This document shows, in pieces, positions 1 through 64,000 of a stretch of DNA of 64,000 bases; position 1 is the stretch's first letter, and each line of letters starts with the position of its first letter. This stretch comes from a bacterium (GTDB lineage Bacteria; Desulfobacterota; Deferrisomatia; Deferrisomatales; BM512). The stretch spans positions 1 to 64,000 of the forward strand of contig SCTA01000013.1 in assembly GCA_004322275.1 (NCBI GenBank), given 5' to 3'. The position numbers were made by a program, and so were the translations under genes. The notes under the pieces are model-generated. The model saw only the letters and a list, made by a program, of their open reading frames with translations, ran no database searches and was not told the DNA's origin.

Positions 1-180
1 AGGGAGCGGAGGCGGAAAGGGCGGCGGGGGGGTCTTAGTGAGCGCAGCGAACGGGTGCCCCCTCACGCCCCCGCCGCAGCGACCGGTCGCTCGTAGAGCG
101 AGCGGAACCTCCCGGGCCGATTTCTTGGGTACTTCTTTCTAAAAGAAGTACCCAAGGAGCGCGAGGCAATGCCTCGCAAG
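1..180. repeat. Dispersed repeat family B, copy 1 (cut by window edge)
   Basis: The first ~130 bases match 32109-32240 in the same orientation with only a few differences. Both copies contain a small CGCTCG/GCGAGCG hairpin and end in a long A/T-centred hairpin (here around 126-156, arms TTGGGTACTTCTTT and its complement), followed by a short GC palindrome and GCAAG. No gene is visible. The start is cut off by the window edge, so the full unit length is unknown. Positions 181-243 also hold no recognisable gene, only a short palindrome (GTGGGC/GCCCAC) at about 212-227. Confidence 0.8.
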
Positions 181-243
181 TGTAGAATTACATTAATGTT
201 TTTAGGATTTAGTGGGCCGAGCCCACCTGCGGCTAGTTACCAA

Positions 244-1158
244 TCACGATTTGCGATGTGGCACCCGCAATGGTCCTGTTTTTTCAATCAGGTATTTCAT
301 CCAGCCCATGCGTTCCATTTCTTCCCGGACAGCAAGTGCTTCTTTTCCGTCTGCAACCTGGCAGCTTTCTCCCTCAGCAAATATATAGTCATCCGGGTAC
401 CAAGCCACCCAATGGCTTGGTATCAAAGGCTCCGGAAATACGAGTCCTTCAACGAGATTATTGACATCTTTTTCAGGCAATACACAACCGAAGGGATGAA
501 TATTGAACTGCCATAAAACAAGCACCATTGCTTTGATTTGTATTCTGGTCCTTGTATACCCCCAACACAAAGTATCATTAAGGGGGTAATATCTCCAGAT
601 AGACTTCTCTCCAATATCATCCCAGTGATATAGCAAGCCTCTAAAAACAAAAGCTACGTGAAATCTGGATTCATCTTTTTGCAATCTATCGCTCTCGCAT
701 TTAATTACAAAAGCTTGTATTTCTCCATGCTCTGCTTTTATACTTTCCAAAAAATCAATGAATCCTCTTAGGTTTTTATCATAGTATTTATAGGGGTAAA
801 TTTCTGATTTTACACCATCCAGCCAATTTCTGGTAATGCCAAAGCTTGAGCATGTATAGTTTAATATTGTATCAGATATTTCATGCATTAATTTTTCATC
901 TGTTTCTAAATGAGCAATTTTAAGACCATAATTATCCCCGAGAAAACGCGGAATTTGCATGCGTTCTATCCCGTGAGCTTTATATATGGCGACAAATCTG
1001 CCAACCAGTTCATGGGCTTCACTTTTAGGGAGGGCTAAGCTTGGCGTACTAGCTTTCTTAATATGGAGTTTGCGCCTCTTCGATTCAAAGTATATTGCTG
1101 CTATTCCTGCCAGAGCGCTTATCCCCGTCCATTTTGAATTTGACAACCATTCAAACAT
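244..1158 (-). CDS. Orphan protein of unknown function with N-terminal membrane anchor
   Basis: A 304-residue protein I do not recognise. A hydrophobic stretch at about residues 12-25 followed by Lys/Arg-rich sequence suggests a single N-terminal membrane anchor with a cytoplasmic body. The body is rich in Trp, Tyr and Phe, and no catalytic motif is evident. The coding DNA is visibly more AT-rich than the GC-rich metabolic genes that follow and uses many A/T-ending codons, and it lies next to a dispersed repeat, so recent horizontal acquisition is likely. The ATG at 1156-1158 is the natural start because the anchor begins directly after it. It stands alone with no operon partner. Confidence 0.6.
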   Translation of the reverse strand: MFEWLSNSKWTGISALAGIAAIYFESKRRKLHIKKASTPSLALPKSEAHELVGRFVAIYKAHGIERMQIPRFLGDNYGLKIAHLETDEKLMHEISDTILNYTCSSFGITRNWLDGVKSEIYPYKYYDKNLRGFIDFLESIKAEHGEIQAFVIKCESDRLQKDESRFHVAFVFRGLLYHWDDIGEKSIWRYYPLNDTLCWGYTRTRIQIKAMVLVLWQFNIHPFGCVLPEKDVNNLVEGLVFPEPLIPSHWVAWYPDDYIFAEGESCQVADGKEALAVREEMERMGWMKYLIEKTGPLRVPHRKS

Positions 1159-1328
1159 AATGCCCCTATACGAATGTGCATACCCTTACAGTCAGAGTTA
1201 ATGCCATTCGCCTCTATGTTAGAAAAGCACTCTTCTGGAATCTAATTTGATAATGCCAGCCTTAAAAGTCAACTTCTATTTATTATGCAGTCCTAAACAT
1301 CGGCGTATATGAAGAGACAAAATCACCA

Positions 1329-1362
1329 CAAAAAAAAAGCCGCCTTCACGGTGGAAGGCGGC
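1329..1362 (-). terminator. Rho-independent terminator downstream of sucD
   Basis: On the minus strand a 9-bp GC-rich stem (GCCGCCTTC/GAAGGCGGC, arms 1339-1347 and 1354-1362) with a 6-base loop is followed by a run of eight or more T. It lies about 110 bp past the sucD stop and would end the long TCA/Hdr transcript. The rest of 1159-1468 contains only this terminator and the REP-like repeat at 1395-1457. Confidence 0.85.
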
Positions 1363-1394
1363 CACATTTTGCGTTTGCTTGTTGTGTTTAAAAT

Positions 1395-1457
1395 GGTGCG
1401 TTACGCCGCTTCGCGGCTAACACACCCTACACTGGTTTCCCGCCTTCGCGGGAATGA
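1395..1457. repeat. REP-like palindromic repeats
   Basis: Two short hairpin units sit side by side. The first is GGTGCGTTACG...CTAACACACCCTAC, related to the elements at 31735, 31930 and 34388. The second is the CCCGCCTTCGCGGGAATGACG hairpin, seen again near 20527 and 34357. They recur only in intergenic space in this window. Confidence 0.65.
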
Positions 1458-1468
1458 CGATCAATGAC

Positions 1469-2338
1469 CTACTTGAGCAGTTCCGCCATTTTCTTCCCCA
1501 TATCCGCTGGCGACTTGACTACGTGGGCTCCGGCGGCGGTGAGGGCTGCCATCTTTTCGGCGGCGGTGCCCTTGCCTCCCGCTATTATCGCGCCCGCGTG
1601 GCCCATGCGCTTGCCTTTGGGGGCGGTCTGCCCGGCGATGAAGGAGACGACGGGCACCTTTATGTTGGCCTTGATGTAGGCGGCGGCTTCCTCTTCGGCG
1701 CTTCCGCCGATCTCGCCGATCATTATTATCCCTTCGGTCTCCGGGTCGTCCTTGAAGAGCCCCAGGGCGTCGACGAAAGTGGTGCCGATTATCGGGTCGC
1801 CGCCGATGCCGAGGCAGGTGGTCTGGCCGATGCCGAGGGCGGTGAGCTGGCCGACGGCCTCGTAAGTCAGCGTGCCGGAGCGTGATATTACGCCGACGGG
1901 GCCTTTCTTGTGGATGTGGCCGGGCATGATGCCCGCCTTGCACTCTTCCGGGGTGATGACGCCGGGGCAGTTGGGGCCGACGAGGTGAACCCTGCGGCCG
2001 CAAAGGGCGCGCTTGACGCCTATCATGTCGCGCGCGGGGATGCCTTCGGTGATGCAGATGATCACTTCGATTCCGGCGTCGGCGGCTTCGATGATGGCGT
2101 CGGCGGCGAAGGCGGCGGGGACGAAGATCATCGAGGCGTTGGCCCCGGCTTCCTTGACGGCCTGATCGACGGTGTCGAAGACCGGGACGCCGATGATGGA
2201 CTGCCCGCCCTTGCCGGGGGTGACGCCGCCGACGAGGTTTGTGCCGTATTTCTGGCACTGCTCGGAGTGGAATTTGCCGTTACTGCCGGTGATGCCCTGG
2301 GTTATGAGGCGGGTGTTTTTATTGACTAGTATGCTCAT
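1469..2338 (-). CDS. sucD: Succinate-CoA ligase, alpha subunit
   Basis: Catalyses, with SucC, the reversible conversion of succinyl-CoA to succinate with nucleotide triphosphate formation. The 289-residue length is normal. The N-terminal CoA-binding Rossmann region starts with the typical [15 protein letters not shown], and the active-site histidine lies in [11 protein letters not shown] at about residue 247, where a phosphohistidine forms during turnover. It follows sucC by 12 bp on the same strand and is the last gene of the long TCA/Hdr run, ahead of a strong terminator. In an anaerobe the enzyme may run in either direction; direction cannot be read from sequence. Confidence 0.97.
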
Positions 2339-2350
2339 TGTTGTCCCCTC

Positions 2351-3514
<1,164 letters not shown>

Positions 3515-3526
3515 CCAGCCTCCGCA

Positions 3527-3579
3527 TGAAAGTCTTCTATACCCCGCCTACGTCGTATCCGGAGTGCAGAAGACTTTCA
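3527..3579 (-). promoter_or_regulatory. Intercistronic stem-loop between frdA and sucC
   Basis: Perfect 12-bp arms TGAAAGTCTTCT (3527-3538) and AGAAGACTTTCA (3568-3579) enclose a 29-base loop, just upstream of the sucC ribosome binding site. On the minus strand the T/A-rich side precedes the stem, so it is not an intrinsic terminator for the operon. It could stabilise or process the mRNA, or modulate sucC translation; the role is not known. Confidence 0.5.
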
Positions 3580-3668
3580 AATTTTTCAGTTTATCCAATC
3601 AGGTTAAGCGAAACCCTCGTCCCCAGGTGCGATGCCGATAGCCGGGATGAAGCGTCGTCCGCACTTCC

Positions 3669-5348
3669 TTAACGCATGGTGCCTTCGTAATGAGCCGTAA
3701 GCTGATGCTGTCTGACTTCCGGCGTAGTGTAATCCGGCAGCAGTATCGGCGCGATCCTGTCCTTGGGGATGTCGCCGAGGGAATCCAGCTCCTTCGTCAG
3801 CCCCTTGATGTGGTCGAGGGTGGGAGCGCCAAGCTCGCCCGAAATTCCCTTGATGTACTCCACCGCGCTCTTGCCGGCCCTTCTGCCGAAGACGGTTACG
3901 TCCAGCAGGGAGTTGCCCATCAGGCGGTTCTCGCCGTGTACGCCGCCGGTGACCTCGCCCGCCGCGAAGAGGCCGGGGACGCCGGTTTCGGTGTTGGCGT
4001 TGATGCGAATCCCGCCGTTCTGGTAGTGGAGGGTGGGATAGATCAGCATCGGCTCTTTGCGGATATCGATGCCGTAGCGGATGAACTGCATGAACTTCGC
4101 GGGAAGCTCGCGCTCCACCGTGCCGGGGCCGTCGAGGAGCTCTATCATCGGGGAATCGAGCCAGACGCCGAGCCTGCCGACGGGGGTGCGGATTCCAAGC
4201 CCCCTTTCGGTGCATTCGCGGATAATCGCCGCCGATTCCACGTCTCTGGGCTCGCGCTCGAAGACGAACTGCTCGCCGTTTATGTTCAGCAGGTTGGCTC
4301 CCAGGCCGCGCACCTTCTCGGTGATGAGGAGGCCGACGTTCTGCTCCGGGTAGGCGGCTCCCGTCGGGTGATACTGGGTGGAGTGGAGGAAATCGAAGGC
4401 CGCCCCGGCGCGGTAGGCCAGCACGAGGCCGTCGGCTGTCGCTCCGTAGTGGTTGGTGCAGGCGAACCCCTGTATGTGGAGCCTGCCGTTGCCGCCGGTG
4501 GCTATGACCACGGCTTTGGCGCGAATCACCATGTACTCCTCTGTTTCGAGGTTGTACATGAGTGCGCCGCAAACCCTGCCCTGGGCGTCTTTCAGTATCT
4601 CGACCGCCGCGGTGAACTCGACGATGTCGATGGAAGCGGTGCGGCTTCTCGCCTCGTCGCGGAGCACGCGCATTATCTCCGAGCCGGTCATGTCGCCCGC
4701 GGAGTGCATGCGCTTGCGGCAGGTTCCGCCGCCGTGGCGGACGAACATCCGCCCGTCCGGGTGCTTGTCGAACATCATGCCGAGCTGCTCCAGCCAGCGG
4801 ATGACGATGGGGGCGTCGTGGGTCAGCGCGGCGACCAGCTCGGGCTTGTTGGTGAAGTGCCCGCCGCCGATGCAGTCGAGGTAGTGGTAATAAGGGCTGT
4901 CAACCTCGTGGTCCGCGCCCTGAATGCCTCCTTCGGCCATGACGGTGTTGGCGTCGCCGTGGCGAAGTTTGGTGGCGAGGATTACCTTTGACCCGTTCTC
5001 GGCCGCTATGAGCGCCGCCGAAGTGCCCGCTCCGCCCGCCCCGATTACGAGAACGTCGGTCGTCTTCGTTTCGAGGTCGTCGAAATTGACCAGATCGGGG
5101 TTTATGCGCGGGTAGGACTCAAGGCAGGCGACCACCTCTTCGGGATAGACGTCGCCCTTGTTCTGCCCGTAGCGCACTGCGACGCGCCCCTCCGGCATGT
5201 AATCCGGGTGGAACTTCGAGAGCACGTCGTGGCGCTGGTCGAGCGTCATAGGTGTGAAATTTTCGCCGCGCCTGTTGCGCTCCACGCGCTCGCTTCTCGT
5301 GGCCTCGACGCGCTTGATCAGTTCTTTCATTTCGGGCGTGTAACCCAT
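3669..5348 (-). CDS. frdA: Fumarate reductase/succinate dehydrogenase flavoprotein subunit, probably non-covalent FAD
   Basis: Interconverts fumarate and succinate. The 559-residue protein has a ~95-residue N-terminal extension before the FAD fold (GAGGAG at 103-108). Active-site elements are present: HPTG (327-330), TEKVRGLGA, the histidine of TLHYQNGG, and GENRLMGNSLLD. At the position where SdhA/FrdA carry the flavin-linking histidine (SHTVAAEGG in E. coli FrdA) this protein reads ANTVMAEGG with N134, so FAD is probably not covalently bound. The start has a strong ribosome site (AGGAG, 7 bases upstream). frdB precedes it on the same strand. No cytochrome b or SdhC/D anchor gene is nearby, while Hdr genes are, which suggests a soluble thiol:fumarate-reductase-like or Hdr-coupled enzyme (inference). 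Confidence 0.92.
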   Translation of the reverse strand: MGYTPEMKELIKRVEATRSERVERNRRGENFTPMTLDQRHDVLSKFHPDYMPEGRVAVRYGQNKGDVYPEEVVACLESYPRINPDLVNFDDLETKTTDVLVIGAGGAGTSAALIAAENGSKVILATKLRHGDANTVMAEGGIQGADHEVDSPYYHYLDCIGGGHFTNKPELVAALTHDAPIVIRWLEQLGMMFDKHPDGRMFVRHGGGTCRKRMHSAGDMTGSEIMRVLRDEARSRTASIDIVEFTAAVEILKDAQGRVCGALMYNLETEEYMVIRAKAVVIATGGNGRLHIQGFACTNHYGATADGLVLAYRAGAAFDFLHSTQYHPTGAAYPEQNVGLLITEKVRGLGANLLNINGEQFVFEREPRDVESAAIIRECTERGLGIRTPVGRLGVWLDSPMIELLDGPGTVERELPAKFMQFIRYGIDIRKEPMLIYPTLHYQNGGIRINANTETGVPGLFAAGEVTGGVHGENRLMGNSLLDVTVFGRRAGKSAVEYIKGISGELGAPTLDHIKGLTKELDSLGDIPKDRIAPILLPDYTTPEVRQHQLTAHYEGTMR

Positions 5349-5385
5349 CTTGAATCTCCTGTTCAGATACGCATTATTTGCGTTC

Positions 5386-5515
5386 GGAGGTTTTTGAAAA
5401 CTATTGCGAGCCCCGCCTTCTGTGTCGCGTGCTCGCTCGGCGCTCGCCTAACAAAAAGTTATGTCTCGCTCCTCGCTGCGCGGCTCCTTGAATCCGGGGC
5501 TCTCATAACGTTTTC
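5386..5515. repeat. Dispersed repeat family A, copy 1
   Basis: Lies between frdB and frdA. It shares long blocks with 12590-12732 and 14498-14642: GGAGGTTTTTGAAAACT at one end, a CGCGTGCTCGCTCGGCG core, GTTATGTCTCGCT, then GGCTCCTTGAA and ACGTTTT. Its right end is more diverged than in the other copies. Confidence 0.8.
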
Positions 5516-5532
5516 CCCCAATCTCATATTTT

Positions 5533-6297
5533 TTAGAGGTTGGATTTATCTTCCGGCTCCCAGCCCCTTGAATTCATGGGCTCCGGCTCGCGGGCAACGT
5601 AGAGTTTTTTCAGTTCTTCCATCGAAAGGGCGGTAAGCGCTTCGAGCGCCGTGTCATACTTGCCCGATTCTATCTCCGTGACTCTCTTTTCCAGATGATC
5701 CGCCTGAGGAATGACGCACTTGCCGTAAAGCCTGCGGCAGAGCTGCGCAACGTGGTAGTGGGCGATCTGCGCGGGGCAGCGGGCGGAGCACATGCCGCAC
5801 TGGATGCAGTCGAAGGACTTTAGCGCCGCCTTCTTTATGTCTCCGCGCATCGCCGCGTTGATGTAGCCCATCACGTCTATCTCCATCGGGCAGGCGCGGG
5901 TGCAGGTGTTGCAGCCGACGCACTTCATTATCTCCGGATAGAGGACGGCGAGGGTCTCGGCGGCGGCCTTGAGCTCTTCGAGCTTGTAGACGGCGCGGTT
6001 GGCCGGGAAAAAGGGGAGCTGCGCCAGCACCATGTTCTCTTCGATGACCGTCTGGCAGGCCAGGCCGAAGTGGAGGGTGTAGTCCCCCATGACGCGCCAC
6101 ACCGTCGGGCAGGCGCCGCAGATGCCGCCCCTGCAGCCGCAGGCGCGTATGTACTTGTAGCCCGCGTACTCGATCGCCTTCTGTACGGTCAGAGTCTCGG
6201 GCAGCAGGTACTTCTTCCCCATGACGTAGACGGGGATGAGTTTCGCCCCTTCGGGAAGGATGGTCCTGTCTCCGCTGGCGATGGTTTTTTGACTCAT
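5533..6297 (-). CDS. frdB: Fumarate reductase/succinate dehydrogenase iron-sulfur subunit
   Basis: Electron-transfer partner of FrdA. The 254-residue protein has an N-terminal plant-type ferredoxin domain with cysteines at 53, 55, 60, 63 and 81 for a [2Fe-2S] cluster, then two bacterial-ferredoxin cysteine sets (126/129/132/136 and 164/167/170/174). The ATG at 6295-6297 is chosen because AGGAGG lies 7 bases upstream; a longer reading frame to 6450 runs into repeat DNA and is not the gene. The C-terminal helical region is typical of SdhB/FrdB. The second site reads CIQCGMC as in classical subunits, so whether it holds 3Fe or 4Fe cannot be settled by eye. No membrane anchor gene follows. Confidence 0.92.
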   Translation of the reverse strand: MSQKTIASGDRTILPEGAKLIPVYVMGKKYLLPETLTVQKAIEYAGYKYIRACGCRGGICGACPTVWRVMGDYTLHFGLACQTVIEENMVLAQLPFFPANRAVYKLEELKAAAETLAVLYPEIMKCVGCNTCTRACPMEIDVMGYINAAMRGDIKKAALKSFDCIQCGMCSARCPAQIAHYHVAQLCRRLYGKCVIPQADHLEKRVTEIESGKYDTALEALTALSMEELKKLYVAREPEPMNSRGWEPEDKSNL

Positions 6298-6316
6298 ATT
6301 AAATCCTCCTTGCAGG

Positions 6317-6440
6317 CTATATCCTTTGTTGGCTTCGTCTTTTTCCGCCATGCGTCGTTGCCGCCTCCGCCGGGCGCTCGCCGTATTCACGATACTGTCT
6401 TCGCGCCCTTGCTCGGCGACTCCTAGCCTGGTGAAAAAAT
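6317..6440 (-). repeat. Dispersed structured repeat family C, copy 1
   Basis: Read on the minus strand this matches 20596-20765 read on the plus strand. Both start TTTAAA(A/T)TT, contain GGCTTT and AGGAGTC, then an outer stem GGGCGC/GCGCCC (here 6403-6408 and 6372-6377), an inner hairpin with loop CGTGA, and AACGACGCA. Inner arms differ in a compensatory way (GTAT/ATAC here, GTAG/CTAC at 20712-20724). Confidence 0.65.
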
Positions 6441-6468
6441 CCAAAGCCAAATTTAAAAGCGGTTGTGC

Positions 6469-6535
6469 TGTCTCGCGTCTCGCTCCGCGTCTCCTTGAAA
6501 CCGGGGCTTCTCGCGACGTTTTTAAACAACCTCTA
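6469..6535. repeat. Dispersed repeat family A, partial copy 2
   Basis: Only the right half of the ~145-bp family A unit is present: TCTCGCTCCGCGTCTCCTTGA, the CGGGGCTTCTCGCGACG block and a TTTTTAAACAACCTC end. It abuts family C copy 1, so two repeat types are nested in the 283-bp gap between the frhB-like gene and frdB. Confidence 0.75.
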
Positions 6536-6580
6536 TAAACTTAACGCCTACTGTTGTTCTCTTGAATACCTGTTGCCAGC

Positions 6581-7717
6581 CTAATGATCTTTCGCGCCGG
6601 ACTCTGTCCGAAGTTCGTCTTCTCTGAACGTCGAAACCGGTACGGGCTCGTCGAGGCTCTTTCCGGCTTCGTAGCCGAGCATCGACTGCACCGAGGCGGC
6701 GGTCTTTCTAAAGAGCGTGGACACCGGGAGCCCCATCGGGCAAGCGGTGTCGCAAAGGCCGCAGCCTATGCAGGAAGAGGCCATGTGGCTGAGCCGGGTC
6801 ATGTGAAACAGCATGGTTTCGGAGGGCATCTTCTGCACGCCCTTCCTCGCCGCCCACCCGGCGTACCTGCTCCCCTCGTGCTCGAAGAGGGAGGATTTGA
6901 AGATGCAGACCTTGCAGTAGCAGATGGGGCAGTTCTCCATGCAGTTGAGGCAACGTATGCAGGTGGAGAAAGCCTTCTTGAACCCCTCAAGCGAACCGGC
7001 CTCGGACTCGAAAGTTTTGAAGAGCTCGTCGCGGGCCTTTTCCCTGAGCGCTCTGAGTTCAGCGATTACCTTTTCCCTCTCCGGAGAGGGTTCGGAGCCG
7101 AAAACCGCCAGCCCCGCCTTTTCCAGCTCTGCCGCGACCTTGTCTTCGGCCTCTATCTCAAGAGCCCCATCGCAGCCGAAGAGGTTCAGGCGGATGTCCC
7201 CGAACTTTGCGGAGGGGTTCTCGCAGATGTTGCAGGAGGAGCGGAAGTGGAGCTCTGCCGGAGGGACGATCGCTCCCGAAGCCATTTGCCCGATGAGCTT
7301 CGCGGCGGTTTTCACCGGGTCGAGCTTCGACTCCGCAAACCCCTTCAATTCGCAGGTTCCGGGGCAGTCTACGGTGATGAAGAGGATGTTCTCCGGCTTT
7401 ATCTGCCCGAGCTTTACAAGCTCCACCGCAGCCCTGGCCTCGCAGGGGCGAAGCACCGCCGCGACGCGGACGCCGGGGTCGGTGAAGGCGATGCGCGAGA
7501 GGGCGCGCGCGCCCTGAAACCCCATTACCGGAGCCCAGGGAAGGGCGGAGGCGCGAAGCTCCTCAGAGTCCGCGAAGAGAGCGAGGGCGACGCTCCCACC
7601 CGGCTGCACGGCGGGGACGAGAACCTCTTTCACCACGGACTTTTCAATCAGCCCGGCGAGGAACTCCCGCGAAGCGGTTACGGGATCGGATGTGCTGGTC
7701 AGTCTGCCGATATTCAT
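6581..7717 (-). CDS. FrhB/FdhB-like iron-sulfur flavoprotein subunit
   Basis: A 378-residue protein resembling the beta subunits of F420-reducing hydrogenase and formate dehydrogenase, which carry flavin and Fe-S clusters and exchange electrons with F420, NAD(P) or partner proteins. Cysteine sets lie at about 253-271 (CIRCLNCMENCPICYCKVC) and 316-326 (CIGCGLCDTACP), with further cysteines near 118-122 and 162-165. The start ATG touches the mvhD stop (TAAATG). No hydrogenase large subunit or formate dehydrogenase alpha is in the window, so it probably docks on the adjacent MvhD/HdrA as an electron input or output module. Which cofactor it uses cannot be told from sequence alone. Confidence 0.8.
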   Translation of the reverse strand: MNIGRLTSTSDPVTASREFLAGLIEKSVVKEVLVPAVQPGGSVALALFADSEELRASALPWAPVMGFQGARALSRIAFTDPGVRVAAVLRPCEARAAVELVKLGQIKPENILFITVDCPGTCELKGFAESKLDPVKTAAKLIGQMASGAIVPPAELHFRSSCNICENPSAKFGDIRLNLFGCDGALEIEAEDKVAAELEKAGLAVFGSEPSPEREKVIAELRALREKARDELFKTFESEAGSLEGFKKAFSTCIRCLNCMENCPICYCKVCIFKSSLFEHEGSRYAGWAARKGVQKMPSETMLFHMTRLSHMASSCIGCGLCDTACPMGLPVSTLFRKTAASVQSMLGYEAGKSLDEPVPVSTFREDELRTESGAKDH

Positions 7718-8167
7718 TTAAACGTCCCACTCTCTCTTGAATTCAGAGGGGCCAAGCGCCGCTATCTTCGCGGTCACCTCCCTCACCGTCTCGGCGAAAA
7801 GCCTTCCCTCGCTGGCGCTTATCCACTTAAGGGTGACGCGCTCCTCGGGGATGCCGAACTCTTTGAGGATGGTCTTGAGTATCGCGACCCTGCGGCGCGC
7901 CTTGTAGTTGCCGGACTGGTAGTGGCAGTCGCCGGGGTGGCAGCCGCCGATGATCACGCCGTCGGCCCCGTCCATCAGCGCCTTCATCACGTAGACCACG
8001 TCCACCGCGCCGGAGCACATGAGGTGAACGACGCGGACGTTGGGCGGATACTGCTGGCGGGTGGTGCCCGCGAGGTCCGCCCCGGTATAGGTGCACCAGT
8101 GGCAGAGGAAGGCCACTATGCGCGGCTCGAAGTTCTCAATATTCTTAGCTGTTTCCGACATGTCCAT
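7718..8167 (-). CDS. mvhD: MvhD-type [2Fe-2S] electron-transfer subunit
   Basis: A 149-residue protein of the MvhD/HdrD-delta family, which shuttles electrons from a hydrogenase or dehydrogenase to HdrA. Conserved cysteines are C22 and C25 (LCHWCTYTGAD), C51 (MCSGAVD), and C76 and C81 (GGCHPGDCHY). It sits between the fused hdrA and the frhB-like gene, the expected place for a linker between an oxidoreductase module and HdrA. ATG codons at 8165-8167 and two codons later are both possible; the first is used here. In some methanogens the MvhD homologue is a selenoprotein; this one is all cysteine. Confidence 0.92.
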   Translation of the reverse strand: MDMSETAKNIENFEPRIVAFLCHWCTYTGADLAGTTRQQYPPNVRVVHLMCSGAVDVVYVMKALMDGADGVIIGGCHPGDCHYQSGNYKARRRVAILKTILKEFGIPEERVTLKWISASEGRLFAETVREVTAKIAALGPSEFKREWDV

Positions 8168-8204
8168 TACCTTTTAAACCGCGCATGACGCGCGTGAAAA
8201 TAAC

Positions 8205-11198
8205 TTAAAGAATCTCGTCGAGACTTGAAAGAATCTGGTTTGGCGAATAACCAAACTGTTTCGCCGCCTTGTTCGGGCAGACCGTGACGCAGCTTCCGCA
8301 GGCCTTGCAGAGCACCGCGTCCACCGCCGCCGTTTTCTTCTCCTCGTCTATCTCCCTCGCCCCGTAGGGGCAGGTTTCGACGCAGAGCCCGCACCGGCTG
8401 CAAAGCCGCTCGTCCACGGTGGAGACGTTGAAGGGCGCGGTGAGTTCCCCTGCGCTCAGAAGGGCCGAGAGCCTGGCGCTTGCCGCCCCCGCCTGCGTCA
8501 CCGCCTCGCCGATGTGCTTGGGCGCGTGGGCTGTTCCGGCCACGTAAAGGCCGGGAAGGGTCAGGTCGGTCGTCGCGCTCTTGGCGTTCTTCTCGGTGAA
8601 AAAGCCGTTGTCGTCTATCTCTACGCCGTAGAGTGAGGAGAGCCGCAGGTTCTCCTCTATCGCGGGGACCATGCCGACGGAGAGTACGAGGTAGTCCGGC
8701 ATCTCGGTCAGGGTCTCCCCGAAGGAGGGCTCCAGCCACGAGACCTGAATGGAATTTTCGGCGGCCTCAACGACGGGCGGGTTTCCGGGGTCGAAAGAGG
8801 TGAAAAGGACTCCCTCCTCGCGGGCCTTGCGGTAGAGAAGCTCGTAGTCGCCGTAGGCGCGAAGGTCGCGGTAGAGGATCGTCACCTGCGAATCGGGGCT
8901 AAGTTCCTTTATCTTGCGGGCGTTCTTCAGGGCCTGCGTGCAGCAGACGCGGGAGCAGTAGGGGAGCTTCCCCTCGCCCTCTTCGCGGCTCCCGGCGCAC
9001 TGGATCATCACGACGCTGCCGCCCCGGAAGCAACCTCCGGCGAGGAGTTTTTCCATCCCCTTCTGGGTGATTATCTTCGGGTTTTTGCCGAGGCCGTAAA
9101 CGGCGGGGCTGGCGGGTACGGCTCCGGTGGCGAAGACCACGCCGCCGTGGGCGAGTTCGGCCTCTCCGTCTCCGGTCTCAAGCGTAGTCCTAAAAGCGCC
9201 GATTCTGCCCTTCGCGTTGGTTATTCTCGCGCCGGTGTAGACCTTGACGTTCGGTGCGGCGTTGACCTTTTCAATCAGCGCTTCGACGAACTTTTTGGGG
9301 TCGCCGCCCTTTACTGTGTAGGCGCTGGTCACAGCCAGCCCGCCGAGCTCTTCTTCCTTCTCGACGAGGTAGACCGGGTGGCCGAGAGAGGAGAGCCTGT
9401 GAGCCGCGCTGAGTCCCGCCACGCCGCCGCCGACCACGAGGACGGACTTGTCGGCGGACTCCCGCACGGTCCCGGAAAAACCTGTGAGTTCCGAGGATTT
9501 AAGCGCCGAACGGACCGAGGCGAGAGGAGCCGCCGGGTCGCCGGTCATCACGGCCTCGCGCAGGCTGGAGAATTCCAGCGCCCCTTCATGCACCCCCATC
9601 GTCTTAAACATATGGCGGTAGTGGTCTTCGACTATCCGCTCGGTGCAGGCGGCCAGGACGAGGCGATTCGGCTCCTTTTCGGCGAAGAGGGAGCGGACCT
9701 CGCTCATTCCGGCCTTGGAGCAGGCGTGGGAGACGCGCTCTACGAAAGCGACGGAGGGATCGACCGAGATCTCACCGGCCAGCACGTCGAAGGGAACTTT
9801 TGAAGTGTTGAAGCCGTCGCACTCGCAGAGCACGACCCCGATCTTCGGCGCTTCCTCCCGCCAGTCGGCGGGCGTGGGGGCGGCGGCGAGTCCTTCCGAA
9901 GCGGGAGCGTTCAGAAGCTCTCCCGCGAGGGCCGCCGCGAGGGAGCCCTCCTGCGTGGCGTCGGGTATGTCCTTCGCGCCGGAGAGGTTTCCGCAGACGA
10001 AGAGGCCGGGAAGCCCCGTTTCGCAGGGGGTGAACTCGCCGCAGGAGTAGCCGTTGGGCGAAAGGGTCAGGCCGAAAACTCCCGCCAGCTTTTTCGCCCC
10101 CTCGCCCTGCGTGAAACCTGCTGAGAGGACCACAAGCTCGTGGCGGCGAAGGACGGGTTTCCCCCCCTCGCGCACCTCTATATCGAGGTCGCCCGTCGCC
10201 GGGCTGTGCCGTATCACCGAGGGGATGGCGCGGACAAACTCGATGCCGAGTTCTTTGGCCTTCGTGTAGTATTTTTCGTAATCCTTGCCGAAGGCGCGGA
10301 TGTCCATGTAGTAGACGGTGACGGTAAGCTCCGGCGAGCGCTCCTTGACGAAAAGGGCCTGTTTGAGCGCGAACATGCAGCAGACGCTGTAGCAGTGGGG
10401 CCTGCCGTAAGCCGGGTCGCGGGAGCCGACGCACTGGATGAAGGCGAGGCTGCCCGGGGTCTTTCCGTCGCCGGGGCGGACAGGGAGGCCGAGCGAGGGC
10501 GAACCCGCGGCCAGCATGCGCTCGAACTTCACCGCCGAAAGGACGTTGGGGTAGCGGTTGTAGCCGAATTCCCCCTTGCCGGAGGCGGGGTAAATCTCCG
10601 CGCCAAAGGAGAGGATAACCGCCTTCCCTTCTATCGTGCGGGAGCTTACGGGAGCGTCGAGGTCGATTGCGCCTGACTTGCAGGCCGAGACGCACTTGCC
10701 GCAGCGGGTGCAGTTCTCGCTGTCGATGGCGTACCCCTTGGCGATGGCTTTGGGGTAGTAGCGGTAGACCGCCTTCCGGGTCTCAAGCCCTTCGCCGAAC
10801 TCGCGCTTCACCTCTACCGGGCAGACGGCCTCGCAGGCGCCGCAATCGGTGCATTTTTCCGGATTCACCCGGGACGGGGCGCAGGAGAGGTGTAGTTTCC
10901 AGTTCTCCCCGCTCCTTTCGGCGCTCGAAACCGTGGCGGAGGATATCGTCTCGACGTTCTCGTGGAGGTGGCACTGGAGGAAGGGGCAATAGGTCGGCGT
11001 GTCGCACGCCATGAAGCACAGGCCGCACGACTGGGTCGGAAACTGGTTGTCCAGAAGCGGAAAGAGCCCGCCCACGGAAGGAGCGCTGTCCACCAGAAAG
11101 ACCTGGTGGCCTCTCGCGGCGAGGGCGAGCGAGGCCTGCATCCCCGCAGGGCCGCCACCCACGACAACCGCAGTGTTTTCGGCTTTTATTTCCTTCAT
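8205..11198 (-). CDS. hdrA: Fused HdrA'-HdrA electron-bifurcating flavoprotein
   Basis: A 997-residue fusion of two HdrA-type units, about 1.5-2 times a normal HdrA. Residues 1-430: FAD fold (VVVGGGPAGM 11-20), inserted ferredoxin with cysteine sets near 116-126 and 163-173, and a cysteine patch at 58-76. Residues ~452-570: the HdrA N-terminal domain (IGVVLCECDG). Residues ~585-880: second FAD fold (VLVVGGGVAG). Residues ~910-955: two [4Fe-4S] motifs (CSRCGLCVETCP, CKACGSCVTVCP). HdrA is the flavin site for bifurcation in HdrABC complexes. Its two halves correspond in order to the separate genes at 14562-15950 and 12738-14477. It follows hdrC-hdrB and precedes mvhD on the same strand. Confidence 0.93.
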   Translation of the reverse strand: MKEIKAENTAVVVGGGPAGMQASLALAARGHQVFLVDSAPSVGGLFPLLDNQFPTQSCGLCFMACDTPTYCPFLQCHLHENVETISSATVSSAERSGENWKLHLSCAPSRVNPEKCTDCGACEAVCPVEVKREFGEGLETRKAVYRYYPKAIAKGYAIDSENCTRCGKCVSACKSGAIDLDAPVSSRTIEGKAVILSFGAEIYPASGKGEFGYNRYPNVLSAVKFERMLAAGSPSLGLPVRPGDGKTPGSLAFIQCVGSRDPAYGRPHCYSVCCMFALKQALFVKERSPELTVTVYYMDIRAFGKDYEKYYTKAKELGIEFVRAIPSVIRHSPATGDLDIEVREGGKPVLRRHELVVLSAGFTQGEGAKKLAGVFGLTLSPNGYSCGEFTPCETGLPGLFVCGNLSGAKDIPDATQEGSLAAALAGELLNAPASEGLAAAPTPADWREEAPKIGVVLCECDGFNTSKVPFDVLAGEISVDPSVAFVERVSHACSKAGMSEVRSLFAEKEPNRLVLAACTERIVEDHYRHMFKTMGVHEGALEFSSLREAVMTGDPAAPLASVRSALKSSELTGFSGTVRESADKSVLVVGGGVAGLSAAHRLSSLGHPVYLVEKEEELGGLAVTSAYTVKGGDPKKFVEALIEKVNAAPNVKVYTGARITNAKGRIGAFRTTLETGDGEAELAHGGVVFATGAVPASPAVYGLGKNPKIITQKGMEKLLAGGCFRGGSVVMIQCAGSREEGEGKLPYCSRVCCTQALKNARKIKELSPDSQVTILYRDLRAYGDYELLYRKAREEGVLFTSFDPGNPPVVEAAENSIQVSWLEPSFGETLTEMPDYLVLSVGMVPAIEENLRLSSLYGVEIDDNGFFTEKNAKSATTDLTLPGLYVAGTAHAPKHIGEAVTQAGAASARLSALLSAGELTAPFNVSTVDERLCSRCGLCVETCPYGAREIDEEKKTAAVDAVLCKACGSCVTVCPNKAAKQFGYSPNQILSSLDEIL

Positions 11199-11217
11199 TC
11201 TTCGCCTATCAGGGAAC

Positions 11218-12045
11218 CTAAAAAAGGCCCGCCGGATTTATAAGATGTTTTCCCCACCACTTTTCCCGTCCGGGACACTGGAGGGCTTCGCCAATAAGCT
11301 CGGTGATGTAGAGCACCGGGATGCTGGTTTCGGCCTGCCGCATGTCGAGGTTGGCCTGGCAGAGGCCGCAGGAGACTACTATCGCGTCCGCGCCAGCCTC
11401 TTTGGCCGCCGCCCCGAGCTTCGAGACCAGCTCGCTGCAGTGCTTCCCGTGGCTGATGCCGAGGTCGGCCCCGCAGCAGTCCACCTTGTAGGACCAGTCC
11501 AGCGCCGTCGCGCCCGCCGCCTCGCAGGCCATTTCCAGAGTCATGGGATTTTCCCACTCGGTGGAGCCCGCTATTTCCGGCGGCCTGACCATCTGGCAGC
11601 CGTAGTAGGCGACGACCTTGAGGCCGGTGAGGGGCTTTTTAACCTTCGAGCGAAGCTCCTCGATGGCTCCGGGGCGGTTGAAAAAATCGACCAGCGACCA
11701 GACCTCGACGCCCTTCCCGTACTCCTCGCCGAGGGACTCTTCGAGTTTCCTGGCTTCCTCGCCGCCCTCCCTGAAGACCGAAAGGGCGTTGCGGACGTTG
11801 CTGAAGCAGCCCGCGCAGGGAGCGATCAGGGTTTTGCCCGCCTTGTTGGCTATGAGGAGGTTTCGGGCGGGCAGCCCGAGGGAGAGGAACCTGTCCACGA
11901 CGCGGGCGCTGGCCCCGCCGCAGCAGTTCCAGTCCTCGATCTCTTTAAGCTCGTGGCCGAGCGCCGAAAAGACCGCGAGGGTGGATTCGTTGAATTCCCA
12001 CGCGGTGGAGTGCGACGTGCAGCCGGGATAATAGGAAAATTCCAT
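11218..12045 (-). CDS. hdrB: Heterodisulfide-reductase-like subunit B (second unit)
   Basis: A 275-residue protein with two CCG domains, which in HdrB hold noncubane [4Fe-4S] clusters that reduce disulfides. Motifs: CCGGASARVVDRF at 41-53 with CAGCFSN near 77-83, and CCGADLGISHG in the second half with SCGLCQANLD further on. It starts only 3 bp after the hdrC stop (TAGAGCATG) and is followed by the fused hdrA. It is paralogous to the HdrB at 15956-16831. The physiological disulfide or thiol partner is unknown: methanogen coenzymes are not expected in this organism. Confidence 0.93.
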   Translation of the reverse strand: MEFSYYPGCTSHSTAWEFNESTLAVFSALGHELKEIEDWNCCGGASARVVDRFLSLGLPARNLLIANKAGKTLIAPCAGCFSNVRNALSVFREGGEEARKLEESLGEEYGKGVEVWSLVDFFNRPGAIEELRSKVKKPLTGLKVVAYYGCQMVRPPEIAGSTEWENPMTLEMACEAAGATALDWSYKVDCCGADLGISHGKHCSELVSKLGAAAKEAGADAIVVSCGLCQANLDMRQAETSIPVLYITELIGEALQCPGREKWWGKHLINPAGLF

Positions 12046-12048
12046 GCT

Positions 12049-12573
12049 CTAGCGCCTTGCTCTTTCTTTGAAGATACCGTCGAGTCTCCCCTTCTCCCGG
12101 ACCTTGCCCGGCCAAAAGGGAATCTTCCCCTTGGCGAAAAGTTTGAGGCCCGCTCCCACGTCGGTGAAGAGGTCCTTCGTGCGCAGCTTGAACTCGACGA
12201 GCATCGAAAGCTCGTGGACCCTGCCGAATCTCTCCACGCTGTTGGCGAAGGACTGGTGGAAGCTCATCACGGCGGGCTCGGCGGCCTTGATACCCTTTTC
12301 GAGCGCCATGTTCCGCATGGCGTCCATCAGCCTCGATATCCGTATCCCGTTGGGGCACCTTGTCCCGCAGGTCTCGCAGCCGATGCACATCCAGATGGCG
12401 CAAGAGCCAAGAAGCCCCTCCTCGTCGCCGAGTTGTATTCTTCTTATCACGCCGTGGTTTTGCCACTCGAACCACTTGACGGTGGGGCACCCGGCGGAGC
12501 ACTTGCCGCACTGGTAGCAGGCGTTCAGGTTCTGACCGCTGCGCTCGGCGACCTTCTGGGCGAAACCGTTCAT
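12049..12573 (-). CDS. hdrC: Heterodisulfide-reductase-like subunit C (second unit)
   Basis: A 174-residue electron carrier with two [4Fe-4S] motifs: CYQCGKCSAGCP near residues 19-30 and CIGCETCGTRCPNG around 64-77. HdrC passes electrons from HdrA to HdrB. It is the first gene of the second hdrC-B-A unit and is longer at the C-terminus than the 137-residue paralogue at 16841-17254. Family A repeat copy 3 lies directly upstream of its start, so translation and perhaps transcription of this unit may be affected by the repeat. Confidence 0.92.
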   Translation of the reverse strand: MNGFAQKVAERSGQNLNACYQCGKCSAGCPTVKWFEWQNHGVIRRIQLGDEEGLLGSCAIWMCIGCETCGTRCPNGIRISRLMDAMRNMALEKGIKAAEPAVMSFHQSFANSVERFGRVHELSMLVEFKLRTKDLFTDVGAGLKLFAKGKIPFWPGKVREKGRLDGIFKERARR

Positions 12574-12589
12574 TTAATCTCCGTCACTA

Positions 12590-12732
12590 GGAGGTTGTTG
12601 AAAAACTGCTGTGAGCCTGTGTTTTCGGCGTCGCGTTCTCGCTCGGCGCTCGCCTAACTACCAGTTATGTCTCGCTTCTCGCTGCGCGGCTCCTTGAAAC
12701 CGGGGCTTCTCGCGACGTTTTTCAACACCTCC
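12590..12732. repeat. Dispersed repeat family A, copy 3
   Basis: A 143-bp unit with imperfect inverted ends (GGAGGTTGTTGAAAAACTG on the left, ACGTTTTTCAACACCTCC on the right). It fills the space between hdrA (12738) and hdrC (12573). The interior matches copies at 5386 and 14498. Confidence 0.85.
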
Positions 12733-12737
12733 TGTGG

Positions 12738-14477
12738 TCAGCATCCCTCGCCGGGGCTCCGGGTGAAAACGTCTATCTGCCCGAGGACCTGAACGGGTGA
12801 GTCGTTCTTGAGTCTGCAGGCCTTGTTGGGGCAGGCGGCGACGCAAGCGCCACACCCCTGGCAGAGCGCCTCGTTGACCCTCGAAAAGCGGGCCCGCTCG
12901 TCCACCGTGCGCGCGCCGTAGGGGCAGACCGGGACGCAAAGGCCGCAGGCGGAGCAGATGTCCGGCTCGACCGTCGCGACCAGCGGATCCTGTTCAAGCT
13001 CGTCGCTGGCGAAGAGGGTCTGAATCTTGGAGGAGACGGCCAGCGCCTGCGAAACCGAATCGGTTATGTCCTTGGGGTACTGGGCCGCGCCCGCGAGGTA
13101 GACGCCCATGGTTGAGCTTTCCACCGGGCGAAGCTTGATGTGGCTCTCCTGAAAGAAGCCGTTGTTGTCCACGCTGGCGCGGACAATCTTCGAGAGCTCG
13201 TCAAACCCCTTCGCGGGCTCGAAAGCCATCGCCAGCACCACGAGATCGGCTTCCAGCTCCAGCTTCTCGCCGGTGAGGGTGTCCGCAGTCCAGAGGCGGA
13301 GGGTGCCGCCGTCGCGCCAGACCTTCGAGACCCTGCCGCGCACGTAGACCAGCCCTTCTTTGTCGATGTTCTCCTGACAGTACTCCTCGGTGAGCTTGCA
13401 GTCGGTGCGGATATCCATGTAGGAGATTATCGACTTCGCGCCGGGGTTCTGCGCCGCGAGGAGCTTCGCCTGCTTGTTGGTGTAGAGACAGCATACGCGG
13501 GAGCAGTAGGGCTTGTGGTGCGCCGGGTCGCGCGAGCCGGAACACTGGATGAAGACTACGTTTTTGACGGGTTTTCCGTCCGAGGGACGCCTGACCGGCT
13601 CGCCGCTCTCGAAGCTCTGCTTCAAAAGCCGCTCGAAACCGAGGCCGTCGATTACGTCGGGAAGCTCTCCCGCGCCGTACTCGGCCATCGCCTTCACCGG
13701 GTAAAGATCGTAGCCGGAGGCGACCACCACCGCGCCGAGGCTCTCCTTCGAGACGACCGGCCCGTCTTCCCCCTTCGTCTCTATCGTCACCTCGAAGTTT
13801 CCGACGTAGCCGGTTACTTCCTTTACCTCGCTATTCAGCATCAGGCGGATATTCTCGTGGCTCGCCAGTTCTTTCGCCCGCTCCTCGATTAGTTCGGAGG
13901 CGTTCTCGTGGTAGGGAAAGGTGCGGGAGATATGGCGGAGCTTCCCGCCGGGCTGGCTGCCTCGCTCGACCACCACGACTTCGTAACCGGCGGAAGCGAG
14001 TTCGAGCGCCGAGGTCATTCCGGCGATGCCCGCGCCGATTACCAGCGCGCGCCGCGTAATCGGGACGCGGATGGCTTCGAGGGCGGCGTTTCTACGCACC
14101 TTGTCCATCGTAGCGAGGATTATGTTGAAGGCCTTTTTGGTGGCTGTCTCTTTTTCGTTCTGGTGGACCCAGGAGCACTGCTCGCGGATGTTCGCTATCT
14201 CGACGAGGAAGGGGTTCAGGCCCGCGAGATAGGCCGCCTTGCGGAAAGTTTTTTCGTGCATCCGGGGGGAGCAGGAGGCGACGACGACGCGGTTGAGGTT
14301 CTTCTCGCGTATCGCGCTCTTTATTATCTCCTGACCGGGGTCGGAGCACATGTACATGTAGTTCTGGGCGTGGGCGACGCCGGGGGTCTTTTGCAACTGC
14401 TCGACAAGAGCGTTCACGTCGACCGTGCCCGCTATGTTCGACCCGCACCAGCAGATGAATACGCCGATTCTTTCCAT
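12738..14477 (-). CDS. hdrA: HdrA-type flavoprotein with C-terminal ferredoxin (first unit, separate gene)
   Basis: A 579-residue HdrA homologue. Domains: HdrA N-terminal domain (IGVFICWCGSN at 4-14), FAD/NAD fold beginning ALVIGAGIAGM near 143, a VFIQCSGSRDPAHHKPYCSR region typical of the family, and two C-terminal [4Fe-4S] motifs (CSACGLCVPVCP, CQGCGACVAACP). It lacks the cysteine patch after the FAD loop that HdrA' and the first half of the fusion carry. It corresponds to the second half of the 997-residue fusion. Family A repeats flank it on both sides (14498-14642 upstream, 12590-12732 downstream). Confidence 0.93.
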   Translation of the reverse strand: MERIGVFICWCGSNIAGTVDVNALVEQLQKTPGVAHAQNYMYMCSDPGQEIIKSAIREKNLNRVVVASCSPRMHEKTFRKAAYLAGLNPFLVEIANIREQCSWVHQNEKETATKKAFNIILATMDKVRRNAALEAIRVPITRRALVIGAGIAGMTSALELASAGYEVVVVERGSQPGGKLRHISRTFPYHENASELIEERAKELASHENIRLMLNSEVKEVTGYVGNFEVTIETKGEDGPVVSKESLGAVVVASGYDLYPVKAMAEYGAGELPDVIDGLGFERLLKQSFESGEPVRRPSDGKPVKNVVFIQCSGSRDPAHHKPYCSRVCCLYTNKQAKLLAAQNPGAKSIISYMDIRTDCKLTEEYCQENIDKEGLVYVRGRVSKVWRDGGTLRLWTADTLTGEKLELEADLVVLAMAFEPAKGFDELSKIVRASVDNNGFFQESHIKLRPVESSTMGVYLAGAAQYPKDITDSVSQALAVSSKIQTLFASDELEQDPLVATVEPDICSACGLCVPVCPYGARTVDERARFSRVNEALCQGCGACVAACPNKACRLKNDSPVQVLGQIDVFTRSPGEGC

Positions 14478-14497
14478 TATTTAACGCTCCCGGCTTT

Positions 14498-14642
14498 GGG
14501 AGGCTGTTTAAAAACTGTTGCGAGCCCGGTTTTCTGCGTCGCGTGCTCGCTCGTCGCTCGCCTAACCACTTGTTATGTCTCGCTTCTCGCTCCGCGTCTC
14601 CTTGAAACCCGGGCTTCTCTCGACGTTTTTAAAAAGCCTCCC
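14498..14642. repeat. Dispersed repeat family A, copy 4 (overlaps hdrA' 3' end)
   Basis: The best-preserved copy, 145 bp, with inverted ends GGGAGGCTGTTTAAAAACTG and CGACGTTTTTAAAAAGCC plus TCCC. The hdrA' reading frame runs from 14642 into the repeat and stops at 14562-14564, so the repeat encodes the last ~27 residues and stop codon of that protein. Confidence 0.88.
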
Positions 14643-15950
14643 GGATCTCGCCAAAAGAGCCTGAACCCTTGAAGCGGCGGCGGAGCCGTGGGCCGAGGAG
14701 TCCGCTATGTCCCGGGGGCCCTGCGCGCAGCCCGCGATGAAGATCCCTTCCTTCGCGGTGTCCATCGAGCCCGTCTTGTAGTGGGATTCCTTCAGAAAAC
14801 CGCTCTGGTCGGTTTCGATGCCGAGCGTTTTCGCAAGCTCTTCCTGGCCGGGGCCGGGGACTATCGCGGTGGCGAGCACGACCATGTCGGCGCGAATTTC
14901 GACGGCCTTTCCGAGCAGCGTATCCACGCCCTCGACCACTATCTGCTCACCGTCGCGGTAGAGCCTGCTCACCCTGCCGCGCAGGTAGACCAGACCTTCC
15001 TCCTCGACCGACTGCTGGATGAACTCCTCGTAGCCCTTGCCGGTGGCGCGGACGTCCATGAAGAGGACAAAGGCCTTGCCGTGGTGGACCTTGTGCTTGT
15101 AGAGGCGTGCGTGCTTGCCGGTGTACATGCAGCAAACGCGCGAGCAATAAGGCTTGTGGTGGGCCGGGTCGCGGGAGCCGACGCACTGGATGAAGACCAC
15201 CGACTCGGGGACCTTTCCGTCGGAGGGTCTTCTCACCTCGCCGCCGGTGGGACCCGAGGCGGAGCACATGCGCTCCATCGCGAGCCCGTCGATTACGTCG
15301 GGTATCTCGCCGTAACCGTACTCGGGGAGGGCGCTCATAGGGTAAAGATCGAAACCGGTGGCGACGATGACCGCCGAAACCTCCTCTTCGACGAAGGATT
15401 CCTTCATCTCGTAGTCGATTGCGCCGACGGGGCATATCTTCTTGCAGACTCCGCACTTGCCGGAGGTGAGGAAGCGGCAGTTTTCGGCGTCTATTACCGG
15501 CTTGTTGGGTATCGCCTGTGGGGAAAGGGTGTAGATCGCCTTCTTGACGCCGACGCCGCGCTCGAAAGGGTTGGTCTTCACCTTCTTCGGGCAGGCTTCC
15601 TGGCACGCGCCGCAGCCGGTGCACTTCTTGAAGTCCACGTAGGAGGGGATGCGGCGAATCTTTACCTTGAAGTTCCCCGCCTCGCCTTCGAGGCCGACGA
15701 CCTCGGAGTAGGCGAGAAGCCTGATGTTCGGGTGCTGCCCGGTCTCGACGGTTCTGGGCGTCAGAGTACACTGGGCGCAGTCGAGGGTGGGAAAGGTCTC
15801 GGAGAGCTGGAGCATCCTCCCGCCGACGGAGGGAAGGCGCTCGACCATCACTACCTCGTTCCCCGCCTCGGCGAGGTCGAGGGCGGCGGTGATGCCGGTT
15901 ATCCCCCCGCCGATGACGAGAACCCTTGGTTTTTCCGGAGTCAACGCCAC
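14562..15950 (-). CDS. hdrA: HdrA'-type flavoprotein with inserted ferredoxin (first unit)
   Basis: A 462-residue HdrA homologue without the N-terminal HdrA domain. The GTG at 15948-15950 is chosen because GGAG lies 8 bases upstream, directly after the hdrB stop; the frame open farther upstream overlaps hdrB and reads as nonsense. Domains: FAD fold (VLVIGGGITGI at 10-20), cysteine patch FPTLDCAQCTL, ferredoxin insert with CTGCGACQEACP and CGVCKKICP, and the VFIQCVGSRDPAHH region. It matches the first half of the 997-residue fusion. Its final ~27 residues (from GRLFKNVERSPGF on) are encoded by repeat family A copy 4 and have no counterpart in the fusion. Confidence 0.9.
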   Translation of the reverse strand: MALTPEKPRVLVIGGGITGITAALDLAEAGNEVVMVERLPSVGGRMLQLSETFPTLDCAQCTLTPRTVETGQHPNIRLLAYSEVVGLEGEAGNFKVKIRRIPSYVDFKKCTGCGACQEACPKKVKTNPFERGVGVKKAIYTLSPQAIPNKPVIDAENCRFLTSGKCGVCKKICPVGAIDYEMKESFVEEEVSAVIVATGFDLYPMSALPEYGYGEIPDVIDGLAMERMCSASGPTGGEVRRPSDGKVPESVVFIQCVGSRDPAHHKPYCSRVCCMYTGKHARLYKHKVHHGKAFVLFMDVRATGKGYEEFIQQSVEEEGLVYLRGRVSRLYRDGEQIVVEGVDTLLGKAVEIRADMVVLATAIVPGPGQEELAKTLGIETDQSGFLKESHYKTGSMDTAKEGIFIAGCAQGPRDIADSSAHGSAAASRVQALLARSGRLFKNVERSPGFKETRSEKRDITSG

Positions 15951-15955
15951 GCCGG

Positions 15956-16831
15956 TTACTCCAGAAGGCCGCGCGCGCGAAGCGCCGGGAAGGGATCGAC
16001 GCAGTGGCGGTCCTTCGAGATGGCTTCCTTGCCGCCGCCGAGCGCCAGCATCAGAAGCTCGGTGAAGTAGAGGACCGGCAGGGGCTTGAAGGCGGCCGCC
16101 GTTTCGGCGATCTCCTTTTGCCTGTCTTCGAGGTTGAACTGGCAGAGTGGGCAGGCGGTGATTATCAGGTCGGCCCCGTTCTTTCTCGCCGATTCCAGTA
16201 TCTCGGCGGAGCAGCGGGTCGCCGTCGCCTCGGAGTTCAGCACCTGAAAGGCGCCGCAGCACTCGGCCTTGAGCGGGTAATCCACGACCTCCGCGCCGAG
16301 GGCCTTTATCAGCCCCTCGAAGATCGTCGGCCTGTCGGGGTCGTCCATTCCCATCTCCGCCGCGGGGCGAAGGAGCAGGCAGCCGTAAAAGGGTGCAATC
16401 CTCAGTCCGGCGAGGGGTTTTTCGACCTTTTCCGCGACCTTTTCAAAGCCGATGATGTCGCGCAGCACTTCGAGGTAGTGAGTGACCTCCACCTTAGGGT
16501 CGTAGCTCTCTTCGAGGAAGGAGACGACGGTGTTTCTTCTGGCCTCGTCCGTCTTCAAAACGTGGTTGGTGCGCTTGAGGACGTTGTGGCAGACCGCGCA
16601 GAGGGTGACGAGCCTATCCTCTCCAGCCTTGAGGGTGTTGCAAAGAGCCCTTGAGGGGGAGAGGAGGGCCATGTTGTTGTCGGCGGCAAGGGGAAAGGTC
16701 GCCCCGCAGCAGGTCCACTCGTCGAGCTCTTCGAGGCTAAACCCCAGCTTTTCTGCCGCGGCCCTGCCGGAGTCGTCGAAATCCTTGCCCTTGGTGTAAA
16801 GGGTGCAGCCCGGAAAGTATTTGAATTTCAT
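15956..16831 (-). CDS. hdrB: Heterodisulfide-reductase-like subunit B (first unit)
   Basis: A 291-residue protein with two CCG domains for noncubane [4Fe-4S] clusters: CCGATFPLAADN near 41 and CCGAFQVLNSEA near 204, each with companion cysteines (CAVCHN, CPLCQFN). It starts FKYFPGCTLY as in the family. It lies between hdrC and hdrA' on the minus strand. Presumed to accept electrons from HdrC and reduce a disulfide or another acceptor. It is about 16 residues longer than its paralogue at 11218-12045. Confidence 0.93.
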   Translation of the reverse strand: MKFKYFPGCTLYTKGKDFDDSGRAAAEKLGFSLEELDEWTCCGATFPLAADNNMALLSPSRALCNTLKAGEDRLVTLCAVCHNVLKRTNHVLKTDEARRNTVVSFLEESYDPKVEVTHYLEVLRDIIGFEKVAEKVEKPLAGLRIAPFYGCLLLRPAAEMGMDDPDRPTIFEGLIKALGAEVVDYPLKAECCGAFQVLNSEATATRCSAEILESARKNGADLIITACPLCQFNLEDRQKEIAETAAAFKPLPVLYFTELLMLALGGGKEAISKDRHCVDPFPALRARGLLE

Positions 16832-16840
16832 GTAGATGAC

Positions 16841-17254
16841 CTAGCTCAGCGACTGGAATTTGCGCAGGCCGGCGATCATGGCGATCTGCGGAGCCCGGGC
16901 TTTGTATTCTTCGTCGAGTTTGTTTATGTTCAGCTTGTTCTCGCCCCGGCGGAGGTGAACGGTGCGCACCGCCTCCATTATCTTCGCGAGGTCTACCCCC
17001 TTCGGGCAGACGGTCATGCACTGGAGGCAGGAGGCGCAGACCCAGGGGGTGTTGGACTCAAGAATCTTCTCGTACATGCCGAGCTGGAGGTAGCGGATGA
17101 CCTGGTTGGGGAGCATGTCCATCTCGGGCGCGGCGGGACAGGCGGCGGAGCACTTGCCGCACTGGTAGCACTTGTAGACGCTGTCGGCGGCTATGGTCTC
17201 TATGTCGCGAATCTCTTCGCATCTGATCTTGGAAGGGTCTAGCTTCAAGAGCAT
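16841..17254 (-). CDS. hdrC: Heterodisulfide-reductase-like subunit C (first unit)
   Basis: A 137-residue protein with two [4Fe-4S] motifs, CYQCGKCSAACPAAPEMD near 29-46 and CASCLQCMTVCPKGVDL around 77-93. First gene of the hdrC-B-A'-A unit, 9 bp after the fumarase beta stop on the same strand, so it is probably cotranscribed with the TCA genes. The function is electron relay between HdrA and HdrB by family analogy. Confidence 0.93.
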   Translation of the reverse strand: MLLKLDPSKIRCEEIRDIETIAADSVYKCYQCGKCSAACPAAPEMDMLPNQVIRYLQLGMYEKILESNTPWVCASCLQCMTVCPKGVDLAKIMEAVRTVHLRRGENKLNINKLDEEYKARAPQIAMIAGLRKFQSLS

Positions 17255-17263
17255 TGAATTCTC

Positions 17264-17827
17264 CTAATCCTTTTCTTCGTACTGCGCCCGTCCGCGCTGA
17301 TAGAGATCGTCCCCGTACCTGTCTATAATAACCACTAAAGGAAAGTCTTTCACGACGAGGCGGCGGATGGCCTCCGGGCCGAGGTCCTCGTAGGCGACGA
17401 TTTCGGATTCCTTCACGCACCCGGCTATGAGGGCCCCCGCCCCGCCGGTGGCTCCGAAGTACACCGCGCCGTGGGTCTTCATCGCGTCCACGACTTCAGG
17501 AGAGCGCTTTCCCTTGCCTATCATCCCGCGAAGTCCCTTTTCAATCAGGTAGGGGCTGTAGGGGTCCATCCGGTAGCTGGTGGTGGGGCCGCAGGAGCCG
17601 ATGACCTTGCCGGGGGGCGGAGGCGTCGGCCCTACGAAATAAATTACCTGCCCCGCCGGGTCGAAGGGGAGGGTTTCCCCCTTTTTAATCAGCTCGACCA
17701 GCCTCGCGTGGGCTGCGTCGCGGGCGGTGTAGAGGACTCCGCTGAGGAGCACCTGATCGCCGCTACGAAGCGAATCCACGTCGGCGGCGGAAAGGGGCGT
17801 GCTGAGGCGTCTTGGCTCGGAACTCAT
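17264..17827 (-). CDS. Fumarate hydratase class I, beta (C-terminal) subunit
   Basis: Works with the upstream alpha subunit in the reversible hydration of fumarate to malate. From the ATG at 17825-17827 (AGGAGG seven bases upstream) the protein has 187 residues. The family pattern is seen in PADxxSLRSGDQVLLSG-like sequence near the start, GPTPPPPGKVIGSCGPTTS, and GKGKRSPEVVDAMKTHGAVYF. A longer frame to 17875 overlaps the alpha gene and is rejected. It is followed directly by the first hdrC. Confidence 0.93.
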   Translation of the reverse strand: MSSEPRRLSTPLSAADVDSLRSGDQVLLSGVLYTARDAAHARLVELIKKGETLPFDPAGQVIYFVGPTPPPPGKVIGSCGPTTSYRMDPYSPYLIEKGLRGMIGKGKRSPEVVDAMKTHGAVYFGATGGAGALIAGCVKESEIVAYEDLGPEAIRRLVVKDFPLVVIIDRYGDDLYQRGRAQYEEKD

Positions 17828-17838
17828 CGGCTCGCCTC

Positions 17839-18681
17839 CTATATTTCCGCGTGAAGGTGCCGCGAGGAGTGGCACTGGATGTTTACGGCAACGGGGAGGC
17901 TGGCTATGTGGCAGGGGTAGTATTCTACGTGCACGTCGAGGCTGGTGGTGGAGCCGCCGAGCCCCATCGGGCCGATGCCGAGGCGGTTGATGTCGTAGAG
18001 GAGGTCCTCTTCGAGCTTCGCGTAGAAGGGGTCGGGGTGGCGCTCGCCGAGGGGACGGAGGAGCGCCTTTTTGGAGAGAAGCGCCGCCACCTCGAAGGTG
18101 CCGCCGATGCCTACGCCCACTATCGTGGGCGGACAGGGGTTGGGACCGGCCTTGTCCACCCGCTCTATGACGAACTTCTTCACCCCTTCTACGCCGTCGG
18201 CGGGGCGGAGCATGGCTATGCCGCTCATGTTCTCGCTTCCGCCGCCCTTGGCGGCGAAGGTTATATTCACCCTGTCGCCGGGGACGATGCGGGTGTGGAT
18301 GACGGCTGGGGTGTTGTCGCCGGTGTTGACCCTGCGGAGAGGGTCCTTGACGATGGATTTTCTGAGGTATCCTTCGGCGTAGCCCTGCCGGACGCCCTCG
18401 TTGACCGCCTCTTCGAGGCCACCTCCAACGAGGGAGACTTCCTGCCCCAGCTCCAGAAAAATCACGGCGAAGCCGGTATCCTGGCAGAGCGGCATTCGGT
18501 CCCGCCGGGCTATTTCGGCGTTCTTCACGAACTGGTCCAGCGTGGCGCGTCCCGTCTCGCTCTTTTCGCTCTTCGAGAACCTCTCGAAAGCGTCCAGAAC
18601 GTCCTTGCCAAGCTCGACGTTGGACTCTATGGCCATATGTTTTATCGCCTCGGTTATGAGGCGCACTTCAACCTTCCTCAT
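17839..18681 (-). CDS. Fumarate hydratase class I, alpha (N-terminal) subunit
   Basis: A 280-residue subunit that carries the oxygen-sensitive [4Fe-4S] cluster of two-subunit class I fumarases. Visible signatures: PLCQDTGFAVIFLELG, the NTGDNTPAVIHTRIVPG block, FAAKGGGSENMS, and CPPTIVGVGIGGTFEVAA, including the cluster cysteines. The ATG at 18679-18681 is preferred over the GTG one codon earlier because the ribosome site GGGAG then has normal spacing. It lies between mdh and the beta subunit with short gaps. The tartrate dehydratase family shares this architecture, but the mdh/frd/suc neighbours favour fumarase. Confidence 0.94.
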   Translation of the reverse strand: MRKVEVRLITEAIKHMAIESNVELGKDVLDAFERFSKSEKSETGRATLDQFVKNAEIARRDRMPLCQDTGFAVIFLELGQEVSLVGGGLEEAVNEGVRQGYAEGYLRKSIVKDPLRRVNTGDNTPAVIHTRIVPGDRVNITFAAKGGGSENMSGIAMLRPADGVEGVKKFVIERVDKAGPNPCPPTIVGVGIGGTFEVAALLSKKALLRPLGERHPDPFYAKLEEDLLYDINRLGIGPMGLGGSTTSLDVHVEYYPCHIASLPVAVNIQCHSSRHLHAEI

Positions 18682-18709
18682 CACTTCTCCCTGCAGACTT
18701 AAGTCAGGT

Positions 18710-19779
<1,070 letters not shown>

Positions 19780-20319
19780 TCAGCCCCCGCTGATTTTACG
19801 TTTTGCTCGTTTGTACGCCAGCGGGAGAACGATCCGGCATACCAGCTTTTTCAGGCCCGACAGGGCATGCGCCTGGGCTGATAAACTACGGCCGCATTTG
19901 GAGCACACTTTGGCGTACCATGAGAACGGGGTGCCGCAGTCGGAGCAGGACCAGCGCTTTATTTGCGCCTCCGCCCAGCCATCGGTTCCGCCGCGTTTGA
20001 TCGCTTCGAGACTCCCGGGAGCTTCCTTTATATGAGAGAGAAGCCTACTGGCTGAACTCCATGCTTTGTAATCCTTGCAAGGATAATCGGTGCAGTCTAC
20101 GCAGTGCTCTATCCCTTTGCCCACAGAGCAGTTCCGAAGCGGGCAACCCCGGCAGGCTGTGTAAACGGTATCGGACTTGCAGCCTCCGCAGGCAAGTTCC
20201 CCCTCGGGCAGCTTCGGGCAGCAGTCTATAAACCTGTCGCTCCGGCCTGTCCGGCTGTGAACCAGAATCGAGCACGCCCCGCAGTAGATGCCGCAGTAGG
20301 AATCGCCGAAAGTCGCCAT
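19780..20319 (-). CDS. DUF3795-type cysteine-rich protein
   Basis: A 179-residue protein from the ATG at 20317-20319 (GGAAGGG ribosome site upstream). The first ~95 residues match the DUF3795 pattern: YCGIYCGACSI, a CC pair, CGGCKS, CRGCPLRNC, then HCVDCTDYPC, so it probably binds metal. The C-terminal part has a zinc-ribbon-like CSDCGTPFSWYAKVCSKC followed by a basic tail. The function is not known. It stands alone between the mdh promoter region and a repeat-filled spacer; the reading frame farther upstream lies in repeat DNA. Confidence 0.75.
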   Translation of the reverse strand: MATFGDSYCGIYCGACSILVHSRTGRSDRFIDCCPKLPEGELACGGCKSDTVYTACRGCPLRNCSVGKGIEHCVDCTDYPCKDYKAWSSASRLLSHIKEAPGSLEAIKRGGTDGWAEAQIKRWSCSDCGTPFSWYAKVCSKCGRSLSAQAHALSGLKKLVCRIVLPLAYKRAKRKISGG

Positions 20320-20332
20320 GAATTTTCCCTTC

Positions 20333-20765
20333 CATTTAGTTGCGCAGGGTTGGATTGAGCATAGCGAAAATCCAACAGAAACAATATGTTGTGTCGGATT
20401 TTCGTTCCTCAATCCGACCACCAATGAACTACCCCGCCGCAAGCAGCGGGGTATCTGGTAATTCAAAACCCTTGATTACTCGCCGCAAGCGGCGGGGAAT
20501 TGAACCCGAAGCGATTAAAAGTCGCTGGATTCCCGCCCTTCGGGCGAGAATGACGAAATTTGTTCCCCGGCGCGGTTTTCCGTTCCCGGCGAGAATCCCG
20601 CTTTCAAAATACGGCTTTGGATTTTTTCGTCAGGCAAGGTCTTTTCTTTAAAATTCGGCTTTCTATTTCGGATGAAGGGCAAGGAGTCCGCAGGGCGCGC
20701 GGTCGCAGGCAGTAGCGTGACTACGCCAAGACCCGCGCCCGAGAAACGACGCAGCCCTTCGCCGA
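20333..20765. repeat. Repeat-filled spacer, including family C copy 2
   Basis: No gene is visible in 20320-20782. It holds a GTTGGATT/AATCCAAC hairpin (20351-20375 region), paired GCCGCAAGC(A/G)GCGGGG units near 20436 and 20484, the CCCGCCCTTCGGGCG...AATGACG unit near 20527, a truncated family C head near 20610-20640, and a full family C unit at about 20650-20765 whose outer stem is GGGCGCG (20693-20699)/CGCGCCC (20734-20740) and inner hairpin 20712-20724. Confidence 0.7.
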
Positions 20766-20782
20766 AAGAGGAAGCCGTCCTC

Positions 20783-22150
20783 TCAGGGATTCAAAGTTAC
20801 GTGGTATCCTCGTCTTCCCCTCTGAATCACCATCACCACCGTCTCCCTCAGACTCGCCGACAATATCGCCTCCCGGAACGCCTCCTCATCCTCCACCGGC
20901 GTGTCGTTTATCGAGTGTATGACGTCTCCGGGCTCGAACCCCGCCTCTTCGGCGGTGCTTTTCTTCGAGACTTCGAGAATCACCATTCCCTTTTTGGTGG
21001 CCAGCCCGAAGCGGTCGACCAGCCGATCGGTGTTCTTCACCGCCTTTATCCCCAGCCAGGTTCGGGCGAGGTTTTTGGCGAACTCTTCGGGCATTTGGCG
21101 AGTATGGACCATTACCACCCGCTCGCTTCCCTTGGTCAGGACGGACAGCGCCATGTCGGATTCGGCGGTGTAGCCCGCGAGCCTTCCGGAGTAATCCCCC
21201 CTGCCCTCTATCTTCTTGCCGTCGATCGCCAGAATAACGTCGCCGCTCCGTATCCCCGCCTGCTGCGCGGGGCCATCCTCGAAGACCCTCTTCACCACCA
21301 CGCCGTAGGGAGACTTCATCTTGAAGTAGTCCGCGAGAGAATCGTCCACCTCCTGCACCTGTACCCCCAGCCACGCCCGGTGGACCTCGCCGTAATTAAT
21401 GAGGTCGGAGTAGATTCTTTTGGCCTTGTCCACGGGAATGGCGAAGCCTATCCCCTCGGCGCTCTGGTAGATGGCGGCGTTGATGCCGACGAGATCGCCC
21501 ATTATGTTGAGGAGCGGGCCGCCGGAGTTGCCGGGGTTGATGGAGGCGTCGGTCTGGATGAAATCGGTGTAGGTGCGTTTGTCGCCCCCCTGAACGGTGC
21601 GGCCGACGGCGCTTACGACACCGGTGGTGACGGTATGGGCGAGGCCGAAGGGGTTGCCGATGGCTATGACGGTCTCCCCGATCATGAGGTCGGAGCTTCT
21701 GCCGAGTTCTACCGGGCGCATCCATTTTTTTGGCTCGACGCGCAGCACGGCGAGATCGGTGGCGGAATCCGCGCCGACGAGGGTCGCCGGGGCCGACTCT
21801 CCTCCGGTGAAATTTACGGTTATCTTCGTCGCGCCGTGGATTACGTGCTCGTTGGTGAGGATGTGGCCCTTGTTGTCGATAAGGACGCCGGAGCCGAGGC
21901 TCGCCTCGCTCCTCCCTCTCTCGGCGGGGAAATCGCCGAAAAAATCCCGGAAGAATCGGTCGAAGAAGGGGTCGATTCCTGTGAAGGGCGAGCCTCCCGT
22001 CTCGATCTCGGCCGAGATGCCCACTACCGAGGGCACGGCTTTCTTGACCGCCCGCACGACCGGCGTCTCCCTCGGATTGTCCTGCGCCCAAGCGGCCAAA
22101 ACCGGCAGAAGAAGCGTCAGGGCAAAAAGCGCAAAAAATTTCCTGATCAT
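20783..22150 (-). CDS. degP: DegP/HtrA-type periplasmic serine protease
   Basis: Periplasmic protein quality-control protease. The 455-residue protein begins with a signal peptide ending near AWAQD (residue ~22). Trypsin-like domain with H102 (NEHVI), D132 (TDLAVL) and S209 (GNSGGP), then two PDZ domains at about 260-345 and 365-450. A flexible Phe/Asp-rich loop (FFDRFFRDFFGDF, 62-74) precedes the protease core, as in DegP homologues. It is divergent from nadE and has no obvious operon partner. Confidence 0.95.
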   Translation of the reverse strand: MIRKFFALFALTLLLPVLAAWAQDNPRETPVVRAVKKAVPSVVGISAEIETGGSPFTGIDPFFDRFFRDFFGDFPAERGRSEASLGSGVLIDNKGHILTNEHVIHGATKITVNFTGGESAPATLVGADSATDLAVLRVEPKKWMRPVELGRSSDLMIGETVIAIGNPFGLAHTVTTGVVSAVGRTVQGGDKRTYTDFIQTDASINPGNSGGPLLNIMGDLVGINAAIYQSAEGIGFAIPVDKAKRIYSDLINYGEVHRAWLGVQVQEVDDSLADYFKMKSPYGVVVKRVFEDGPAQQAGIRSGDVILAIDGKKIEGRGDYSGRLAGYTAESDMALSVLTKGSERVVMVHTRQMPEEFAKNLARTWLGIKAVKNTDRLVDRFGLATKKGMVILEVSKKSTAEEAGFEPGDVIHSINDTPVEDEEAFREAILSASLRETVVMVIQRGRRGYHVTLNP

Positions 22151-22290
22151 CTCAAACCACCCGTGGAAACCTTATAAACAGCGTTTACCATTGCCATTGT
22201 ACCGGCCATGCCCTAGGCTAATAGGGGTACAATTAAAAAAGGCTGACTCAACGGCTTTAGATTCTAACCACTGCAAGAGGCGGAGTCCAT

Positions 22291-24012
22291 ATGCTTAGGC
22301 TCTTTTTGCACCAGATGAACCCGACTGTGGGCGCGGTGAGCGAAAACGGCGAGCTCATCGCCGAGGGCATACGCCACGCCAAAAAGATGGGCGCCGACAT
22401 TTACGTATCGCCGGAGTGCGCTCTTTGCGGCTATCCGCCGGAAGACCTCCTCTTCACTCCCTCCTTCCTGAAGGCCAACAAAAAGGCGCTGGCCGATATC
22501 GCCGCGGGGACGAAGGGCATCATCGCGATAGTCGGCTTTCCCTACCATAACGACGACCTCTACAACGCCGCCGCCGTCTTCTGCGACGGCGAGCAGGTCG
22601 GCATAGTCAAAAAATCCATCCTCCCGAATTACGGCGTCTTCGACGAAAACCGCTATTTTCAGGAGGGGGCCAGGCCGGTAATTCTGAATATAAACGGCGC
22701 GGTCGTAGGGGTTACCATCTGCGAGGATATCTGGTACCCCTCCGGGCCCGCCCGTGAGCAGGCCCTCTGGGGAGGCGCGCACCTCATCATCAACCTTTCG
22801 GCTTCCCCCTACAACGTCGGCAAGACCGGCCTTCGCGAGAGGATGCTCTCCACAAGGGCCTCCGACAACGGCGTCTACCTCGCCTTCTGCAACATGGTCG
22901 GCGGGCAGGACGAGATAGTCTTCGACGGCCAGAGCGGCGTCTACGCCCCCGGCGGTGAGATGATCGCGAGGGGGCTTCCCTTCGAGCAGGATTTTGTGGT
23001 CGCCGACGTGAACCCCGAGACCGTGGACCTTCACCGGCTGAAAGACCCGCGCCGGAGGGTGGCCATGCGCACGGAACAAAAGAGCGAGCTGGAGGTGATT
23101 TCCCTGCCGGATTACCGGCTTACGGACAAGCCTCCCCTACCGCTGCGCGACTTTACGCCCCCCTGCGAAGAGGAGGAGATATACCGGGCGCTGGTCCTCG
23201 GCTGCAGGGACTACGCAACCAAGAACGGCTTCAAGAAGGCGCTTCTGGGTCTCTCCGGCGGTGTCGATTCCGCCCTCACCGCTTCGATTGCGGTGGACGC
23301 CCTCGGCGCGAAGAACGTCGTCGGGGTCACCATGCCTTCGCGCTACTCCAGCGAGGGGAGCAAGAGCGACAGCGAGGAGCTTGCCCGCAACCTCGGCATC
23401 GAATTCAGGACAATCCCCATCGAAAAGCCCTTTTCGGCCTTTCTCGAAAGCCTCACCCCTCATCTCGATAACGACGCCTCGGGAGTTGTCGAGGAAAACA
23501 TGCAGGCCAGAGTACGCGGCATAATCCTGATGGCGCTCTCCAACAAATACGGCTGGCTGCTCCTCTCGACGGGAAACAAGAGCGAAACCTCGGTGGGGTA
23601 CTGCACCCTCTACGGCGACATGGCGGGCGGCTTCAGCCTGCTGAAAGACGTGCCAAAAACCCTCGTCTACGCCCTCTCCTGCTGGAGAAACGGCGAGGCG
23701 GGAAAGCCGTGGATTCCCGAGGCCTCCATAGAGAAAGAGCCAAGCGCCGAGCTTCGCCCCGGCCAGCGCGACAGCGATTCGCTCCCCCCCTACGAGGTGC
23801 TCGACCCTGTACTTAAGACCCTTGTGGAGGAAGAGGGAGACCTTACCGGGACGGTGAACCTCTACGGGCAGGAGACGGTCGCTCGGGTGGCCGCGCTTTT
23901 GTACGCCAACGAGTACAAGCGAAGGCAGGCCCCGCCGGGAGTAAAGATAACGCCGAGGGCTTTCGGAAAGGACCGAAGGTTTCCGATAACAAACCGCTTC
24001 AAACGGTTTTAG
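22291..24012 (+). CDS. nadE: Glutamine-dependent NAD+ synthetase
   Basis: Final step of NAD synthesis: amidation of nicotinate adenine dinucleotide with ammonia from glutamine. The 573-residue protein combines an N-terminal nitrilase-type glutaminase domain (E42 in SPECALCGYPPED, K108 before LPNYGVFDE, C144 in TICEDIWYP) with a C-terminal ATP pyrophosphatase domain (GLSGGVDSAL) and the NKSETSVGYCTLYGDMAGG substrate loop. The ribosome site GGAG sits 5 bases before the ATG. It heads a plus-strand group with DUF2062, nth and nfo. Confidence 0.96.
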   Translation: MLRLFLHQMNPTVGAVSENGELIAEGIRHAKKMGADIYVSPECALCGYPPEDLLFTPSFLKANKKALADIAAGTKGIIAIVGFPYHNDDLYNAAAVFCDGEQVGIVKKSILPNYGVFDENRYFQEGARPVILNINGAVVGVTICEDIWYPSGPAREQALWGGAHLIINLSASPYNVGKTGLRERMLSTRASDNGVYLAFCNMVGGQDEIVFDGQSGVYAPGGEMIARGLPFEQDFVVADVNPETVDLHRLKDPRRRVAMRTEQKSELEVISLPDYRLTDKPPLPLRDFTPPCEEEEIYRALVLGCRDYATKNGFKKALLGLSGGVDSALTASIAVDALGAKNVVGVTMPSRYSSEGSKSDSEELARNLGIEFRTIPIEKPFSAFLESLTPHLDNDASGVVEENMQARVRGIILMALSNKYGWLLLSTGNKSETSVGYCTLYGDMAGGFSLLKDVPKTLVYALSCWRNGEAGKPWIPEASIEKEPSAELRPGQRDSDSLPPYEVLDPVLKTLVEEEGDLTGTVNLYGQETVARVAALLYANEYKRRQAPPGVKITPRAFGKDRRFPITNRFKRF

Positions 24013-24107
24013 GAGCCTCCCGGGACTAAAACCCTTTTTGGGGCGACTCGGACTGAAAAAAAATGGTAGTTTGAAGTGTTATTCTCACCCATCGGCGCCA
24101 AACGGGA

Positions 24108-24707
24108 ATGAACTACAAACGCATTAAACTTAAAAAAATCTATCGCTATTTCTACCTGCGTGCGGTGCGCATACGCGGCACGCCGAGGGAAATAGGGCTG
24201 GGGATGGTCATAGGGCTGGCCGTAGGCATCAGCCCCGTGCCCCTGCAGATGACCATTTCCATAATTCTGGCTTCCATATTCCGCGTCTCCAAGCTCGCGG
24301 CGGCGGCCGGGGCCTGGTTCACCAACCCTCTCACCGACATACCCATCTATTACACCACCTACGTCATCGGAGCCTTCGTAATGGGGAGGGATCTCAACCC
24401 AACCCACTGCGTTCAGGAGTGGCTGAAGGCCTCAACCTCTTTCACCGGAGTTTCCGAGTACGTCACCAGCTTTCTCGGGGTCATCTGCGCCGACATCGCC
24501 GTCCCCCTGTGGATAGGCGGTCTCATAGCGGCGGTCCCCCTCTCCATCGTCGGCTACTGGCTCACCTATCAGGGCGTCGTCGCCTTCAGGCTCAAAAAAC
24601 AGCAGGCGAAGCTGCAAAAACGCCACGAGTGGAAGTGGGACGACGAGATGGGCTGGCACCGCGCCGCGAAGAGCCCCTCGCACCCGGAGGGCGGAGCCAA
24701 TGGATGA
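24108..24707 (+). CDS. DUF2062 integral membrane protein
   Basis: A 199-residue protein with a basic N-terminus, the RGTPREIGLGMVIGLAVGIS motif characteristic of DUF2062, and about four hydrophobic segments (roughly 30-55, 60-75, 82-95, 130-155), ending in a charged, His/Trp-containing tail. The function of the family is not established. Its last eight bases overlap the start of nth (ATG at 24700), suggesting translational coupling. Confidence 0.85.
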   Translation: MNYKRIKLKKIYRYFYLRAVRIRGTPREIGLGMVIGLAVGISPVPLQMTISIILASIFRVSKLAAAAGAWFTNPLTDIPIYYTTYVIGAFVMGRDLNPTHCVQEWLKASTSFTGVSEYVTSFLGVICADIAVPLWIGGLIAAVPLSIVGYWLTYQGVVAFRLKKQQAKLQKRHEWKWDDEMGWHRAAKSPSHPEGGANG

Positions 24708-25326
24708 CAAAACGCGGATACGCGAAATAGACTCCATCCTCTCGGCCCTCTACCCCCCGACCACCGCGCTACTCTTCGACTCCCCTTTCACCCTCCTCGT
24801 CGCCGCCATACTCGCCGCGCAGTGTACCGACGAGAGGGTCAACGCCGTCACCCGCACTCTCTTCCAGCGGTTCCCCGGCCCCGAAGCCTTTGCGAAGGCC
24901 GAGCAGGAGACAATCGAAGAGGCCGTCCACTCCACGGGTTTTTACCGCCAGAAGGCGAAGACGTTAAAAGAGATGAGCAAAAAACTGGTCGAGGATTTCG
25001 GCGGGAAGGTGCCCGGCTCGGTCGGCGAGCTTATCCGCCTTCCCGGCGTGGGGCGAAAGACCGCCAACCTGGTGCTCGGAAACGCGATGGGCGTCCCCGC
25101 CCTCTTCGTCGATACCCACGTCTCGCGGCTCGCCGCGAGGATGGGGCTTACCGCCAACAAAGACCCCGACAAGATCGAGGCGGACCTCGTAAAACTCCTC
25201 CCTCAGGAGAGGTGGACCGGCTTTTCCAACGTCCTCACCCATCACGGAAGGGCTATCTGCACCGCCAGAAAGCCGAAATGCCCCGTCTGCCCCATAAACG
25301 CGCTCTGTCCCAAAATCGGAGTCTGA
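24700..25326 (+). CDS. nth: Endonuclease III (DNA glycosylase/AP lyase)
   Basis: Base-excision repair of oxidised pyrimidines. The 208-residue length is typical. Helix-hairpin-helix LPGVGRKTANLVL carries the catalytic lysine, FVDTHVSR the catalytic aspartate, and the C-terminal CTARKPKCPVCPINALC gives the C-x6-C-x2-C-x5-C [4Fe-4S] loop. It overlaps the upstream DUF2062 gene by 8 bp and is followed 2 bp later by nfo. Confidence 0.97.
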   Translation: MDDKTRIREIDSILSALYPPTTALLFDSPFTLLVAAILAAQCTDERVNAVTRTLFQRFPGPEAFAKAEQETIEEAVHSTGFYRQKAKTLKEMSKKLVEDFGGKVPGSVGELIRLPGVGRKTANLVLGNAMGVPALFVDTHVSRLAARMGLTANKDPDKIEADLVKLLPQERWTGFSNVLTHHGRAICTARKPKCPVCPINALCPKIGV

Positions 25327-25328
25327 CC

Positions 25329-26210
25329 TTGCCCCTCTTCGGAGCCCACGTTTCCATAGCGGGGGAAATAACGAACGCCTTCACGGAGTACAAAGATATC
25401 GGCGGCTCTTCCCTCCAGCTTTTCACCAAAAACCAGCGACGCTGGGATGCCCCTCCCCTGACGTCGGAGGAAACCGCGAGGTTCCGCGAACTCTGGGAGG
25501 AGTGCGGCAGCCCTCCGATGGCCTCGCACGGTTCCTATCTACTCAACTTCGCCTCCGGCGACCCGGAAATACTCCGCAAAACCCTCGAAAACTCCTCCGA
25601 CGACCTGACGCGCTGCGAAGAACTCGGCATCCATTACCTCGTGGTCCATCCGGGGAGCCACGGCAGCGACGGAATCGCGACGGGGATACGAAGAATCGCC
25701 CAAAACGTCGCCCGCGCAATTGAAATGGCTAAGAGCGAAAGGGTGACGGTGCTCCTCGAAACCACCTCCGGCGCGGGAAACTCAGTCGGCGGCGAGTTTT
25801 CCCACCTTCGCGACATAATCTCCGCTTCGCCCATACCCGAAAGGCTCGGCGTCTGCGTGGACACCTGTCACATCTTCGCCGCCGGCTACGAACTTCGCGA
25901 ACCGGAGAGCTACCGGAAAACTATGGAAGAGCTTGAGAGCGTAATCGGTCTCGGGCGGGTGAAGATGTTCCACGTCAACGACTCGCTGGGCGCTCTCGGC
26001 TCGCACAGAGACCGCCACGAGCACGTCGGCAAGGGGGAAATCGGCCTTGCGGGCTTTAAAAACCTCGTCAACGACCCGCGCTTTTCCTCCCACCCGATGA
26101 TCGTGGAAACCCCGCCGGGAAAAGACAATATATGGGACAAGAGGAATTTAAAGGTCCTGAGGAAACTGGCGGGGGAGAAGAGCCGGAGGACGGGCACAGC
26201 GAAGCGGTAA
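25329..26210 (+). CDS. nfo: Endonuclease IV (AP endonuclease)
   Basis: Cleaves the phosphodiester 5' of abasic sites, the next step after a glycosylase such as Nth. The TTG at 25329 is the likely start, just past the nth stop with CGGAG seven bases upstream, giving 293 residues; the frame open before it is the shadow of nth. TIM-barrel metal ligands are visible in FGAHVSIAGE, the VVHPGSH and LLETTSGAGN segments, CVDTCHIFAAG, FHVNDS and RHEHVGKGEIG. Close coupling to nth makes a compact base-excision pair. Confidence 0.95.
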   Translation: MPLFGAHVSIAGEITNAFTEYKDIGGSSLQLFTKNQRRWDAPPLTSEETARFRELWEECGSPPMASHGSYLLNFASGDPEILRKTLENSSDDLTRCEELGIHYLVVHPGSHGSDGIATGIRRIAQNVARAIEMAKSERVTVLLETTSGAGNSVGGEFSHLRDIISASPIPERLGVCVDTCHIFAAGYELREPESYRKTMEELESVIGLGRVKMFHVNDSLGALGSHRDRHEHVGKGEIGLAGFKNLVNDPRFSSHPMIVETPPGKDNIWDKRNLKVLRKLAGEKSRRTGTAKR

Positions 26211-26241
26211 CGCGCCTGAGGACAAAATACTTTAAAAAGAC

Positions 26242-28116
26242 CTACGGCTGCGGAATCCTGTAGACGACTACACCCATCGGTGAAACAAATTCGAGCGGAA
26301 GGGCAAGTTTCATATTAAGAGGGGGAATTACGCTGGTTGCTCCAAACTCTCTTCCAAGAGCCTGCCATTCTTCGGTCGAGCGGCCGCCCCACGTCTCGTA
26401 GGTGTTTATAAGGTAATCGCCTCTGTAAGGCTTTAAAAGACTGGACCTGTAAACCCTGTTCATTATTTTCTCGACTGCGGGCGCTGCATCGGCAGCGTAA
26501 GGGAGAATATCTAAATTACAGGTGTCCAGAAGAACTCCCCGGCGCGTTCTGAGCTGCGGTCTGAGCCACATCTCCTCGGGGACGATTAAGAGTCCGGTTC
26601 CCTTTGAAAGGTGTTCGGTAAGGGGGCTCCAGATGTCCCGGCCTTTTGCCCTCTCGCTGCTGTAGCGGGGGAAAACGAACGCGATCAGGCAGAAAACGAT
26701 CAGCGCTCCGAAAGCTACGTTCACGGCGAGTTTGAAGTATCTGACATTTTCAGATATTACCCACCCCTTTTTTTTCATGAAAGGGTGCAACCAGATTACT
26801 CCCAAAGCTGCAGCGCCCCCGAAGAGCGGAAATAAATATCCTGAAACGGCTGTCCAGCCGGTCGGCTCCGAAACCTGAAGTTCAAGATGCATGTTGCCGG
26901 TAAGGCTGTCCGTCAGCGAAAAAACGATGAATAATGAATTAAGGGCCAGAAAAATCAGCGCCAGAGGGTTTCTTTTTATAATGCCGTAGCAGCCTAGAAC
27001 ACCGAACACCAGGACCGGGAAAAGCATGGAGTTCAGGTTGAGCCATCTGGCCGGCATAAATTTCTGAATGAAAAGAGGCTGCGAGTCGATCGATAAAACG
27101 GTCCATAGCATGAACGTAGCGCCGATGGCGGTTATTGCAGCAATCGCTCTTATTAAAAATTTCGCGCCTTCAGACAAATTGCTTTTCTGAAACAGCCATA
27201 AAAATATGATGAAAGCGACTATGTAAAAATCTATTTCCAGCGTGCGGGCGGCTGTCGCGGCGTCGGTATACTGAAAATAATCCCATGATTTCTTATAAGC
27301 GGCTATGATCGGCACCGATTCGGCCGCTCTTGAGCTGTCTACGGGTGGTGAGATAAAAAGTTTATGGACAAGTATTCCTGCAATCGACAGTGCTGTCCCG
27401 GCTGAAAAAAACTTCAAAACTTCCTTTTTACGCGCCTTCAATTCATCCGGCTTGAGGCAAAAAGCCAGCCCCGCCCCTGCAAAGACGGCAAGGCTCATGA
27501 AAAAATGGATCCAGGGGAAAATCCCGGCCAGGAAAGCGGCGGTCTTCCACCTTCTGAGGGCGAAAAGGCCAAAAACCAGAAGAGCGAAGAAGAGCCCCAC
27601 AACGCCGAAAAGGCTCGTATGGTTAGGAAGCAGGATGGGGTATTGGTGACCGTGAAAAGCCTGCAGGTTAGTATGGGGCCAGAAGCCGTAAGGGTTGTCA
27701 ATGTTGAAGTCTATGACGTTAAGCCCGAGCCGCAGGATGAGCACCGGCGCCAGCAGAGCCAGCCCGGCGTTTTCGACGAATACCAGCGTCAGCGCCGTCA
27801 GAGAGGAGAACATGAGACCACCCTGCAAGCCCGAATAGAAGACCGACAGGGGCCATTCCGAAACCCCCAGCTTCATTAACAGGGCGGCGGAATCGACCAG
27901 AAAGGAAATGATCGAGAGGTGAAAAGTGCTCATCGGGTTTCCGGGCGGATAAGTTACTGCGCCCGAAACGACCTGCGCGCTTTCGACGTTGTCGGTCCAG
28001 GAGGGGAAAATAATAGCGGAAATCAGAAAGCCCAATGCAAAGCTTGCCGCGATGACCGGCCAGACGATATCGGGCGGTTTTTTACTCTTTAACGCTCCAG
28101 TCTTATCTAAAAGCAT
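26242..28116 (-). CDS. Large polytopic membrane protein of unknown function
   Basis: From the ATG at 28114-28116 the protein has 624 residues with about a dozen hydrophobic segments through residue ~500, then a soluble C-terminal part of ~125 residues containing a VPEEMWLRPQLRTRRGVLLD stretch and FVSPMGVVVYRIP. The layout resembles GT-C-fold glycosyltransferases and related uncharacterised polytopic proteins, but I see no decisive catalytic Asp/Glu motif. Codon use is a little more A/T-rich than its neighbours. The frame continuing to 28488 overlaps the radical SAM gene and is rejected. The upstream gene on the same strand, 62 bp away, is a B12-binding radical SAM enzyme, so the two may act in one lipid or glycan pathway (inference). 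Confidence 0.65.
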   Translation of the reverse strand: MLLDKTGALKSKKPPDIVWPVIAASFALGFLISAIIFPSWTDNVESAQVVSGAVTYPPGNPMSTFHLSIISFLVDSAALLMKLGVSEWPLSVFYSGLQGGLMFSSLTALTLVFVENAGLALLAPVLILRLGLNVIDFNIDNPYGFWPHTNLQAFHGHQYPILLPNHTSLFGVVGLFFALLVFGLFALRRWKTAAFLAGIFPWIHFFMSLAVFAGAGLAFCLKPDELKARKKEVLKFFSAGTALSIAGILVHKLFISPPVDSSRAAESVPIIAAYKKSWDYFQYTDAATAARTLEIDFYIVAFIIFLWLFQKSNLSEGAKFLIRAIAAITAIGATFMLWTVLSIDSQPLFIQKFMPARWLNLNSMLFPVLVFGVLGCYGIIKRNPLALIFLALNSLFIVFSLTDSLTGNMHLELQVSEPTGWTAVSGYLFPLFGGAAALGVIWLHPFMKKKGWVISENVRYFKLAVNVAFGALIVFCLIAFVFPRYSSERAKGRDIWSPLTEHLSKGTGLLIVPEEMWLRPQLRTRRGVLLDTCNLDILPYAADAAPAVEKIMNRVYRSSLLKPYRGDYLINTYETWGGRSTEEWQALGREFGATSVIPPLNMKLALPLEFVSPMGVVVYRIPQP

Positions 28117-28178
28117 GAAAGTTCCCGCCGGATATCGAGATTGTTGAACCAGACGTGGGGGCCCCCCTGGATGTTTCT

Positions 28179-29732
28179 TCAATCCCCCGTGACGGTGCTC
28201 TCGGTCTGGAACATCTTTTTCCGTAGTTTGCGGATGATGGCGAGTTCGGGGACGTGCTTGTAGAGCTTGTTTTTGAGGCGCAGGTGGAAGTAGCCGCTGA
28301 AGGGTCTGGCCGCCGCCATCAGAAGCTTGTTGCCAAGCCCCTTTCCCATGCTCATCACTATCTTGTCCATCGAGTCGGCGAGAATGCTCATATAGGAGAT
28401 GTTGCCCACCCAGATGCGCTCCTCCCTCGTCAGCCAGGGGAGCTTCCTGCCCTCGAAGTCGTAGTCGTCGAGCGTCCAGTCGGCCCATTCCTCCAGGGAT
28501 TGGGGGGGGACGAGGCCGTTGTCCATCGCTATCTGAAAATCCGGGGTGCCGGGGAAGGCGGTGTAGGAGGCTATGGTCTCGAAATGGGCCTGCGGGTTTT
28601 CGGCTTTGAGACGGTAGGCCATGTCGATGGTCATGTTCATGTCTTCAAAGGTCTCGGTGGGGTAGCCGATAAGCAGGGTGTAGGTGGGCAAAAAGCCGTA
28701 TTCCATGCAGATTTTGTTCGCACGGAGGGTGTCTTCGACCTTTATTCCCTTGTTCATCAGGTCGAGTATGCGCTGCGAGCCCGATTCCGCGCCGAATTTC
28801 AGCGTCTCCGCCCCCGCCTCTCGTAGCGCGACGAGCTGCTCGTGGGTGGATTTCAGGAAAACGTCCACCCGCGTCCCGGCGGTGTAGAACTGGGTCTTCA
28901 GGCCCGCTTCTATGATGCCTCTGCAGATTTTATACGCCCTCTCGCGGTCGATGTAGAACTCGTCGTCGCGCAGCCAGAAACCGTCGAGGTTGAAGCGCTT
29001 GACCCCCTCGGTGATAATTTCGAGGCTCCTCTCGGCGGAGAGAGGGCGCCATTTTCTGCCGCGTATGCTGGCGCTGCTGCAAAAGCCGCACTTGAAGGGA
29101 CAGCCCCGGCTGGTCTGGCCGAGGTCGAGGACCCTTCTGGCACCCTTGATGTAGATGTCGTTGTCCTTGTGGACGTATTTTTCCACCTCCACAAGGTCCC
29201 AGGGAACCGGGAGGAGCTTCTCCACGTCGAGGAGAGGACGCACGCCGGTGTTGACCACCTGCCCATCCTCCTCGAACAAAATCCCCTTGATCTCCCGTAA
29301 CGGAGTCTTGTTTCGGAGGGAGTTCACTAGTTCGAGGAAGGATTCGTCCCCCTCGCCGACGACGACGATATCTACGTTCTCGTTCTCCAGCGTCTGCTCG
29401 GGCATCACGGAGGGGTGGGTTCCGCCCCATACTATCGGAATCTTGCCTCCGGTGAGCCTTCGTAGCGCGCGGGCGATGCCGAGCGCCATCTTGATCTGGG
29501 TTCCGGTCATCGCGGAGATTCCAAAGCAGACAAGTTCCGGCGAGATGAGGTTTTCAAGCAGGGAATCGGTCAGCTTGTAGAGCCGCTGGTCAAGAATCTT
29601 TACCTTGTACCCGGCTTTCTGAACGGGAGCGGCGACCGCCAGTATTCCGTGCGGCGGCGATATGGTCGTTTCGAGTTCGAGGCCGGTTTTGGGATATATG
29701 AGAACTACGTTCGGCTTTTCAGAGGTCTCCAA
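28179..29732 (-). CDS. B12-binding domain radical SAM protein
   Basis: A 517-residue enzyme with an N-terminal cobalamin-binding-like domain (FGISAMTGTQI, WGGTHPSVMPEQTL) and a radical SAM domain with the cluster motif C-x3-C-x2-C in SRGCPFKCGFCSS near residue 210. The likely start is a TTG at 29730-29732 with AAGGAG eight bases upstream. Members modify lipids, bacteriochlorins, hopanoids or peptides; the substrate cannot be told. It is probably in one operon with the polytopic protein downstream. The C-terminal ~70 residues are basic and helical. Confidence 0.88.
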   Translation of the reverse strand: METSEKPNVVLIYPKTGLELETTISPPHGILAVAAPVQKAGYKVKILDQRLYKLTDSLLENLISPELVCFGISAMTGTQIKMALGIARALRRLTGGKIPIVWGGTHPSVMPEQTLENENVDIVVVGEGDESFLELVNSLRNKTPLREIKGILFEEDGQVVNTGVRPLLDVEKLLPVPWDLVEVEKYVHKDNDIYIKGARRVLDLGQTSRGCPFKCGFCSSASIRGRKWRPLSAERSLEIITEGVKRFNLDGFWLRDDEFYIDRERAYKICRGIIEAGLKTQFYTAGTRVDVFLKSTHEQLVALREAGAETLKFGAESGSQRILDLMNKGIKVEDTLRANKICMEYGFLPTYTLLIGYPTETFEDMNMTIDMAYRLKAENPQAHFETIASYTAFPGTPDFQIAMDNGLVPPQSLEEWADWTLDDYDFEGRKLPWLTREERIWVGNISYMSILADSMDKIVMSMGKGLGNKLLMAAARPFSGYFHLRLKNKLYKHVPELAIIRKLRKKMFQTESTVTGD

Positions 29733-29915
29733 CAGAAAAACTCCTTAGAACGGCTGGAACTCACAGCCGGATTATCTTAACTTACGGGACTGTTTAACGC
29801 GAACAAACGTTGCCGGGTTGAATTTACGGGATTTTGCCCCAAATGGGTACAAAAACTGAAAATATATCAAACACCGCGCAAGCTCAAGGGGAACCGCCGC
29901 CGGGAGGATGCGCCG

Positions 29916-30980
29916 TTAAAACCAGTGCTTTTTGCGGAACCAAACCAGCATTCCGACTGATGTCGCGAGCATAACAACCCACACCAGCGGGTAGCCATAC
30001 TTCCATTCCAGTTCCGGCATATGCTCGAAGTTCATACCGTAAACACCGACGATGAAGGTCAGAGGGATGAAGATCGTGGCGATTATGGTCAGCACCTGCA
30101 TTATCTCGTTCATGCGGATGGAGAGGCTGGAAAGGTAGATGTCGGCGTAACCCGCGAGGGTCTCGCGCTGCACCTCCACGGTGTCCACCACCTGGAGCAC
30201 ATGGTCGTAAAGGTCGGTGAGGTACGGGTGGAGCCGCTGCGATACAAGTTCGCTCTCCGACCTCTGGAGGGTCTGTATCATCTCGCGCAGCGGCCAGGCC
30301 GCACGGCGTATCATCGACGAATCGCTCCGTATCCTGTGTATGTCGCCGAGGGTCTTTGAGTCGGGTTTCCTGAAAAGCTCGTCCTCCAGCGTTTCCATCT
30401 CGTCGGAAAGGCGCTCTATGACCAGAAAGTAATGGTCGACGATCATGTCCAGAAGCATGTGCATAAGAAAATCCGCCCCCTCGCGCCTCACCCTCCCCTG
30501 CCCCTGCCGTATCCTGTCGCGCACCGGCTCGAAGATGTCGCCCGGCCGCTCCTGAAAGGTGACGAGCCACCCGCGCCCCAGCAGCAGACTCATCTGCTCG
30601 AACTCGATTTCGTCCTTGCCGGGCAGTTTCTGGGCCATGCGGAGCACCGCGTAGAGGTAATCCCCGTGGAACTCCACCTTGGGCCGCTGGTGGGTGTTGG
30701 CGATATCCTCCAGCACCAGAGGATGCACGCAGAGCTTTTCGCCGATCTTCCTTATGACCTCGACCTCGTGGATGCCCGAGACATCCAGCCACGAAACCCC
30801 GGAGGGAGAAGGAAAGTCGCCCGGCAGTTCCGGGCCGGTGAAACACCTCTCCGAGTAGGACTTCTCTTCAAAATTGAAGATCGTTACGGAGACGTTCTCG
30901 GCCTTCTTCTCGCCCACATGCACAAGAGTGCCGGGGGGAAGTCCGAGCTTTTTCGAGCGTGGGGAAACCTGTTTGGCCAT
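29916..30980 (-). CDS. corA: CorA-type magnesium/cobalt transporter
   Basis: Pentameric inner-membrane channel for Mg2+ or Co2+. The 354-residue protein has a long cytoplasmic domain and two C-terminal membrane helices (about 295-315 and 328-347), with the selectivity signature YGMNF at the end of the first helix. The acidic HMPELEW loop follows, then a short basic tail. It stands alone; 29733-29915 and 30981-31158 flanking it contain no gene. Confidence 0.95.
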   Translation of the reverse strand: MAKQVSPRSKKLGLPPGTLVHVGEKKAENVSVTIFNFEEKSYSERCFTGPELPGDFPSPSGVSWLDVSGIHEVEVIRKIGEKLCVHPLVLEDIANTHQRPKVEFHGDYLYAVLRMAQKLPGKDEIEFEQMSLLLGRGWLVTFQERPGDIFEPVRDRIRQGQGRVRREGADFLMHMLLDMIVDHYFLVIERLSDEMETLEDELFRKPDSKTLGDIHRIRSDSSMIRRAAWPLREMIQTLQRSESELVSQRLHPYLTDLYDHVLQVVDTVEVQRETLAGYADIYLSSLSIRMNEIMQVLTIIATIFIPLTFIVGVYGMNFEHMPELEWKYGYPLVWVVMLATSVGMLVWFRKKHWF

Positions 30981-31158
30981 TGCTGATCCGCCTTTTAGAG
31001 TCGAGCTTTTTCGTCACCCTTAACTATAACAAAAGAAGCGCGGCGCAAACAGGAGCCAAAGAGTTTCTCTGAGCGAATGAAAAGTATTAGCGCTTTGAAA
31101 AACAATGCTCTAAGGTGATGTTAAATCAAAACACCCAGCCACGCAGGGAGGAAAGCAG

Positions 31159-31446
31159 ATGCTGCCGGAAACACAAAAGAAGGCTTTCGCCGAGTTCTAC
31201 AACGTCTCCCGCAACAACACGACACTCGACCCGAAGACGACCGTGCTCATCCACCTCGCCTCCGCGATGGCCTTCGGCTGCACTCCGTGAATGGAGCACT
31301 ATCTCGGCGTCGCCGGGAAAGAGGGAATCACGGCTGAGGAGATCGGCGCGGCGCAGTCGATAGTGATGGCGGTGGCCGCGGGCAGGGTCAACTCCCAGCT
31401 TCGCGAAGTCGAGGTGAAGATCAAAAAACAGCAGGGGGAAGGGTAA
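31159..31446 (+). CDS. AhpD/carboxymuconolactone decarboxylase-like selenoprotein (C-x-x-U)
   Basis: Reading through the UGA at 31288-31290 as selenocysteine gives a continuous 95-residue protein. The first 43 codons and the 51 after the UGA are in one frame and together form one AhpD-like domain (LDPKTTVLIHLASAMAFGC-TP-U-MEHYL, then GITAEEIGAAQSIVMAVAAG). The redox motif is C41-T-P-U44, the place where relatives have C-x-x-C. A hairpin with a G-starting loop lies 12 bases after the UGA, as in bacterial SECIS elements. The ribosome site GGGAGG is 7 bases before the ATG. A peroxidase/disulfide reductase role is inferred from the family. A small membrane protein gene follows 12 bp later. Confidence 0.88.
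31291..31323 (+). promoter_or_regulatory. Putative bacterial SECIS element
   Basis: Immediately after the in-frame UGA, arms CUCGGC (31303-31308) and GCCGGG (31312-31317) pair (one U-G) around a GUC loop, with weaker pairing below. The loop begins 18 bases after the UGA and its first base is G, matching the spacing and apical-G rule known for bacterial SECIS hairpins recognised by SelB. It lies within coding sequence, as expected in bacteria. Confidence 0.75.
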
Positions 31447-31458
31447 GCCGGATTATCA

Positions 31459-31728
31459 ATGGGCAGACTCACCAGACACGTCATCTTGCCTTTTATACCG
31501 GCCCTCGCCCTTGAAGCGCTCTGGTTCACACCGAAGGAGACCTTCGGCTGCGCCCAGCGCGGGCTCATGGCGCTCTTCGTCGTGCTCGCCGCGGCGGCGG
31601 GGGCTTTCTGGGCCATTTTCAAGGGAATGCGGGCAAAAAAAGGCGGCGGCTCCGACGCCAACTGGTGGCTGCTCACGGCAATCATCCTCACCCTGCCGCT
31701 GCTACTGCTCCTCGGGCCGCTGGGGTAA
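31459..31728 (+). CDS. Small hydrophobic membrane protein
   Basis: An 89-residue protein with about three hydrophobic segments (roughly 7-22, 36-54 and 68-87), a Lys/Gly-rich loop near 59-65, and no recognisable family. It starts 12 bp after the selenoprotein stop on the same strand and is probably cotranscribed. The ribosome binding site is weak. The function is unknown; it could be a membrane partner of the selenoprotein, but position is the only evidence. Confidence 0.6.
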   Translation: MGRLTRHVILPFIPALALEALWFTPKETFGCAQRGLMALFVVLAAAAGAFWAIFKGMRAKKGGGSDANWWLLTAIILTLPLLLLLGPLG

Positions 31729-31729
31729 G

Positions 31730-31963
31730 GCCGGGTAGGATGCGTTAGCGTAGCGTAACGCATCGATTGAAAGAGGGGGGATGACTCAATACCGAAGAGC
31801 TTATTGCGAGGGCGGGACCTACTTTTTTACGGTCGTTACGCAAAATCCATAAAGGAAGGTTGTATCCCTCCGAATGGTGCGACGGCGGTGACATGGATAG
31901 CATCGGTTGGGATTAACGCACGGAAATTAATGCGTTACGCTACGCTAACGCATCCTACACGGC
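31730..31963. mobile_element. Non-coding element with 29-bp perfect terminal inverted repeats (MITE-like)
   Basis: Positions 31735-31763 and 31930-31958 are exact reverse complements over 29 bases (outer end GTAGGATGCGTTAGCG...), and extend to 34 bases with one mismatch. Each arm is itself near-palindromic (TGCGTTA/TAACGCA). The interior ~165 bp has no convincing gene. No clear target duplication is visible. The arms resemble REP-like units at 1395 and 34388. From here to 32344 there is no supported gene. Confidence 0.65.
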
Positions 31964-32108
31964 TTACAGTTAATAAAAAGGGGCCGCTCTCCCCGAGGCG
32001 GCCCTTTTCAATAGCTGTCAACAAACTACCTTCGAGCACACGAGCTAAAAAATATCTGCTCGTGTGCGAGCCTTCTTTTCGTTCCCCTTCGTGGCCCGTA
32101 GGTGACGC

Positions 32109-32290
32109 AGGGAGCGGAGGCGGAAAGGGCGGCGGGGGGGTCTTAGTGAGCGCAGCGAGCGGGTGCCCCCTCACGCCCCCGCCGTAGCGACCGGTCGCTC
32201 GTAGAGCGAGCGGAACCTCCCGGGCCGATTTTTTGGGCACTTTTTTTTAAAAAAAGTGCCACGGGTGCGGGCGAAGCCCGGCAAGTTGTA
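32109..32290. repeat. Dispersed repeat family B, copy 2
   Basis: Direct repeat of 1-180. It includes the CGCTCGTAGAGCGAGCG hairpin (32196-32212) and a terminal hairpin of G/C and T/A runs near 32234-32262, then a GGGC...GCCC palindrome and GCAAG. A short GGGTATCGCTTCGCTCCATCC unit follows at 32313-32334. Confidence 0.8.
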
Positions 32291-32344
32291 AATATCCTTC
32301 ATTGTTATTGTTGGGTATCGCTTCGCTCCATCCAACCTACCCGG

Positions 32345-33226
32345 CTAACCAAACGTCCAGCTCGGTAAGGTGCGCGACGCTATGGATGTAGCGGACAGAG
32401 CGCGATGTTCCGGGGTTTTCGCCTCATCCAGTTCGCGGCCAATGGGTATCCCAAGATATTCCGACACGCGCTGAGCGCTTTCTTTATGCCCCCAATAATG
32501 GCCGTGCGCGTAGTCGAATACGCCCATGTCGCTTAGATCCCACATCCTTTTCGGGTCGCCGAAACGTCCCACCGCGCGGGGCCAAAACTCGCCGCCGGTG
32601 TCGAAAGCAGCAATCTGCCCGATGGGAAACGCGTAATGTAGAACTCCATCGGCGCTGGAAAAGAGTGTCTTGGGCTTTTTAAACATCGACGACAACTTCA
32701 CAGCAGGGCGCAGTCTGGAATTGTTCTCATCGACATGGCCGCGAGGAACAGCCGCAGCCATCAGAATTAATCGCGTTACGCGAATCCGGTCATTCACAAG
32801 CGTTTCCGACAAACAGCGCACCATTTCGAGCGCGAGGCGGCATCCCAGGGAATGACAGATAAGGACTATTTCCAGTGGCCAGCCCGCCGCGGTCGGTCTC
32901 GAACGCAGGAATTCGGCAAATTTACGGGCGGATTTTTTTGCTTTGGGAATTTGAAGCGGATAGGACAATTCCGATAACACAGGTAGCGGCTCGTCCCCAG
33001 GCCAAAAGCACATAAATACTGGCCCAAGCAGTGTTTCAGAGGCCTCAAGGGGCGTGTTTGAGAGAAAGTCCCTATAAGAGTCCACTGCTTCTGTCTGGCT
33101 TACATTGAACCCGTGAACGAGGACCACGGCCTTGGACCACGAAGGTTCTTTCCAGGAGCACTTCACGCCATCCGCGACGTCCCCGCCGGAAATCTCGGTT
33201 CTAACGCTAAGTGTATACGTACTCAT
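32345..33226 (-). CDS. Alpha/beta-hydrolase-like protein
   Basis: From the ATG at 33224-33226 the protein has 293 residues. VVLVHGFNVSQ (34-44) is the oxyanion region and ICHSLGC holds the probable nucleophile S126; candidate acid and histidine lie in the DTGGEF and YAHGHYWGH segments. The overall pattern recalls DUF900-type serine hydrolases/lipases. There is no signal peptide. It starts 10 bp after the stop of the membrane protein gene upstream, so the two form a module. Both are bounded by dispersed repeats and an AT-rich region, suggesting an acquired accessory unit. The substrate is unknown. Confidence 0.7.
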   Translation of the reverse strand: MSTYTLSVRTEISGGDVADGVKCSWKEPSWSKAVVLVHGFNVSQTEAVDSYRDFLSNTPLEASETLLGPVFMCFWPGDEPLPVLSELSYPLQIPKAKKSARKFAEFLRSRPTAAGWPLEIVLICHSLGCRLALEMVRCLSETLVNDRIRVTRLILMAAAVPRGHVDENNSRLRPAVKLSSMFKKPKTLFSSADGVLHYAFPIGQIAAFDTGGEFWPRAVGRFGDPKRMWDLSDMGVFDYAHGHYWGHKESAQRVSEYLGIPIGRELDEAKTPEHRALSATSIASRTLPSWTFG

Positions 33227-33236
33227 GGGGCCGTGA

Positions 33237-34013
33237 TCAGGATTTGCGCATTTGCTGGAGGGAGGCCAGCAGGTCGCGAGCCACAGGGGCAAAAAAACCT
33301 CCGGCAAGTCCGAAGACAACTGCAGTTGCCAGATTATTATTTCCGTTCACGGACAATATACCTATGTAGCAGATCAGGAAGCTGATGACGAATGAAGAGA
33401 CCTGCAAACCATATTGCCATTGGGAAGACGCGGCTATCTGGAGTCCATCGATGGATCTCTGAACCTGATGGGCTACTCTGGTGCGGGCATCAACCTGTTC
33501 CTGTGTCGGTTTAGGATTATCCGGCGATGGTTGTCTCCACAACAGCCTCATATCGTCTATCCTCGCGTGGGTGGACAGGCACCCCAGCAATTCGGGGTAC
33601 TCCCACGGATAGTCCAGGACAACCTGAGCGGCGGCGTTCAGTTGTCCGCACAATTGCTCGATGGGAAGCGAGTAAAGCGCCATGGGATCGCCCGCCGTGG
33701 AAAGTTTAAGCAGATCCTTCTCGGCTATTTTCAAGAAGTTGTCACCCCTGAGCGAATCCTTCGACTGCGTTGCGTTTGATCTGAACAATTCGAGTTCCAG
33801 CCGGTAAGGCCCGGTTTCATTTCCGAGCCACTCCCTTACCTTCCATGTCTGGAAAATCCTTCGCAACGGCAGGATATCTTTGGCCGTCTGGATCAGGGCC
33901 ATGGACAACACGCCTACGGCGGCCATAGCCATGGCCATTTTCGTGAGCTGTTCCGCTATACCGGAAGAGAACGAGGTGACTTGATTTAAGATCGCCTGTA
34001 GTTCCATAGCCAT
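33237..34013 (-). CDS. Membrane protein of unknown function, partner of the hydrolase
   Basis: A 258-residue protein with one hydrophobic segment near residues 26-46 and two close together near 204-246, flanking a ~155-residue soluble domain containing DDMRLLWRQPSPDNPKPT. I do not recognise the family. It is the first gene of a two-gene minus-strand module with the alpha/beta hydrolase. An AT-rich promoter-like region lies directly upstream. Confidence 0.65.
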   Translation of the reverse strand: MAMELQAILNQVTSFSSGIAEQLTKMAMAMAAVGVLSMALIQTAKDILPLRRIFQTWKVREWLGNETGPYRLELELFRSNATQSKDSLRGDNFLKIAEKDLLKLSTAGDPMALYSLPIEQLCGQLNAAAQVVLDYPWEYPELLGCLSTHARIDDMRLLWRQPSPDNPKPTQEQVDARTRVAHQVQRSIDGLQIAASSQWQYGLQVSSFVISFLICYIGILSVNGNNNLATAVVFGLAGGFFAPVARDLLASLQQMRKS

Positions 34014-34074
34014 AATCTCCCTTGTTGCGCTTGAAAGCGCTTCCCTAAGGTATCAAGCTTCAGGGCTTTTTATG

Positions 34075-34103
34075 ATTCTATAAGTGAAATATCACACGTA
34101 CAA
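34075..34103 (-). promoter_or_regulatory. Possible sigma-70 promoter of the hydrolase/membrane module
   Basis: On the minus strand TTGTAC (34098-34103) and TAGAAT (34075-34080) are separated by exactly 17 bases, 62 bp upstream of the start codon, within a very AT-rich block (about 34060-34200) that contrasts with the GC-rich surroundings. The -35 match is poor. The rest of 34014-34422 holds a GCGCTTGAAAGCGC hairpin, the nfnB terminator and REP-like repeats, but no gene. Confidence 0.4.
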
Positions 34104-34278
34104 ATACTTATAATGCTTATTAATACCAAAACATGTTCATTACAACATATTTTTTATCTTACATGATGTTGCGTTTTATAATTTAAAAATAAAAAATCCT
34201 TCCCGGCCAGTTTGAGCGGCCATTCCGCACACCAAAACCGCAGTAAAATCAGGTAACTGGCTTTCCGTAATGCTGCCG

Positions 34279-34314
34279 CAAAAAAAGGGCGGAACCTTTT
34301 ACGGTCCCGCCCTT
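34279..34314 (-). terminator. Rho-independent terminator downstream of nfnB
   Basis: Arms AAGGGCGGAACC (34285-34296) and GGTCCCGCCCTT (34303-34314) pair with one mismatch around a 6-base loop; on the minus strand a run of T follows. It lies ~110 bp past the nfnB stop. Confidence 0.8.
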
Positions 34315-34349
34315 CGGCAATCATCGAAACTTAAGAAAACTGCTAGCCT

Positions 34350-34420
34350 CTGGATCTCGCCTTCGCGGGAATGACGCCAGCCGTCTCGGTGCGTTACGGC
34401 TTGCGCCTAACGCACCCTAC
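34350..34420. repeat. REP-like palindromic repeats
   Basis: Contains the CGCCTTCGCGGGAATGACG unit (34358-34376) followed by GGTGCGTTACGGCTTGCGCC...TAACGCACCCTAC (34388-34420). These are the same two unit types as at 1395-1457, in reversed order. Confidence 0.65.
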
Positions 34421-34422
34421 CC

Positions 34423-35823
34423 TCAGGCCCCTTTCAGGTACTTGTCTATCGCGTCGGCGGCTTTTCTCCCCGCGCCCATCGCGAGGATGACGGTGGCCGC
34501 GCCGGTGACGACGTCGCCGCCAGCGTAGACGCCTTCCATAGTGGTCTTGCCGGTGGCCTCGTCGGCGATTATCGTCCCCCACTTGGAGGTGTGTATCTCC
34601 GACGTGGTGGCGGGGATGAGCGGATTGGGCGAATTGCCGATGGCTACGACTACGGTATCGACCTCAAGCTCGAACTCGGAGCCGGGGATGACTTCGGGCT
34701 TCCTGCGGCCGGAGGCGTCGGGCTCGCCGAGGCGCATCTTGACGCACTTCATGGCGCGCACCTTGCCGTCTTCGTCGCCGACAAGCTCGACGGGGTTGGT
34801 GAGGAGGTGAAAGATTACCCCCTCCTCTTCGGCGTGATGCGATTCCTCGGCGCGGGCGGGCATCTCGTCGTGGCTGCGCCGGTAGACTATCATCGAGGCG
34901 TCCGCGCCGAGGCGAAGGGCCGTCCTCGCGGCGTCCATCGCGACGTTGCCGCCGCCCAGCACCGCGACCCTCTTGCCTCTGGCTATCGGGGTGTCATGGC
35001 CGGGGAAGAGGTAGGCTTTCATGAGGTTGTTGCGGGTGAGGTATTCGTTGGCGGAGTAAACGCCGTTGAGGTTCTCGCCGGGTATCTTCATGAAGTTGGG
35101 AAGTCCCGCGCCGGAGCCGACGAAAACGGCGTCGTAGCCGTCCTCCTCCATCAGCTCGTGGACCGAGCGGATCTTGCCGATGACGGAGTTCATAACGAAC
35201 CGGACGCCCAGTGAGGAGAGGTAATCCACCTCGGCCTGGACTATCGCCTTCGGGAGGCGAAATTCCGGTATGCCGTAGATGAGGACGCCGCCGGGCTTGT
35301 GGAGCGCCTCGAAGACGGTGACCTCGTGGCCTTTCTTGATGAGGTCGCCCGCTACGGTGAGCCCCGCGGGGCCCGCGCCGATTACGGCTACCTTCTTGCC
35401 GGTCTTCGCGGCTATGGGGGGTATCGTCACCCCGCCCTCGTTGCGCTCCCAGTCGGCGGCGAAGCGTTCGAGGCGGCCTATCGCCACCGGCTCTTCCTTT
35501 TTGCCGACGACGCACTTCACCTCGCACTGGGATTCCTGCGGGCAGACGCGGCCGCAGACGGCGGGAAGGCTGTTTTTGTCCTTCAAAATCCTGGCGGCGG
35601 CGGCGAAATCGCCCTCGGCTATCTTGCCGATGAAATCGGGGATGAGCACCTCGACGGGGCACCCTTCCCTGCACTTGGGCTTTTTGCACTGAAGGCAGCG
35701 GGAGGCTTCCTTCATCGCCGTCTCTTTTGAATAACCGAAGGGAACCTCTTCAAAATTGCGGGCTCTTACCTTCGGCTCCTGCTCGGGCATGGGCTGGCGC
35801 AAAATCTTTTCCTTTGGGGCCAT
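34423..35823 (-). CDS. nfnB: NfnB-like (GltD-family) FAD/NADPH subunit
   Basis: Large subunit of NADH-dependent reduced ferredoxin:NADP+ oxidoreductase, an electron-bifurcating transhydrogenase. The 466-residue protein shows the GltD-family N-terminal Fe-S region (CLQCKKPKCREGCPVEV, CGRVCPQESQC), the FAD-binding VAVIGAGPAGLTVAGDLIKKG and the NADPH-binding VAVLGGGNVAMDAAR folds. Taken alone it could be called glutamate synthase small subunit, but the gene directly upstream is the NfnA partner and no glutamate synthase large subunit is present. It follows nfnA with 40 bp between. Confidence 0.88.
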   Translation of the reverse strand: MAPKEKILRQPMPEQEPKVRARNFEEVPFGYSKETAMKEASRCLQCKKPKCREGCPVEVLIPDFIGKIAEGDFAAAARILKDKNSLPAVCGRVCPQESQCEVKCVVGKKEEPVAIGRLERFAADWERNEGGVTIPPIAAKTGKKVAVIGAGPAGLTVAGDLIKKGHEVTVFEALHKPGGVLIYGIPEFRLPKAIVQAEVDYLSSLGVRFVMNSVIGKIRSVHELMEEDGYDAVFVGSGAGLPNFMKIPGENLNGVYSANEYLTRNNLMKAYLFPGHDTPIARGKRVAVLGGGNVAMDAARTALRLGADASMIVYRRSHDEMPARAEESHHAEEEGVIFHLLTNPVELVGDEDGKVRAMKCVKMRLGEPDASGRRKPEVIPGSEFELEVDTVVVAIGNSPNPLIPATTSEIHTSKWGTIIADEATGKTTMEGVYAGGDVVTGAATVILAMGAGRKAADAIDKYLKGA

Positions 35824-35863
35824 TTTTTATGTCTCCGTATCTTATCGGGCGAAAGGCGCGGGA

Positions 35864-36724
35864 TTACTCCCAGCAGCGCTTCCCCCCGTGATGTTCGTGA
35901 AGATGTTTTTCCATCGAGACGGCTTCGTGCGACTTGTACATGGCGAGCCTCTTTGTCAGCTCGTCGAAGTTGACCTTGTGGCCGTCGAACTCGGGGCCGT
36001 CCACGCAGGCGAACTTGGTCTCGCCGCCCACCGTGACCCTGCACGCCCCGCACATGCCGGTGGCGTCCACCATTATGGGGTTCAGGCTCACTTCGGTCTT
36101 CACCTCGTACTTCTCGGTGACCTTGCAGCAAAAGCGCATCATCGGAACGGGGCCGATGGCCACGGTGAGGGAGATGTTCTCCTTGCCCTCGCGAAGGATT
36201 ACCTCTTCAAGAGCCTGGGTGACGAACCCCTTCTTGCCGTAGGAGCCGTCGTCGGTGGTGATGATCAGCTCGTCGCTGGCCTTCGCCATTTCGGCTTCCA
36301 TGATGAGAAGCTCTTTACTTCTCGCGCCCATTATCGAGATGACGCGGTTACCCGCCGCCTTGTGGGCGCAGGCGATGGGGTGTACGGGAGCGACGCCTAT
36401 ACCGCCGCCGATGCAGACCACCGCGCCGGGCAGGCTCTGGACGTGGGCCGGTTTCCCGAGGGGACCGACGAAATCGAGGAGAGCATCGCCGGGATTCATT
36501 TCCGCGAGTCTGGCCGTGGTCTTGCCCATTACCTGGAAGACCAGGGTCACCGCGCCGGTGTCTACGTTCTTGTCGGCGACGGTGAGGGGGATGCGCTCTC
36601 CGTTTTCGTCGATGCGAAGCATGATGAAGTTACCCGCCTTGTGTTTTTTGGCGACGGCGGGGGCGAGTATGTCCATGCGGAATACCGCCGGGCCAAGTTT
36701 CTCTTTCCTCAGAATCTCGTACAA
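35864..36724 (-). CDS. nfnA: NfnA-like FAD/[2Fe-2S] NAD-binding subunit
   Basis: Small subunit of the Nfn transhydrogenase. The 286-residue protein has a ferredoxin-reductase-type FAD domain (ERIPLTVAD), an NAD domain (CIGGGIGVAPVHPIA), and a C-terminal [2Fe-2S] segment with cysteines in GMCGACRVTVGG and FACVDGPEFD, like dihydroorotate dehydrogenase electron-transfer subunits. The start is a TTG at 36722-36724 with GGAGAG six bases upstream. No pyrD is nearby, and nfnB follows, so the Nfn assignment is preferred. Confidence 0.88.
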   Translation of the reverse strand: MYEILRKEKLGPAVFRMDILAPAVAKKHKAGNFIMLRIDENGERIPLTVADKNVDTGAVTLVFQVMGKTTARLAEMNPGDALLDFVGPLGKPAHVQSLPGAVVCIGGGIGVAPVHPIACAHKAAGNRVISIMGARSKELLIMEAEMAKASDELIITTDDGSYGKKGFVTQALEEVILREGKENISLTVAIGPVPMMRFCCKVTEKYEVKTEVSLNPIMVDATGMCGACRVTVGGETKFACVDGPEFDGHKVNFDELTKRLAMYKSHEAVSMEKHLHEHHGGKRCWE

Positions 36725-36832
36725 TTCTCACTCTCCGTCAGCGAGGTTTCGGCGCAAAGAGGTCCCGCCGAAAACGTTTTACTTAAAATTAAAATTTTAT
36801 AGTATTGCTTTAAAACAAGTCGGAAGTGGCTG

Positions 36833-38902
36833 TCAAGGGGTTAATGTGGAAGAAAGCACAAGCCCTCCGCCCTCCAGCCTCCCGTAGGCGTCCAGCGCGG
36901 TTATGACCTTCTTTACGTAGAGTCTCGTCTCTATGTAGGGAATCGACTCGACGAAAAGATCCGCGTCGGCCCCCTTCCACTTCTCGCGCCAGGCGGTGAC
37001 CGAGCTTTCCCCCGCGTTGTAAGCGGCTGCGGCGCTGGCCACGTCGCCCCCGTAGAGATCGAGGAGGTTCCGAAGGTATTTAGCGCCTATGCGGAGGGCG
37101 GTCGAGGGGTCGAAAAGCGTTTCCTGGCTGAAATCCTTTATCCCCAGCTCTCCGGCAATCCTGCCCGCCGTGGAGGGGATGAACTGCATCAGCCCCCTCG
37201 CCTCCCACAGCGAATAGGCGTCCTTGTCGAAATTGGATTCGGTCTTCATCACAGCGAGGAGAAGGTGCGGGTGGATATCCGCCTCCATCGCCGCGGCGTT
37301 CACCGAGTAGGGGTATGCGAGGCAGTAGGCGAAGCGGTAGGCGTCGGAGATTCCCTTCCCCGGCGTAGTCTCGTTCCAGTCGTACCAGCTTCCCCCGGCG
37401 GCTTTCGCAGCCCCGGAAAAATCCTCCGCGAAATAGCGCATCCACAGGGCGGAAGAACCCTTGGGGTCGAGCCTTTCGAGCTCGCGCCTCGCGGCCTCGT
37501 AAAAACCGATGCGCAGGTAAGCCAGCGGCTTTTCAAACTCTCCCTCGGGGACGATGAGTTCCGCCGGGGGCGAGGGCGGGGTAACGGTCATGGAGCCCTT
37601 GCCCCTCGGGTCCGCAACGGGAAGAATTTTGCCGTCGCCGGAGGCGGAAAGAATCGAGTAGTAGCCCATCGGGTACTTTGAGAGGAGCGTTTCGCGGACC
37701 TTCTTCGCCTCCTCCTGCTTCTGCGCCTTCTCTAAAGCCCTAAAGGCCCAGTAGAGCCCCCTCGCCTGCTGCCAACCCTTGGCTATTCCCTTCACGGAAG
37801 ATTCAAAGACCTTCGCGGCGTCGGCGTACTTGCCCGCCTTGAAGGCGGTGAAGCCGTCGCCGAAGCGGGTGTCCACCGCCTCGGCGGAGGCGGGGTATTT
37901 CTTCATCAGGAGGTCGCGGGCTTCCTTCGCTTCCTTCGCCATCTGCCTTCCCTCGAAGACCCGGTAAGACTGGAAAAGCCAGACGGGGGCCTTGGAGTTT
38001 CCGGAGTATTTTTTGGCGAGAGCCAGAAGGTCGGCGGCGCCCTCGTTGCCCCTGTCGAGGCCGAAGAGGGAGCGGGCGTGGTGGAAGCGGGCGTCCTGCT
38101 CAATCGGGTCACTCTTTGATTTCGCCGCCGTTTTCAGCGGGGTAAGCGCCTCCTCGTAGCGGCGCAGGTAGTAGAGCGCTTTGCCGAGTGAGAGATTTAC
38201 CTCGTTTTGGAGGGGGGAGTCCTTCTTAAGCCTCGCGAGGAGGGCTTTAAAGACCGCGACGCCCTTTTCCCTGCTCCCCTTTTCGAGAAGGTTCTTGCCC
38301 CTGGTCAAAAGCTGCTGGTCGGTGAGGGGCTTGTCGGGGTCGGCGTCCTTGTCCGCGATGTATTTCGCCGCCGCGTCGGCCGCGCCGGTATGGGCGAAAT
38401 CAACGTAGAGGCGCGTGGCCGTGGCGGCGGCCTCCTTGTCCATCCCCGCGAGTTTCTGAGCCGAAGCGAGTCTAAGCAGCGCCCCGGCCCTGGGTATCTC
38501 TTCGGTGAGGGAATTCTGGAGCCTGTCGAGGAAGTTCGTCTCTCCCGCGAAATCCCCCCTCGCCTCCGCCTGTTTCGCGAGAAGGTCGAGGGCTTCCGGC
38601 AGAAAGGGGCTTTCCGGCTTGAGTCCGGTAATCGCCTCCAGGTGCGGTCTCGCCTGCTCGGGCGGCAAGAGCCCGGCAAGGGATATGCGCACCGCGTCGG
38701 CGGGAAGGTCGGGACTCAGCAGGAGACGGGAGAAGATCTCCACCCCCTTCCCGGCGGAGTCCGCCCCGAGGGACCTTGCCTCGATAAAATCCCGCTCGGC
38801 CTGATTCAGAGGCGGAAATTGCACCTCGCGGAACTGGGCCGCGCTGCACGGGATTGCAAGAAAGAGGCAAATAGAGTAGAAAAAAATCTTAAAGTTTCGC
38901 AT
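36833..38902 (-). CDS. slt: Soluble lytic murein transglycosylase
   Basis: Cleaves peptidoglycan to anhydromuropeptides in the periplasm. The 689-residue protein begins with a signal peptide (residues ~1-21, ending SAAQ). A long alpha-helical superhelix with TPR-like repeats (about 40-480) leads to the C-terminal SLT domain: AVMKTESNFDKDA with the catalytic glutamate, ARGLMQFIPSTA, and AAAAYNAGESSV. Start codons of this gene and the divergent LarA-like gene are only 5 bp apart, so they must share regulatory DNA or one of the starts lies farther inside. Confidence 0.93.
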   Translation of the reverse strand: MRNFKIFFYSICLFLAIPCSAAQFREVQFPPLNQAERDFIEARSLGADSAGKGVEIFSRLLLSPDLPADAVRISLAGLLPPEQARPHLEAITGLKPESPFLPEALDLLAKQAEARGDFAGETNFLDRLQNSLTEEIPRAGALLRLASAQKLAGMDKEAAATATRLYVDFAHTGAADAAAKYIADKDADPDKPLTDQQLLTRGKNLLEKGSREKGVAVFKALLARLKKDSPLQNEVNLSLGKALYYLRRYEEALTPLKTAAKSKSDPIEQDARFHHARSLFGLDRGNEGAADLLALAKKYSGNSKAPVWLFQSYRVFEGRQMAKEAKEARDLLMKKYPASAEAVDTRFGDGFTAFKAGKYADAAKVFESSVKGIAKGWQQARGLYWAFRALEKAQKQEEAKKVRETLLSKYPMGYYSILSASGDGKILPVADPRGKGSMTVTPPSPPAELIVPEGEFEKPLAYLRIGFYEAARRELERLDPKGSSALWMRYFAEDFSGAAKAAGGSWYDWNETTPGKGISDAYRFAYCLAYPYSVNAAAMEADIHPHLLLAVMKTESNFDKDAYSLWEARGLMQFIPSTAGRIAGELGIKDFSQETLFDPSTALRIGAKYLRNLLDLYGGDVASAAAAYNAGESSVTAWREKWKGADADLFVESIPYIETRLYVKKVITALDAYGRLEGGGLVLSSTLTP

Positions 38903-38952
38903 GGGGGATGAAGGCTACCAGAGCTTGTGAACATGAGCAAGGATGCAAAAAG

Positions 38953-40131
38953 GTGTTTGAATTTTTTGATGTCGAAGCAACCTTCCCAAGGCCGAAAGAG
39001 GCGAATCCAGGCGAAAAAGTCGCCGTTCTTGCGGGAAAATTCACAAATTTAAGACGCCTCCCCCCCCCCGGGAGGATAGCCGTGGCGGTCGGCAGCAGGG
39101 GGATAACAGCCATCGGAGAAATGACCGCCTCCCTCGTCGGCGCGCTAAAGGCGGGTGGGTACGACCCCTTCGTTGTCCCCGCCATGGGCAGCCACGGCGG
39201 GGAGACCCCAGAGGGTCAGCTAAAGACGCTGGCGAGCCTCGGAATCACCGAAGAAACGGTAAAAGCGCCGGTCATCGCCACCTCGGAGGTGGTAAGCGCG
39301 GGAAAGACCCGCTCCGGCGTCGAGGTCTTCATCGACAAAAACGCCTTTGAAGCCGACGCGATTGTCCCCATAAACAGGATAAAGCCCCACACCGCCTTTC
39401 GGGGCAGGCTCGAATCGGGTCCCGCCAAGCTGCTCGCCGTGGGGCTGGGAAAATCCAGAAGCGCCGCGCTCATGCACCGTGCGGGGCTCGCCACCGCCAT
39501 TCCCGAAGCGCTTCAAGTGCTCATCGAAGCGGAAAAAGTGCTTTTCGGAATCGCCATCCTCGAAAATCCCTACGGCGAGACGGCCCATATTGAACTCGTC
39601 GCCCCCCAAAACTGGCTCGAAGAGGAATCGCTCCTTCTGAACCGGGCGTGGGAACTGTATCCCCGCCTTCCCTGGGAAAAACTGGATATTCTTGTCGTCG
39701 AGCGGATGGGAAAGGATATCTCGGGAACCGGGATGGACCTTAACGTAATAGGCATGTCGCGCAGGTTCCCCGGCTCGGGGACGCTGCCGGAAATCGGCCG
39801 TGTAATAGCGCTGGAGCTTACCGCCGGAAGCGGCGGCAACGCCACGGGCCTGGGCTACGCCGACATCGTCACCCGAAAGCTCGCGGGAGCCGTCAACTGG
39901 GAGAAGACGAGGTTCAACTGCGCCGCCTCCGGCTTCCCCGAAGCGGCCCGCCTCCCCTTCGTCTCCCTCGGCGAACCGGACGCAATAAAAAAAGCCTTGT
40001 CGGACTTAAATATTTCGTCAAAGCACGTCCGCGCGGCGAAGATACCGGACACCTCTCACCTCCATAAAATCCAGGTATCCAGAGCGCTTACGGAAGATCT
40101 CCCCGAACCTTTCCACAAGTGTGCGGGATAG
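38953..40131 (+). CDS. LarA/DUF2088-related protein, possible nickel-pincer-dependent isomerase
   Basis: A protein of ~392 residues from the in-frame GTG at 38953 (AAGGA nine bases upstream); an ATG at 38908 is also open but would leave 5 bp to the divergent slt start. The features VAVGSRGI, VVPAMGSHGGETPEGQ and INRIKPHTAFRG resemble the lactate racemase (LarA/DUF2088) superfamily, which binds a nickel-pincer nucleotide in characterised members. The substrate is not known, and no larB/C/E cofactor genes are in the window. It could equally be a superfamily member without the cofactor. Confidence 0.7.
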   Translation: MFEFFDVEATFPRPKEANPGEKVAVLAGKFTNLRRLPPPGRIAVAVGSRGITAIGEMTASLVGALKAGGYDPFVVPAMGSHGGETPEGQLKTLASLGITEETVKAPVIATSEVVSAGKTRSGVEVFIDKNAFEADAIVPINRIKPHTAFRGRLESGPAKLLAVGLGKSRSAALMHRAGLATAIPEALQVLIEAEKVLFGIAILENPYGETAHIELVAPQNWLEEESLLLNRAWELYPRLPWEKLDILVVERMGKDISGTGMDLNVIGMSRRFPGSGTLPEIGRVIALELTAGSGGNATGLGYADIVTRKLAGAVNWEKTRFNCAASGFPEAARLPFVSLGEPDAIKKALSDLNISSKHVRAAKIPDTSHLHKIQVSRALTEDLPEPFHKCAG

Positions 40132-40284
40132 GTTGTGGAAAACCCTGTGCAAAACCCCGCAAGTCGGCACCAAGCGTGAATCCCCGAAAGGCTGCACAAA
40201 ATTTCATCATTGTCTCGAACAAAGAGGACCTTAACGGTAAGGTAATTCGCCGTAAAACCTTGTCAATACGCCGTTTGACGAACA

Positions 40285-40323
40285 CAAAAAAGCGGCGGGC
40301 CGCCCTGAGCGCACCCGCCGCTT
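40285..40323 (-). terminator. Rho-independent terminator of the cus operon
   Basis: Perfect 10-bp arms AAGCGGCGGG (40290-40299) and CCCGCCGCTT (40314-40323) with a 14-base loop; a T run follows on the minus strand. It lies 20 bp past the stop of the Met-rich exported protein, the last gene of the efflux operon. The rest of the 40132-40344 gap holds two facing DnaA-box-like sequences (40110-40118 and 40133-40141) of doubtful meaning. Confidence 0.85.
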
Positions 40324-40344
40324 CGGCTTATAATGACACTGTAA

Positions 40345-40848
40345 TCACTTGACTTCGTATTTGAACTCGTCCACGACTGTCTTGTCCCCGGCCTGAACTT
40401 TTGCCGTGATTTTATAGCTTCCGGGCTTCGAGAAGTCCACGTCGCCCCCGAAGCCGCCCAGCATCGCCATGCCCATCGATTTTTGCTCGGCGTTGCCGGG
40501 ACCGAAAACGAGAAAGCCCGCCTTGGCCTCGGTCACTTCCATGCCGTCCGGCTTCGCGAGGAAAACCATCAGGTGGTGGGAGGTGGTGATTCCTGTGCCG
40601 GGCATGATCTTCAGGACATCGGCTTTGGTGAGAAGATAGTACTCGACCTTGTAGCCGTCGATGGCGGTCTCGCGCACCTTCACGCCGTGGCGCTCGTATT
40701 TCATTTTCTGACCGGCCCCCATCGAGGAGCCGGACATCTCCATCCCGCCCATCGAGCCCATCGAGTCGTGCATTGCAGCTTTCGCTTGGGGGACGGCGAA
40801 GGCGAAAGCCATTGCCAGTACCGTTAACGCATGGATTATCTTTTTCAT
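40345..40848 (-). CDS. Exported Met/His-containing protein linked to copper efflux
   Basis: From the ATG at 40846-40848 (AAAGG seven bases upstream) it has 167 residues. A signal peptide ends near AKAAMHDS (~residue 24). The mature N-terminus has many methionines (MHDSMGSMGGMEM), typical of periplasmic copper-binding tails, followed by a beta-rich domain with TTSHHLMVFLAKP and FGGDVDFSKPGSYKI that resembles YtkA/FixH-like folds. It is the last gene of the cus operon. Likely a periplasmic metal-binding accessory, in the place where CusF would be expected (inference). Confidence 0.7.
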   Translation of the reverse strand: MKKIIHALTVLAMAFAFAVPQAKAAMHDSMGSMGGMEMSGSSMGAGQKMKYERHGVKVRETAIDGYKVEYYLLTKADVLKIMPGTGITTSHHLMVFLAKPDGMEVTEAKAGFLVFGPGNAEQKSMGMAMLGGFGGDVDFSKPGSYKITAKVQAGDKTVVDEFKYEVK

Positions 40849-40895
40849 CTTTTTGCCTTTCCTTGTGCAGTTTGCCGGCTTCACGGCTTAAATTC

Positions 40896-43800
40896 TTATT
40901 GCTGGACAACCGGTTGCGCCGGGTTCTCCAGCTCTCTTTTTTTCCAGAGCTTGTAAATCGCCGGATAGACCAGCAGTTCCAGTGCGAAGGAGGTGATGAG
41001 GCCTCCTATCATCGGCGCGGCGATCCGCTTCATCACGTCCCCCCCGGCCGAGGTGGACCACATGATGGGGAGCAGCCCCATGAAGGCCGCCGCCACCGTC
41101 ATCATCTTCGGCCTCGCGCGCTTGACGGCGCCGTGAAGGATCGCCTCGTCAAGCTCCTCCGGCGTGTTAAGTTTCCCTTTGGCCTTCGCGTCGTCGTAGG
41201 CGAGGTCCAAAAAGAGGAGCATGAAGACGCCCGTCTCCGCGTCCAGTCCCAGAAGGGCGATCATCCCCACCCAGGCGGCTATCGAGACGTTGTAGCCGAG
41301 GATGTGGAAGAGCCAGATAGCGCCTATCGCCGAGAAGGGCACCGCCATCATTACCACCGAGGCCTTGAATGCGCTTCGGGTGTTGGCGTAGAGGAGAAGG
41401 AAGATGAGGACCAGAGTAATCGGGACGACAATTTTCAGGCGCTCCTTCACTCGGATCATGTTCTCGTACTGTCCGCTCCACGTAAGGACGTAGCCGGGCT
41501 GGACCTTAAGCTCCGAGGCCACCACCTTTTTCGCCTCCTCGACGTAACTCCCCACGTCGCGCCCCGCTATGTCCACGTAGACGTAGCCGGAGAGGAAGCC
41601 GTTCTCGTTTCTGAGCATCGAGGGGCCGGAAACCAGCTTTATGTCGGCTAGCTGGGCGAGAGGAATCTGGATGTTGCCCATCGCCTGGGGAGCAGGGGAC
41701 GACATTCCGGGAGCGCCCCGCTGCACTCCGGAAGTCCCCGCGACAGGCACCAGCACCCGCCCGAGGGACTGGAGGTCCTCGCGAAGCTCTCTCGGGTAGC
41801 GGATGTTCACCGGGTAACGCTCGCGCCCCTCGAAGGTGGTGGTGACGTTTTCGCCGCCCACCGCCTGCATGATCACCTTCTGCACGTCGTCGATGGTGAG
41901 CCCGTAGCGGGCGAGCTGGTCGCGCTTCGGCTCGAAATCCACGAAATACCCGCCGGTGACCCTCTCGGCGAAGACGCTCCTCGTGCCGGGAATCTTCTGC
42001 ATTATCCCTTCGAGCTTTTCGCCAATCTTCTGGATCTCGTTGAGATCGGCTCCGTAAATCTTGATGCCCACCGGCGTTCTGACGCCGGTCGTCAGCATGT
42101 CTATTCTGGCCTTGATGGGCATCGTCCAGGCGTTGGTGTTGCCGGGGAATTTCAGCTTGGCGTCCATCTCGGCCACCAGCTCGTCCCACGAGATCCGGTC
42201 GGGCCATATCGGCCTAAAAACCGGCTTCAGCCAGTCCGGAGACCAGCCCGAGTACCAGCGCTCCTTGCCGCGCCACTGTTCCGGCGGCTTTAAGATGACG
42301 GTTGTCTCCATCATCGAGAAGGGCGCGGGGTCGGTGGAACTGTCGGCGCGCCCCGCCTTGCCGAAGACGCGCTCCACCTCGGGGAAGGATTTCAGCACCT
42401 TGTCCTGCGCTGTTAAAAGGTCCTCGGCCTGCGCCACAGAAAGCCCCGGAAGAGTCGTCGGCATGTAGAGGATGGTGCCCTCGTTCAGGGGAGGCATGAA
42501 CTCCTGTCCGAGCGGCTTCACTCCGAGGAAAGGTATTCCAAAGTAAGACCAGACGGATACCGCGACGAGAACCAGTGAGGCGCTTATCACCGCCTTGGGA
42601 AAGCGCAGGACGAAGCGGCAAACCGGGTCGTAGATCTTGAAGATCGTCCGACTTATCGGGTGGCGCTCCTCCGAGTAATAGGTGCCGACGAAAGCGGTCG
42701 AAGCTATCTTCGCCAGAATCCTGGGCTTGAAAGTGAAGGGCTCCACCCTGGCGAAAAGCATCCGGAGCGCGGGGTCGAGCGTTACCGCCAGAAAAGCCGC
42801 CAGTCCCATCGCGAGGTTCTTCGAGTAGGCGAGCGGCTTGAAGAGCCTCCCTTCCTGATCGACCAGCGCGAAGATCGGCAGGAAGGCCACCGCAATCACC
42901 AGCAGGGAGAAGAAGACCGAAGGGCCGACCTCTTTCAGGGCTTCCAGCCTTACGTCGTGAAAATCCCCTTTTTTGCCGTCGGCCTGCCAGTGGTAGATCT
43001 TGTTGTAGGCGTTCTCCACCTCCACTATCGCGCCGTCCACCAGAACGCCTATCGAAATGGCTATTCCGGCGAGGCTCATGATGTTTACCGTCACTCCCAT
43101 GTAGTAAAGGGGGATGAAGGAGAGGAGAACGGAGATGGGTATCGTCAGTATCGGGACGATAGCCGAGGGTACGTGCCAGAGGAAGAGGAGGATGACAAGC
43201 GAGACGATTATCATCTCCTGCACCAGCTCGTGTTTGAGGGTGCCGAGCGCCCGCTCGATCAGGTCGGAGCGGTCGTAGGTGGTGACGAACTCCACCCCTT
43301 CGGGCATAGAGGGCTTGAGCTCCTCCATCTTCGCCTTCACCCGCTCTATGACGTTGAGGGCATTTTCCCCGTGGCGCATCACGATTATTCCGCCGACGTG
43401 GTCGCCCAGGCCGTCGAGGTCGGAGATGCCGCGCCGTATCTCGGGGCCGAGCTCCACGCGGGCGATATCCTTTACAAGGACCGGGACGCCCCCCGCTCCG
43501 GTCTTCACCACTATCTTCTCGAAATCGGGGAGGGTTCTCGCGTAGCCCCTCGCCCGCACCATGTATTCCGCGCCGGAAAACTCGATCAGCCTCCCGCCGA
43601 CCTCGTTGTTGGACTTACGGACAGCCTCCATCACCATGTCCAGCGAGAGGCCGTAGGCCGCAAGGCGGTTCGGGTCAACGGTTATCTGGTATTGCTTCTG
43701 GAAGCCGCCGATTGAGGCCACCTCCGCGACGCCGGGGACCGATTGGAGGGCGTAGCGAAGGGTCCAGTCCTGATAGGAGCGAAGCTGGTCCAGCGAATGC

Positions 43801-44282
43801 TTCCCGGATTTGTCGGAAAGTGCGTACTGGTAGACCCAGCCCACGCCGGTGGCGTCGGGCCCAAGCTCGGTCTGTATTCCGGCGGGCAACCGCGACTGTA
43901 TCTTCGAGAGGTATTCAAGCACCCGCGAGCGCGCCCAGTAGATATCGGTCCCGTCCTCGAAGATTACGTAGACGTAGGAAAAGCCGAAATCCGAAAAGCC
44001 GCGTATCGCCTTTATGTGAGGCGCTCCGAGGAGGGCGCTTACTATCGGGTAGGTGACCTGATCCTCGATGATGTCCGGCGAGCGGTCCCACTTCGAGTAG
44101 ACGATGACCTGCGTGTCGGAGAGGTCGGGAAGGGCGTCCAGCCGTATCTGGCTGAGGGTAAACCAGGCAAACGCGCAGAGAACCGCGATTCCGATAAGGG
44201 TGAGAGCCCGGTTTACGGCGCAAAAGCCGATAATCTTCTGGATCAGGGTTTCTTTTCCGGGCTCGACGGAGTGGGGGTTCAT
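40896..44282 (-). CDS. cusA: CusA-type copper/silver RND efflux transporter
   Basis: Inner-membrane proton-driven pump of the HME-RND family, 1128 residues. Twelve-helix RND pattern with two large periplasmic loops. The three methionines that bind Cu(I)/Ag(I) in E. coli CusA are conserved: M607 (LYMPTT), M658 (PFSMMETT) and M729 (RIDMLTTG), which favours monovalent copper/silver over Zn/Co/Cd. The proton-relay aspartate lies in GVLVDGAIVEVENA (D416). Its start overlaps the cusB stop by 4 bp. It carries an extended, basic C-terminus. Confidence 0.96.
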   Translation of the reverse strand: MNPHSVEPGKETLIQKIIGFCAVNRALTLIGIAVLCAFAWFTLSQIRLDALPDLSDTQVIVYSKWDRSPDIIEDQVTYPIVSALLGAPHIKAIRGFSDFGFSYVYVIFEDGTDIYWARSRVLEYLSKIQSRLPAGIQTELGPDATGVGWVYQYALSDKSGKHSLDQLRSYQDWTLRYALQSVPGVAEVASIGGFQKQYQITVDPNRLAAYGLSLDMVMEAVRKSNNEVGGRLIEFSGAEYMVRARGYARTLPDFEKIVVKTGAGGVPVLVKDIARVELGPEIRRGISDLDGLGDHVGGIIVMRHGENALNVIERVKAKMEELKPSMPEGVEFVTTYDRSDLIERALGTLKHELVQEMIIVSLVILLFLWHVPSAIVPILTIPISVLLSFIPLYYMGVTVNIMSLAGIAISIGVLVDGAIVEVENAYNKIYHWQADGKKGDFHDVRLEALKEVGPSVFFSLLVIAVAFLPIFALVDQEGRLFKPLAYSKNLAMGLAAFLAVTLDPALRMLFARVEPFTFKPRILAKIASTAFVGTYYSEERHPISRTIFKIYDPVCRFVLRFPKAVISASLVLVAVSVWSYFGIPFLGVKPLGQEFMPPLNEGTILYMPTTLPGLSVAQAEDLLTAQDKVLKSFPEVERVFGKAGRADSSTDPAPFSMMETTVILKPPEQWRGKERWYSGWSPDWLKPVFRPIWPDRISWDELVAEMDAKLKFPGNTNAWTMPIKARIDMLTTGVRTPVGIKIYGADLNEIQKIGEKLEGIMQKIPGTRSVFAERVTGGYFVDFEPKRDQLARYGLTIDDVQKVIMQAVGGENVTTTFEGRERYPVNIRYPRELREDLQSLGRVLVPVAGTSGVQRGAPGMSSPAPQAMGNIQIPLAQLADIKLVSGPSMLRNENGFLSGYVYVDIAGRDVGSYVEEAKKVVASELKVQPGYVLTWSGQYENMIRVKERLKIVVPITLVLIFLLLYANTRSAFKASVVMMAVPFSAIGAIWLFHILGYNVSIAAWVGMIALLGLDAETGVFMLLFLDLAYDDAKAKGKLNTPEELDEAILHGAVKRARPKMMTVAAAFMGLLPIMWSTSAGGDVMKRIAAPMIGGLITSFALELLVYPAIYKLWKKRELENPAQPVVQQ

Positions 44283-45673
44283 CTCGCCCCTCCGCCGGTC
44301 ATCCTGATTATCGCAGCGCGCAGCCGCGACTCGGAATCGAGGAGGAAGTTCGCCTTAACCGCGACCTTCTCGCCTTCGCCCACGCCCGACAGCACCTCGG
44401 CCCTGCCCTCGCCCCGAACGCCGATCCGCACCTCTCTGGGCTCGAAGAGCCCCTTGCCGGTTTCCACGAAGACCACCTTGCGGATGCCGGTATCTATTAT
44501 GGCCGAATCGGGTATCACTACGCCTCTGGAGGTGTCGAGTGAGAGCGTCACGTCGGCGTACATCTGGGGCTTGAGCATGATTTTGGGGTTGGGGAACTCG
44601 AAGCGCACCTTCAAGGTTCGCGAGTCGGCGGAGAGGAACGGGTTGACGAAGGTCACCTTGCCCCTGAGCTTCACCGAGGGATCGAAGGAGAGCGACAGGG
44701 ACGCCTCCTGCCCGACCTTGACGGCGGACGCCTCGTACTCGTAGAGATCCGCCTCTATCCACACCCGCGAAAGGTCTACTACGCTGAGGAGTTCCATCCC
44801 CGGCTCGACCTTCTGCCCCTCGAAGACATCTTTGGCGATAACGTAACCGCCCGCCGGGGAATTGAGGGTGACGGAGCGCTGGGGGACGCCGGTTTTTTCC
44901 AGTTCGTCTATAAACCCCCTGGGCACGTCGTAAAGCTCCAGCCTGCGCCGCGCCGACCGCAGCAGCTCGTCGCCCAGGCTCTTCACGTCGGGGCTCGCGG
45001 AGGAACCGAATTTCCTTGCCGCTTCGCGGGCCCGCAAAAACTCCTCCTGGCTCGCCAGAAGCTCGGGCGAGTAGATGGAGAGGAGGGGTTGGCCCCTGGA
45101 GACAGCCTGACCCGTGACGTTTACGTAGAGTCTCTCTATCCACCCCTCCACCTTGGTCTGGACCCGGCGAATGCGCGTCTCGTCCGGAACTACTATGCCG
45201 ACGGTGCGCACGGTGCGGGCCACCTCGTCCCTCACCGCCTCGGCGGTCTGGACGCCGGAGAGGCTTAGCGCCTCCTCGCCGACACGTATGGTCGCGAGCC
45301 CCTCGACCCCGCCCGCCGAAACGCCCTCGGCCTCGTCGGCGTAGACGGGGATGTAGTCCATGCCCATGTCGTCCCTTGCGGGAACCGGGGAGGTAATCGT
45401 CGCCGTCATGGGGTTTCTGTAGAAGAGAATCTTTCGCTCGCCCTTGGGAGCGGGGCCTGGAGTTGTGGTTTTCGAGCCCCCTACGTCGGCGAAGAAATCG
45501 TCCTGGGCGGCCTTCGGCGCTTCGGCGGCGGGCGGAGGCGTTTCCGCCATCTTCGCGGGCTTCATTAACAGGTAAAAAACGGTCCCGGAGAGGGCCAGAA
45601 TGATGACCCCCGCGGCTATAAGCAGTTTTTTGGAGCCCTTTTCCTGACCATTGAGCCGGATGTCGTCATTCAT
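44279..45673 (-). CDS. cusB: CusB-type periplasmic adaptor
   Basis: Membrane-fusion protein linking CusA to the outer-membrane channel, 464 residues. N-terminal membrane anchor at ~18-38, then a heavy-metal-binding motif ILFYRNPMTATI...DDMGMDYIPVY with methionines in the arrangement used by CusB to receive Cu(I) from its chaperone. A barrel-sandwich hybrid, hairpin and beta-barrel domains follow (PAGGYVIAKDVFEGQKV, DLYEYEASAVKVGQ). It overlaps cusA by 4 bp. Family A mini-repeat 45688-45722 lies just upstream. Confidence 0.94.
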   Translation of the reverse strand: MNDDIRLNGQEKGSKKLLIAAGVIILALSGTVFYLLMKPAKMAETPPPAAEAPKAAQDDFFADVGGSKTTTPGPAPKGERKILFYRNPMTATITSPVPARDDMGMDYIPVYADEAEGVSAGGVEGLATIRVGEEALSLSGVQTAEAVRDEVARTVRTVGIVVPDETRIRRVQTKVEGWIERLYVNVTGQAVSRGQPLLSIYSPELLASQEEFLRAREAARKFGSSASPDVKSLGDELLRSARRRLELYDVPRGFIDELEKTGVPQRSVTLNSPAGGYVIAKDVFEGQKVEPGMELLSVVDLSRVWIEADLYEYEASAVKVGQEASLSLSFDPSVKLRGKVTFVNPFLSADSRTLKVRFEFPNPKIMLKPQMYADVTLSLDTSRGVVIPDSAIIDTGIRKVVFVETGKGLFEPREVRIGVRGEGRAEVLSGVGEGEKVAVKANFLLDSESRLRAAIIRMTGGGAR

Positions 45674-45687
45674 ATCGTGAACTCCTC

Positions 45688-45722
45688 AAAAAACTGCTGC
45701 GAGCGACGTTTTTAAGCCTCCC
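45688..45722. repeat. Family A mini-repeat (internal deletion derivative)
   Basis: AAAAAACTGCTGCGAG from the left end of family A is joined directly to CGACGTTTTTAAGCCTCC from the right end; the ~100-bp interior is missing. It lies in the gap between cusB and the second TolC-like gene. Confidence 0.7.
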
Positions 45723-45751
45723 GATTTCCAGGCAACCTCTTATCCAAAAGA

Positions 45752-47320
45752 TCATTTTCCATCCCCCCTGAGGGGAGAAACCCCCACCGCCGCTTCCAGC
45801 TCCGCCCTTGCGATTCCGAGGTCGGAGCGCGCCCGCTGCGCTAAGAGGCTGGCCGATAGCCACCCGTTGAAGGACTCTATGAGGTCGAGGAACATCACCT
45901 TCCCCGTCGAGTAGCCGCTGGTGGCGGCTTCGAGGGCGCTCTGGGAGAGGGTCATGACCCTGCCTTCGTAAAGCGCCTCCTCGCGCAGGGCCTTGTCGCG
46001 GCTAAACCAGCTCTGGCGGACGCGAAGGGCGGTCCCCGCCTCCTCCATCTCCAGTTCCTTCCTGAGCGCCTCGATTCTCTGGCGAATCTCGTTCAGATAG
46101 GCTTCGTCCTTGCCGAACCAGGGCATCTTCGGGAGCCCTTCGCCCATCGAGGCGGTGGTGGTTTCCGGGAAACTTCCCTCGCCGCCGCCCATTCCTCCCT
46201 GCCCGACGCCCGCTATCTCTTTTCGCTCGTAAGAGGAAAGGCCGAGGCTGAACCCCGGATAGACCATCGTTTCGGTCATCTCCAGCATCCGCTCCATCTT
46301 CCCTATCATCGCCCGCATGGCCCTCGGCTCCTGCCGCCTTTCCTTCGCGATGACGAGAAGGTCCGCTTCCGGCAATTCTTCCCTTCCGGGCTCGCTCACG
46401 GCGGGAGAGCCGATTTCGGTTTCGGGCGGGAGGCTGAGTACTTCGCGTATCATCGCCGCCATGTTTTTGCGGTCTTCCTCCATCGTCCGGAGCTCTTCCT
46501 TCACCTTTTCCTTTTCGATTCCGATACGGACAAGGTCGAGAAAGCCCGCCTCGCCCGTCTCGTACCGCGCCGACACCCCGCCCCGGAGGTTGTCCATCAG
46601 GGTCAGCATCCGCCCCATCGTCTCGACTGCGCTCTGGGTGTAGAGAAGCTCCCAGTATGCCTTTCTGGCGTCGGTTATCGCGTCTCTCTTCGCGGCTTCA
46701 AGCTTTTCGCGCATCGCCTTGACTTCCTGCGTGACTATCTGCCCCTTCAGGGCGAGGACGCCGGGGAAGGGAAACTTCGAGGCTATGGAATCGGGGCTCT
46801 CCATGTTGCCGACGCCCGCCATGGGACTGCCGGTGAGGAGGGAGAAGCGGCGAAGAACGGTGTCGAGGTTCTCAACCTGCCCGTAGCTCTCCATGGCGGC
46901 CCTCAGTTCCCTCTCCATCGCCTTGACACCGGGATTTCGGAGCAGCGCGAGGGTTTCGAGGGTTTCCAGCGTAAAGCCGTCTTTCAGCGCCTCCCCGGCT
47001 TTATGCGCGTCGGAGGCCGCCGGGGAAAGCTCCCTGAGAACTTCGGCGGAGGGCGTGTAGAAAGAGTCCCCCGGGGGCGGATTCAGCAAAGCCGCTTCCC
47101 ACCCCGCTTTCAACGCGCGAAGCTTTTCGATCTGGGCCTCGAACTCGCCGCTTCGGGAAGAAGCCGAAGTCTCCGGGGCGGGTCTCGCCTCCGTCTGCGA
47201 CCGGTGAAGGGCGGGCGGCTCGTACCCCTGAAATTCCTTGTCCAGCTCGGAATAACCGGAGAAAGCGGCGGTTGCCAGGAGAGTGAAAGCGGCTGCGGCA
47301 AAAAAGGATATGGTTCTCAC
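45752..47320 (-). CDS. TolC/CusC-family outer-membrane efflux protein (second)
   Basis: A 522-residue exported protein with a signal peptide (residues ~1-21, ending TAAFS). Long coiled-coil helices typical of outer-membrane efflux proteins, with two repeats covering about 110-300 and 330-515. A Gly-rich insertion (GVGQGGMGGGEGSF) near 375 is unusual. It overlaps the upstream TolC-like gene by 4 bp. It probably forms, or helps form, the exit duct for CusBA. Confidence 0.88.
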   Translation of the reverse strand: MRTISFFAAAAFTLLATAAFSGYSELDKEFQGYEPPALHRSQTEARPAPETSASSRSGEFEAQIEKLRALKAGWEAALLNPPPGDSFYTPSAEVLRELSPAASDAHKAGEALKDGFTLETLETLALLRNPGVKAMERELRAAMESYGQVENLDTVLRRFSLLTGSPMAGVGNMESPDSIASKFPFPGVLALKGQIVTQEVKAMREKLEAAKRDAITDARKAYWELLYTQSAVETMGRMLTLMDNLRGGVSARYETGEAGFLDLVRIGIEKEKVKEELRTMEEDRKNMAAMIREVLSLPPETEIGSPAVSEPGREELPEADLLVIAKERRQEPRAMRAMIGKMERMLEMTETMVYPGFSLGLSSYERKEIAGVGQGGMGGGEGSFPETTTASMGEGLPKMPWFGKDEAYLNEIRQRIEALRKELEMEEAGTALRVRQSWFSRDKALREEALYEGRVMTLSQSALEAATSGYSTGKVMFLDLIESFNGWLSASLLAQRARSDLGIARAELEAAVGVSPLRGDGK

Positions 47321-48654
47321 TTCGCGCCCTCCTTCGCTTCACCGGAAGGTTCCGAAGTTCCCCTGTTCGTAAGGCTCGTTCCCGCGAGGGTTTCGAGGCG
47401 CGCCAGGAATTTGCCGTAATCGGCCTTTGCGCGGGCGAGGGCGAGCTGGAAGTTGTAAAAGGCGCTCTGCACCTCCACGTAGTCGGAAAAGCTCCCCTGC
47501 CCCTGCCTGAAGCGCAGCTCGGCGGTCTCCATAGCCTTCGCCGCCTGCGGCAGGAGGTCGTCGCGGTAGAGTTTTATCAGCCGCTCCGAGTTCTGGAGGC
47601 GAAACCAGTTGTCGCGGACCATCACCCTCGTTTCGTTTACCTGCCCCAGCTTCATCGCCCTCATCTTTTCAAGGTCAGCCCTCGCCGCCCCCAGCCGCCC
47701 CGCGTTTTTGCCCGGCCAGAGGGGCAGCATGAAACCCGCCTCTATGCCGTACTGCTTTACTTCGTCCTCGAAGCCGTAGGAGAGCCCCACCTTGAATTCG
47801 GGGAGGTTCATGTAGCGGGTGAAATCGAGCATCGCCGAGGCCTTTTTCTCGTTTGCCCCGGCGATCCTTATCTCTTCGTAGTTGGCCTCGGCCAGCGGGT
47901 ATATCTCCTCGACCCTGTAGACGACGGGGCGCGGCGGCTCGTCCGAAAGAGGCCCGATCGGGGCGTCGGGAACACGGCTGAGGAGAGAGTTGATGCGCGT
48001 CTTTTCGGTGCTTTCAAGCTCCCCTAGGAGAAGGGCGTCGTACATCAGCTGCCCGGACTGCGCCTGAGCCTTGAGCACGTCAACCAGCGCGGCCTTATCG
48101 CTCGTAAAGGCGGTCTCGCCCGCCTTTACGAGCTGGTCGAGAAGCTCGCGGTTAAGCCCGGCGATGCGCCTCGCCTCGCCAAGGTACAAAAGCTCCTGAT
48201 ACGATTCCCGGAGCCCGGCGGTAACGTCGCGCACGGCGACGTCCAGTTTGAGCCGCGAAATCCCCGCTCCGGCCTCGGATATCTCCCCCGCCTTCCCAAG
48301 CCTGCCGGGGAAAGGCAACGCCTGCGTTATCCCTACCTTCCAGTCGTCAGGGGCCGCCGACGCGGTGAAGGGAACGTCCATGTACATCCCTTCCACCATG
48401 ATTTCCGGGTTCTCGTGGGCCGTATCGACGCGGTACTGCTCGACCGACCCCTTCCACTCCTCGCGCGCGGCCGCAACCATCGGATTGTGGAGGTAGCCGT
48501 AGGCGACGAGGTCGGAAAGGGAGGGGCCCCGCACGATTTTGCTCTCCAGAGCGTCGGCGGGTTCCGTAGCGGCCGCCGTCTCCGACGCCGCGCACAGGGC
48601 GGTCAGTCCGAGCGCGATCACTCCGGCCATCAGCAATTTTGTAAACCGGTTCAT
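47317..48654 (-). CDS. cusC: TolC/CusC-family outer-membrane efflux protein (first)
   Basis: A 445-residue exported protein with a signal peptide (~1-27). N-terminal LVAYGYLHNPMVAAAREEW and FPGRLGKAGEISEAG are typical of CusC/CzcC-type outer-membrane factors. It precedes a second TolC-like gene with a 4-bp overlap, so the operon encodes two outer-membrane factors for a single CusBA. Which one docks with CusA cannot be judged from sequence. Confidence 0.9.
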   Translation of the reverse strand: MNRFTKLLMAGVIALGLTALCAASETAAATEPADALESKIVRGPSLSDLVAYGYLHNPMVAAAREEWKGSVEQYRVDTAHENPEIMVEGMYMDVPFTASAAPDDWKVGITQALPFPGRLGKAGEISEAGAGISRLKLDVAVRDVTAGLRESYQELLYLGEARRIAGLNRELLDQLVKAGETAFTSDKAALVDVLKAQAQSGQLMYDALLLGELESTEKTRINSLLSRVPDAPIGPLSDEPPRPVVYRVEEIYPLAEANYEEIRIAGANEKKASAMLDFTRYMNLPEFKVGLSYGFEDEVKQYGIEAGFMLPLWPGKNAGRLGAARADLEKMRAMKLGQVNETRVMVRDNWFRLQNSERLIKLYRDDLLPQAAKAMETAELRFRQGQGSFSDYVEVQSAFYNFQLALARAKADYGKFLARLETLAGTSLTNRGTSEPSGEAKEGAK

Positions 48655-48757
48655 CTGGCGGCTCCAATAAAAAGCGCAGTTTGCTTTATGTTCCCGTTAT
48701 TCGTAAAGTTTACTGCGGATTACGGGGCTATCAAGCGCCCGTAAAATAAAACCGGGG

Positions 48758-49171
48758 TCAGCCGCAGCAGCCTCCGCCGCACCCGCTCTTTTTAATCGAG
48801 GCGGGTTTCACACCCGCCGGGGAAGGCGAGGAGGATTCCAGAAGCAGGGCAGGATAACCAGTCCCGCTGATTGCCTCTGCAAGAGCCTTCGGGTCCGTCT
48901 CCCCTTCCTTGTAGTCAACGGTGACCGTTTTCTTTTCGATATCGACGTCTACGGCTGTTATTCCGGGAACACCCTTAAGCGCCCTGCGGATTTTTAATCC
49001 GCAACTGCCGCAGGTAACTCCCGAAACCTCGAAAACCGCTCGTTTCACGGATGTCGAAGGAGTTGAATCGCCGGGTTTGCCCACATCGGTTCCGGCGATT
49101 ACGTAAACCGCGCCGAAGGCAAAGAGAAGCGCGAAGAGAGCGGAGAGGAAAAGAGGGTGTATGCGTTTCAT
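48758..49171 (-). CDS. Exported heavy-metal-associated (HMA) domain protein
   Basis: From the ATG at 49169-49171 (AAGGA eight bases upstream) it has 137 residues. A hydrophobic N-terminal signal or anchor (8-27), then an HMA domain with the metal motif GVTCGSCGLKI near 55-65 and the family pattern GVPGITAVDVDIEKKTVTV. The tail is cysteine-rich (SGCGGGCCG). HMA chaperones are usually cytosolic; an exported one at the head of a cus operon suggests a periplasmic Cu(I) carrier. A sigma-54-type promoter lies 38 bp upstream. The frame extending to 49345 runs through a promoter and terminator and is rejected. Confidence 0.85.
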   Translation of the reverse strand: MKRIHPLFLSALFALLFAFGAVYVIAGTDVGKPGDSTPSTSVKRAVFEVSGVTCGSCGLKIRRALKGVPGITAVDVDIEKKTVTVDYKEGETDPKALAEAISGTGYPALLLESSSPSPAGVKPASIKKSGCGGGCCG

Positions 49172-49208
49172 TGTCTGGTTCCTTCTGAATGGGTTTGCTG
49201 AAACATAC

Positions 49209-49224
49209 TTCAAGACTCGTGCCA
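49209..49224 (-). promoter_or_regulatory. Sigma-54-type promoter of the cus operon
   Basis: On the minus strand TGGCAC (49219-49224), five bases, then TTGAA (49209-49213). The -24 element is exact and the -12 element has GA in place of GC. It lies 38 bp before the start codon of the HMA gene, and the gene cluster immediately upstream encodes a sigma-54-dependent activator and its kinase. Confidence 0.75.
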
Positions 49225-49237
49225 CAAACCGGAAAAC

Positions 49238-49267
49238 AAAAAAACCCGCCGTTTCAGGCGGGTTTTT
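49238..49267 (-). terminator. Terminator of the kinase/activator operon
   Basis: CCCGCC (49245-49250) and GGCGGG (49257-49262) with flanking A and T runs give a stem of ~9-10 bp that can act on both strands. It separates the two-component operon from the sigma-54 promoter that follows. Confidence 0.85.
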
Positions 49268-49341
49268 AGATTCAGGCCGGAGGGCCGCATAGCCCGGAAG
49301 CCCTAAATTGGGGAATAGTCCCCAATGCTGTAGAATAGTCT

Positions 49342-50709
49342 TCAATTTTTAGAGATAGCGAACTTCTCCATCCGGTAGAGAAGAATGTGTCTCGGGATGC
49401 GAAGGAACTGGGCCGCTTTCGTCTGGTTCCAGTTGTTCCGCTCCAGAGCCTCGATTATCAGCGCCTTTTCCGCCTCTTCGAGGCTTATGCCGCCTGGGGG
49501 AAGGACAAAGGTGAAACCGCCTTTGCCCCCGGTCTGAACCCTGGCTCCACCGTCCCTGATACCCTCTGGGAGGTCTTCGAGGCGAATCCGGTCGCTTTCC
49601 CGGAGAATCACAAGCCTTTCGAGGGTGTTTTCAAGCTCCCGGACGTTGCCTTTCCAGTAATGGTTTTTCAGCGCCTCCAGCGCCTCGGGCGCGATGGAAA
49701 TTCTTGCTCCTCCGCCGAGTTTTTCCAGAAAATGTCTGACCAGCAGGGGAATGTCCTCCGGGCGCTCACGCAGTGAGGGCAGACGGACGGGGACGACGGC
49801 GAGGCGGTAATAGAGATCCTCGCGGAAACGCCCTTTGGCGATTTCCGCCTCAAGGTCGCGGTTGGTGGCCGAGATTATCCGCGCGTCGAAGCGGACCGGG
49901 GCGTTCCCCCCCACGGGCGTTATCTCCCTCTCCTGAACGGCGCGGAGCAGTTTCGGCTGAAGTTCTACGGGAAGCTCTCCGATTTCGTCGAGAAAGAGGG
50001 TTCCTCCCCCGGCGTCCTCGAACTTTCCCTTCTTGTCGCGGACGGCCCCGGTGAACGCGCCCTTCCTGTAACCGAAAAGCTCGCTTTCGAGAAGTTCCCT
50101 CGGTATCGCGGCGCAGTTTATCGCCACGAAGGGTTTTTCCGAACGGCGGCTCCGGTAGTGGATCGCCTTGGCGACGAGCTCCTTGCCCGTGCCGCTCTCG
50201 CCGGTGATGAGAACCGAAACGTCGGAATCGGCGACCTTTTCGACAAGCCGGAAGACCTCCTGCATGCGCGGGGAATCGCCGACCAGGTTCTCGAAGCCGA
50301 ATTTTCGCGAAACTTCCTTTTTTAGGCGGAGGTTCTCGGTCTCCAGGGTCCGGTAGCGGAGGGCCTTTTTAACGGTGAGCTTAAGCTCGTCGCGGTTGAA
50401 GGGCTTGGTGACGTACTCGAAAGCCCCCGCCTTCATAGCCTCCACCGCCATCTCGATGGTGCCGAAGGCGGTAATCATTACGACCTGCGTGTCCGGGGAA
50501 CCTTCCTTCACGCGGCGCAGAAGATCCATCCCGTCCATTCCCGGCATCTTGATATCGGTGACGACAAGGTCGAACCTTTCCCTTGCGAGGAACGAAAGGG
50601 CCTCCTCCCCGCTTCCGGCGGCGGTGACCTCGTACCCCTCCTCGGCCAAGTTGTATTCGAGGACCCTGCGGAGGCTCGCGTCGTCGTCAACCACCAGTAT
50701 CCTGGTCAT
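49342..50709 (-). CDS. Sigma-54-dependent response regulator (NtrC/ZraR type)
   Basis: A 455-residue activator. Receiver domain 1-115 with phospho-acceptor in [16 protein letters not shown]+ domain with [12 protein letters not shown] (Walker A), the sigma-54-contacting GAFTGA loop and the [12 protein letters not shown] Walker B region, then a Fis-type helix-turn-helix at the C-terminus ([19 protein letters not shown]). It overlaps the kinase gene by 4 bp. Its likely target is the sigma-54 promoter 118 bp beyond its stop, so it probably senses metal through the kinase and turns on cus (inference). Confidence 0.94.
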
Positions 50710-51914
50710 CCGGCGCTCTCCGGTTCCCCGGCCTCTTCCGCGAGGGGAAGGGTCAGAAGAAAGCGCGCGCCGCCCTCGGGCCGGTTAAAGGCTTCCAGCG
50801 TCCCTCCGTGAGCTTCGGCGATGCGAAGGCTGATGGCGAGGCCGAGCCCCGTTCCCTCGAATTTCGTGGTGAAGAAGGGCTCGAATATCTTCGGCAGGAG
50901 TTCGGGCGGTATTCCCGGCCCTTCGTCCTCGATGGATATCTCGGCGAGCCATCCTTCCACCTCCCGGTACTCAAGCCCCTTCACCTTGCCGGTCTTTTTG
51001 CGGCCGGTGACTGTGACGGAACCGCCCGGCGGCGACACCTGCAAGGCGTTGAGCACGAGGTTCAAAAGAACCTGCTTGAGCTGCACAGGCGACCCCCTGA
51101 CGAGAAGGCCGGAATCAATGTCCAGACTGAAACCGGCGTTGTTTTTTCTGGCCTGCGGCTCGACGAGCAATACCGTCTGTCTAGCTGTCTCGCCGAGGTC
51201 CAGAAGCTCCCTCCCCTCGCTCTCCGGCCTGCTCCTGGCGAAACCGAGAAAATCCTCGACAACCTTGTCAAGGCGGTCGGTCTCACGAAGGAGTATCCCC
51301 AGAAACTCCGCCTTGGGATGGCCGGGAGGGAAGTCGTCTTTAAGTATCTCCGCCGTGCCTTTTATCGAGCCGAGAGGGTTTCGTATCTCGTGGGTAAGGG
51401 AAGCGGAAAGCTGGCCGATAGCCGAAAGGCGGTCGGCGCGCCGGAGCTGTCCTTCTATCTCCAGAATCTGGTCGGCCTGTTTTCTAAGCTCCCTGTAAGA
51501 GCGGTCCAGTTTTTCGGCTGTCTCCTGCCAGCTTTGCCTGAACTTTCGCTCCTGATCGGCGTAGTGGCCGATGAGCCCGGAAAAGACGAAATAGAGGGCT
51601 ATCTCCATGAGCTGGTTCGCCAGCTCCCTGCCGACGTGGTGCCAATCCATCATGATGTGGGGCAGATAGAGGACGGCGACCAGAAAGGAGACCTTTAGCC
51701 CTCCCCTGCTCCCGAACCAGACCGCCGCCAGCCCCACCGGAATATAATAGAGGCGGCGGTAAAGGTCGTGAAGAAGCGGGAGGGTCGTCTTCGTCTGGTA
51801 ATGGAGAAGCGAAACCGCCAGCACAAGCAGCAGTATGGCGATAACTCTCCCGCTTACCCCGGCTGCCTGGAACCTTGCCTTCATCTTTTCCCTCGCGAAA
51901 GTGACGTTTAACAA
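50706..51914 (-). CDS. Membrane-bound sensor histidine kinase
   Basis: A 402-residue kinase with four to five N-terminal hydrophobic segments (about 20-130) and no large periplasmic domain, then a coiled-coil linker, the H-box SLTHEIRNPLGSIKG and the catalytic domain (LNLVLNALQ, DEGPGIPPELLPKIFEPFF, GTGLGLAIS). First gene of the operon with the sigma-54 activator. Signal perception would have to occur in the membrane or through short loops. It is divergent from the stress-protein gene at 52065. Confidence 0.92.
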   Translation of the reverse strand: MLNVTFAREKMKARFQAAGVSGRVIAILLLVLAVSLLHYQTKTTLPLLHDLYRRLYYIPVGLAAVWFGSRGGLKVSFLVAVLYLPHIMMDWHHVGRELANQLMEIALYFVFSGLIGHYADQERKFRQSWQETAEKLDRSYRELRKQADQILEIEGQLRRADRLSAIGQLSASLTHEIRNPLGSIKGTAEILKDDFPPGHPKAEFLGILLRETDRLDKVVEDFLGFARSRPESEGRELLDLGETARQTVLLVEPQARKNNAGFSLDIDSGLLVRGSPVQLKQVLLNLVLNALQVSPPGGSVTVTGRKKTGKVKGLEYREVEGWLAEISIEDEGPGIPPELLPKIFEPFFTTKFEGTGLGLAISLRIAEAHGGTLEAFNRPEGGARFLLTLPLAEEAGEPESAG

Positions 51915-52064
51915 CTGTTGACTATTCTACAACTCTCCGCGTCATTAGTAAACCGCTCCGAATCCCGCGCAAACTTCGCGTCTCCGGTTTGTCTAATCCC
52001 TCCGGCGGATTAAACTTTACTTTAATGCCCGCAGGAAACTTTCAATAAAGGGAGAAGGCGAACC

Positions 52065-52526
52065 ATGCAGAACGTGAAGAAAATACTCGTCGTCAACAGG
52101 TCGACCAGGCAGTGCAACATGGTTACCGGCTTCGGCGTGTCTCTGGCCAAAAAGTTCAACGCAGACCTTTGCATCGTCAGCGTCGTTCACGACCCTTTCA
52201 GCGTAACCGGGTGGAATCTGCCCTTCACCTCCTTCGAGAACGAGTTCAAGAGCCTCATGTCCAAGGCCAGGGAAGAGCTCGACGACTGCATCTCGTCGGC
52301 CAAGACGATGGGCCTGAACATCAAATCTCTTGTCCGTGGGGAAAACCCCGTCGAAGCGGTCCTCAAGGTCATCGAGGAGGAGAAGATAGACCTTCTATTG
52401 CTCCCGGCGCACGAGGAGGGACGCCTCGAACACTTCCTCTTCGGCCGCACCAACGAGGAACTCGTCCGAAGGATGCCCTGCTCCATCTTCCTTTTGAAGA
52501 GCAAACCCGCCCCGGACGCCCAGTAG
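52065..52526 (+). CDS. Universal stress protein (UspA family)
   Basis: A 153-residue single-domain Usp protein: KILVVNRSTRQCN at the N-terminus, VRGENPVEAVLKVIEEEKIDLLLLPAHEEG, and the C-terminal glycine-rich nucleotide region [36 protein letters not shown] ribosome site precedes the ATG. It is followed 4 bp later by ackA, so stress protein, acetate kinase and transketolase form one operon. Confidence 0.9.
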   Translation: MQNVKKILVVNRSTRQCNMVTGFGVSLAKKFNADLCIVSVVHDPFSVTGWNLPFTSFENEFKSLMSKAREELDDCISSAKTMGLNIKSLVRGENPVEAVLKVIEEEKIDLLLLPAHEEGRLEHFLFGRTNEELVRRMPCSIFLLKSKPAPDAQ

Positions 52527-52530
52527 TTTC

Positions 52531-53706
52531 ATGGATAAACCGCGCGTACTGACCGTCAACGGCGGCTCTTCCAGCATAAAGTTCGCGCTCTTCGAGGGGG
52601 GCGGTGAGGTAAGGAGGGTTCTCGAAGGCAGAATCGAGCGGATCGGCCTCCCCGGAGCCCGCCTCGTTTTTCCGCCTTCGGAGCTTCAGGAAATAGACGC
52701 CCCGAACCACCGGGCGGCGGCTGGCCTCCTCCTCGACCGCCTGGGAGAGCGGCTGGACTTTTCGACGTTGAAAGCCATCGGCCACAGGATTGTCCACGGA
52801 ATGGACTACGCCCGCCCGGAGTTCATTACGCGGGAACTTCTCGCGGGACTTCGACGCATAGTCCCCTTCGACCCCGAGCACATGCCTTCCGAACTGGAAC
52901 TCGTGGAGGAGTTAGGCCGACGCCTCCCGGGAATTCTCCAGCTTGCCTGCTTCGACACCTCCTTTCACCGCGCCATGCCGAAGGCGGCGAAACTTCTGCC
53001 CATTCCGAGGCGCTACTACGACATGGGAGTTAAAAGATACGGCTTTCACGGCCTCTCCTGCTCCTTTATCATGGAGGAGCTGGCGCGGCAGGGGGAAGAA
53101 ACGGCAAACGGGCGGGTTATCATCGCCCACCTCGGCAACGGGGCCAGCCTCACGGCGGTGAGCGGCGGCAAAAGCATAGACACCAGCATGGGTTTCACCC
53201 CCGCCGGAGGGATACCGATGGGGACGAGGCCGGGGGACCTCGACCCCGGCGTCGCGTGGTTCATCATGGCGGAGGGGAAGATGACCCCGAAGCGGTTCAA
53301 CGCCCTCGTAAACCACGAAGCAGGGCTTCTGGGGGTCTCTGAAACCAGCCCGGATATGGCGGACCTGCTTGTCAGTCAGACGGGAGATGAACGCGCCGCC
53401 GAGGCGGTGGAGCTTTTCTGCTACCAGGCTAAAAAGTGCGTCGGGGCGTTGGCGGCGGCGCTTGGAGGGGTGGACATTCTCGTCTTCACCGGCGGAATCG
53501 GAACCCACGCCCCCGAAATCCGCTCGCGGGTCTGCGCCGGTCTCGGTTTTCTCGGAATAGAACTGGACGAAACGAAAAACGCCGCCGGAGAAACCGTCAT
53601 TTCAGCGAAAGACAGCCGCGCGAAAGTCCGCGTAATGAAGACCGACGAAGAACGTGTCATTGCCGAAGCCCTTTTCGGCAGGCTTTCCGGGGAAGAACAG
53701 CGATGA
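52531..53706 (+). CDS. ackA: Acetate kinase
   Basis: Reversible phosphorylation of acetate with ATP, or substrate-level ATP formation from acetyl phosphate. The 391-residue protein has [13 protein letters not shown] at the N-terminus, [56 protein letters not shown] and [13 protein letters not shown], all standard. No phosphotransacetylase gene is adjacent. The TGA stop overlaps the transketolase ATG (ATGA). Confidence 0.96.
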
Positions 53707-55760
53707 TCGTGGATATCGACACCCTTTGCATAAACACCATCCGCTTCCTTTCCGTGGACGCGGTGCAAAAAGCGGGTAGCGGCCACCCCGGCCTTCCACT
53801 AGGCTCCGCGCCGATGGCCTGGGCGCTCTGGTCGCGGTTTTTAAAGCACAATCCCGCCAACCCCGGGTGGTTCGACCGCGACAGGTTCGTCCTTTCGGCG
53901 GGCCACGGCTCGATGCTCCTCTACAGTCTCCTCCACCTCACCGGCTACGGCCTTTCCCTCGACGAGATTAAAAATTTCCGCCAGTTCGGGAGCAAAACCC
54001 CCGGACACCCGGAGCGCGGCCTGACGCCGGGAGTGGAGACCACCACCGGGCCGCTCGGACAGGGGTTCGGCAACGCCGCCGGCATGGCGGTGGCCGAAGC
54101 CCACCTCGCGGTCCGCTTCAACAGGCCGGACTTCGACATAATAAACCACTACACCTACGCGCTGGTCAGCGACGGCGACCTGATGGAGGGAGTGGCCTCG
54201 GAAGCGGCTTCCCTCGCGGGTCACCTCAAGCTCGGCAAGCTCATCCTTCTCTACGACGACAACCGCGTCACCCTCGCCGCCTCGACGCAGCTCGCCTTCA
54301 CCGAAAGCGCCAGGGAGAGGTTTTCCGCCTACGGCTGGCAGACGCTGACCGTGGAGGACGGCAACGACCTCGTCCAGATCGACTTCGCCCTGCGCGAGGC
54401 GAGAATGGAGACGGAACGCCCCTCGATCATCTTCGTACGCACCCACCTCGGCTACGGCTCGCCCAACAAGCAGGACACTTTTTCGGCCCACGGCGCTCCT
54501 CTGGGCGCGGAGGAGGTAAAACTTACGAAGGAGCGGTTAGGCTGGCCCTTAGAGCCTCCCTTTCTCGTGCCGGAAGAGGCGCTTGAGCAGTTTCGGCTGG
54601 CGCTTGACCTCGGGCGCGAGGCGGAGTCCGTCTGGAACGAAAGATTTTCGGAGTATGAAAGGGAATATCCCCTGCTCGCCTCGGAACTCGCCCGGTTGAT
54701 AAAAGGCGCTCTTCCCGAAGGACTGGACGAGGTTCTTCCGCGCTTTCCCGCCGACCCCAAGGGCATGGCGACGAGGGTGGCCTCAAGAAAGGTTCTTGAG
54801 GCGCTCGGGCCGAAGCTGCCCTGCCTCATCGGGGGCTCGGCGGACCTAAACCCCTCCACCTTCACCGAACTGAGGGAGGCCGGGGACTTCCAGAACCCCG
54901 AAAAAGCGGTCGGCGACCTCCAGGGGGCGGTCGGCGGGGTCTGGGGTTACGCCGGGCGCAACCTCCACTTCGGCGTACGCGAGCACGCGATGGCCGCGAT
55001 CCTCAACGGCATGGCCGCGCACGGCGGCCTCATCCCCTATGGCGCGACCTTCCTCACCTTTTCCGACTTCATGCGCCCGGCCCTGCGCCTCGGCGCTCTC
55101 ATGGGCGCGCGCGTCGTCCACGTCTTCACCCACGACAGCCTCGCCCTCGGGGAAGACGGCCCCACCCACCAGCCGGTGGAGCACCTGATGAGCCTTAGGG
55201 CTATTCCCGGCCTCACGGTAATACGCCCCTGCGACGCCAACGAGACGGCGGCGGCGTGGAAGGTCGCGCTGGAGACGAGTGGCCCGGCCGCGCTAATCCT
55301 CACCCGCCAGAACGTCCCGACGCTGGACCGGGGCATGTTCGCCGGGGCCGAAGGGCTTCGCTACGGCGGCTACGTCCTTTCAGACCCGCCGGACGGGAAG
55401 CCGGAGCTTATTCTCATCGCCAGCGGGTCGGAGGTCGAGCTAATAGTCGAGGCGGGGAAAAGGCTACGGGAGGAGAAAATTCCGGTGCGTCTCGTCTCTA
55501 TGCCGAGCTGGGAACTTTTCGAGGCGCAGCCGCGCGGCTACCGCGAAACCGTCCTTCCCCCTTCCGTCAAGGCGAGGCTGGCGGTAGAAGCGGGGGTTAC
55601 GCAAGGCTGGGAGAAATACACCGGCGATGGCGGGGAGATAATCGGAGTAAACCGCTTCGGCGCTTCCGCCCCGGGCGCGGTGGTGATGAAAAAGTACGGC
55701 TTCACCGCCGAAAACGTCTACCAAAGGGCGAAAACGCTGCTAGCCGAGGGGCTTGATTAA
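53703..55760 (+). CDS. tkt: Transketolase
   Basis: Thiamine-diphosphate enzyme of the non-oxidative pentose phosphate pathway. From the ATG at 53703 it has 685 residues, near the usual ~660. Histidines H28, H68 and H102 are in place; the ThDP motif runs from SDGDLMEG (156-163) to YDDN (184-187); the pyrimidine domain has [14 protein letters not shown] and the [20 protein letters not shown] segment. Upstream extension of the frame to 53436 is the shadow of ackA. Translationally coupled to ackA; pairing with acetate kinase is not a standard arrangement. Confidence 0.96.
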
Positions 55761-55819
55761 AGTCAAAACCTTCACACTTCTTTACACGCTGAAAAGCTCC
55801 TTTCCGCTACACTGATAGC

Positions 55820-56554
55820 ATGGGAAATCCGGAAGAAAACCTGATTCTGGTCATCGACGACGACGTAGAGTTGTGCGAACTTCTCGTGACATACCTCGGT
55901 CAGGAGGGGTTTCGCGTGGATACCGCCAACGACGCCATGAAGGGGGTCGAGCTCGCCCTCTCGGGCGGTTATTCGCTCGTGGTTCTGGACGTGATGCTGC
56001 CCGTGATGAGCGGGCTGGACGTTCTCCGGCGTATCAGGGAGAAATCGAAGGTGCCGGTACTCATGCTCACGGCGCGGGGCGAAGAGGTCGATCGCATCGT
56101 CGGGCTTGAGCTCGGCGCGGACGACTACCTCCCCAAGCCCTTCAACCCCCGCGAGCTTGTCGCCCGTATCCGCGCGGTGCAAAGGCGGGCGGGCAATTCC
56201 TTCACCGCCGGTCAGAGCGCCGCCGAACGTCTGCTCGTCGTCGGAGACGTGGAACTGGACCCCGGCGCCCGCGTGGCGCGAAGAGGCGGCGTCCCGGTAA
56301 ATCTCACCTCCCTGGAATTTTCCCTGCTGGAATTTCTCCTTCGCCGCTCCGGGCAGATCGTCTCCCGCGACGAGCTGGCGCTCGCGGTCCTCGACCGCAC
56401 CCTTTCCCCCTACGACCGGTCCATAGACGTGCACATGAGCAGCCTTCGCCGCAAGCTCGGCCACCGTACGGGCGAAACCGAGAGGATACGGACGATACGC
56501 GGCGTCGGCTATCTCTACGCCCTGGCCTCCGGCAACGAAGAGCGAAGGACCTGA
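55820..56554 (+). CDS. OmpR-family response regulator
   Basis: A 244-residue regulator with a receiver domain (phospho-acceptor in LVVLDVMLPVMSG, conserved lysine in YLPKPFNP) and a winged-helix DNA-binding domain (SRDELALAVLDRT...RSIDVHMSSLRRKLG). The most similar well-known type is CpxR. The partner kinase starts 1 bp after its stop. The target genes are unknown. Confidence 0.93.
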   Translation: MGNPEENLILVIDDDVELCELLVTYLGQEGFRVDTANDAMKGVELALSGGYSLVVLDVMLPVMSGLDVLRRIREKSKVPVLMLTARGEEVDRIVGLELGADDYLPKPFNPRELVARIRAVQRRAGNSFTAGQSAAERLLVVGDVELDPGARVARRGGVPVNLTSLEFSLLEFLLRRSGQIVSRDELALAVLDRTLSPYDRSIDVHMSSLRRKLGHRTGETERIRTIRGVGYLYALASGNEERRT

Positions 56555-56555
56555 C

Positions 56556-57944
56556 GTGCGCAGCCTCTTTTTGCGGATATTCCTGAGTTTTCTCGGCGCG
56601 ACCCTCCTTATAGGCGGGGTTCTGGTCGTGCTCGCCCTGACCGCCGACCCCCACCGGGCGGAGTTCATCCGCCACGAAGAGCGCCTGACTAACGCCGGGA
56701 ATAAGTTTGCCGCCGCCTACCGGGAGGGCGGCGCGGAGGCGCTGAGGGCGAGCGTGGCCGAAGAGAAAATCGGGCGCGGGACGGGAGCGGTCATTCTCTT
56801 TCGCAACGGAATCGATCCCCTCGACACCCCTTCGATACCGCGCAAGGCCGCCAAGCTGGCCGCAAAAGCCGCAGCGACCGGGCAAAGGGAGATCGACGTG
56901 GGCAAAAACGGTCTCTGGATCGCCCTGCCGCTCGACGAAGACTACGTGCTGGTTGCGGAGTTACAGCCGCCCTCCGACTGGCAGCGCTTTACCGACCCTT
57001 ACGGCCTCGGCCTTCGCCTTTTGTCGGTCTTCCTCATCGTCGTGGGCGTCTCCTGGTTTCTCGCCCGCTCCCTCAGCGGCCCCATCCGCAAGCTGCGCCA
57101 CGCCACACAGGAACTGGCGAAGGGGAATCTCTCCGTGCGCGTCGCACCCTCACTCGGCGGGAGATTCGACGAGACCGCGCAGCTCGGGCGGGATTTCGAC
57201 CTGATGGCGGAGCGCATCGAAACCCTTCTGACCTCCCAGCGCAGGCTTCTGCGGGACATCTCCCACGAGCTTCGCTCGCCGCTGGCCAGACTCAACGTCG
57301 CGCTCGGCATAGCACGGCCGAAAGCTGGGAGCGAGGCAACCCTCGCACTGGACAGGATAGAGCGGGAGGCGGAGGTTCTGAACGAGCTCATCGGCCACCT
57401 GCTTACTCTGGCGTCGCTCGAAGCGGGCGAGATTGGCGAACGCGCCCTCGTCCCGCTGCAGCTTCTGGTGCGGGAGGTTTCGGACGATGCCGACTTCGAG
57501 GCGAAGGGGCGCGGCTGCGGAGTCAGGGTGGCCGAGGACTCACCGCTCTTCGCGGAGGGCTCCCAGACCCTCCTCCACAGCGCCGTGGAGAACGTAATAC
57601 GAAACGCCGTCCGTTTCACGAAAGAGGGCAGCGAGGTGGAGGTGCGCCTCAGGCGGAAAGAGGGCGGCGAGACCGGTCTGGCGGTCGTCTCCGTGAGGGA
57701 TTTCGGTCCCGGCGTGCCGGAAAGCGCCCTTGAAAACCTCTTCGAGCCCTTCTACAGGGTCGCCGAGGCGCGGGACCGCCAGAGCGGCGGGGCGGGAATA
57801 GGGCTCGCGATAACGAAAAGAGCCATAAGTCTCCACAACGGCAGGGTGAAAGCCTTCAACGCTCCGGGAGGCGGCCTGGAAGTGACCATAGAACTCCCGC
57901 TTGCGAAGGAATCTTCGTACGTCAAGCCCGGTGCTTTGCCATAA
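56556..57944 (+). CDS. CpxA-like sensor histidine kinase
   Basis: A 462-residue kinase starting at GTG 56556. First membrane helix at ~8-28, periplasmic domain of ~120 residues, second helix at ~152-172, HAMP domain, H-box LRDISHELRSPLARLN as in CpxA, and ATPase motifs (FGPGVPESALENLFEPFY, GAGIGLAI). Partner of the regulator directly upstream. Its 3' end overlaps the convergent flavoprotein gene by 23 bp. Confidence 0.93.
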   Translation: MRSLFLRIFLSFLGATLLIGGVLVVLALTADPHRAEFIRHEERLTNAGNKFAAAYREGGAEALRASVAEEKIGRGTGAVILFRNGIDPLDTPSIPRKAAKLAAKAAATGQREIDVGKNGLWIALPLDEDYVLVAELQPPSDWQRFTDPYGLGLRLLSVFLIVVGVSWFLARSLSGPIRKLRHATQELAKGNLSVRVAPSLGGRFDETAQLGRDFDLMAERIETLLTSQRRLLRDISHELRSPLARLNVALGIARPKAGSEATLALDRIEREAEVLNELIGHLLTLASLEAGEIGERALVPLQLLVREVSDDADFEAKGRGCGVRVAEDSPLFAEGSQTLLHSAVENVIRNAVRFTKEGSEVEVRLRRKEGGETGLAVVSVRDFGPGVPESALENLFEPFYRVAEARDRQSGGAGIGLAITKRAISLHNGRVKAFNAPGGGLEVTIELPLAKESSYVKPGALP

Positions 57945-59037
57945 AAGAGGTGTCCAGCCGGTTTTTCAGCCAGAGCGCCCATTCCCCCCGGGCGACAAGA
58001 TTTCCCCTTACGAAAAGGCCGGTCCCGTCGCCGAGATTGAGTATCAGAAGGTACTTTTTCTGCGGCCGAAAGCGGGTCAACTCTCCTCCGGTCAGCGCGG
58101 CGAAGAGGTTCCGGTAGAGTACCGGCGCCTGCCTCACCGCGTAAACGCCCACCTTCGGCAGTGGATGGCCGGGATTCGTCACACAGTCCCCTCCCCCGAA
58201 AATCTCATGGTATTTCGGGTGCCTGAGAAAATCGTCTATTTCCAGCCCCTCCGAGGAACCGGCGGAGAGCCCCGAATTCTTGAAGATGGGGGGCACAGAG
58301 ACGCCGGTAGCGAGGAAGGTGAAATCAGCCGGGACAACCTCGCCGGTTTCGAGCGATACCCCGGATTTTCCTATTTCTTTGACCCTTCCGCCGGTGACTA
58401 TCCGTATCCCGCGCTTTTCAAGGGAGCTTCTCGCGTACTCGGAAGCCTTTTGCGGGAAAGCTCCGAGAATTCTTTCTCCGCCCTCGATTACGGTTATGGA
58501 GCCCTCGTTCCCGCCTTCCTTCGAGAGCCGCCAGAGGTTTCCCGCTACCTCGACCCCCGCGGGGCCGCCTCCAACGACGGCGAAATTGAGTTTTTTGCGG
58601 GCAAGAGCCAGAATTTCGTTGCGGGCTTTAAAGAGATTGCTTATCGGCTTTACCGGACGGGCGAACTCCCGCGCTCCGGAGATTTTACCGATCTCCACGC
58701 GGCCGCCGACGTTGAAGGAGACGATATCGTAGGAAAGCCCGGAGCCGTCTTCGAGGGTGAGCGACTTTTCCTCGGGATTTACGGCCTTCACCGCACCTTT
58801 TATGAAGTCGGCGCAGCCCCTTTCAGACAAACTGCGAAGGTCGAAGCGGGTCTGGGCGGGCTGATAGATTCCCGAAAGGAGGCCGGGGCCCATCCCCGAG
58901 TAATACTGGTACTCCTCGGGAGAGACAAGTATGACCCTCACTCCGGCTTTCTGAAGCTCAAGCGCCCTCGCAAGGATGTAGACATGAGCGTGGCCTCCCC
59001 CTGCCAGCACCAGAATCTTCTGTCCTTTGTTCGTCAT
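57922..59037 (-). CDS. NDH-2-like flavoprotein of the SelD-N-terminal type
   Basis: A 371-residue FAD/NAD(P) oxidoreductase: LVLAGGGHAHVYILARAL at the N-terminus, PEEYQYYSGMGPGLLSG, NFAVVGGGPAGVEVAG for the second nucleotide site, and IFGGGDCVTNPGHPLPKVGVYA. The start pattern GGGHAHV and YSGMxPG are those of the pyridine nucleotide-disulfide oxidoreductase family often fused to or found near selenophosphate synthetase SelD; NADH:quinone reductase type II is the alternative. It overlaps the downstream Lpd-like gene's stop by 4 bp, so the two are coexpressed. No active-site disulfide. Confidence 0.8.
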   Translation of the reverse strand: MTNKGQKILVLAGGGHAHVYILARALELQKAGVRVILVSPEEYQYYSGMGPGLLSGIYQPAQTRFDLRSLSERGCADFIKGAVKAVNPEEKSLTLEDGSGLSYDIVSFNVGGRVEIGKISGAREFARPVKPISNLFKARNEILALARKKLNFAVVGGGPAGVEVAGNLWRLSKEGGNEGSITVIEGGERILGAFPQKASEYARSSLEKRGIRIVTGGRVKEIGKSGVSLETGEVVPADFTFLATGVSVPPIFKNSGLSAGSSEGLEIDDFLRHPKYHEIFGGGDCVTNPGHPLPKVGVYAVRQAPVLYRNLFAALTGGELTRFRPQKKYLLILNLGDGTGLFVRGNLVARGEWALWLKNRLDTSFMAKHRA

Positions 59038-60497
59038 GCTTCGGGCAACTCGCAGCCCCTGCCTTTGAGGTTGAAGAGGAAGGTTAGGAGGGATTTCGTC
59101 CTCTCGCTGAAGAGTTTCTCGGCGTAATACGACCCCATCGCGCGTTTAGAGATCTCGGAGAGGGTGGGATAGACGTGGACGCCTCCGGCGATGGTCGAGA
59201 GCTTCGCCCCGCCGCTGACCGCCAGAATCCACTCGTGGATGAGTTCCCCGGCGCTCGCGCCCACAATCTGGCAGCCCAGCAGCTTGCCCCTAGGGGTGAT
59301 CAGCACCTTGATAAACCCTTCCGCCTCGCTTTCGGCGAGGGCGCGGTCGTTTTCAGCGAAGCGCTCGGTCAGTACCCGGTACTCCAGCCCCTCCTCTATG
59401 GCGCGTTTCTCGCTCAGCCCCACGCTGGCTACCTCCGGGTCGCAAAAGGTGCACCAGGGAATTTTTCCGTAATCCGCCTTTCGCGGCAGGTGAAGGACAG
59501 AGTTGGTGAGGGCTATCCCCCCCTCGTAGCCCGCGACGTGGGTGAAGGGAAAGACGCCGTTTACGTCGCCGCAGGCGTAGATGTGCGGGATATTCGTCCG
59601 CAGCCTCGCATCGGCGGGGACTCCCTTTGCGGAAAACCCGACTCCGGCGGCTTCCAGATTCAGCCCTCCGACGTTGGGCTTTCGCCCCGTCGCAACGAGG
59701 AGGGCGTTGGCTTCGAGAAAGCGCTCCTCACCGCCGGAGGAGGGTGAAACGGTGAGTTTCACGCCCATGAGACTCTTTTGTGCGCGAACAGCCTTTGTCG
59801 AGGTGAGAAGTTCCATTCCCTCCGTCAGCAGCCGCTCCCGGACTACCCCGGCTACGTCCGAATCCTCGGCCCCCAGAATCTGGTCCATAAACTCGACGAC
59901 CGTAACCATCGAGCCGAGGCGCTGGAAGGACTGGGCCAGTTCGATGCCTACGGGGCCGCCCCCGAGGACGATAAGTTTTTCCGGCAGCTCCCGCTGTGAA
60001 AATACCGTCTCGTTCGTCCAGTAGGGAACCTCCGCAAGCCCCTCGACAGGAGGGATGGCCGGGGAAGAACCGGTGGAAAGCACCCAGCTTCGGGCGGAAA
60101 TCCTCTCGCCTCCGGCCTCCACCGTGTGACCGTCAACAAATGAGGCATTTCCGAAGAGGACCTTTACCCCGAGGCCGCAGAAGCGCTCAGGCGAATCGTG
60201 GGCCTGTATCCTGTCTATCACCCTCTGGACCCTGTCCATGACGGAGCCGAGGTCTATTTCGGGAATTTCAAGGCAGGGAAGGCCGAACTCCCTCGAACGC
60301 CGGGCCAGAGAGAGAACCTTCGCGGTTTTGATGAGGGTCTTGGAGGGAACGCACCCGGTGTGGAGGCAGTCGCCGCCGAGGCGCTCCGATTTTTCGACGA
60401 GCAGGACTTTCGCCCCGAAGCGCGCCGCCCCGGCCGCCACGGTCAGCCCCGCCGCCCCGCCGCCGATTACGCCTATGTCGTAGTCGTACCTCGCCAT
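59034..60497 (-). CDS. Dihydrolipoamide-dehydrogenase/mercuric-reductase-like protein
   Basis: A 487-residue class I pyridine nucleotide-disulfide oxidoreductase. FAD loop GVIGGGAAGLTVAAG at 9-23, redox-active disulfide C44/C49 in GGDCLHTGCVPSKTL, NAD(P) loop LGGGPVGIELAQS, FAD loop YACGDVNG, and a dimerisation-domain histidine in GGVHVYPTLSEI. It lacks the N-terminal HMA domain and C-terminal vicinal cysteines of true mercuric reductase, and no 2-oxoacid dehydrogenase genes are near, so its substrate is open. First gene of a pair with the flavoprotein at 57922. Confidence 0.87.
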   Translation of the reverse strand: MARYDYDIGVIGGGAAGLTVAAGAARFGAKVLLVEKSERLGGDCLHTGCVPSKTLIKTAKVLSLARRSREFGLPCLEIPEIDLGSVMDRVQRVIDRIQAHDSPERFCGLGVKVLFGNASFVDGHTVEAGGERISARSWVLSTGSSPAIPPVEGLAEVPYWTNETVFSQRELPEKLIVLGGGPVGIELAQSFQRLGSMVTVVEFMDQILGAEDSDVAGVVRERLLTEGMELLTSTKAVRAQKSLMGVKLTVSPSSGGEERFLEANALLVATGRKPNVGGLNLEAAGVGFSAKGVPADARLRTNIPHIYACGDVNGVFPFTHVAGYEGGIALTNSVLHLPRKADYGKIPWCTFCDPEVASVGLSEKRAIEEGLEYRVLTERFAENDRALAESEAEGFIKVLITPRGKLLGCQIVGASAGELIHEWILAVSGGAKLSTIAGGVHVYPTLSEISKRAMGSYYAEKLFSERTKSLLTFLFNLKGRGCELPEA

Positions 60498-60502
60498 CTT
60501 TT

Positions 60503-61228
60503 TCAGGACTCCCGGGCGAGGCGGGCCAGATATTTTTCGATGCGCTTCGCGTTGGCGCCCACGTCGCTCTTCCCCACCCGCGAGACGGAGCGTACATCCA
60601 CTTTGCTGCCGGGGCCGTTCGGCCTTATGCGTATGATGATGTCATCCTTGAAGCCGAACCAGAGGGTTGTATCCGTGGCCTCGATGCGCCCCGAGGTCAT
60701 GTCCGCCGAGACCACCTGCCAGCCGAGGCCGATGGCGGCGTTCAGAGCCTTGCGGAAAGCCTCCGAGGGCGGGTCGTCGAGGATTTTCGGAACTACGGAG
60801 GGGTATGCCTTCCTCTGCTGGGCGGCGATCTCCTCGCCCCCGTACTCGGCAGTATTCGGCGCGCTTTGCCTTATGGGGAGAATGGCGTCGAAGCGGGGAG
60901 GGTCCTCCCAGTCGGTGGTTATGTCGTGGATGACGGGAACGCTCTTGGCCATGCGGTACCATTTAAACGGAATGCCAGCCGATACGAGGCCGATAAGGAT
61001 GCCCAGAAGGGCCAGGGTGAAGAAAACCCCCTTGGCGGGAAAGGCTGAAACCAGTGAGAGCAGGATTCCGATAACCCCCAGCACCACCGCGGCGCGAAGG
61101 AATAAAAACCCCGTGCGAAAGTCCCAGAACCCCCACCTCGTCCCGAGCCCCGCCATAACGAGAGAAATTACTGCGAGCAGCGAGACCGCGAACCCGTAAC
61201 CCGCCCATCCGGCGACCCTTATCTCCAC
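60503..61228 (-). CDS. DUF1499 membrane protein
   Basis: The GTG at 61226-61228 is chosen (GGGAG seven bases upstream), giving 241 residues. About three N-terminal hydrophobic segments in residues 8-90, then the DUF1499 domain with PSVVPKILDDPPSEAFRKAL and ATDTTLWFGFKDDIIIRI. The family has no settled function. It lies 5 bp upstream of the Lpd-like gene on the same strand, so the three genes may form one operon. Confidence 0.82.
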   Translation of the reverse strand: MEIRVAGWAGYGFAVSLLAVISLVMAGLGTRWGFWDFRTGFLFLRAAVVLGVIGILLSLVSAFPAKGVFFTLALLGILIGLVSAGIPFKWYRMAKSVPVIHDITTDWEDPPRFDAILPIRQSAPNTAEYGGEEIAAQQRKAYPSVVPKILDDPPSEAFRKALNAAIGLGWQVVSADMTSGRIEATDTTLWFGFKDDIIIRIRPNGPGSKVDVRSVSRVGKSDVGANAKRIEKYLARLARES

Positions 61229-61384
61229 TGCTTTTCTCCCGTTGCGTTCAAGTCCTGGGCAGCCCCGGACGATAACAAAAATCATACTGCGACGAAGGCC
61301 GATTGCAAGAATGCGGGGGCTTGCTTCGACCCGGCTCCCGTGAGAAAATCAGGGCCGCCGCAAACAGCCTTGAAGGAGAAGCCT

Positions 61385-62338
61385 ATGAAAATCAGATTTT
61401 ACATAATGTGCCTTGTGCTGCTCGCCGGTATCGGCGGTCTCTTCGGTTGCAGCGTCAGTGCGACGGACAGTGGCGACGGAGGCGGAGGAGTGATCATCCC
61501 CGCCGGTTACGACGGTGCCACCACTCCCGCCGTTCTCACTCCGGCGAACGCCGAGACCCTTACGGACAACGTCGTTTCTTTCGATAATCCCGCCAGTTAC
61601 ATAGTTTTCAGGAACGCGGGCGGCGAGACCTCCGGCAGGGAAAATCTGCGCGGCCTTGCGAAGGTAAGCAGCCTCGCCCGCGACGTCAGGTCTCTTGTCC
61701 GCACCGCCGGAGCAACGAAAATAATACCCGGCGAATTTTCCGGCAGCGCCTTCGTCACCTACACCGAGACCTACACCACCTATAACGCTACTGTGGAATT
61801 CACCAACTTCTCCGATTCCGCCGACGCCCCTCCCCTCTACGGAACGGTCTACGTCTCGGAAACGTGGAGCGTTTCCGGCTCTACCACCAAGGGGACGGTC
61901 AACGCCACCTTCGCCGACAATTTCTGGGCCGGACCGGTCAAGGTCACCGGCTCCTTTCGGCTCGCCTACACCGAGAGCGCAAGCTACGTAAAAGACATGG
62001 TTACTATGAACCTTCTCTACGAAGACACCTCGCTCGGATACTCCCTCGCGTACAGCAACCTCGTCTTCACCGATGATACCGACTACGTAAACGAGCTGGC
62101 GACCCAGTCCCTGAACGGCAGAATCTACGACAGCGATTACGGCTACGTCGTCATCGACACCGCCGAGCCGGTCGTGATGGATACCGTTACCGGCTTTTAT
62201 TACGACGGGGAAATTTTCATCGACGGAACCAGCGGCTCCTCCGTCTGGCTTCTCTTTACCGGCAACGACATCATCGCAAGGCTGGAGGCGGGAGACGACA
62301 ACCTCTTCGACGACCTGCCCCCGTGGTACGCGAACTGA
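61385..62338 (+). CDS. Lipoprotein of unknown function
   Basis: From the ATG at 61385 (AGGAG upstream) it has 317 residues. The N-terminus is a lipoprotein signal with lipobox GLFGC (Cys near residue 21), followed by a Gly/Asp-rich linker. The mature part is rich in Thr, Ser and Tyr and looks beta-rich, with alternating TYTETYTTYNATVEF-type strands and no cysteine, suggesting a surface or periplasmic beta structure. No family recognised. It ends just before a bidirectional terminator. Confidence 0.7.
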   Translation: MKIRFYIMCLVLLAGIGGLFGCSVSATDSGDGGGGVIIPAGYDGATTPAVLTPANAETLTDNVVSFDNPASYIVFRNAGGETSGRENLRGLAKVSSLARDVRSLVRTAGATKIIPGEFSGSAFVTYTETYTTYNATVEFTNFSDSADAPPLYGTVYVSETWSVSGSTTKGTVNATFADNFWAGPVKVTGSFRLAYTESASYVKDMVTMNLLYEDTSLGYSLAYSNLVFTDDTDYVNELATQSLNGRIYDSDYGYVVIDTAEPVVMDTVTGFYYDGEIFIDGTSGSSVWLLFTGNDIIARLEAGDDNLFDDLPPWYAN

Positions 62339-62360
62339 GATAGCCAAACCTTTGAAACTG

Positions 62361-62387
62361 AAAATGCCCGCGAAAGCGGGCATTTTT
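62361..62387. terminator. Bidirectional terminator between convergent genes
   Basis: Stem AAAATGCCCGC/GCGGGCATTTT with a GAAA tetraloop and T runs on both strands. It serves the lipoprotein gene (plus) and the methyltransferase gene (minus). Confidence 0.9.
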
Positions 62388-62412
62388 ATTGGCAGACGTG
62401 TAAAAAACCTCA

Positions 62413-63402
62413 TCAACCTCTGGTGAAAGCCCCGAAGTGGCGGGACTGGCCGCCGATGAGGGTGAAGTGGGGGGCGAAGCGGGATTCGGTCAGGATTCTG
62501 GCGGTGTTTCCGCCGATGCGAAGCGCCTTTCCGGTCTCGAAGAGGTTCTCTTCGTCGAGGGCGAAGCGGTTCGGGAAGCCCTCCACCGTGCCCTTGTAGA
62601 TTGCGGCCTGCCCGTAGTCCTCCTCCCCCTCTTCGAGGGAGCGGATGCGGAAGAGGCGGAAGGTGACGGCGCGGAAAGTCGCCCCGGAGAGCTTTTCGCA
62701 AAGAGAGGTGTCGGTGATTTCAAGGGGGAGGCTCACCACTATGCGCGGGTCGCGAAAACCCGCCGAGCGCACCAACCGGAGGAAATCTCCGAGGTAGACG
62801 GCCCCGCCGAGCTCTTCGCGCTTTAGCTCCTCGTCGCTCTCGACCTCTTTGGGTAGCCTCCGGTCGCAGTACACGTCGGAGAACTGGAACTCTCCGCCGC
62901 TCTTCAGCACCCGGAAGACCTCCCGAAGAACTTTTAGCTTGTCGCTCACGTGACCGAGCGCCCGGTTAGAGATTACCACGTCGAAATCCTCGTCGTAGAG
63001 ACCGGCGTCGGCCAGGGAGTCTATGCTGCCCTGACGGAAGGCGACGTTGGGCTCAATAAATCCGAAATTCTCCATTATGGTGTTTATGGCCTTGCGGGCG
63101 ACGGCGAGGGCGGCCTGCTCGGTATCGAGCCCCATGACGTACCCCTTCGGACCGGCGAGGGCGGCGCACAAAAAAACGTCGCGCCCGGTTCCGCACCCCA
63201 GATCCAGTATCCGCGAACCCCCGATAGCCTCCGGAATAGGGCTCCCGCAGCCCGAGAACCTTCCGGTCACCTCCGGGGTTATCCTTTCGAGTATCCCCGA
63301 GAGCCTCTCGCGGGAAACCTCGCAGATATCCTCCGCCACGGCGGCGGGACGAAAGGCCCTGCCGAAAGAGGTTCTGATAATGTCGATGGGTTTGTCCGTC
63401 AT
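62413..63402 (-). CDS. ArsM-like SAM methyltransferase lacking key cysteines
   Basis: A 329-residue class I methyltransferase with SAM motif RILDLGCGTGRDVF (~64-77) and the arsenite methyltransferase-like architecture: GCGSPIPEA before the SAM fold, YCDRRLPKEV, GGAVYLGDFLRL, and a C-terminal GNTARILTESRFAPHF domain. In ArsM enzymes arsenic is bound by cysteines in SNC, EC(L)SGA and near the C-terminus; here the positions read SNR, EELGGA, GGNT and FTRG. Only the cysteine in GCGSP remains. The substrate is therefore probably not inorganic arsenite, or binding differs. No ars genes are nearby. Confidence 0.8.
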   Translation of the reverse strand: MTDKPIDIIRTSFGRAFRPAAVAEDICEVSRERLSGILERITPEVTGRFSGCGSPIPEAIGGSRILDLGCGTGRDVFLCAALAGPKGYVMGLDTEQAALAVARKAINTIMENFGFIEPNVAFRQGSIDSLADAGLYDEDFDVVISNRALGHVSDKLKVLREVFRVLKSGGEFQFSDVYCDRRLPKEVESDEELKREELGGAVYLGDFLRLVRSAGFRDPRIVVSLPLEITDTSLCEKLSGATFRAVTFRLFRIRSLEEGEEDYGQAAIYKGTVEGFPNRFALDEENLFETGKALRIGGNTARILTESRFAPHFTLIGGQSRHFGAFTRG

Positions 63403-63469
63403 GGCTTCACCTTTTTCGACCGAAATAGTGTAAAACTACCTTGCGCGCCATGAGCCCGTGGCGATTTGC

Positions 63470-63690
63470 GCGCTCGCCGAGCGATGAACGAGCGTTTTGG
63501 CGCAAAGGGGGCGCGCCTTTTCTTCCCACCGCTTCTTTTGGGCGGTCAAAAGAAGCGGTGCCGGGCGCGGGCGGGTAGCCCGCAAGCTGTAGACAGATGG
63601 GCTAAAGCCCATCCTACCTTCTCAAAGGTGGCCAGGGGCGCGGGGCAAAGCCACGCAAACTATAGATTGGTGGGCCGAGCCCACCCTACC
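63470..63690. repeat. Repeat-rich spacer before miaB
   Basis: No gene in 63403-63692. It has a CGCTTCTTTTGGGCGGTCAA.. hairpin (63530-63560) followed by GGGCGGGTAGCCCGCAAG, reminiscent of the tail of family B; then GATGGGCTAAAGCCCATCCTACC (63597 region) and GGTGGGCCGAGCCCACCCTACC (63670 region), the latter also seen in shortened form at about 212-227. Confidence 0.6.
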
Positions 63691-63692
63691 TT

Positions 63693-64000
63693 CTACGCCA
63701 ACTCCCCCGTCATCGAATTAATCCACGACCTTGTAACCCTAACAAGAACTTCTCTGCCCGCAAGCGCCTCCGGCCCCTCGAAATTCACGATCCGGTTGTG
63801 CGGGGTGCGCCCGGTGAGCTGCCCCTCGCCCGCCTTTGAGCGCCCCTCAACCAGCACCTCAAAGGTTCCCCCGACGCACTCGCGGTTCTTGAGTATGGTG
63901 TGCTCCTGCTGGAGAGCTTGGAGCACGGCGAGGCGCTCTTCCTTTATCGCTTCGGGGATGGTGTCGGCCATGTCGAAGGCCTTGGTTCCCTTGCGCGGGG
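63693..64000 (-). CDS. miaB: tRNA methylthiotransferase MiaB, C-terminal part (cut by window edge)
   Basis: The 3' end of a radical SAM methylthiotransferase that modifies A37 of tRNAs. Visible are the end of the radical SAM region (PRKGTKAFDMADTIPEAIKEERL-type sequence), the helix ERLAVLQALQQEH, and a TRAM domain (LVEGRSKAGEGQLTGRTPHNRIVNF). The start and catalytic clusters lie beyond position 64000. The related MtaB/RimO families are possible; the GRTPHNRIVNF element fits MiaB best. Confidence 0.85.
   Translation of the reverse strand, partial: PRKGTKAFDMADTIPEAIKEERLAVLQALQQEHTILKNRECVGGTFEVLVEGRSKAGEGQLTGRTPHNRIVNFEGPEALAGREVLVRVTRSWINSMTGELA

What the first reader, a model, noticed from the sequence alone, without database searches (positions are those of the whole stretch)
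31159..31446. Hidden selenoprotein: AhpD-like protein with a C-x-x-U redox motif
Seen: an in-frame UGA at codon 44 sits inside one continuous AhpD-like domain, exactly where the family has its second redox cysteine (C41-T-P-U44). The reading frame stays family-like on both sides, has a good ribosome site, and stops normally at 31444-31446. A hairpin with a G-initiated loop begins 12 bases after the UGA. Known: AhpD-like selenoproteins and selenocysteine replacing the second Cys of C-x-x-C occur in bacteria with selAB. Inference: the gene is functional and the host decodes UGA as selenocysteine. Standard gene callers would split or miss it.
Basis: partly seen in the sequence, partly recalled or inferred. 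Interest (0 to 1): 0.85.

Follow-up and report, generated by a model that had tools for sequence, protein, structure and literature searches.

The report
Small selenium-containing redox protein gene
A 95-residue bacterial gene that looks broken by a stop codon is almost certainly a real selenoprotein, because its relatives keep the same stop codon and the RNA hairpin that recodes it, but selenium proteins of this kind are already known.

Summary
Window 31159-31446 encodes a 95-aa carboxymuconolactone-decarboxylase (CMD, PF02627) protein if UGA at codon 44 is read as selenocysteine (Sec), giving C41-T-P-U44. Fifteen relatives (about 48-71% identical) have TGA at this codon; others have Cys. In all 16 TGA members a 7-bp hairpin starts 12 bases after the UGA, with an invariant G first in its loop. 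Its pairs covary and exceed what synonymous codon choice gives (109 of 112 pairs; null mean 77, maximum 89 in 5000). The genome carries selA, selB, a selD with its own in-frame UGA, and tRNA-Sec (UCA). Assembly error or pseudogene is excluded in practice; Sec insertion itself is not shown. The kind is known: CMD/AhpD-like CxxU selenoproteins have been catalogued since 2005. This subfamily scores below every curated NCBIfam cut-off and lacks AhpD's proton-relay Glu and His by position, so 'alkylhydroperoxidase' is not supported. New but modest: in three relatives the gene lies directly downstream of arsM, and the nearest named models are ArsM/methyltransferase fusions, suggesting a selenol/thiol reductase sometimes serving arsenic methylation. 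This genome has no arsM over the cut-off.

The parts
31146..31151 (+). ribosome-binding site GGGAGG, 7 nt before the ATG
   Evidence: sequence
31159..31446 (+). selenoprotein gene, 95 aa plus TAA stop; CMD (PF02627) domain at residues 8-74
   Evidence: 15 relatives with the same TGA
31279..31281 (+). codon of Cys41, partner residue of the C-x-P-U motif; invariant
31288..31290 (+). TGA codon 44, read as selenocysteine
   Evidence: TGA in all 16 members with the region intact, TGC/TGT in Cys forms
31302..31318 (+). bacterial SECIS hairpin: 7-bp stem 31302-31308/31312-31318, loop GUC 31309-31311 whose first G is invariant
   Evidence: model constraints
31459..31728 (+). 89-aa hydrophobic ORF 12 nt downstream, possibly co-transcribed; not seen as a conserved neighbour in relatives
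29916..30980 (-). divergent neighbour: CorA-like Mg2+ transporter (context only)
   Evidence: PF01544 E 1.6e-72

Best explanation
31159-31446 is a functional selenoprotein gene. SelB bound to the hairpin at 31302-31318 delivers Sec-tRNA(UCA) to UGA 31288-31290, giving a 95-aa all-helical CMD-fold protein with a C41-x-P-U44 redox pair. Inferred mechanism: U44, at the position of the attacking second cysteine in AhpD-type proteins, acts as the selenolate nucleophile on a disulfide, peroxide or oxidised metalloid substrate, and C41 resolves the selenenyl-sulfide, which cellular thiols then reduce. In some relatives it probably serves the arsenite methyltransferase ArsM; in this genome, which has no ArsM over the curated cut-off, the substrate is unknown. 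Shown by sequence: frame, conserved UGA, SECIS, machinery, family. Inferred: Sec insertion, catalysis, substrate.
For: Complete Sec machinery. TGA at the same codon in 16 of 16 members with the region intact; Cys in L073 (CYPC), L049/L076 (CPAC), L050/L077 (CRHC), L051 (CKHC) and Photobacterium L097 (CLPC). SECIS: 97.3% of cells paired, 5 of 7 pairs with changes on both sides, covariation above 500 of 500 shuffles and above every slid version; 109 of 112 pairs against a synonymous-codon null with mean 77 and maximum 89 of 5000. The genome's own SelD UGA is followed by the same kind of hairpin: 7 bp, 3-nt loop starting with G. CMD domain; confident all-helical model, pLDDT 91.9, nearest CMD-family structures 3bey, 1vke and 7y4r. 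arsM directly upstream in L015, L068 and L069.
Against: No protein or RNA data. The gene is absent from the four nearest relatives searched, so its distribution is patchy. No sigma-70-like promoter match. AhpD's relay Glu and His are missing by position, so peroxidase chemistry is doubtful. The arsM link is not general: only 3 of 16 loci, genome-level co-occurrence 7/13 against 108/382, one-sided p 0.05, and this genome has no arsM over cut-off. SelA occurs in 355 of 395 phylum genomes, so its presence alone is weak evidence.
Confidence: 0.93

Rival explanations
1. The gene is a decaying pseudogene or an assembly error: a TGC/TGT/TGG codon mutated or was misread to TGA.
For: One base separates TGA from a Cys codon, and the gene is missing from the four nearest relatives.
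Against: TGA is at the same codon in 15 further members from different genomes, the reading frame is family-like on both sides, and the hairpin covaries beyond synonymous expectation.
Confidence: 0.02
2. The UGA is a real stop, and the gene makes a short 43-aa peptide or two separate half-proteins.
For: Standard code; some leak termination is normal at Sec UGA codons (general knowledge).
Against: The second half has conserved protein-level sequence (M45, G63, A64, Q66, V69-V72 and others invariant in A1); Cys forms are uninterrupted.
Confidence: 0.03
3. The conserved UGA is decoded as another amino acid (for example Trp or Cys by reassignment or suppression) rather than Sec.
For: Sequence alone cannot name the inserted residue.
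Against: The aligned residue in homologues is Cys, the SECIS hairpin is present, the tRNA-Sec has anticodon UCA, and the genome's SelD has a UGA at its Sec position.
Confidence: 0.02
4. Functional rival: the protein is a dedicated reductase partner of arsenic methylation (ArsM) across the family, not a general thiol/selenol oxidoreductase.
For: arsM directly upstream in L015, L068 and L069, the last with ArsR and ACR3; weaker CMD relatives also lie near arsM in G107 and G130; closest named models are methyltransferase/AhpD fusions MduS and ArsM_AhpD_UU.
Against: Most loci, including this one, have no arsM neighbour; G000, G009, G011, G020 and G159 carry the gene without arsM over cut-off.
Confidence: 0.25

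Closest known systems
CMD domain-containing / 'AhpD-like 2' CxxU selenoproteins (PF02627; Sargasso Sea 2005 PMC1088965, GOS 2008 PMC2398784, reviews PMC9312934 and PMC13188914)
   Same: CMD domain, CxxU motif with Sec at the second position, Cys homologues known
   Different: Published example sequences (e.g. MBW1767730.1) are not held here, so sameness of subfamily could not be tested
MduS (NF045649) and ArsM_AhpD_UU (NF041537)
   Same: Best NCBIfam matches (50.2 and 42.2 bits), CMD-type domain with CxxU
   Different: Those are 338-345-position methyltransferase fusions with more than one Sec; this is a stand-alone 95-aa protein far below their cut-offs (380 and 510)
GSU3128 family (seleno)protein, NF041047 ('distant AhpD homolog')
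   Same: Small stand-alone CMD-type CxxU protein of related bacteria
   Different: 32.7 bits against a cut-off of 110; the GSU-like relative L028 keeps Glu at Cys-12 and His at +4, which this family lacks
AhpD alkylhydroperoxidase of Mycobacterium tuberculosis (1gu9, 1knc)
   Same: CMD fold and CxxC-type pair
   Different: Relay Glu and His not conserved; weak fold match and sequence below the AhpD core cut-off

Membership tests
Bacterial selenoprotein gene | In-frame UGA in a conserved frame, aligned with UGA or Cys in homologues | tested here: met
   16 of 16 UGA members, Cys in L073, L049, L050, L051, L097
Bacterial selenoprotein gene | bSECIS: 3-9 nt loop, 4-16 bp stem, G in first two loop bases, 16-37 nt from UGA to loop, MFE at most -7.5 | tested here: met
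   3-nt loop GUC, 7 bp, 18 nt, -11.0 kcal/mol; model from PMC13188914; covariation
Bacterial selenoprotein gene | Host has SelA, SelB, SelC, SelD | tested here: met
Bacterial selenoprotein gene | Selenium present in the protein | not testable with these tools
   needs 75Se labelling or mass spectrometry
CMD family PF02627 | Score over the curated cut-off | tested here: met
   38.2 bits, cut-off 23
AhpD alkylhydroperoxidase | CxxC (or CxxU) redox pair | tested here: met
   C41-x-P-U44
AhpD alkylhydroperoxidase | Relay Glu 12 residues before the first Cys and His 4 after the second | tested here: not met
   By position: L/V/R/I/T/F at -12, Y/C/L at +4 in 17 members; offsets from own knowledge of AhpD, not a structural superposition
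AhpD core TIGR00778 | Score over cut-off 27.8 | tested here: not met
   12.7 bits
GSU3128 family NF041047 | Score over cut-off 110 | tested here: not met
   32.7 bits
MduS NF045649 / ArsM_AhpD_UU NF041537 | Methyltransferase domain fused to the AhpD-type domain, score over cut-off | tested here: not met
   stand-alone gene, 50.2/380 and 42.2/510 bits
Published CMD-like CxxU selenoproteins (MBW1767730.1 and relatives) | Same subfamily by sequence | not testable with these tools
   the sequences are not held here; only Pfam family and motif could be compared

The most novel reading that the evidence does not exclude
A stand-alone Sec-dependent CMD reductase subfamily, not yet covered by curated models, is the reductase partner of arsenite methyltransferase in anaerobic bacteria, with MduS and ArsM_AhpD_UU as its fused versions; copies without arsM, as here, serve a related metalloid or thiol substrate.
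Probability: 0.22. Interest if true: 0.5.

Novelty: new member of a known kind. Interest (0 to 1): 0.36.

Why it matters
It is a clean example of a small selenoprotein gene that standard stop-codon rules hide, in a subfamily below every curated NCBIfam cut-off, so it is likely missed or split in many genomes. The arsM neighbourhood gives a testable lead to what the uncharacterised CMD-type CxxU selenoproteins do.

Tried and rejected
Conserved operon: clustering the neighbours of 19 loci besides the window gave no general partner, although it used greedy ORF picking that favours shadow ORFs. Selenium-locus link: a Cys form in Photobacterium lies after selA-selB, but a strong terminator-like hairpin (-23.2 kcal/mol) with a T run separates them, so I treat it as incidental. 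Viral copies: none found. A second selenoprotein suspected at G000:C41:38342-39010 ('1 TGA') was rejected: the TGA is the stop before the methyltransferase start. Genome-level SelA co-occurrence is uninformative because 355 of 395 genomes have it. The own-genome arsM-like gene at window 62707-63285 scores 125 of 263 bits and has no CMD domain. The tree resolves little (one starred branch), so the direction of Sec/Cys change was not decided.

Full report
Observation. Window 31159-31446 reads MLPETQ...FGCTPUMEHYLG...QQGEG with one in-frame TGA at 31288-31290 (codon 44) and a TAA stop at 31444-31446. GGGAGG at 31146-31151 lies 7 nt before the ATG. The translation matches Pfam CMD PF02627 at 38.2 bits against a cut-off of 23, over residues 8-74, so both sides of the TGA belong to one domain. 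With the standard code the ORF tool lists only an out-of-frame ORF at 31115-31363 here.

Machinery. The assembly (2.88 Mb, 45 contigs, listed as 100% complete) has SelA (E 6.6e-145), SelB (367.5 bits against 242.25), SelD (366.1 bits against 125, with one internal TGA in the context ASGUGAKI) and a tRNA-Sec over the gathering score with anticodon UCA. SelA is common in the phylum (355 of 395 genomes), so this is necessary rather than discriminating evidence.

Homologues. One scan of species genomes and profile searches of the class and phylum gave 15 further members with TGA at exactly this codon, the motif reading C-x-P-U. A closer Cys form is L073/L047 (CYPC, TGC), with more distant ones L049/L076 (CPAC), L050/L077 (CRHC), L051 (CKHC) and Photobacterium L097 (CLPC, TGT). 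Two copies were left out of the counts: the contig-edge copy L052, which is cut in front of the motif, and L019, whose match starts only after it. A recurring TGA against Cys cannot come from an assembly error or a lone pseudogene.

SECIS. In all 16 TGA members a 7-bp stem starts at the 12th base after the UGA, with a 3-nt loop whose first base is always G; three members have one mismatch in the stem. In the window the stem is 31302-31308/31312-31318 and the loop GUC is 31309-31311. The published bacterial model asks for a 3-9 nt loop, 4-16 bp, a G in the first two loop bases, 16-37 nt from UGA to loop and MFE at most -7.5 (PMC13188914); the window has 3 nt, 7 bp, G first, 18 nt and -11.0. 97.3% of cells pair, 5 of 7 pairs change on both sides, the covariation score is not reached in 500 shuffles, and sliding the partner destroys it. 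Because the region codes for protein, I also shuffled synonymous codons: 109 of 112 pairs form against a mean of 77 and a maximum of 89 in 5000 sets. The genome's own selD UGA is followed by the same kind of hairpin, and the Cys form L049 has only 4 of 7 pairs.

Structure and chemistry. The model is four helices at mean pLDDT 91.9. Nearest solved folds are CMD-family proteins 3bey, 1vke and 7y4r (RclX), with AhpD further down. By position the family lacks the Glu 12 residues before the first Cys and the His 4 after the second that form AhpD's proton relay (the offsets are from general knowledge of AhpD, not a superposition). Cys forms L073 and L097 lack them too, so this is a family trait and not a consequence of Sec. 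I therefore call it a CMD-fold selenol/thiol oxidoreductase, and do not file it as an alkylhydroperoxidase.

Context. In the window the gene stands between a divergent corA and an 89-aa hydrophobic ORF 12 nt downstream; neither is a conserved neighbour. In three relatives the gene is directly downstream of arsM on the same strand: L015 and L068 (HgcC-like AbrB protein, arsM, this gene; L015 continues with an ECF-type sigma gene and a second CMD gene with CQPC) and L069 (ArsR, arsM, this gene, ACR3, a second CMD gene with CIPC, ECF sigma factor). The closest named models are the methyltransferase/AhpD fusions MduS and ArsM_AhpD_UU. From the positions, weaker CMD relatives also lie close to arsM in G107 and G130. 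Genome-level co-occurrence with arsM is marginal (7 of 13 against 108 of 382, one-sided p 0.05), and this genome has no arsM over the cut-off. The arsenic link is a lead for part of the family.

Novelty. CMD domain-containing CxxU selenoproteins were reported from the Sargasso Sea (4 sequences, PMC1088965), as 'AhpD-like 2' PF02627 CxxU with 70 sequences in GOS (PMC2398784), and are listed in the 2026 review (PMC13188914). The gene is a new member of a known kind. What is added is a well-supported SECIS, the lack of a curated model that captures the subfamily, and the arsM neighbourhood.

Noticed in passing
window 31740-31763 (+) and 31930-31953 (-): Two exact inverted copies of a 24-nt palindromic repeat flank a remnant whose start, MTQYRRAYCEGGTYFFTVVTQNP (31781-31852), weakly matches REP-associated tyrosine transposase (NF047646, E 6.8e-4): a probable internally deleted REP/RAYT unit just downstream of the gene.
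   Followed up: partly
L097:14-3279 (Photobacterium sp. DA100, NZ_CP119424.1): A Cys form of the family (CLPC) follows selA and selB by 280 bp, with a terminator-like hairpin between; could be a relic of transfer with the Sec genes.
   Followed up: partly
G000:C25:46122-47045 (-), L091: This genome's selD is itself a selenoprotein gene (ASGUGAKI with hairpin), preceded by a YedF-like ORF (the YedF name is from my own reading of the sequence).
   Followed up: partly
window 62707-63285 (-): ArsM-like methyltransferase domain (125 bits against a cut-off of 263) in a 340-aa frame without a CMD domain.
   Followed up: partly
L015:155-454, L068:8277-8561, upstream of arsM in L079-L082: An AbrB-type protein matching the 'HgcAB-associated protein HgcC' model (119.2 bits, cut-off 70, for the L068 copy) sits directly upstream of arsM, which suggests that the name may not be tied to mercury methylation.
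   Followed up: no
phylum search, e.g. G367:C1:18297-19076, G138:C10:14843-15619: Several arsM genes over the cut-off carry one or two in-frame TGA codons, so Sec-containing ArsM looks common in this phylum.
   Followed up: no
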